Assembly (NCBI GenBank): GCA_032622095.1
Contig: CP136065.1
Location: 206,438,151-206,502,150, forward strand
Length of the DNA stretch: 64,000 bases
Direction of reading: 5' to 3'
Source: Siphonodentalium dalli
Taxonomy: Eukaryota; Mollusca; Scaphopoda; Gadilida; Siphonodentaliidae
Within the stretch, counting starts at the first letter, position 1. Every line of letters begins with the position of its first letter. Shown in pieces: positions 1 to 64,000 of the stretch. Position numbers and translations under genes: made by a program. The notes below the pieces were generated by a model that saw only the letters and a list, made by a program, of their open reading frames with translations, was not told the DNA's origin and did not search any database.

Positions 1-620
1 ATTTAGCTGCCTTGATGCCTTTGAACATAGCGAATCAATGTGAGTGTTAAACGTCAATTTACTGTCCAGAGTTATACCGAGTAATTTCACTTCCTCGATA
101 CATGGGATAAGATGTGAAGCATTTATGCCAGTTATAGATTTACTTTTGGGACCCAATGATATTGCTTGGAACTTCTCTGGATTTGCCTTCATGCCATTTA
201 GTGCGAACCACTCAATGAGATGAAGGCTATCAGATTCCAGAGTGCTCCGAACTACATCAGGGTCCTTGTGAGAGAAGGAAATTGTGTTATCGTCTGCATA
301 ATTATAAAGGGAGCAGTCCTTCACAAAGCCGAAAATGTCATTCATAAATATGTTAAACATGGTTGGGCCCAGTAATCATCCCTGTGGTACACCCTTGGTG
401 ATGCACCTCCAGGAACTCACACTGGAGCCAAGTTTAACGCATTGTCTGCGACCAGAAAGATAGCTCCCCATATAAGACACCGACTTTTCACAAAGATTAT
501 ATGCACGTAGTTTCTCTAACATAAGATCATGAGGTAGGCAATCAAAATCCTTTGAAAGGTCCATCATTACAGCGGCAACACTTTCATGCTTGTCAGCCAG
601 CTCGTCCCGAGCCAGCTCGC
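1..620 (-). pseudogene. Non-LTR retrotransposon reverse transcriptase fragment (broken)
   Basis: Read on the minus strand, this encodes the middle and later part of a LINE-type reverse transcriptase. The segment AVMMDLSKDFDCLPHDL is the first catalytic-aspartate block. SYLSGRRQCVKLGSSVSS and the KGVPQG block follow, then YADD (codons at 289-300), which is the polymerase active site. After YADD the frame keeps family-typical text (LNGMKANPEKFQ, VKLLGITLD) to the window edge, so the element continues beyond base 1. A TGA at 376-378 interrupts the frame just after KGVPQG, and similarity stops near 620 on the 5' side, so the copy is 5'-truncated and dead. No endonuclease domain is visible. The clade (Jockey, CR1 or similar) cannot be decided here. 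Confidence 0.88.
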
Positions 621-639
621 CCGGACTGGCTTGGTCCAA

Positions 640-1187
640 GGGATAATGTCTTATTTGAGTTAGTTGGCCGCCGCTCCTTTCGACGTATTAGTCTTCATGT
701 ATACCTGTTACGGTGTTACCTATCTGGAGATTCTGCCTTCAAAGGCACACCGACGGTATGTCGTGGTTATTTGTACAGTATGATCCAGTATCGGTCGTAG
801 TTGAATGACATTCATAAAACCATCACCATTGTGTATGTGTGTACACTTAAGATTGGCAGCATGCCGGTATATCAGTTCTAAAAAGATCAGTTTCAATCTG
901 GGGGTGTCACTTCGTCTTCTTCGAAATCAGTTGAAGTTTGTTATACCTCGCTCTATGCAGATTATGTGTCAGTCTCCGTGAGTGAAAATGAAAATCAGTA
1001 AGACAAGTTTTTGATATATCATTGGTAGCTGCACTAGGATCGGTGATCAGCTGCAACAGACTGTGCTTTGTTATGGGGTTGCCGAGCTGGCGTTCTTTTT
1101 GTACTGCAACCTCGAGTTTCGAAAAGGGCAGCGCTGCGTGCTCCATATACTGGCATATAGGCCTAATGCATCACAATTGATAATAAA
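640..1187. other. Gene-free stretch, nothing recognised
   Basis: Between the reverse transcriptase fragment and the open frame near 1259 there is no recognisable coding or repeat structure. A 79-codon minus-strand frame at 907-1146 has no familiar motif and I do not call it. Confidence 0.5.
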
Positions 1188-1690
1188 ATGTTCCATCGTC
1201 TCAGGTGCTTTTCGACAGAGCTGACAAGTAGGCACCGGACGTCACAGTCGCAGACTTCGTGGTGGAGATGGACACCTTACCACCTCGGACACCGGAATTT
1301 CATCTTAACCCGGTGTCCCCCATCTCCTCCAGCAGCAGCAACAACAACAACAACAACAGCAACATCAGCAGCAAAATGAGCAAATCCACCGATTCCATCA
1401 GGTCGGCTGCTGAACGTCATGAGATGGAGTACAGGCTTCTGGAGTCAACTGACATCGAGGAACAGTTGAAAATAGTAGCAGAAATAACAGCCTACGACGA
1501 CTCCAGGCGCCAGCCATCTCAACAAACAACAACCGAGCATCAATGTCTAAATCATTATCATTTTCATCTTCATCCTCCTGTCATGTGACCCCTCCAAAAT
1601 TCCTAAGTGGGTTGTAGGAGAGGGGCTCTGCCCCTTTCAAATCCTCCCTGGCTTAGTCCAAAACTCCCAATAAATTAAAAAAAAAAATCA
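1188..1690 (+). pseudogene. Possible retrocopy: open frame followed by AATAAA and poly(A)
   Basis: An open frame from 1259 to 1588 (109 codons) begins MVEMDTLPPRTPEF, carries a Ser/Asn low-complexity run from CAG/CAA/AAC repeats, and then a charged, helix-like stretch (EYRLLESTDIEEQLKIVAEI). About 80 bp past its stop lies AATAAA (near 1670) followed within a few bases by an A-run of about 11. No splice donor is visible in the frame, which fits a reverse-transcribed mRNA end or the 3' end of a retroelement. The helix-like part faintly recalls the N-terminal smoothelin helix pattern, but this is weak and I assign no function. Confidence 0.3.
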
Positions 1691-1806
1691 TTCGCCACTT
1701 GAGATTGGAGCGGGCAAGTCGCATTAATGATTTGTGGCTTGTCGCTGTTCGTCTTGACTGAGCCCGGATCGCTTGTGAGTTGTGTGGCCATTCTAAAAAG
1801 AACTTA

Positions 1807-2085
1807 GCAGCCCAAGCGCAATTCAATTGCGCTTAAGAGCAATTGGGTAAAGATGTAAGTAATTGTGCTTAAGCGCAATTGAATTGCGCTAAAGTCCAAT
1901 TATCTAATAAATGTGAAAACGGCCTCCCATGTGAAAGCTTAACAGTATGGCCATTGCGCTTAATCGAAATTCAGTTGCATATAAGCGCAATTCAAAGAGA
2001 TGTAAGTAATTGCGCACTTAAGCGCAATCGTATCACACTTAAGTCCAATTATTAATAAATGTAAAAATTGGCCTCCCATAAATAT
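1807..2085. repeat. GCGCAATT palindrome repeat, two diverged tandem units
   Basis: The motif GCGCAATT and its complement AATTGCGC recur about a dozen times, often as the palindrome AAGCGCAATTGAATTGCGCT. Two longer units align, about 1857-1930 and 2004-2080. Each starts AAGTAATTG and ends with AATAAATGT and GGCCTCCCAT. A stray half-unit lies near 3863. It looks like a short, diverged tandem element. Confidence 0.7.
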
Positions 2086-2089
2086 CGAA

Positions 2090-3170
2090 ATAAACGATAT
2101 AAAAAAGAGTTTGTTTAAATATGTTTATTCATTAACTCTTGAATTAATTGGACCCAAAACTCAGACACAGCCTATTTTATTGGGTCCAGACAAAAAATAC
2201 AAAAATAGACAAACAAGGACACATGACAATTTAATGGTGTAAATATCTTTTATCTTACAATATAGTTATATTTCATCAAATACACGCGAAAACGCATAGG
2301 CGGTTTCCGATCTTGTATCCTGGATGGCAACAAGGATATCTTCGATGGCAACAGCTGGTGCACGTGCGTTTCGACAACTGCCTTGTTTTCAAAACAAAAC
2401 GTCTAAATAACCAACTAAAAGTCGTAAAATAATATACTCGTGTGCTACGAATGTAAAATAATCAATAATTAGTTCAATAAAGTTGACAAAATGTGGAGAC
2501 AGGGCCCAAAAAGCTCAAAATAACCACCCAAAAATGTTTGGAAATCGAAAAAGGAACGAAGTTTACACATTGTTTACAGCGCGCACGAATACGGACTATT
2601 TTGACAATTTCTATTTTAGCGAAGTAGGGAATTCCCCGTAATTCAGTACGGTCTTGATCAAAAGCTACTGAACGCATTTTTATTCGATAAAATACAGAAG
2701 GGAAAATCAAATTAATTTTATCTTATGTTAAGGATATAAAACAGAATACTTACGAAAAGTCCGTGATTTATTGCATTTCCTCTAAATGGGTTATTTTAGT
2801 GCGAGTCAGAACTCGATTGTCGAAGTGCGGAAAGTTCAAAATTCACCAAAACTATGAATGGACAGTCATCTCCGGCAATGCATCTCGCCAACACTATCAC
2901 TATCCAAGGAGATTGCACCATAAAATAATACAATTATCCTGTTAAAAGTGACAATTATGTCGAACATATGAAACGAAAATATCGTCGCCTCTTCATTGAA
3001 TCGGATTCCAGCCAAAGTGAATTTGAATAGTGACGTGAATTTCTCAGAATTTGACTTATCACAACGTCGCGTGCTGAGAATTGTGTATGGTGTGTGTTGC
3101 GCGTAATAAAATAGTTCCTGTTTTAAATTGAGTTTTATTGTATTTTTATGGGACGAATTGTAAGATAAAT
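2090..3170. other. Gene-free stretch, AT-rich, nothing recognised
   Basis: No conserved coding motif, tRNA or clear repeat is seen. Frames at 2474-2710 (-) and 2866-3183 (-) are short and have no family signature. Confidence 0.5.
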
Positions 3171-3171
3171 T

Positions 3172-3330
3172 GGTTATCACCACCCTGTGTGTTTCCGAGA
3201 TCCGTATTCAAGTCTCGCTGCCTTCTCTGGGCTGTCTATCGACTCGTCCTACGGACTCGTCGATAGACTGCCCAGAGAAGGCAGCTCGATTTGAATACGG
3301 ATCTCAGAAACACACATGGTGGTGATAACC
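3172..3330. repeat. Near-perfect inverted repeat (hairpin MITE-like)
   Basis: The left arm begins GGTTATCACCACC and the right arm ends GGTGGTGATAACC. The arms (about 72 bp each) pair with only a few mismatches around a short centre near 3250 (GTCTATCGAC against GTCGATAGAC). No coding capacity. Fold-back structure like this is typical of a MITE or a foldback element. Confidence 0.85.
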
Positions 3331-4103
3331 TATATTTGTATCGTGGAAATTCCTAATAATCATTAAGTATGAAGCATCAGTAAATGCACTAAATAAGATT
3401 AAATAAAACAAGGTTGTCCTGAAAATACTGTTGATGGCAATCAGTAAGCGTTTAGAATGTTTCAATGTTCAATATGTTGATATTATATATAAAAACCATA
3501 TAGATTTGAATGATACGACACAGCCACATGTATCAATCTGCAAGTTAAGCTGAAGAAAAAGGGATATACTGCAGTTGATATGCAATCACAGTCTCTCTGT
3601 AGATTCAAAGTAAATATGACGTGCATTACATATTGCTGAATTTGTATTGGAAACAACATGGGATGCTCCACTAAGAAAAATTATAATACAAATTTCACAA
3701 TTTAGGTCTTTCAATGTTGATACTAAGGATTCACGTTGTCTATACAATAAGGGCAAAAGACTATTTAGTGCTCAGGATCCTCATAAGCATCACAACTACA
3801 GCTTGGATAATCAATTAGAAACCTTTCATACTTATTCTGAGCATTCAGATCACTACAGCCTAAGCGCAATTTAGCATGTATTATTTGGTTACATCTGCTC
3901 CCTTCATAATAGACTTTGGGCACCACTGCATCGATTCTGGTCAAGTAAAATTTTAATTTAGATAGAGATTTGTATTTAGTATATCAGTATCCACATTGTT
4001 CCACAGTCTCACACCAGAAGGAAAGAATGAGTTATAAAAAAGAGTTTACTTGTCACCTCCCATGCTTTGCAGAAATCGGTGTAACTGTAAGTCATTTCGT
4101 ACC

Positions 4104-4172
4104 CATTCTCAACGACTCGGCCATTTTTGTTATTTCCTCAGCGAAGCGGAAATGGCCGACTCGTTGAGAATG
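4104..4172. repeat. Short inverted repeat upstream of PP2A-C
   Basis: CATTCTCAACGACTCGGCC on the left pairs with GGCCGACTCGTTGAGAATG on the right across a loop of about 25 bp. It lies roughly 420 bp upstream of the PP2A-C start codon. It may be a small foldback repeat, or part of the upstream regulatory DNA. Confidence 0.7.
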
Positions 4173-4429
4173 ATTTCGTTCCCTGACCAGCATGGGCGTT
4201 ATATTGGGCGAGATTATCCGCAAAAGTGATATGTAGATGTCGCTTCTGGTTGGCAACCTAATTTGCAATTACTATGCTTAAATATTCTGATTTTTGTTCT
4301 ATATCGAACGTATTCTTTACGTTATCATATTGAAATTAAACTAACCTTCCCATTTATGAGTAATAATACCGATATATAAGCTTCAAAAATAAAACAATTG
4401 AATCATTCCTAAATCTGGCGAAGCACCCA

Positions 4430-4437
4430 TGACGTCA
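4430..4437 (+). promoter_or_regulatory. Perfect cAMP response element (TGACGTCA) near the PP2A-C start
   Basis: The 8-bp CREB/ATF palindrome TGACGTCA sits 157 bp before the start codon, in the stretch expected to hold the core promoter or 5' leader. A GCGGCCATTTTGG block follows at about 4458-4470; its reverse strand differs by one base from a YY1-type AAAATGGCGGC site. Vertebrate PPP2CA promoters are known to respond through a CRE, so the placement is plausible. The transcription start was not determined. Confidence 0.55.
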
Positions 4438-4593
4438 TAGCTCCCCCTGCAAGAAAGCGGCCATTTTGGTTACCGAACATAACAAAACTTGTCTGCCTGA
4501 AATGTTATCGAATTTCTATTGTTTTTCTGTTTAAATCAAGTAATCGGTAACATCTATATCATAACAGAACACAGAAGAACATAATACACACAT

Positions 4594-30204
<25,611 letters not shown>

Positions 30205-31926
30205 TGATGTTAATTATAGGCTGTTTTCATATATTGGAAACTTGTGTCATTAAGTAAAAAATGGAACAAAACAAAACAAAAACGAGTCAGTAACTTAAAT
30301 CAAGTGGAGAATGGACCCAAGAGTGCGTTTGTGGCTGTTTCGTTATGAAAGGATTATTTTCTAGGCAAAAACACGATAGTATCAAGTGATAAAATTATAT
30401 GTTATGGAGTTTTGCTGTTCATCAGTCCAGTCTTCAGCCCAAATTTACTGTGATATCAGAATTTCAATGGAATCCATTCGATCTTAGTTATTGAGCAAAC
30501 CTTCCGTTCTTGTGCGGTACCCAAAGAAAAAATGTTAAAAGTGTATAGAATTATACGAATAATACCGTATAGTTTAAATGCTATGTATTTATAACAAGAA
30601 ACGAAGCAAAAATAAATAACTGAGATCCAATGGATTTAAGATGTGAAAGCCCATCACCCCTTTAAATGACAACCTGAAACCTCATGAGGAATCACAATGA
30701 CTGCAGCACAAGAGTAGAGCTTAATGAATTCCTCTTGATTTTTGTGATGGGGGGGGGGGGGGAAAGGAATTCATTTTCCAGTTGTTAAGACGTCTCATAC
30801 CAAACTGTTTAGTGAACTGTGCTTTATTAATCTTAAAAAATAATTTATTTCAATAGATGGTTTATCTTTAAGACCTTATTAAGAATAGATGTATATGTAA
30901 TCAAATTGAGTGTCATAAAAATTGTTATTAAAAGTTGGGAATTAAAACCCTATCTTTGTATGCTAGACACAGATGTTTGTTGTATAAATTATCTGTTTTT
31001 AATTCTGTGAGACATCGTTTCTCATGGTGGGACTTGTTTGGGTATATTCCTTGTGCTTGTATTTCCTGTGGTTATTCAAAGGGTTCATGGGCCTTTAGAA
31101 AAGATGTGTCACATATACCTTGGGCTTTTCTGTTTCACATGTATATATAACACCAATTTCAAATTTGATAAAATGCATTCATTTGTTTTGACATCAGCAG
31201 AGAATGTTGAAATGTCGGATATGTAAAAACATCTTAGGTTCTCATAGCATGCTATGGTTTTATATGCCATACTTGAACTTTGGAATTCCTCGTATGTTAG
31301 CCATTCTTCATATGTTAACAAGAATTTCATACTTATAGTTTTGAAGGTCTATTTATTATTCATTGTATCATCAGGTATCATTGTGAATTTTATGGAGAAA
31401 AAATACAAAAACAAAGCATTTCTGAATCTAACCATATATGCCGCATGTTCCAGTGCTGGATATATGATAAACAATGGTCCGGTTCTTACATTAGTCAGTG
31501 CCTTGTGTCAACCAAACAATTAGTTTGGATTATGCAGCATGCCCAGATAGAGACATACATGTATCTGTTGATCACGACTGCAAACTGCTCACACATTGAC
31601 ATATCTGGACAAAATATTACAACAAGCTATTCTATTGTGTGCTGGATCATAAGTTCTACTTACCCAGTACATGAACAAGTAATCGTTTCCTAAAATTTAA
31701 GCATGGTGTCTTGAGTAACAGTTTAGTTACCTACAACATTTGAATCTCTCTAGAATACCAAGGGCAAAGTTTTCAACCTCGGCACATGCCGACTTATTGG
31801 ATTACAGTCTGAAAAGCAGTCGTCGACTTTGTTCAACCGGTCCCGGTGATAAATTTAAATACAAAATCCAAAAGTGGGACAGTGGATCGATTGAATCCTT
31901 GAGAATTGACTTCTAGCTGCAATATA
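30205..31926 (+). other. PP2A-C 3' untranslated and downstream region
   Basis: No coding sequence recognised. A candidate poly(A) signal AATAAA lies at 30611-30616, about 407 bp after the stop. A 14-bp G run at 30749-30762 follows. The true 3' end is not determined. Small frames at 30935-31693 have no family motif. Confidence 0.5.
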
Positions 31927-32125
31927 CAGTACAATGCTCTTAAGTAATCAACTCCTTAACCACAGTAGAATTATGGGTAACTTTTCAGGATTTAGTCGGA
32001 AATATGGCTTGTTGCCATTCATCGGAAAGATGAATGAAAACAAGTCATATTTCCGACTAAATCCTTGAAAAGTTACCCATAATTCGGCTGTGGTTAAGGA
32101 GTCGATTATTTAGAGCATTACTGTA
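31927..32125. mobile_element. Hairpin MITE, copy 1 of a pair
   Basis: Arms run from CAGTACAATGCTCTTAAG through CTCCTTAACCAC and GATTTAGTCGGAAATATG, and return as the complement to GATTATTTAGAGCATTACTG. The loop is near 32022. A sister copy lies at 35426-35637. Confidence 0.88.
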
Positions 32126-32678
32126 TGGAGGCAAATTTGATTGGCTTTGGCAATAGTGAATTCTTACTCGAGATCATAACCTGAGTGTATTGTGATGCTA
32201 TAACATTTTGCTCCTTTTGCGCTTGAGGAGAAGCTGTCATAGTGTGCCATGATCTGTGGCAAATGCTGCATTTCAGTTTAATCTATACCATTACATGAAA
32301 TGCTCAAAGCTTTCAACATAGGTTTCTACGCATAATATTTCCATTGTTTATATGGTATAACTTGACAATCCATATAACACAGCCATTGTGTTGAGAATGC
32401 ATGTCTTATGGATAGTTTGGTTTCATAATTCATGGGTCTCTGGGACTATTATTATGACTTATTACACTCCTATGAGTGATTTCCATTGAAAACGCTATTA
32501 ATTAAAAATGGTAATGTCACTAGTGAATTATGTCATTTCCCGTGACATCATTGACGTTATGTCGCTTACTGGTCCAGACTGAATTTTCGATGGTTGATCT
32601 TTCTCCACATCGGGACTTTCATGCATTAATTCTGTGTGTTTTAATCATATTTGGCGAACCAAATTGATGCAGAAGTGT

Positions 32679-32849
32679 AATAAATAGAGTAATCAATTAG
32701 TTCCGAGAATTATGTTAAACAATTCACTCGAGGCGAGAGATGTTTAGGTAAGAAACTCGTGCGCTAACGCGCACTCGTTTCTTACAGACGTCTCTCGCCT
32801 CGTGAATTATTTGACTTAATTCTCGGAACCAATTGATTTCTCTCTATGT
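32679..32849. repeat. Hairpin MITE-like inverted repeat
   Basis: The left arm AATCAATTAGTTCCGAGAA and the right arm TTCTCGGAACCAATTGATT pair. Inner arms CGAGGCGAGAGA / TCTCTCGCCTCG lead to a GC-rich centre (GTGCGCTAACGCGCAC) near 32768, itself a palindrome. Confidence 0.85.
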
Positions 32850-33053
32850 AATCTGAGCTATTACTTCCAGGAAAATGTTGGCGTTATTGAATTACTTTAA
32901 ACTTATTTTTGTCTCCAAATTTAAAACAAGGCATTTGTATTTATGTATCATAACCATTGGTCGAGGATTGTGAAATTTCATAGAATGCTGCACGAGGCAT
33001 AGTTCTATTTTCCTGACTCTTATCCAGGCCTGAGAATACGGTGCCGGACATTT

Positions 33054-33146
33054 GCAGAATGAGGTCCCCAGTGGGTGAATTTGGTGATGCTACCCCACAT
33101 CGCAGGCTAGTGTCACCAAATTCATCCTCTGGGGACCTCATTCTGA
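33054..33146. repeat. GAATGAGGTCCCC hairpin MITE, copy 1
   Basis: CAGAATGAGGTCCCCAG at the left pairs with CTGGGGACCTCATTCTG at the right. Inner arms are GTGAATTTGGTGATGCTA and its complement. Confidence 0.85.
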
Positions 33147-33367
33147 ATGGCCTCATCTGCTGTGGAAGACCTAGACATAGATTTAAGTTATCAGATGGTG
33201 AAGATGTTGATGTGGATCCATTGGGCACGTCGATTATGCATTGTGTCATCAGACAATTTGGGGATATAGGGGAAACTAAACTAAAAAAACAAAAAGAAAC
33301 TTTTTAAAGAAACAAAAAACTTGTTTATTTGATAATAAAGATTCATTCCAGAGAAGATGAGGCCTAA

Positions 33368-33462
33368 ACAGAATGAGGTCCCCAGAAGGTGAATTTAGTG
33401 ATGCTATCCCACTGTGCGGGGGTAGCATCACTAAATTCACCTTCTGGGGACCTCATTATGCA
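33368..33462. repeat. GAATGAGGTCCCC hairpin MITE, copy 2
   Basis: Same arms as copy 1 with an ACTGTGCGGG loop, flanked on both sides by AGGCCT-like sequence. Confidence 0.85.
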
Positions 33463-33664
33463 AATATCCGGTACCATATTTTCAGGCCTGCTAGACTGGA
33501 CTAGTCCTGCTAGTACAAGATTAGTATGCTGTGACAGCTAGGTACCGTCCCTATTTTTCAATCAAAGTTTCTTCCCTAAATATTTATATTACTCATGTTA
33601 CTTGCCACCTCAAATATATTTTGAGCCTGAAAACTGATTATTTTAAGACTGAAGATTTATTTAT

Positions 33665-34300
33665 TGCTCTCTTATAGAGCAATAGGTAGACCAAGTCCTC
33701 TCGGTCGATAACAGCTTGGGATATCGGTTGGAATGATGTTGTTTTGGTCTGAGTCCTGTCCTTTTACTCTTCTATAACAGACTTTCATTGAAAAGACGTA
33801 CTACATTTACACATGGAGACCGTCCATTCACGTGAACCCCTGGATGTGATTTAACATCTGACATGTCTGCAATTAATCTGTCTTCAAAATGGTATATCAT
33901 TTACAGTGACAGAAAAAGGTAATGATACGGTCGTTTAATACATTGTTTACATATATATTTTCTGATAGCGCGACAAATCAAAATTCTCTGGAAAACAAGG
34001 CTTTGTTTTACTTATAAATCTTATTGCTTTTACATTCAATGGACGTCTGATCATGATTGTTTGATATCATCATTGTTCGGAAAGGCTACCCTCTATGTTC
34101 ATATAAGCAAAGTGTCAATTTGACCTAATCCGAAGACATAAAAGCGAGATAACTCCCACCCACCATTATGGATGTCAAGTCTGTTATAGAAAAGTAATGG
34201 GACGGGACTCGGCCCAAAACAGCACCAATTCAACCTATATCCCATGCTGTGTTGGATTGAGAAGACTTGGGCTAAGCAATAGGCTGTTTCTTGCAATGAC
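33665..34300. mobile_element. Pair of ~130-bp inverted repeats, possible MITE
   Basis: The block at 33690-33795 (AAGTCCTCTCGG.., TTGGGATATCGGTTGG, GAGTCCTGTCC, TCTATAACAGACTT) recurs in reverse complement at about 34170-34280 at roughly 80 percent identity by eye, around about 370 bp of unique sequence. Confidence 0.65.
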
Positions 34301-34440
34301 CGTCATAAATTTATACTGTACATCTACTAAGCTTGAAGGACGATTTCAAACATGTTGAAGAATTGTTGATCAGGAAACTAATAATATAACCAGTTGGTGC
34401 AGGGACCAGCCTGGAGGGCCACTTGGGAGCAAGTCTGAGA

Positions 34441-34629
34441 TTAGTGTGTCTGTCATTTGCAGAATGAGGTCCCCGGAGGATGAATTTAGTGACGCTATCC
34501 CGCATAGTGGGCAAGCATTCTGCATGAGGTCCCCAGAGAGTGAATTTAGTGATGCTAGCCCGCTATGCGGGATAGCGTCACTAAATTCACCCTCTGGGGG
34601 ACCTCATTCTGCAAATGACAGACACACTA
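34441..34629. mobile_element. GAATGAGGTCCCC MITE, copy 3, longest
   Basis: Has perfect terminal inverted repeats of about 30 bp (TTAGTGTGTCTGTCATTTGC and its complement at the right end) around GAATGAGGTCCCC arms. An additional half-unit is inserted on the left, so three arms are present. This copy defines the full ends of the family. Confidence 0.85.
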
Positions 34630-35425
34630 AACTGAGGCTTGCTTGGGAGACCTCTTCTCCTTAAAATGTGCTGCTTTTCCCTATTTTTATCCCAGGGAGA
34701 AATGACGTCTCTCATATATACCAATATTCATATGTCCAACATCATGTTTAAAGTATATCTATTGATTACAATGATATACTTGCTCACCATAATGGTTGCA
34801 TAATACTCATTGAATCACAGAAGGTTATGTTCGGGTGTAAGTGTACTTCATCCATAGTTACTTCTCCCTGATAACAGTCCACTTCTCCCTAATAACCAAA
34901 CGGAGAACTGACTTATCCAAATTTGAAACCTCTAGGCTGGTCCCCGAGTTGGTGTACCCAATCCCACGTGTTTGATGCTACTTATTATAGTATTTGCAAA
35001 ATATTACCTTCAAAGGAATAGATAACATGCTATCTACTAATAAGTTTGGATCTATCATTTCAATTAACTTTTTCTGAGTCTGGGCTTGCCAGACCACACT
35101 TTAAATAAGTTACTGCACACATTTCAGTTATATTTGAGTCCGTCTTAATCATTTAAAGTCATAAATATTGCAAAGATCTCACTGTCATTTCTCAACAAAA
35201 ACAAATGTTACTTAAAAGAACTTCACTTCAATTTTTCCACAAAATGATAACCCCCATCGCTTTCAGGAATAGCACATCTAGCTTGTCATTAGCATGTATT
35301 TCAGGAAATCTTGCATCTCTTTTGTGACAACGGTACGATCTCAGTTATTACGCTGGTCACAAAAGCATCCATCCTAAGGCATGAGAAATCCCAGCTTCCC
35401 AGCAAGCTTACTGAGATACATGCTA

Positions 35426-35637
35426 CAGTAATGCCCTAAATAATCTACTCCTTAACCATAGCAGAATTATGGGTAATTTTTCAGGATTTAGTCGGAAATA
35501 TGGCTTGTTGCCATTCATCGGAAAGCTCTCACAGAGCTTTCCGATGAATGGCAACAAGCCATATTTCCGACTAAATCCTGAAAAATTACCCATAATTCTG
35601 ATGTGGTTAAGAAGTCGATTATTTAGGGCATAACTGT
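35426..35637. mobile_element. Hairpin MITE, copy 2 of a pair
   Basis: Same family as 31927-32125. The arms are longer and nearly perfect here (CAGTAATGCCCTAAATAATC to GATTATTTAGGGCATAACTG) with the centre AGCTCTCACAGAGCT, so this is the less eroded copy. Confidence 0.9.
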
Positions 35638-35924
35638 ATATCAGTGACTCGTTTGATGGCTTAATCTTGATCGCCACAATTGGTATATGTTTACTGTGGT
35701 AATCTGTTGCCAGTATTTCATCACCGGAATGAAAATGTTGACCCTAGACCAATGTCAGTAATATCACCCCCTCCACCCCCACCTCTGTACAGACGCCCTC
35801 ATGTCAGAGTCTCATCCTTAGTATTAGGCTCTGTGTGTGCAAGATTAAGAACAATAAAGCAATTATTTGTCAGTCATGGTTCTCTTCTATGTGCTCCCTG
35901 GGAGATGTACATGCTGCTCATTTG

Positions 35925-36640
35925 TGACCCGCCATATCAAATCCAGTCGGGATTTTTTTTATCCTGTGCCAATGCATTCTCTTATATATGTGAGTCCTCC
36001 ATAGGTCGCCTTGCATATATAAGAGAATGCATTGGCCTAACAATTTTTTATCATGTTTTTTAAATAAATGTTTCTTACAATTTTTAGGACATAAAATAAA
36101 AAAACATCCTTCACCCCGCAGGGAGCCCCACACATATATAGAAGCACATAGAAGAGTGTCGTCTGCTCATGTTTGTCTGGGGCTCTGTATGGGTGAAATT
36201 ATAAAATTGTTAAAGAATACAAGAACAAATTATTAAAATTGTAAAAAATTGTTAGGCCAATGCATTCTCTTATATATGCGAGGCGACCTATGGTGTCGAC
36301 TCTCATTTATAAGAGAATGCATTGGCACAGGGTAAAAAAATCCCGACTTCCGACTGGATTTGATATGGCGGGTCACATTTTACACAGCAATTTAACTGTT
36401 GAATGTATGGAGCTTCCTGAAATTTTGCGAAAACCCTGTTCCAATGCATCTTATATATGCAAGTCTCCCATATATAAGAGAAAACATTGGTCTAAATTAT
36501 TTACCTTGACCTTCTAAGCCAGTGCATTCTCTTATATATGCGATTATGCGTGTCTCTCCCTGATATATATAAGGGAATACACTGGCACAGGATCTTTAAT
36601 GCTGCACCAGCGCAGCTCCAGTCACGACGGGGGGAAAACC
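35925..36640. repeat. Cluster of CATTCTCTTATAT hairpin repeats in inverted pairs
   Basis: An outer pair (GACCCGCCATATCAAATCC at 35927, its complement ending near 36374) encloses two hairpins. Further hairpin copies follow at 36420-36490 and 36518-36600. Each hairpin uses AATGCATTCTCTTATATATG and its complement. Short frames here are repeat translations. Confidence 0.75.
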
Positions 36641-36730
36641 TTTTTACAAAATGTCCATTGATTAGTAGTTCCAGGAAATGGAACCATCTGAACATTTCCC
36701 ATCGACGATTAACAGTTTTCCTGGATTTCT

Positions 36731-38170
36731 ATGTGTACACATACCATGTATGGTACACATAATGTCGACGTCCGGATCAACCATCCGTTGTTTGTCCATC
36801 TGTCTATCTGTCCGTCTGTCTGTCCGTAGACACTTGCTATCCGATTCGATTACTCAAGTATTTTTTATCGGATCCTGTTCAAATTTTATGTGCATGTTTA
36901 TGATGACACACCCCTCACCTGTATAGTTTTTGGTATCGATAGGTTGATCGGTTTAGAAATGATTAACACTTTCCATCCATACCTGGTCATGTTCTATCCG
37001 ATGCCATAACTCATGTATTTTTTGTCAGATTGTGTTCATATTTTATATGCAGGTTTATGACACATGGCTCGACTGTATATTTTTTGGTATAGATCGGTTG
37101 ATCGGATTAGAAATAATTAACCCTTTCACACTCATTCCATCCAAAGCAATAAGTCAAATATGTTTCTTCTGATTTACCTCATATTTCTTACCAAGGTTTT
37201 CCTTAGCACACTCTTTATCTGTATGGATTTTGGTTTTGATTAATTTACCCTTATACTCTTGAACCAGGGTTATTTATTAACGAACAATCAATTAGGTGTG
37301 ATGTCCTATATGAAGATTGTATTGCAATAGTTGCATTTAATATACTGCTATCAATAAATTATCATTGTGAATATCCAATATGCAATGTTTAGAGTACATT
37401 TGTTATACATATACCTGTAAGTCCAAAGCCATTTTTAAAGCTATATGGTGGTGGACAACTCTATTAGATATATAATGATAACATTCCCTCTTGCTTGTCC
37501 AGGCAGACAAACAGCACTGGCAATAATTGTTTATCAAAAAGTGATTGATGGAGCTTGCTGTAACTCTGAGAAGGCTGTCCGAATCTGGGTTCTGCAGTGT
37601 TCGTTTATTTTTATAAAGTCTCACAGTCCAATTTTTATGTGCTATTAATCTGTCTGATCTCACAGCTCACTGTACTGGCCTAAAGCTTATTAACTCCCAC
37701 ATAGGTCTCTGGTTTGTCCGATTGTGTTCATATTTTATATTCAGGTTTAATTATGATGACATTTGCCTCGCCTGTATAGTTTTTGGTTTTGATTGGTTGA
37801 TCGGTTTAGAAATAATTTACTCTTTCTTACCGATTCAATAATTCAAATACTTTTCTTCTGATTTATCTCGTATGTCTTACCTAGGTTTTCCTTAGCACAC
37901 TCTTCCTTTGTGTGGATTTTGGTCTTGATTAACTAACCCTTATACTCTTGAACCAGGGTTATAAATGAACATTCTACATGTATTTTGATAGTTTGATACC
38001 ATTACTTACATGTAGGTATGATGCCCTGTATTGAAAATATGAAGATTTTATTGCAACAGTTGCATGTAATATAAAGATATCAATAAATTATCATGTGAAC
38101 ATCCAATATCCAGAATATATGAGAGTATATTTTATACATTTTGTCATTCCACATGAAATGAGTAATGACA
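36731..38170 (+). mobile_element. Tandem-core element, family C copy 2
   Basis: Starts with the palindrome TGTACACATACCATG / TATGGTACACAT, then CTGTC/CCGTC repeats. The core repeats CCCTCACCTGTATAG, TTTTTGGTATCGAT and GGTTTAGAAAT with growing divergence to about 38170. Confidence 0.75.
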
Positions 38171-38238
38171 TATGCTACAGAGCTATGGCCAGTGGTTAGA
38201 TGGAGACCAAGATAAACAGTGCTGATGGCTGGCTAATT

Positions 38239-38979
38239 ATCCCCCGCCAAATTTAAAATTTGCGGGGGATATAGTAATGGGTTCCGTCCGTCCGTCTGTC
38301 TGTCCCGAATTTGTAAGTCATAACTTGAACAAATATCAACGGATTTAAAAGATTAGTGGTATATGAGTTCACCTGACCATTACCTAGAATGAGTTCGCAA
38401 GCTAGGTCTGGCCGGATATTTTTACCGGAGTTATTGGACTTTGTTTATTATTTTGGTCAAATTTACCAAATGGCAAATAGACGTCACAGGGCTCATTCCA
38501 CAAATCTCAACAGATTTCAAAGATATTTGGTATATGAGTTCACCTGACCATTACCTAGAATGAGTTCGCAAGCCAGGTCCGGCCGGATATTTTTTACCGG
38601 AGTTATTGGACTTTGTTTATTATTTTTGACGAATTTACCAAATAGCAAATAGACGACGTCACAGGGCTCATTTCCACAAATCTCAATGGATTTCAAAGAT
38701 ATTTGGTATATGAGTTCACTTGACCAGTATCTAGAACGAGTTCGCAAACCAGACCCGGCCTGATATTTTCAGCAGAGTTATTGGACTTTGTTTATTTTTG
38801 TGTGTGCAAATGGACGACGTCACAGGGCTCATTACCACAAATGTCAACGGATTTCAAAGATTTTTGGTATATGAGTTCGGATATTTTCAGCAGAGTTATT
38901 GGACTTGTACAAATGGATGACGTCACATGGCTAATTTCCACAAATGTCTCCTAAAATGAGTTCGCAAGCCAGGCTTTTT
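38239..38979 (+). mobile_element. Tandem-core element, family E
   Basis: Begins with the hairpin ATCCCCCGCCAAATTT / AAAATTTGCGGGGGAT, then CCGTCCGTCC and CTGTCTGTCC. About four units of roughly 170 bp carry TTGGTATATGAGTTCACCTG, GAGTTCGCAAGCCAGG, GAGTTATTGGACTTTG and GACGTCACAGGGCTCAT. It stops where a family D element begins. Confidence 0.8.
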
Positions 38980-39400
38980 AGCTCACCTGAGACGAAGTCT
39001 CCGGTGGAGCTATAGTCATCACTCCTCGTCCGTTGTCCGTCTGTCCGTCCGTCAAGAATCATCTTCTCAAGAACCGTAAGACTGAACAGGTTCATATTTG
39101 GTGTGGATGTTCCCTAGGTGATTCACATGAAGATTTGTTCAAATGAGGTCATCAGGTCAATTAGTTCAGAAAGCAGGGCCACAACTCTATTCCTTCATAG
39201 TAATTCTTAGAACGACATTTTTTCCAGAACTATAAGGCCCAATGGGTTCATATTTGGTGTGGATGTTCCCCAGGTGACTCACATTCAGATTTGTTCAAAT
39301 GAGGTCACCAGGTTGATTAGTTGAGAAACCAGGGCCATAACTCATAGTAATTCTTAGAATTACTTCTTCTCAACAAATATTGGGCTGATTTAGCCTCATT
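38980..39400 (+). mobile_element. Tandem-core element, family D copy 2 (truncated)
   Basis: Begins with the family D palindrome AGCTCACCTGAGACGAAG and about two core units, then breaks off. It directly abuts the family E element. Confidence 0.78.
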
Positions 39401-39576
39401 TTCTGGGAAGTATCCTTATTATCAAATTTTGTTTTAGTTACTTTTTGACCTTTTCCCACTGTTCAGTTTCTATGTCCCCCTACTTTGCCGAAGATAAAAT
39501 GCATAATTGAGGTGTTCAATGGGTGTGCATCACCAACTTCAACTGTAGAACTTCAATCCTAGGTTTCTATTGGCCG

Positions 39577-39687
39577 TTGAGGCCTAATCAGACCGAGGAT
39601 GAATTGGTGATGCTGGCCTGCCTTTCCCAATAGTGTCATTAAATTCACCTTTTGGGGACCTTATTCTGCAAATGTCAGACAAACTAA
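39577..39687. repeat. GAATGAGGTCCCC MITE, copy 4, degenerate
   Basis: The right arm (GGGGACCTTATTCTGCAAAT, CAGACAAACTAA) is recognisable; the left arm is eroded. Confidence 0.65.
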
Positions 39688-39889
39688 ATTCAGGCTTGGC
39701 GGTTTCATATTATTTTCTTAACCACCACTTATCCAAATGAAATCATACCAGGGACACATAAATCTTTTTTTTTAAGTTGTTAAATTGAAATCTTTGCTCA
39801 ATTTAAAAAAAAAAGAATGAACAAAATTCAAATTTAAAATGAAAAAGAAAATTCAGAATTTTTTTTTCATTTAACCTTTTATTTTTTTT

Positions 39890-40990
39890 AGCTCACCTGA
39901 GACGAAGTCTCCGGTGGAGCTATAGTCATCACTCCTTGTATGTCCATCCATCCATCTGTCCATCCGTCAACAATTCTTTAAACTTCTTCTCCTCTTGAAT
40001 CATAGGACCGAATGGGTTCATATTTGGTGTGGATGTTCCCTAGGCGACTCATATTCAGATTTGTTCAAATGAGGTCACTGGGTCAAATAGTTGCAAAGCC
40101 AGGGCCATAACTCTTTCCCTCCATACTAATTCTTTTAAACATCTCAAATACCATCAGGCCAAATGGGTTCATATTTGGTATGAAGGATCCTTGGATGACT
40201 GGGGTTCAGATTTGATCGAATGAGGTCACTGGATCAAAGTTGCGAAGCCAGGGCCATAACTCTTACCCTCCATAGTAATTCTTTTAAACCTCTTCTCAAA
40301 TACCACCAGGCCAAATGGGTTTATATTTGGTATGAAGGATCCTTGGGTGACTGGGGTTCAGATTTGTTCAAATGAGGTCACTGGGTCAAATGTGGGCGGG
40401 TCCAGGGACATAACTCCAAAAAATATTTTTATTGGCTCTTTACTCAAGTTCACTGCTTCTGCCAACCTGGTTTCAAAAATAATATTTACTAAAATTCTTG
40501 ACAGATCATCATTAATAAGAAGCATTTACTTTGGCTCTAATTGTATGTGGGGTATGCCTACACATGTCAAGTGAAATCTGACATTTTTATAAACATTCCC
40601 TGGAGATCTGTTAGAGGTCATTAATTCCCAATTACAACAACAATCTATCATATGTATTGTTAAAATCTTTCATAAGGACTTTTAACACATCCACCACTTC
40701 ACTAGAACATAATTGGCCAACTTGAAAAAGTGTTCTTTGAAAGAACCACCATGTCTATTTAGCTCAGATCAGTTGTGAGCAGTTGGTAATTTCGAGGTAG
40801 ATATTCACCGATCTACATACATGAAGTCTCTCTAGCCACCTATCCTGTTTAGATTTACTTCTTTTAAAGTGATTATGAAAAGTTCTGACTGTTGTGGTCT
40901 CCAGAGTCCCAGTCTTATGAGTCTTTGCAGTCAGGTGAGCGACCCCACAGTCTTTGACTGTCTTTGTTGACAAAATCACACCTCTTGTTT
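39890..40990 (+). mobile_element. Tandem-core element, family D copy 3
   Basis: Has the family D palindrome start, core units, a unique part shared with the copy at 60655 (CAAGTTCACTGCTTCTG, AAACATTCCCTGGAGATCTG), and the end CAGTCAGGTGAGCG, partly the inverse of the start. This is the most complete D copy. Confidence 0.82.
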
Positions 40991-41288
40991 AGCACATACT
41001 GAGAACGCAAACATTATTGAGAATGCACTTCCCCAACTGCACATTTCGGCGGGGGATACTGCCGTCTGCGACTGCTTGTTGCTTATCATATGTCAAATTT
41101 GATAAATTACATGAGACTCTTGTTTATCCTATTTTGAAATTTCATTACAGGCTGTCTGATAATGGACCCCTCACCTATATAATTGTCTTCTATATTCCAT
41201 TGATATGCTTAGAAAATAATTAACCCTTTCCAAGGTTCCAACAGACTCATGCTATAATGCACATGGGCTCTTCCTCGTATGTCTTATT

Positions 41289-43069
41289 AGCTCAACTTTA
41301 CTTTGTAAAGTTTGAGCTATTGCCATGGCTTTGTCGTCCGTGTGTGCGTGTAAGGCGTCAACAATGCAGTCTACATGTCGTAACTTCGGTAGGATCATTA
41401 TGAAATTTGTCATAGCTGTTGACATCAACATTTAGACCAGAATGATTAATTTTGGGGTCATTTGGTAAAAAAAAACATGGCCGCCAGTGGCCATGTTGCA
41501 TTTCAAAATTCAATCCATTAGCACGGGCTACAGGGCGTACTGTTTGTCTGATCGTCATGAAATTTGTCATGGATGTTAATATTGACATGTAGATGGGAAC
41601 GAGTAATTTTGGGGTCATATGGCCAAAAAACATGGCCGCCAGCAGCCATCTTGGATTTTACTCTTTGTATGACTAAATTCTTTAGCACGGGCTACATGTC
41701 GTACTTTTAGTCTGATCATCATAAAAATTTGTCAAGAATGTTAATAATGGCATGTAGATGGGAACGAGTCATTTCGGGGTCATTCGGCCAAAAAACATGG
41801 CCGCCAGCAGGCATCTTTGATTTCACTCTTTGTATGACTAAATCCTTTAGCACGGGCTACGGGTCGTACCTTTAGTCCGATCATCATAAAATTTGTCATG
41901 GCTGTTGAAATTGGAATGTAGATGGGAACGAGTCATTTTGGGGTCATTCGGACAAAAAACATGGCCACCAGCGGCCATCTTGGATTTCAAAATTCAATCC
42001 ATTAGCACGGGCCACAGGTCGTACTGTTTGTCTGATCATCATGAAATTTGTCATGGATGTTAATATTGACATGTAGATGGGAACGAGTAATTTTGGGGTC
42101 ATTCGGCCAAAAAACATGGCGGCCAGCAGCCATCTTGGATTTTACTCTTTGTATGACTAAATTCTTTAGCACGGGCTACAGGTCGTACCTTTAGTCTTAT
42201 CATCATAACATTTGTCATGAATGTTAATAATGAGATGTAGATGGGAACGAGTCATTTTGGGGTCATTCGGCCAAAAAACATGGGCGCTAGCAGCCATCTT
42301 GGATTTTACTCTTTGTATGACTAAATCCTTTAGCACGGGCTACAGGTCGTACCTTTAGTCTTATCATCATAAAATTTGTCATGGCTGTTGAAATTGGAAT
42401 GTAGATGGGAACGAGTCATTTTGGGGTCATTCGGACAAAAAACATGGTCGCCAGCAGCCATCTTGGATTTTACTCTTTGTATGACTAAATCCTTTAGCAC
42501 GAGCTACAGGTTGTACCTTTAGTCTGATCATCATAAAATTTGTCATGGCTGTTGAAATTGGAATGTAGATGGGAACGAGTCATTTTGGGGTCATTCGGAC
42601 AAAAAACATGGCCGCCAGCGGCCATCTTGGATTTTACTCTTTGTATGACTAAATTCTTTAGCACGGGCTACAGGTCGTACCTTTAGTCTGATCATCATAA
42701 AATTTGTCATGGATATTAACAATGTCATGTAGGTGGGAACGAGTCATTTTGGGGTCATTCGGCCAAAAAACATGGTCGCCAGCAGCCATCTTGGATTTTA
42801 CTCTTTGTATGACTAAATCCTTTAGCACGAGCTACAGGTTGTACCTTTAGTCTGATCATCATAAAATTTGTCATGGATGTTAACGATGACATGTAGATGG
42901 GAACGACTCATTTTGGGGTCATTCGGCCGAAAACATGGCCGCCAGCAGCCATCTTGGATTTTACTTTTCTCTTCATGTCTTTTAACTAGTATTAGACATT
43001 CAACTTTCCACATTCCTAATCGCTCCATTGACTGTAATACATTAAATTATTCCCTTTCCAAGTTGAGCT
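41289..43069. mobile_element. Tandem-core element, family B copy 2 (longest)
   Basis: Bounded by AGCTCAACTT and AAGTTGAGCT as at 11781-13138. The core is about nine units of roughly 180 bp, more alike to one another than in copy 1 (CACGGGCTACAGGTCGTACC, AACGAGTCATTTTGGGGTC, CAGCCATCTTGGATTTTAC), so this array was homogenised or expanded more recently. Confidence 0.87.
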
Positions 43070-44167
43070 ACAGTGTCATTGACACTTTCATCTTGGGTTA
43101 TCTTCACACTATTCACTTTTATGGATTGTGGTATTGATTGATTAATTGATTTTTGAAAAATATATTAACCCTTCAGACACATTCTTTCGATATTACATTA
43201 AATAATGGCTAATAGCCAATATTATTTTTATTTGCAATTGGTTACACGCAGATAAATCTACATTATTGTTTGAATTATGCAGAAACATATTACATGAACC
43301 CTCTTGTTGAATCAGGTTCATTAGTTAATGAACACTCAATAAGACACCAATTGAATATGCTTACAGATTATAGGTGGTGCATTATTTTGGAAATCAATAT
43401 GGCAGATGTTGTTAATATTGCCAGGAACCTTATTTTCCCATCTGTTCATATTGTCATGGTTGACTGAATTTTGGGGGGCCACATAGCGCTTAAAAGATTA
43501 ACATTGAAGGTTATGTGTTTTAGTCTCCAAGCTACTTGTAAAATGTTGTTGTGTCTTGAAACCATTTGATTGAGTGCTACTTACTTTCCTTTATATGAAC
43601 TATGGTAATCTTTTCGATTTAGGGGTCATATGGGGCCAGCAACCTCATCATATAATGGCTGTATAACATTATATAGATAAAACTTTTGTATTGTATAAAC
43701 TACATGCATTTTTGACGTGTTTGATAAACAAATAACAACTGGGAAGAATGGGGGCAATGGGGGGGGGGGTCATTAAAGTTCAAATTAAATATGAGATGGA
43801 ATCCCACATGTATTTCTAAGCAGTCTGACTTGTCAACTAATTATAATTTCTCTTTAGAAGTGAATGAGATTTGAATAGCTGGTAGGTCAAAAGTGGCAGA
43901 GATAGATATTTAATAGTTTTGCTTCCAATGAGTTAACTTCAACTTATAAACATATCCTCAGAAATAACTAAACCATTGGATCTCACATAGAGAGGTCCTT
44001 GGATGAATAAGGACAGAGTTATTAGATTTAAAACACACCCCCTCTGCAACCCCAAATACTTGAACCCCTTCTTACGACAAATTGTTTGAGCTATTGAATT
44101 CAAGATGGTGTTGATATATGGATACATGTGATCATATCTTTGATAAATTATCAGTTATGGCTAATTG
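43070..44167. other. Gene-free stretch
   Basis: Decayed family C core text to about 43170, then AT-rich sequence with a G run near 43760. No gene recognised. Confidence 0.55.
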
Positions 44168-44640
44168 CTATCGCCGGGGTATGGGTTAAACATCTGCCGA
44201 TCGTGATCGGCCTCTCGTTAGCTCAACTTGACGAAGATTGAGTTATTGCCATGGGTTGTTGTCCATTGTCTGTCCCTGCGTACTTCCGTGATCCATCAAT
44301 AACTTCCTTCAGCCCACCCTACAGGCCACATCCCTCATCCGATAATCACCAAACGTCATAAGGATATACGTGGTGACCTCTTGACAGCAACCGTCGATTC
44401 CCCCTCCCCCCACATTTAAAAAATGGCCATCTTGGGATTTTAAATTTGAATCCACCGACACTCTGCAGCCCACATTTATTGGAGAAATTTATTCAAAATT
44501 TACAGGCATTTTTATGATTGCCTCCATATGAGAGAAACCTAAAACATGGCCACCGGTAGCTATCTCGGATTAACTATTTACCTGACTAAATTTCACACCC
44601 TATAAACTAAAATCGTCCTTTCAGTGGATAGTCGTCACCC
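44168..44640 (+). mobile_element. Family B-type element (diverged subtype) after a 50-bp repeat
   Basis: Starts AGCTCAACTTGACGAAG at 44220, with the core text CTACAGGCCACAT and TCCGATAATCACCAAACG seen also at 25320. The 50 bp just before it (CCGATCGTGATCGG within) are shared with 19714-19764. Confidence 0.65.
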
Positions 44641-46291
44641 GAGAGGCAACATAGCCTCTAGGAGACGAGTCATCTTCACAAGAAACCGAGAAAGTTGATT
44701 GTTGAGAGCCGGCCATCGTTTCTCAGTTGAGCACAGATCGAAACAAAGAGCCATGCATGATACCAAGAGGCAAACGCTTAAAGTGTTCTGTTTGTGGCTT
44801 AAAACTTGTGTCTAAGTATACTTCAAACTCAGAGGAAGATCAATACAAATTTCAAAGACAAATAGATGAAATTATATGAACTGCTAGCACAATAAGTGAC
44901 TTATATCTAAGACGTATTTGAGGTATTTGACTCAGAAAATAATGTTTAATATTTATGATAGTATAGATGGTCATTTCACATCGACTGAAATTGAGAGTAA
45001 TATTTGAGTTCCTTAACTTTGGCAGCGATGTCAAAATATATGAAAATGAAACTTGTGCTAGAAATAGTTGTTTAACTAATGCACAATGTGTGGAGTCCAG
45101 TTGTGTGGAATTAAAATTTAATTTACGTGTCAACACATTTGTTCTGTTTCTGTGCCGGTGTTTCCTCTCAGAGACTTCCTGTTCGTCGCATGAGAACCAA
45201 ATGGTTCTATGTCCATTTTGGCGTGAAAATGAGTTATGGGTATCATTGGAATCGGATGAGAATTTTCTATCGAATGAACCAAACATACTTTACCCTAAAT
45301 GTACCGTTCGTTCGTAAAACGCAGTGCATTTAGGCGCTATGTCCATAACGAACAAATTCGTCCGAGCAAAAAGGTTCTATCTCCTTAGCCAATGAAAATG
45401 ACGATATACAAAAATTGACGAATGGCTGCTATGAAAAATATGCGATAATATACAATGATGTAAACAGGCATTTCTCACGATTTGTTCATATCACTTTCAT
45501 TCTATATATGTTAATCTTACGCAGATATGACCCTGCTACCAATTTACATATTTTTCTACTCATTGCTTATCGTTTAACCCCGTACCGCGGCTTGTTTTAG
45601 TCGGTATATGGAGATAGAACCCTTTTGCCCTGAAATAATATGCAGCAAAAATCCATGCCACTGCATAACGTTGCGGGAGATAGAACGTTCTTGCTCTGGC
45701 AATTCCTACCCTAGTTCGTCCTCCTCTCTTATTTCGATATATTTAGTATTATATACATGTATATTATTTATGACTATATATTAAATTGAACTAATACAAA
45801 AATAGTATGGTTATCGTATATATAGTGTACTTATATTCCCAAAGTTCATGCAAAGTCCCCAAGCACGCAAACATAGCCATGTATAGGGACGCCGGAATGT
45901 TTAGTTTATGGGGTTTTGGGTCTTCCTGTTCGAATTTGCTAACATGAAAATAGTCATGGTTGTAACATATTTTTGCGGGATATGCATTGTACACCCACAT
46001 GACACATGTACGTTCATATATAACATATTAGGTTATAATCAGAAATGTTCAACCAGGCAGAAAAATGGGACCACTTCTATTTAAGCCTCATCTGATATTG
46101 CGTATGAAATAGAAACTCGTCTGATATTTAGAAGTTAAACATACTTATTCTGTTCAATATTGGTCAAATAGACGGCGAAAGATGTATTGGAGAAAGAACC
46201 TGAAAGGCGAGTTCTAGCCAAAATCGAACGAAACGAAGTTTGTTTATCTCCATTTTAATTCATTCCATCAGAAAAAAGATAAAAACTATAA

Positions 46292-46630
46292 ATGTGTCAT
46301 TTAATTAACCAAATGTATGAAAAGTCGGATAGGAAATGCATTCAGGAAATTAGAGACAACCTATTTGTCACCCCAGTTCCAATGGAAAGGGGTCTCGGTT
46401 GTCTAACGTGTAATGTTTATGAATCCAAGCCAATATACCTCTCTGCGCTGGAGGTACGACGCGTGACTCCCGTTCTTAGCGAATTTGGGACCAGCTTGTC
46501 CGAGGGAGCTACTGGTCATGCACTCGCACACGGTAGGTGGTTTGTCTGTGAAAATATCCCAGTAATTTCTCTTCTCTACGAACGCGATATAACCCTGACC
46601 GCCGAAATCGACAATAAAAACACAAAATAA
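46292..46630 (+). CDS. Hypothetical open frame or exon inside the 4.4 kb element
   Basis: 112 codons, MCHLINQMYEKSDRKC onward, with mixed composition unlike the simple repeats around it (RDNLFVTPVPMERGLGCLTC). A good donor (GGTAGGTGG) at 46533 suggests the coding part might end at LAHG and be spliced. I recognise no domain. If the surrounding TIRs mark a transposon, this could be part of its gene; it may equally be chance. Confidence 0.25.
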   Translation: MCHLINQMYEKSDRKCIQEIRDNLFVTPVPMERGLGCLTCNVYESKPIYLSALEVRRVTPVLSEFGTSLSEGATGHALAHGRWFVCENIPVISLLYERDITLTAEIDNKNTK

Positions 46631-46892
46631 ATAAATGTTCACGTGGAATTACATGATTTGTCAACATATACACAATAAATATAGACTTTCTACAACAGTA
46701 CACACCTGCATGTTGCCTTGCATGATTGTGTAGACAGTAGACGAGATAAGTCATATCATCCATTGGTAAGACCAAGTGCAACCAATGGTTATGCTCTTTC
46801 ATGTTGCAAGAGGTTGTAGAAATCCGACCCAATTAAGAAATAACCCGTGTGTGAGTTAGGTCTTTGCGGAGTTGAAGTTTATTGAGGTAAGC

Positions 46893-47369
46893 TTAAAGGT
46901 ACTCAACCCGTAAAGAGGGTCCCCATCTCAACAGATTCCAACAACAACAATCCGATCAGAGGGTCCTATATTACTATTTCTTTGGCTTTGGGGGTAAAAA
47001 ATATTTGATTCGAGTCGAGGAACCCATCAAACAAAGCTCAGAGTTATTAGATATTGATTTTTGAAAATTCTTATGTTCTCGAGATGAGTACTTATAACTG
47101 CCGTCAATTTGGTAACATGCTCGAGATTTTACGCCAAAATTCTATTCAAACAGACAAGGATGGATAACTCTATAATCAAGTGGTAATAATTGACTACGTA
47201 CTGGGCCAGGAAGAATTCCCGATAATGAAAAATAATAGATTTCTAAAATCGATATCTAACAAATCTGAGCTTTGATGGGTGACTTCCTCGACTCGAATAA
47301 AATATTTTTGACCCCCGAAGCCATTGAAATAGTAATTGAGAGGAGTTTTATCGGGTTGAGTACCTTTAA
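46893..47369. mobile_element. TTAA-flanked MITE (piggyBac-like), 469 bp
   Basis: AGGTACTCAACCCG at the left and CGGGTTGAGTACCT at the right are exact inverted ends, each bordered by TTAA (46893-46896 and 47366-47369). The arms stay recognisable for over 150 bp (CGAGTCGAGGAACCCATC against GGTGACTTCCTCGACTCG). TTAA target duplication is the hallmark of the piggyBac superfamily, so this is probably a non-autonomous relative. Confidence 0.8.
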
Positions 47370-47644
47370 CATTGAACAGCAGAAGTGAGCAGACTCATGA
47401 TCTGCATCAGGTTCTAGCTACGGTTAAGACAAAAAAAGCTGCCGGCGGAGAAGGTCAAGGACATACGAAGTATGATGCGATGGATGCCCGCAATCGACAA
47501 GGAGTTATATGATGAAATTTTTTCGCAAATAACTCTCTAAAATTGTAAAAGTACAGTAGCACAATGATATTTGCATCTTTACTCTTTTCGAATGATTGTT
47601 CCTGTAGAAATAACTTTTATCAAATGAACATGAAGACTTTAGCA

Positions 47645-47858
47645 TGGTACACGTTAACAAACAATAACATAAGTGGGTCCAGAATCACACCATCCGATAA
47701 TATGAGATAAGATCAATGTTATTTATAGTCGGATATGTACAACGATATAAAACACACATTGTTGTACATGCATATCCGACTAAAAATAAAATTAATCTTA
47801 TCTCATCTGATGTTGTAATTTTGGACCCATTTATGTTATTGTTTGTTAAAGTGTACCA
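47645..47858. repeat. Long hairpin inverted repeat
   Basis: The left arm TGGTACACGTTAACAAACA and the right arm TGTTTGTTAAAGTGTACCA pair. Inner arms include CCGATAATATGAGATAAGAT and TAGTCGGATATGTACAAC with complements. Arms are about 100 bp. Confidence 0.85.
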
Positions 47859-48602
47859 AGAGTGTAGACAAGATCTGAAAACTGAGTTGTTCCAAGTGAT
47901 TAAAATCTATGCCGCGAGTTTACACACATGAGAGCCATTGTGACTTTAAGTTTAAAATATTATTATTATTATTGTGATGTGGTGTTAGTTCGGGATTGCT
48001 AAGAAAATATTATTTGCCGAATATCATGTAAATTGTTCATTGAAGTCAAGAAGTCATTGCATTTACTCTCATGTGTTGAGTTCTTTCCAAACTGGACACT
48101 TTTCCACTAAGATATTAACACAGATGTGTCTCAGAATATAAGTTTTCAATAATGTCTTCAATGGGTATATATTTTAATCATAGCCAAAATGTGCCAACGT
48201 TAAAGTCCTTGTGTCCCTTTATGTCAGTTTTGCCATGTTTTAAATGTGTAACTTTAAAACCCAGTCAGGGTGTTTTAATTTGTGTCTGTTTCTGATGCGC
48301 ATAATTTGCAGAAGTTTGCTTTATAAGATTTTTCGTTGCACGGTCTCACCCGAATGAGGCGTGAGCAGCTGCTCTCGTACCTTGACAACATATTACCAAT
48401 TGAAATGGGTGTTATATCGGCCTCGTTTTTAAAAAGGAAATTAAATAGTATTATGCCGTTTGGCCGTTACCGAGTTAAAATAAAATAATCTTGTTCCCAA
48501 GTTTATTGAATGATTGTGTGGAATTAGAGCAGTGTACAACGAGTTAACTTTGTCAAGGTTCGAGTTGACTGCATGTAACACTTAAGTTAATTTTAACAGT
48601 GT

Positions 48603-49007
48603 ATGAAACACAATATTGTTTTATTTAAAAGAAAACGTTCTGTTATAACGATCGTTATTGTCTTATTCGATTCAACAATTTCCCTGCGTGAGAAGGAATA
48701 CCTTAATATAAGATATTTATTAACCACACAAGCAAACGTCCAATGTGACAGACTCGTAAAGGCATCGTGTCCCGGAGATCATGCACCATTTTGCACACAC
48801 TGCCAAAAATTACTTTCTATGGAAATCAAGTGTTTTTCTGTGTCCATCATATTTAAGTTGTCTCATCCCAGTGAGGATGATAGGGTCCAACGTCGCGTGC
48901 GAGGGTTTCATATCCGCGATTTGAGACCATGTCACCCCACTGTGCTGAGACAACGATGTTGTCAAATGATTGGTTTATCTAGATTTTTGTGGCGGAATCT
49001 GTACTGA
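48603..49007 (+). CDS. Hypothetical open frame inside the 4.4 kb element
   Basis: 134 codons, no known domain. A Cys/His stretch (CPGDHAPFCTHCQ) is the only notable part and could be chance. It ends about 560 bp before the right inverted repeat. Confidence 0.2.
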   Translation: MKHNIVLFKRKRSVITIVIVLFDSTISLREKEYLNIRYLLTTQANVQCDRLVKASCPGDHAPFCTHCQKLLSMEIKCFSVSIIFKLSHPSEDDRVQRRVRGFHIRDLRPCHPTVLRQRCCQMIGLSRFLWRNLY

Positions 49008-49570
49008 TTTCCGATCGTCAGTAACTTCGATCGTTTTACCGACATTTAAAAGCTTTAAGAATTTTCGCCTGTTGTTAAGTTTTCGACTATAAAATCCTCG
49101 TTTGATATCTTCCTAGAAATCAACAATATATAATATGTGTGTAACAGACACGCTACAACATACCTTGCAACGAACCTAAATTAATCGTAAGCAAATGCAA
49201 GAACACGAACCCGCAGTACTGACCACTTACCAGTACCTTTGTTGAACCCTTTAGTCCACACCAAAATATGCAGTTCCGGTGAGCCATAACGTTCTATCTC
49301 CGAGTGCTTTTTAGCCCGGAGACAAAGTGGCAGTTTTGTCCAAACACGTTTTCACGTTTTTCACGAAAACTCTTTGGTTTTAGGTATTAATATTTCACAT
49401 GGAATCACGTTGTGATATATTGTAACCGTTTAACTCAACTACAACAACATTACAGCTATTTAAGTTTGAAGAATCGGATCATGAATCTTCAACATCGATT
49501 TCCCACAAAACGTGCCAATGGGACATAGAACCCTTTGGTTCTCATGCGACGCCTGTTGTCTCTCGGAGGA

Positions 49571-50892
49571 CGACTATTAACCAGGACGGACCTGACTACA
49601 AGCATACTAGGACTAGTCTATTGGAACAAGACGGCTGTCAATCAAGACTAGACGACTATCTGCTGAGAGGACAAGATTTAGTTTAGCAATATTGGCTGCG
49701 GAAATGTAAAAATGTGCATTTGTGGCATGTGAAAATCAAGTTAGAAACGTGCAATATGATGCGAACCGGACGTAAAAGGCATTTTACATGGTATAATCGA
49801 AAGTTTACCGGGAGTTCAATACACTCCTGTTGGAGCACCACGCTTTGAAATCGGGCTCGTATGTCGAGAAAACACAGGAAACAGGGGACAAACGCTAAGC
49901 GTGGCTTTCAATGGGATATTACGGCATCCAAAACATGTCTTAAAATAAGACATCGTATAGTTTGAAAAATGGGCTTTTGATCGCAAACGTGACGTGTTTT
50001 TAGCACGGAAATAGGAGGTTTAACCTTGATTTACGAGAGAACTAGACACTGAAACGTAATTAGTACGAAAATGTAGCGGAACATACCCCTCATCGAGGCA
50101 GATTGGCACCCGGGCTGGGATTTTTACACAATTGGAGGGAAAAACGAACATATACGTACCGTAGTCAGTCTGAGGCGAGCGACTTTTATTTATGACTGAT
50201 TACAGCAAACCAGCGTTCACTTCCGTCCACACACAGTGGGATCCACGTCTCTATATGCATATGTAATATAAGTACGTCCGTTTTTAGCCATTCGACCAAC
50301 GCCATATAGAATGGAGGTCCCTATATAGATAGGCCGTGTGCGCCACCATAGCTTGGCTATGGACCCAGACTCATATAGGTAGGAAATTGAGACGGGCCAC
50401 TATGGACAGCCCATGTATCCAGGCTGATTTAGTTATGACCTTATCCAACAGTTATGACCTTAATTATTACCAGGCATTTATATGTAACACATGAACCCAT
50501 CCCATTAATGTACATGATTGTTACATGACTATCTAGGTTGTAATCACAGCCACGCATACGCCATGGACCCATGTGGACACCACATGTAGTGTAATTACAC
50601 AGGTGCCTGTAGTAATGAACTCATGACATGTACCCAGGTCTATACGGCAAATCAATAGAACCATCCCTAAATAGTATATCATCGGTCCAGGCCCCTTTCT
50701 ATATGACATGGACACAGTAGTTAAGACACGTCATTTGAGGCAATTCCATAAATATAGGTCACGAATCAAGATAACTATGGGTTGGTAATGGGCCCATGGC
50801 AGCCCATGTAAATGGGCACCGGTTCCAAAAGGTAGTTCATGGTATCTCAGTCTGAAATATATAGCCATGCATGCTCATATACGAGCTCCTAT
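49571..50892. other. Gene-free stretch between two TIR elements
   Basis: Less AT-rich than its surroundings, with many short CCATGGACCC / ATGGGCCC-like fragments and ATATAGGTAG motifs. No gene or clear repeat recognised. Confidence 0.5.
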
Positions 50893-51063
50893 TAGACCAG
50901 GCTGTGGCGGAGGTAGGTGCCACCGGAGAGCGCAGAAATTGCGACTGGTATTTTCTGATAGGTATTCTCCAGGGGCATTATGACATTGGAGGGGATCTGC
51001 TGGGGCATATATAGAGATACTACAGCCTGTTTACCATTTTTTTCTCTCAAAATTTGCCGAAGA

Positions 51064-54000
51064 TATTTTAATTCACTAAAAAATACATATAAATTCACAA
51101 GTTAGGTTTAGAAACATATTGCAAGCGTTTTTATATTTCACAAAGTCTTATCTATAAGTTCAATAAAGAACGGATAGTTTTATTTCAGGCAAAATATATA
51201 TTTTGCTAAAAAATCTTATCTATTTCATGAAAAATATCGAAATTTTCAAAATTTTGCCCACACATAAGATGCGATAACTTCTAAACAAAATAGACTAAGA
51301 CTCTGAATGTGCTTTAAAAACCCGACACAAAGATTATGCTATAATACGTACTAAGACCCAATGTGCAATCAGTTTAGTTGAGATATTAAGAAATATTTCC
51401 CCTACCCAAAAATTTCAGATTTTTTCGAGATTTTTCAAAAAATTACAAAAAGTGAATTGTTTGGCGAAATATTGGACCACTGGGTATGTTTTTACGAATT
51501 TCATTCGCAAATAGATGTATTCAAGTGTAAACAATCCACATCTTACACACTTTAGGAATAGATATGCCTAATTATTAAAAAAAACCTCAACTTGTATTGG
51601 TTTTCAACCAGTCAAACCAAATTCCTACCATATTGCTGTAAAATGCATCGTAGTTTCACAATTTCAATAGCACGTATATCCTAATGCATCAGTATTCGAC
51701 ATGACTAATTTGAAAAATATTGAATAAAATAAAATTAAAACAAACGTTTACTTCGCCTTCCTTCCTAATCATACGCGGGGAAAGTCATTACCACAAAACA
51801 TTTTCTCTTGGTTCTCGGTCTGCATAATATTACTGCCAGTAATTTACTGGCCAAAAGAAACCTATACAGGTAGCAACTCATTTAGGCCATTGCATTGATT
51901 ACAATTTAGTATGCGAGATCGAGACCACACAGGCTGAAAAGGCACAGCTACTTGCAAGTGGGACATTGCCATTAAAACCATCACATAAAAAGCAAACTGT
52001 TCTGACATACTTTTGGGTTGACAACTTTGAAATGAACTTGGAGACACAAACTGGACATGGGGCTCTTAATTCCACCCACATTGTAGCTCTACAAGAGGGG
52101 TCCCATCTTCCCTTATATTTAAAACAAACAGTTATGTTTGACAGAAAGAACAACAAAAGTTGAACATGAAACAAGCGGAGCAATTGGACATAATTGTGGC
52201 TCAAAAACGTTCACCTTCCATGGTTGGAGTTGATTTAATCAACGAGTCATTTCCAATGAAACCTATGCAAATGCGTATGTTCTCTGTATCATTGTTAGGC
52301 AAATAAATACTAAAGATGAGACTGTGATAAGATATGCAGGGTGGCATATCTAGACCGACAACATTCTTCATCAGAAGGTCCAAAGAAAACAGTTTTAACA
52401 TACCTACATCCCATCTAAGGTCACCAATTTCAGAACAATCGAGCACTATATGGTATATCTTCAGAAACTCGCCATAGAAGTTAACATGTTAGTGTGATCC
52501 TGAATGTCGGTGCAGCAATTATTGCATACAACTTGGTTTGAATTTCTCAGAACGCTTCAATAATGTTGTTATCCATTTGGGAGATTTCCATTTCATTAAG
52601 GAGATATTTTTTTTAATTCTGGTTTTGAGGACATTGTGTTTCAAGCAGTTGTTTGCTCTTCATGGAGGTTGAATGGTGTTTTGTCTGTAATCATTATAAC
52701 CAATGTTGGACTGTTCATAGTGCATTGTCGGAAGCAATAGAAAAGCTACTATTTGACAGATTCTTGTTGGAGCATGATACCCAGATACCAGAAGTCTTAG
52801 TTCAGTCAGTCAGGGATTTCATATATTACCCAACATCAGTTCAATATGTTGATTTCATTTGCAAATACAAATTGTTCAAACAAGACATTCGGCACTGGAA
52901 GTTCGGTGAAACTGCACTATTTTAATTCACTAAAAAATACATATAAATTCACAAGTTAGGTTTAGAAACATATTGCAAGCGTTTTTATATTTCACAAAGT
53001 CTTATCTATAAGTTCAATAAAGAACGGATAGTTTTATTTCAGGCAAAATATATTTTTTGCTAAAAAATCTTATCTATTTCATGAAAAATATCGAAATTTT
53101 CAAAATTTTGCCCACACATAAGATGCGATAACTTCTAAACAAAATAGACTAAGACTCTGAATGTGCTTTAAAAACCCGACACAAAGATTATGCTATAATA
53201 CGTACTAAGACCCAATGTGCAATCAGTTTAGTTGAGATATTAAGAAATATTTCCCCTACCCAAAAATTTCAGATTTTTTCGAGATTTTTCAAAAAATTAC
53301 AAAAAGTGAATTGTTTGGCGAAATATTGGACCACTGGGTATGTTTTTACGAATTTCATTCGCAAATAGATGTATTCAAGTGTAAACAATCCACATCTTAC
53401 ACACTTTAGGAATAGATATGCCTAATTATTAAAAAAAACCTCAACTTGTATTGGTTTTCAACCAGTCAAACCAAATTCCTACCATATTGCTGTAAAATGC
53501 ATCGTAGTTTCACAATTTCAATAGCACGTATATCCTAATGCATCAGTATTCGACATGACTAATTTGAAAAATATTGAATAAAATAAAATTAAAACAAACG
53601 TTTACTTCGCCTTCCTTCCTAATCATACGCGGGGAAAGTCATTACCACAAAACATTTTCTCTTGGTTCTCGGTCTGCATAATATTACTGCCAGTAATTTA
53701 CTGGCCAAAAGAAACCTATACAGGTAGCAACTCATTTAGGCCATTGCATTGATTACAATTTAGTATGCGAGATCGAGACCGCACAGGCTGAAAAGGCACA
53801 GCTACTTGCAAGTGGGACATTGCCATTAAAACCATCACATAAAAAGCAAACTGTTCTGACATACTTTTGGGTTGACAACTTTGAAATGAACTTGGAGACA
53901 CAAACTGGACATGGGGCTCTTAATTCCACCCACATTGTAGCTCTACAAGAGGGGTCCCCTCTTCCCTTATATTTAAAACAAACAGTTATGTTTGACAGAA

Positions 54001-54771
54001 AGAACAACAAAAGTTGAACATGAAACAAGCGGAGCAATTGGACATAATTGTGGCTCAAAAACGTTCACCTTCCATGGTTGGAGTTGATTTAATCAACGAG
54101 TCATTTCCAATGAAACCTATGCAAATGCGTATGTTCTCTGTATCATTGTTAGGCAAATAAATACTAAAGATGAGACTGTGATAAGATATGCAGGGTGGCA
54201 TATCTAGACCGACAACATTCTTCATCAGAAGGTCCAAATAAAACAGTTTTAACATACCTACCTCCCATCTAAGGTCACCAATTTCAGAACAATCGAGCAC
54301 TATATGGTATATCTTCAGAAACTCGCCATAGAAGTTAACATGTTAGTGTGATCCTGAATGTCGGTGCAGCAATTATTGCATACAACTTGGTTTGAATTTC
54401 TCAGAACGCTTCAATAATGTTGTTATCCATTTGGGAGATTTCCATTTCATTAAGGAGATATTTTTTTTAATTTTGGTTTTGAGGACATTGTGTTTCAAGC
54501 AGTTGTTTGCTCTCCATGGAGGTTGAATGGTGTTTTGTCTGTAATCATTATAACCAATGTTGGACTGTTCATAGTGCATTGTCGGAAGCAATAGAAAAGC
54601 TACTATTTGACAGATTCTTGTTGGAGCATGATACCCAGATACCAGAAGTCTTAGTTCAGTCAGTCAGGGATTTCATATATTACCCAACATCAGTTCAATA
54701 TGTTGATTTCATTTGCAAATACAAATTGTTCAAACAAGACATTCGGCACTGGAAGTTCGGTGAAACTGCAC
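51064..54771. repeat. 1854-bp direct tandem duplication
   Basis: 51064-52917 is repeated at 52918-54771. I could see only about eight single-base or small differences. The junction is at a 6-bp TATTTT microhomology shared by both break sites. The copied unit includes part of the left TIR and the 5' portion of the decayed gene, with the same frame breaks in both copies, so it arose after the gene had decayed, or is an assembly artefact. Confidence 0.93.
51780..52917 (+). pseudogene. First (truncated) copy of the long-TIR element gene
   Basis: Holds the 5' part of the gene described at 53634-57353: the LTYFWVDNFEMN block (51910-52163), the NVVIHLGDFHF block in another frame, then VHSALSEAIEKLL through KFGETAL, where it is cut by the duplication junction. 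A 40-bp GT..AG interval at 51870-51909 separates two frame-compatible blocks (KETYT and VCEIETTQ) and could be a tiny intron. Confidence 0.75.
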
Positions 54772-57353
54772 AGTTCTGGCTCACTCTGAATTTAGACCTG
54801 ATTGAGGTTCAACACTTGGCACACCACACAGTACAAGAATATATATTTGATTTGCGCCTATTTTGTTGGGAATATTATGTTCCATTATATTTTGCAATGA
54901 TGAAGACAAATTATGCAAGATATGGGTCGCATTATGTTGAAGTACTGAAGCACACTGAAAGCTTGTATACTGGTTTGAAGAAACATCAGTGTGAAAAGGG
55001 GATGTCGGTACAAGTTCAAGATAACGTTCCTTTAAGAGTGGCGATAGACCAGAGAGGCGAGCAATCTTTGAACAGGAAAGCCAAAACAGCCGTGGAATCA
55101 AAAGTTTGCTTCAGATAGTAATTTGAAGTGGACATTAAATCGCCCAGAACAAGCTAAGAATACATAAGCACTTTTGAAATTAGCCAACGTAGATAATCAC
55201 AGTTCCAAATATAAACCGCTGCGGCCATATCAAATTTTGAAATCGGAGAAACACGTGTCAGATTTTTTTAAGGTTTGAAAACCGATTACATTAATCCTTT
55301 CAATAAAGATCTTGAGAAAACGTTACTCTCCCATTTAAGTTCTGGTATCCCCCTTCCATTGCAAGTTTCAGAGGAAATTTTCTCGAAAACAACAATTGGA
55401 GCGGAAGCATATAACTTTTTCAAACAAGATCGTCTCAAAGGCAGTTTCCATGACCCAATATCTATAACAAACTTGAAATTATTTTCAAGAGTAAATAGGA
55501 GAGTATATATTTTGATAAAGCTCTCGCGTACCCTTTATGCCCGTTCCCCTTAGCCTAGCAAACGTTGATGGCACACGCAGAGTTACTGCTAAATGTAAAC
55601 TACAAAAATTCAATTCTGTCTTATTCACATACACATATTCTACACACAAAATAGTCACTACCTTGTAAACTAGTGTTTCAACATTTAGTGTTGACATGAT
55701 GGCACGTATTCACATGCTCGTTCTATTGCCCGATACATATGAAGAAGTTGCATGGAGTTCTTGCAATCACTGCCTTCGGGTTACACAATACTAGTCATTG
55801 TTGTTGATATACATAACAAGAGCAAATCAGCCGAAAGGAGTATAAAAAGGGCTATTCTGACAAAGTTATACCACAGTCAAAGATTCCAATAAACTTTAAT
55901 GATTTTCTGAAAAATGGTGAAAATAGACAACGTTTAATCTCTTTGATCGAGGATGTTATAGTTGCCAACCGATGTAAGGCCCTACGTATTCATCATTGTA
56001 AAGAAATATATATTTCGACAGAAAACACTTGAATGCACATTAGCTCGTTGGTGGTGACAGTAGAAGAAACTTGTAAGTAACCAGGAGGATGCTGACACAA
56101 AATTAATTTTGCATTGCATACATGCCCTAGAGTTATTTCTTGACAATAATTTTGTTCTGTTATCACCATCGGCAGATGTAGATATACTGGTAATAATGTT
56201 AAAAGTGCTGGGTGGATCAGGTTTACCTTATATTATAGGAGCGGGATACATCGCAAGGGTATCAAGCTGGGTTGATTTTGAGCAAAGATAAAAAGAAAGC
56301 TGTGATTGGTTTCCATGCATTTACCGGTAATGACTACATCCCATCGTTCATTCGTAAAGGTAAAAGTGTATTCTGAGGCCTGTACTATAGATTTACAATT
56401 GCCGTGTTTGAACAAGTGTACAAGGTTATGTGGGGCACACAGAAGGTGTCGATTACCATAGACCTCCACTCTTATTCTTACAGTGAAAATGCGACTTCTT
56501 GCAACGCCTCTTTTACATGCATGGTCACCAATAAAATAATAGGTTTACCACATGTGACTTGATTGACCAATGAAAAAAAAATATTCCTCGGAGACACTCA
56601 TTGATATGTTATCGCTAGTGCATGGATAATCCGTGTTCAATTGTATTAGTGGTAATCGGTATCCTTTAAATAATAGCTCAGTGAGTACGCCGCAACCGTT
56701 CGTGCATTGTGGTATATGTCATCAATGGTTATCGTCTGTTCAAACAATTCAAGTTTTAAGATGTATATCAATTTCTAGTTGGGTTGTCATGCAAAATCGC
56801 TGGAGTATTATATTGAATACCATTCTGATCAAACCCAATCACCCATCGGTAATGAGCACACGGGTATAATCTACTCTATTACAATACAGTGGTCTATTGC
56901 ACTTCACGCCTCCTGTGTACCTCCCATAACCTTGTACACCTGTTCAAACACGGCAATTGTAAATCTATAGTACAGGCCCCTGGAAGGCATTGGAGAATTG
57001 CGACAATTTTATTGGGACATTTATTACATTAGGACATTCAAGGACTCTTTGAAAGTAAGGTTGCAGAAGAGCTTGGGGAATACGCATATTTACTTCATGG
57101 GTGTCGCCACAAAATGGTCAATGATGCTCGAAAGCAACAACTTGAAAGAGAATGTTTTTGGGCCAAAACAAAGCTATTGACATTTCATTGTTACCACCAC
57201 GTAATGCATCATTGAAGTTATGCAAACATTGTTGCAAGAATTTGGCGGTTAGCAGGCAGGAGGCAAGTGGAAATACCCCCTTTGTACAATAATGGTTGGG
57301 CGGAAGATTTCCAAATTAAATGGATCGAAGAGGCGTTCCCTGATGATATATAG
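53634..57353 (+). pseudogene. Decayed gene for a large uncharacterised element protein
   Basis: Blocks of one protein follow in order but in shifting frames. They are VCEIETTQAEKAQ and LTYFWVDNFEMN (53763-54017), NVVIHLGDFHFIKE (about 54410-54460), VHSALSEAIEKLL through KFGETAQFWL, TNYARYGSHYVEVL and AIDQRGEQSLNRKAK (54507-55118), KPLRPYQILKSEK (to 55271), YINPFNKDLEK (55275-55553), LANVDGTRRVTAK (about 55560-55605), EDADTKLILHC and SPSADVDILVIML (56085-56291), IGFHAFTGNDYIPSF (56287-56376), DISLLPPRNASLKL (about 57177-57220), ending NNGWAEDFQIKWIEEAF and TAG at 57351-57353. I recall these blocks from large multi-copy uncharacterised proteins of aquatic invertebrates; no name is known to me. 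The D-x-D and GNDY blocks resemble PIN/FEN1-type nuclease motifs (inference). At least six frameshifts or stops make it non-functional. Confidence 0.8.
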
Positions 57354-57396
57354 GGTTTCCTAATGGATTGTTACCTCGATGTGTCTCACGGAGACA

Positions 57397-57498
57397 GTGC
57401 CATTTAAAACAGTGATAATCTAACACAGTGTATGGTGTCGCCTGTCGGTGCCATTTAAAACAGTGATAATCTAACACAGTGTATGGTGTCGCCTGTCC
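57397..57498. repeat. 51-bp tandem duplication
   Basis: The block GTGCCATTTAAAACAGTG to ATGGTGTCGCCTGTC occurs twice with a period of 51 bp and no visible difference, just after the decayed gene stop. Confidence 0.9.
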
Positions 57499-58411
57499 AT
57501 TATAGATGTACCCTGTATCACATACCATTAGTGTTTCTTTTTCTTTTGTTTTGTGTTGTCATGCACACCAGTTCAATTAAGATGATCTGTTGCATTTCAG
57601 TTGAGTATTTTAATTACGTTTGTTGTTTCTGGCAGAGCAGCATGCACTCATCCCATTCGTTGTATCGTGTCAATATAAGTAAAATGTCGAGGAGATAGGA
57701 AGTGGATACCTTCCTGTTTATTCAGGACTTGGTTATAAGTCGTAATGAGTGCAAATGCATCACCCAATTAACAGTATATGAATTACGGCAAGCTATCGTA
57801 TATTTGATCAATTTTGATATCAAAGTCGGCTGCACAATTTTAACTTGTAGGCATTTATGATTGGAAAACACCCTAAATGGGCGCTTTTTAAAAACAAACA
57901 AGGCATATATATTCCTAAAGTTTGTGCGTTGTGGTGTGTATACACTTGATATATATACTTACGAAGACGATTGGTAAAATCATACCCAGTTGTCTAATAT
58001 TTGTTTTGTCTTCATTTTTATGAAAAATCTAGAAAAATCGTGAATTTTGGGTCGGGGAAACATTGAGAAATCGCCCCACTACTCGAATTGGAATTTCACA
58101 TTGAGTCTTATTACATCGTATAGCATATCCGTTCTTTATTAAACTTATAGACAAGAGATTTTTCAATATAAAAACGCTTGGAATTTATTTCCAAACCCAA
58201 TTTGTGAATTTATATTTATTTTATAATGAATTAAAATATTTTAGGCAAATTTTGAGAGAAAGAATTGGTAAACAGGCTGTGGTATCTCTATGGCCCAGCA
58301 GATCGCTGATCACCTCCAGTGTCATAATGCCCCGAGAGAATACCTATCAGGAAATACCAGCCGCAATTTCTGCGCTCTCCGGTGGCACCTACCTCGCCAC
58401 AGCCTGGTCTA

Positions 58412-60654
58412 TAAGACTTGTAAATGACTTATTACCATGTATTGACATATATGTAGTTTTGGCATGGATAGGAAGGTCACGCAGTTAGTTCCTACGTATA
58501 GCAACTAGTATGCGGATGCTAACACACCGTGATAGAGTGTTCTGCATGGATGCCATTGTCAAATGTAGTGCGAATGTCGGATTTTTTTTAAGTCGAACAC
58601 TAACAACAACTATTACAATTGTTTCACCATAAAGTGATAATGACGTAGTTTATATAAGGATTAACTGTCATGTGGACTGTTTTTTTTATGGAGATGTAAC
58701 CGTGAGGTAAGTGGTCATAACTTGTGTGACAATATGACAGTTAATCCTTATATTTATATACATTTAGCGAAAAAGCCACTTTTGTAAATGTATTTAAATC
58801 GAAAAGTGTATCGTGACAAAACCAGCCCAAAATATCCCACAGCACCCTTGGCAAAAGTTAACAGGAACAATTGAAATCCGACGATTTATTAAGTCAATCC
58901 TGCGCGAATCCAAATGCGCCCAAAACATTACGCGTTCGTCTTTCCAAACCCAAATGACGTATCGATGTTGTTATGAGCTGACGTATCGATGTTGTTATGA
59001 GCTGTTGCGCATTCACCGAGAATTAATTGCAACTAGCCACGTGGGCGCCGACCAATCAGAATTCTGGATTTAGTGATGACAACACTTAGTATGTAAATAT
59101 ATTAGTTTGTCAAAACTACCATAATATCAGTCAGCTCGGCATTTTTCGATTTCGGGTATGTCCATAGCAACCGCTACCGCACATGTAAGTAAGAGATATG
59201 GTAATTTTCCAGCCAGATCCACTCTAACAACATCTAATATTATTTTCACCATAAAAATGCTGCATGACGTAGTTTAGATTGTTAAAACTGCCATACTATC
59301 AGTCATAGTTGTATTTCTTCGATGTCGGATAGTTGCCTAGCAACCGTTGCCAAGGAATGACCTGCCGCGATGTCTACACATCTGAAAATGATTTAATAGT
59401 GTATAAGGAACATATGTGCCAAGTGTTATTGTGTTATCACCATTTTCACAATTGTTACGCCAAACGCCAGGATTAATATTATGTGGTATTATTGCCTTTC
59501 ATACACTTGAAGCCATGGCGTACGTTTTAGGGGGTAGTGTTATGTTTCCGGCTATAACATCTTAAGGGATGGCGATGGTTCGATATATCTTATCACTTTC
59601 CTTTTCTGAATTAACCACTGTTCTTGTATAATGGTTCATATTTTAGCTCATTGTCGTCTAAATATCTTTACTCGCCCTCTTTTATTAGGAAAATTTTGAA
59701 TCACCATGCGATTTATATGCTCTCTTCGGCAATACATGTCATCACAATTATGGAATATCGACTTTTGGCAAGCTATGGCATCAATTACGCATATCTATCG
59801 ACACTTGCTCCATGGCGGACGGGTATGTGTGAATATTGAGTCCGTAAATTAGCCTACATAATTATGACTGCATTCACATATGGTCTGATTGAATTTCGTC
59901 AGAATTTGCACCATTACGAAAAATCATCATAAACATCTTCTTAGTAATCCCTGAAAAAAAATCAGCTTTCCCCGAATGTTTTGCCCTTCTGAAACCAAAT
60001 GTGCCTGGACTAAAACGGCCATACATGCAGACCGTTTGTTGATCTTGTTATCTGAACATTTCCCATCAATGAATAGGATCCTACTGCATCAACTTTTCGT
60101 GTGTCTGTCGTGTGCTAATTTCTAATGAACATCCGTCCGCGCGAATAATATAATCAATTTCAATATATTCTTTTATCACTGAATGGGCGAATCTAATTAG
60201 TAATCAAATAGGGTTATAATTAAGCTAAATATTTCCATGCAATGCCCGCGATTCGCAATAAACTATATGTATAAAGTAAAGTAAAACGAGTGCGTTTCCA
60301 AATACACCTCGGAAAAAAAATATTGTCAAGAATTCACCCGCATGATGTTCATCTTGGGGGAAGAGTTGCCAAATTGTGAGAAATTCTCTCGGAAAAAGTT
60401 AATACTGATCTACAAGATAAACTTGATATACATGTATGTAATTGGTGGCATTCTGCGTATATTTTGAGTCCTTCTGGACAAGAAATATGCTTTAGATAGC
60501 TGCTGACGGACCATCGTTCCGAAAAATAGAACATTTTCTTCCCCCGAAAAAAATATACAAGATAGTGATTATCATTGCGTCTGGCGGTCGTCGGTTCGAA
60601 TACCCTTAACATCCCTCCAAATGAGTAATAGACCATTCGAATGTATAATTTTTT
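58412..60654. other. Gene-free stretch with small repeats
   Basis: Contains a hairpin at about 58650-58765 (TATAAGGATTAACTGTCAT against ATGACAGTTAATCCTTATA), a 24-bp perfect duplication at about 58954-59001 (ACGTATCGATGTTGTTATG), and two diverged copies of a CATTTTTCGAT..TAGCAACCG block near 59140 and 59310. No gene recognised. Confidence 0.65.
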
Positions 60655-61770
60655 AGCTCACATGAGGCGAAGTCTCCGGTTGAGCTATAGTCATCACTCC
60701 TCGCCCGTCGTCCGTCCGTCAAGAATAGTCCTCTTCTCCATAACTATAAGATCAAATGGGTTAATATTTGCTGTGGATGTTCCCTAGGGGACTCACATTC
60801 AGAGTTGTTCAAATGAGGTCACCAGGTCAATTAGTTGCGAAACCAGGGCCATAATTCTATTCCACCATAGTAATTTATAGAACGACTTCTTATCAAGAAC
60901 AATTGGGCAGATTTAGCTAATATTTGGATGTAACTTGGGTGACTGGGGTTCAGATTTGTTCAAATGGGGTCATTGGGTCAAATAGGGGCCGAACCAGGGA
61001 CTTAACTCTTAAAAAAATATAAATATATTTTTAAATTAAATCCTTGCTCAATTAAAAAAATATTAAAACAAATTTAAACAAAAAAATTAAACTAATTTAA
61101 ACTCAGATTTAACTCCATGGTCAAATTTTTTTTTCCTAACATGTTAAACACATTGAAAATCTAATGCCATTACCATTCTGAGGTTATGCCCCCTGGCCCT
61201 TCACTCAAGTTCACTGCTTATACCCCCCTGGTCCCAAAACTAATATTTACTCAATTTCTTGACAGAGAATCATTAATAAAAAGCATTACTTTGGTTCCAA
61301 CTGTATGCCTACACACGTCAAGTGAAATCTGACATTATATCTATAAACATTCCCTGGAGATCTGCTAGAGGTCATCAATTCCTAATTACAACAACAATAT
61401 ATCATTTATTTTTGTTCAAATCTCTCAATAGGACATTTAACACTCTCACACCCACCACCCCACAAGAGAACATATTTGGCACTGCCAACTATACTATTTC
61501 AGTTCAGATAGGGTCACCAGGTCAAATAAGGGAAAGGTCAAGAGCATACTTTCCCTCTATAGTAACCCTTAAAAAAGTCTTCTTTGACAGAATCACCAGG
61601 TCTATTTAGATCACATTTAATATTGAGGCTCCTTTGGTGATCGTGTTTCAGATTTGTTCAAGCAGGGTCACCAGGTCAAAAATGTGCAAGGCCAGGTACA
61701 ATACTCTCCATAGTAATTCATGATATGTCTTCTTTGCAAGAGCCAAATTGCCTATTTTACTTATATTTGG
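60655..61770 (+). mobile_element. Tandem-core element, family D copy 4
   Basis: Starts AGCTCACATGAGGCGAAG, then CCGTCGTCCGTCC and diverged core units. The unique part (CAAGTTCACTGCTTAT, AAACATTCCCTGGAGATCTG) matches copy 3 at 39890. Confidence 0.78.
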
Positions 61771-63985
61771 TACTAGCAGGGTTACCCGGCGTTGCCCAGG
61801 TTAAAGTGATGTGAAACCCTCTGCATGCTGTGGATATTTGGTGGGAATAGAGGATACTCTTGGTCAAAGTGTTACGCGTATTCTCATAAATTGTATATCA
61901 AAATAGCATCACAAAGCATGATTCTTAAACATGGAATATAAGTAGTGGCTCACCTCGTCAATTGTCATTTTGTTTATCGTGATTAATCTGTTCCACCAAT
62001 AAAGAAGTATTTATTCATTTATAACTGCGTATACGTGAGACGTTATGACATGAAACATGAACATCATAAACACATTAGTTCGCAAAATTAAAAGACGACA
62101 TATAGAGATGTATCAACCAATCTAGTTGGTTAGACTAAGATTTTGAGGACACCAGTCCTGGCTATCACATCTCCATGAAGATACAGATGTTTTAAAGATA
62201 TGCCCAGGTGCTCCTCTGTTCATGGCGCTATATATTGGCGAAATATTCTCAGTTTAAAAGAAATTTTGCTATGCATGTATATCAGCAACATATGCATGAC
62301 ACAGAGCGAGATTTTGAGTGATTTATTGTAAAATATATTTGTGGAAACAATATTGAATGGAACAGACTCAAATGTTTTATAATATATATATATGATCCAT
62401 TCTAATAATTATGCAATCCTCTCACGGTTCGAGGTCTCCAAGTTTGCAAATAATATGTGTATATCTGAAATAAAATGATACATATACGTTTAATGCTTTC
62501 TTCTATGTATCATATTTGCTAACTCATTATACGTTTTTAACACGCACGATTTGATTCCTCGTATCATTTGAGAAGAACATGTATGAATTTGATGGTAACT
62601 GGCACTAAATATATTTTGTTATCAGTTTTGGTGACCCTCCCATCCCTATTTCAGACTGAAGCGGGGCCACCTTTGTCATCATTAAGCCACACACTTAGAC
62701 TCATTATGGCAATACATATATATATATACAATTGGGGGAAATTGGCGAATATACAAATTCGTATCAAATTTAGGACCCCCCATATCTCTCGCCCAAACGG
62801 CACCAATTTGGCGTATCTAAACAACAAGATTAGATCCCTCATATCATGGCGAAGAATATGTATCAATTTGGTGGAAATCTGCGCTAAAAAAACTGTTTGT
62901 CTTTTTGTGTGTCCCTCTCACTCTGTATGCATCACTGACTCGAATGGCCACACTTGTGATACCAAACAATTAGACTCCTGGTATCATGAAAATGATTATT
63001 TATAAGTTTGGTGCTAATCGGCGTCTAAACACAGTTTGATCAAATTTAGTGCCCACCCCAATCTCTCACCAAAACCGCACCAATATGGCGTCTGTCAATC
63101 AGATGATTAGACTCCTCGTATCATGGATAAGAATGTGTATCACTTTGCTGGAAATTGGCGCTAAAAATATTGCGTATCAATTTTGGTGCCCCTCTGCCTT
63201 TCAGTACACCCCTGACTCGAATGACGCCACTTTTGACAGAATTAAGCCACACCATTAGACTCCTCATACCACGGGGATGATATTGTATAGTGTGTGGTGG
63301 CAATCGGCGACTGAACCCATTGTTATCAAATTTAGAGCACCCACAATCTTTCATCCAAACGACAGCAGTTTGGCGTCTTTAAATCACATAATTAGATTAC
63401 TTGTATCATGGAGAAGAATATATATAAATTTGGTGGAAATCGGCGCTAAAATTAGTTTTATCAATTTTGGCCCCCTCCCCTTCCGCGCATCCCTGTCACG
63501 AACGGCGCCACTTTTGACATATTTAATACACACCATCATATCATGGGAATGATTATATATAAGTTTCGTGGCAATCGGCGACAAAAAAATTGTTCTGCCC
63601 CTACCCTTTCTGCCCTGACAACAACGGCGTCACTTTCTAATTCGCACCATTATCTTTATCGTAAAAAGTTACCCCTAGTAGACCCCTTTGGTGCCATCTG
63701 GAGCGCCATTTTGACATATTTAAACCACATTATTAGATTCCTTATAGCACGGTAATGATTATATAAAAGTTTCGTGGAAATCGGCGACAAAAATATTTCT
63801 GCCCCTCCCCATTTTCTGCCCCTGACAACAACGGCGTCACTTTAGACCATTCTAACCCGCACCATTATCTTTCTCGTAAAAAGTTACCCCTAGTAGACCC
63901 TTTTTGTGCCATCTAGATGGTCCCCTGTGAATTTCTATAGAACACAGACAGACAGACATTAGCAAATATAGATATAGATGAAATG
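61771..63985 (+). mobile_element. Family F element, long copy
   Basis: Starts CTAGCAGGGTTACCCGGCG and ends CAGACAGACAGACATTAG then AAATATAGATATAG. From about 62540 the interior is six or so units of roughly 230 bp with TTAGACTCCTCGTATCATGG, TATCAATTTGGTGGAAATC and GGCGCTAAAA. Related in plan to 13652-15003. All small frames here are repeat translations. Confidence 0.75.
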
Positions 63986-64000
63986 ACCTTGGGTGACAGG

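Follow-up and report, generated by a model that had tools for sequence, protein, structure and literature searches.

What kind of element occupies positions 50893–58411 of the window (the whole 64,000-nucleotide stretch of Siphonodentalium dalli DNA analysed here), and to what class does it belong? An earlier note had described a mobile element with long terminal inverted repeats (TIRs) around a single large protein gene, and had called it apparently undescribed and its protein unlike any transposase class. The long TIRs and the single large gene stand; the claims of an undescribed element and of a protein outside the transposase classes were not established, and an AcademX element fits the anatomy. 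The stretch is a probable mobile element with nameable ends, in which long TIRs enclose one decayed plus-strand gene, and we lean, if only slightly, towards a cut-and-paste DNA transposon, once autonomous and now dead, that would belong to the AcademX lineage within the Academ superfamily.

The left TIR, which starts TAGACCAGGCTGTGGCG, occupies 50893–51569 on the plus strand (~677 bp) and the right TIR 57901–58411 on the minus strand (~511 bp), both delimited by BLASTN and by the match of a 17-mer. When the window was searched with this 17-mer (TAGACCAGGCTGTGGCG), allowing up to 3 mismatches, two matches were returned, both exact, at 50893–50909 (+) and 58395–58411 (−), against a chance expectation of 0.04 matches and with two matches reached in 0 of 100 shuffles. 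With BLASTN pairing of the repeats and an exact 17-mer at both ends, the inverted terminal repeat of more than 500 bp reported previously is real. Because the outer parts (50875–51176 against 58126–58427) are 85% identical and the inner parts (51335–51569 against 57901–58127) 72% identical by BLASTN, and because ~158 bp of the left TIR (51177–51334) have no counterpart in the right, either this copy has aged or its two TIRs differed from the start. The element may in truth begin with the A at 50896 rather than the T at 50893. At both outer ends the terminal 10-bp motif CAGGCTGTGG has an inverted copy ~120 bp further in, exact on the right (CCACAGCCTG) and differing at one base on the left (CTACAGCCTG), placed as a putative protein-binding site might be. 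Hairpins predicted for the outer ends were not significant (z-scores −1.40 and −1.81), with 19 and 9 of 200 shuffles folding equally well.

The present 7.5 kb extent of the element is correct as first described, but it is not the original size, since the interior holds two duplications and a nested insertion. A young tandem duplication has one unit at 51064–52917 (+) and the next at 52918–54771 (+); the two are 99.6% identical (BLASTN), differing by 7 substitutions in 1,854 bases. Stops and frame breaks are common to both units, from which we infer that the duplication came after the gene had decayed; lying inside a much older element, it is either a recent event or an assembly artefact. Between the protein block FHAFTGNDY and the C-terminal protein remnants sits a nested, MITE-like inverted-repeat element of 604 bp (56376–56979) with ends RGGCCTGTACTATAG, whose inverted ends measure 88 bp at 87.5% identity (BLASTN) and which is flanked on both sides by the 3-bp sequence CTG; a flank scan offers as an alternative a 3-bp GGC with ends at 56380 and 56974. 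Within the PHIS superfamily, to which PIF/Harbinger belongs, the NuwaI group is described as having CWG duplications (PMC4482050), and because the CTG flanks fit such duplications the insertion may be a NuwaI/Harbinger-like MITE. Two copies of a 50-bp repeat, spaced 51 bp apart, lie 3′ of the last protein block (57397–57497). Subtracting 1,854, 607 and 51 bp from 7,519 bp leaves ~5,007 bp as the length of the element without these later additions.

Every protein block listed in the earlier note was located in the window, bracketed by the TIRs, and all are plus-strand and follow the order of the note: LTYFWVDNFEMN at 52002–52037 and again at 53856–53891, KFGETAQFWL at 54753–54782, AIDQRGEQ at 55041–55064, FHAFTGNDY at 56311–56337 and NNGWAEDFQIKW at 57288–57323. 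The block LTYFWVDNFEMN occurs twice because 51064–52917 is tandemly repeated. It belongs to an N-terminal protein remnant, an open reading frame at 53697–54014 (first copy 51843–52160), followed on the same strand by the longest open remnant (54483–55115, 211 aa), which contains KFGETAQFWL and AIDQRGEQ, and by open remnants of 93 aa (55272–55550) and 71 aa (55817–56029). A further plus-strand remnant at 56064–56374, with a frame change inside it, carries EDADT, SPSADVDIL and FHAFTGNDY, and the series closes with C-terminal remnants (57033–57350, +) that lie in a single frame, separated by a stop; NNGWAEDFQIKW is in the second of them. Altogether the remnants begin ~270 bp in from the left TIR and stop ~550 bp before the right one. 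We take NNVVIHLGDFHF at 54413–54448 and DTYEE at 55732–55746 to be further remnants of the same protein family, and presumably the blocks are those of proteins common in invertebrate databases as 'uncharacterised', with metazoan relatives that carry them.

Decay of this frame was measured independently of relatives, as the minimum number of stops and frame changes that a reading across a given stretch has to pass, and compared with 300 dinucleotide shuffles. Positions 53697–56375 needed 16 disruptions on the plus strand, a value reached by 0 of 300 shuffles (mean 28.5, minimum 21). The minus strand of the same stretch needed 19 (0/300 shuffles), an openness taken as the antisense shadow of the gene. 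On the plus strand, as few disruptions were seen in 2/300 shuffles for 51843–52917, 0/300 for 53697–55118 and 1/300 for 55119–56375, and in 65/300 for 56980–57352, a stretch too short to tell. Among controls, the flank 58412–61091 needed 28 disruptions (135/300 shuffles as open) and the flank 47000–49678, rather open itself, 25 (16/300), while two short plus-strand controls inside the element were unremarkable (107/300 and 94/300). The figure of 16 was the lowest among 246 stretches tested in the window, where two others scored 17, so that the statistic is not unique here. These results point to a decayed plus-strand reading frame between the TIRs, and the remnants of one large plus-strand protein gene that had been proposed are borne out, spanning most of the interior.

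Further indications of what the protein may have done come from its back half. In 56064–56374, EDADT, SPSADVDIL and FHAFTGNDY occur in that order, which is reminiscent of FEN1/XPG nucleases, and are followed by KGK; the S-x-D-x-D and G-x-D-Y motifs have the same order and register as in FEN1/XPG nucleases. A pattern of acidic-A-acidic, S-x-D-x-D and G-x-D-Y appeared in 0 of 20,000 shuffles and its last two motifs alone in 6 of 20,000, both patterns having been written after the sequence was seen; the FEN1 chain tested fits the two-motif pattern only, not the three-motif one. Alignment with hhalign to four FEN1 chains set SPSADVDIL against SASQDYDSL and GNDY against GTDY in register, with a score of 12.05 that was equalled or exceeded in 111 of 200 shuffles. 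The protein differs from FEN1/XPG nucleases in having no significant sequence score to them, and the read-through protein (P0001) matched neither XPG_I nor any other Pfam family at E-values up to 10. An XPG/FEN1-like nuclease in the back half is accordingly offered as a suggestion at the level of motifs.

Family models gave little more. No Pfam family reached its cut-off in nine protein pieces, and low-scoring candidates (HutD 0.013, MACPF 0.018, TBCC 0.054, WKF 0.14) fell below their own cut-offs and were discarded; no NCBIfam family was found for six pieces, and no Academ-type DDE transposase model appeared among the Pfam and NCBIfam results for these decayed pieces. Modelling with AlphaFold was uninformative, with mean pLDDT values of 45 for P0001 and 33 for the 54483–55115 piece.

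Relatives were sought at protein and DNA level. Against viral contigs, the 54483–55115 piece matched by pattern in 1 stretch, P0001 in 10 and the C-terminal piece in 8, none of them confirmed. For the N-terminal piece 1 viral stretch matched and was confirmed (E 6e-4), across query residues 37–52 only; that locus showed no convincing match to any other piece, and the hit was taken as chance. The 16-mer from the TIR hit 11 viral stretches and the HAFTGND pattern 18 viral and 16 prokaryote stretches; in tblastn of nine pieces against 45 loci selected by either sequence, the best E-value among the 12 best rows was 0.006, over 23 residues. The 54483–55115 piece had no tblastn match among plasmids and phages, and of three protein queries against the PDB, two found a single match at chance level and one found nothing. 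No description of the protein family appeared among the titles and beginnings of abstracts listed from the Academ, XPG and transposase literature. With no relative for comparison, an undescribed class is neither established nor refuted.

The window has a GC content of 37.6%, probably represents animal DNA and contains several features besides the element. Of 21 listed stop-to-stop frames that reach 110 aa or more, 8 were scanned with Pfam, which found a calcineurin-like phosphoesterase in an exon-like frame at 8255–8623 (+; PF00149, 1.7e-11), probably a host gene and by eye a candidate PP2A catalytic subunit, and a reverse transcriptase fragment at 1–375 (−; PF00078, 3.8e-10). Two related tandem arrays (11862–13047 and 41371–42968), ~28 kb apart and with a unit spacing of ~160 bp, are mostly 70–84% alike. 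Near-palindromic repeats of ~200 bp lie at 31922–32126, 34428–34643 and 35424–35641, the first and last of which match each other. Rfam had no match in the window.

The nuclease of AcademX is of the XPG type. One account describes AcademX elements as combining 3–4 bp target-site duplications with a nuclease and AcademH elements 9–10 bp duplications with a helicase, a difference in duplication length that its authors relate to the encoded nuclease or helicase (PMC10045372); another paper names a RecQ helicase in Academ (PMC3627910). A mollusc survey puts Academ in third place when it lists DDE/D superfamilies by number and describes it as, among molluscs, almost limited to bivalves, where 100 curated Academ consensus elements average 5,565 bp (PMC10294476). 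Set beside such descriptions of Academ, the present element appears similar in possessing TIRs, in its length of ~5,007 bp against that bivalve mean (a typical rather than strictly defining trait) and, weakly, in an XPG/FEN1-like motif order where AcademX is described with a nuclease. It differs in having no clean 3–4 bp duplication and in that nuclease and DDE domains went undetected in the decayed copy. Membership in AcademX is likely as a matter of judgement and is not proven.

If this assignment is right, the original element would have been ~5.0 kb long, with TIRs of 0.5–0.7 kb and one plus-strand gene of ~1,000 codons, supposing that it had no introns. As in AcademX, its protein would have had a DDE-type transposase region and, behind it, a flap nuclease region resembling XPG/FEN1. 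Such a protein would presumably bind the TIRs, excise the element and reinsert it at a new site, duplicating a short target there, while the nuclease region trims flaps. The TIRs, the place and orientation of the gene, its decay, the duplication and the nested insertion are seen directly, and we infer the superfamily, the catalytic chemistry and the role of the nuclease.

The flanks bear on this assignment and on its rivals. They were scanned with symmetric ends placed from 3 bases outside to 3 bases inside the termini, for one old copy. Across that range no exact 3–4 bp duplication was found (best 2/3 and 2/4). With ends at GACC there is an exact TA, and 4/5 at length 5; unequal ends give an exact 4-bp CTAT and, at another unequal pair, an exact AGAC. 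The best symmetric direct repeat is CTATTAG/CTATAAG, matching at 6 of 7 positions if the element starts with ACCAGG at 50896.

That this best symmetric match is 7 bp long, and not 3–4 bp, favours a DNA transposon of some superfamily other than Academ, either uncatalogued or known but unrecognised, for which CTATWAG could be a true 7-bp footprint; the lack of any family model matching the protein pieces tested agrees with it. Yet a flank match of this quality, equalled by 945 of 20,000 random pairs, is no more than mildly unusual, and a copy so decayed and fragmented may escape the models, whose silence then says little. We consider this reading possible but unlikely. A more specific proposal, an uncatalogued animal superfamily with an unrecognised transposase plus an FEN1/XPG-like nuclease, a high-copy 'uncharacterised' protein, ends ACCAGGCTGTGG and a 7-bp near-palindromic duplication, we regard as improbable.

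Alternatively, the TIRs could belong to a foldback-like or other element, the gene within being either its passenger or some older repeat that has nothing to do with it. The element is known here from a single copy, no convincing further match to its DNA or its protein pieces having turned up elsewhere in the window, which leaves room for such an arrangement; the remnants, however, run in one orientation from close inside one TIR to close inside the other and leave little spare room, and we think this explanation rather doubtful.

Kolobok elements resemble the present one as TIR DNA transposons and are found in molluscs, annelids and cnidarians among others, but their TTAA duplications (PMC9587614) were absent from this one copy, whose flanks read CTCCTAT and TAAGACT. 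AcademH, the helicase-carrying Academ lineage with 9–10 bp duplications, shares its superfamily with AcademX and would also suit a large protein gene between TIRs, but it is very improbable here, no helicase family being found in the nine pieces scanned, which represent part of the decayed protein only, and the best matches at symmetric ends of this one copy being 3/9 and 4/10, so that neither trait described for the lineage was seen.

The AcademX assignment thus remains our preferred reading, and the locus is well seen but probably ordinary: an Academ-like transposon of some age that was damaged later. Provided that its gene and TIRs form one unit, a search of the host genome with the terminal sequence could find intact copies, and the mobile element behind an 'uncharacterised' protein family common in invertebrate databases could be named. 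Should the element be Academ, as we think most likely, the gain would be the annotation of a known kind of element; should it not be, the ends of an entire transposon superfamily would become defined.
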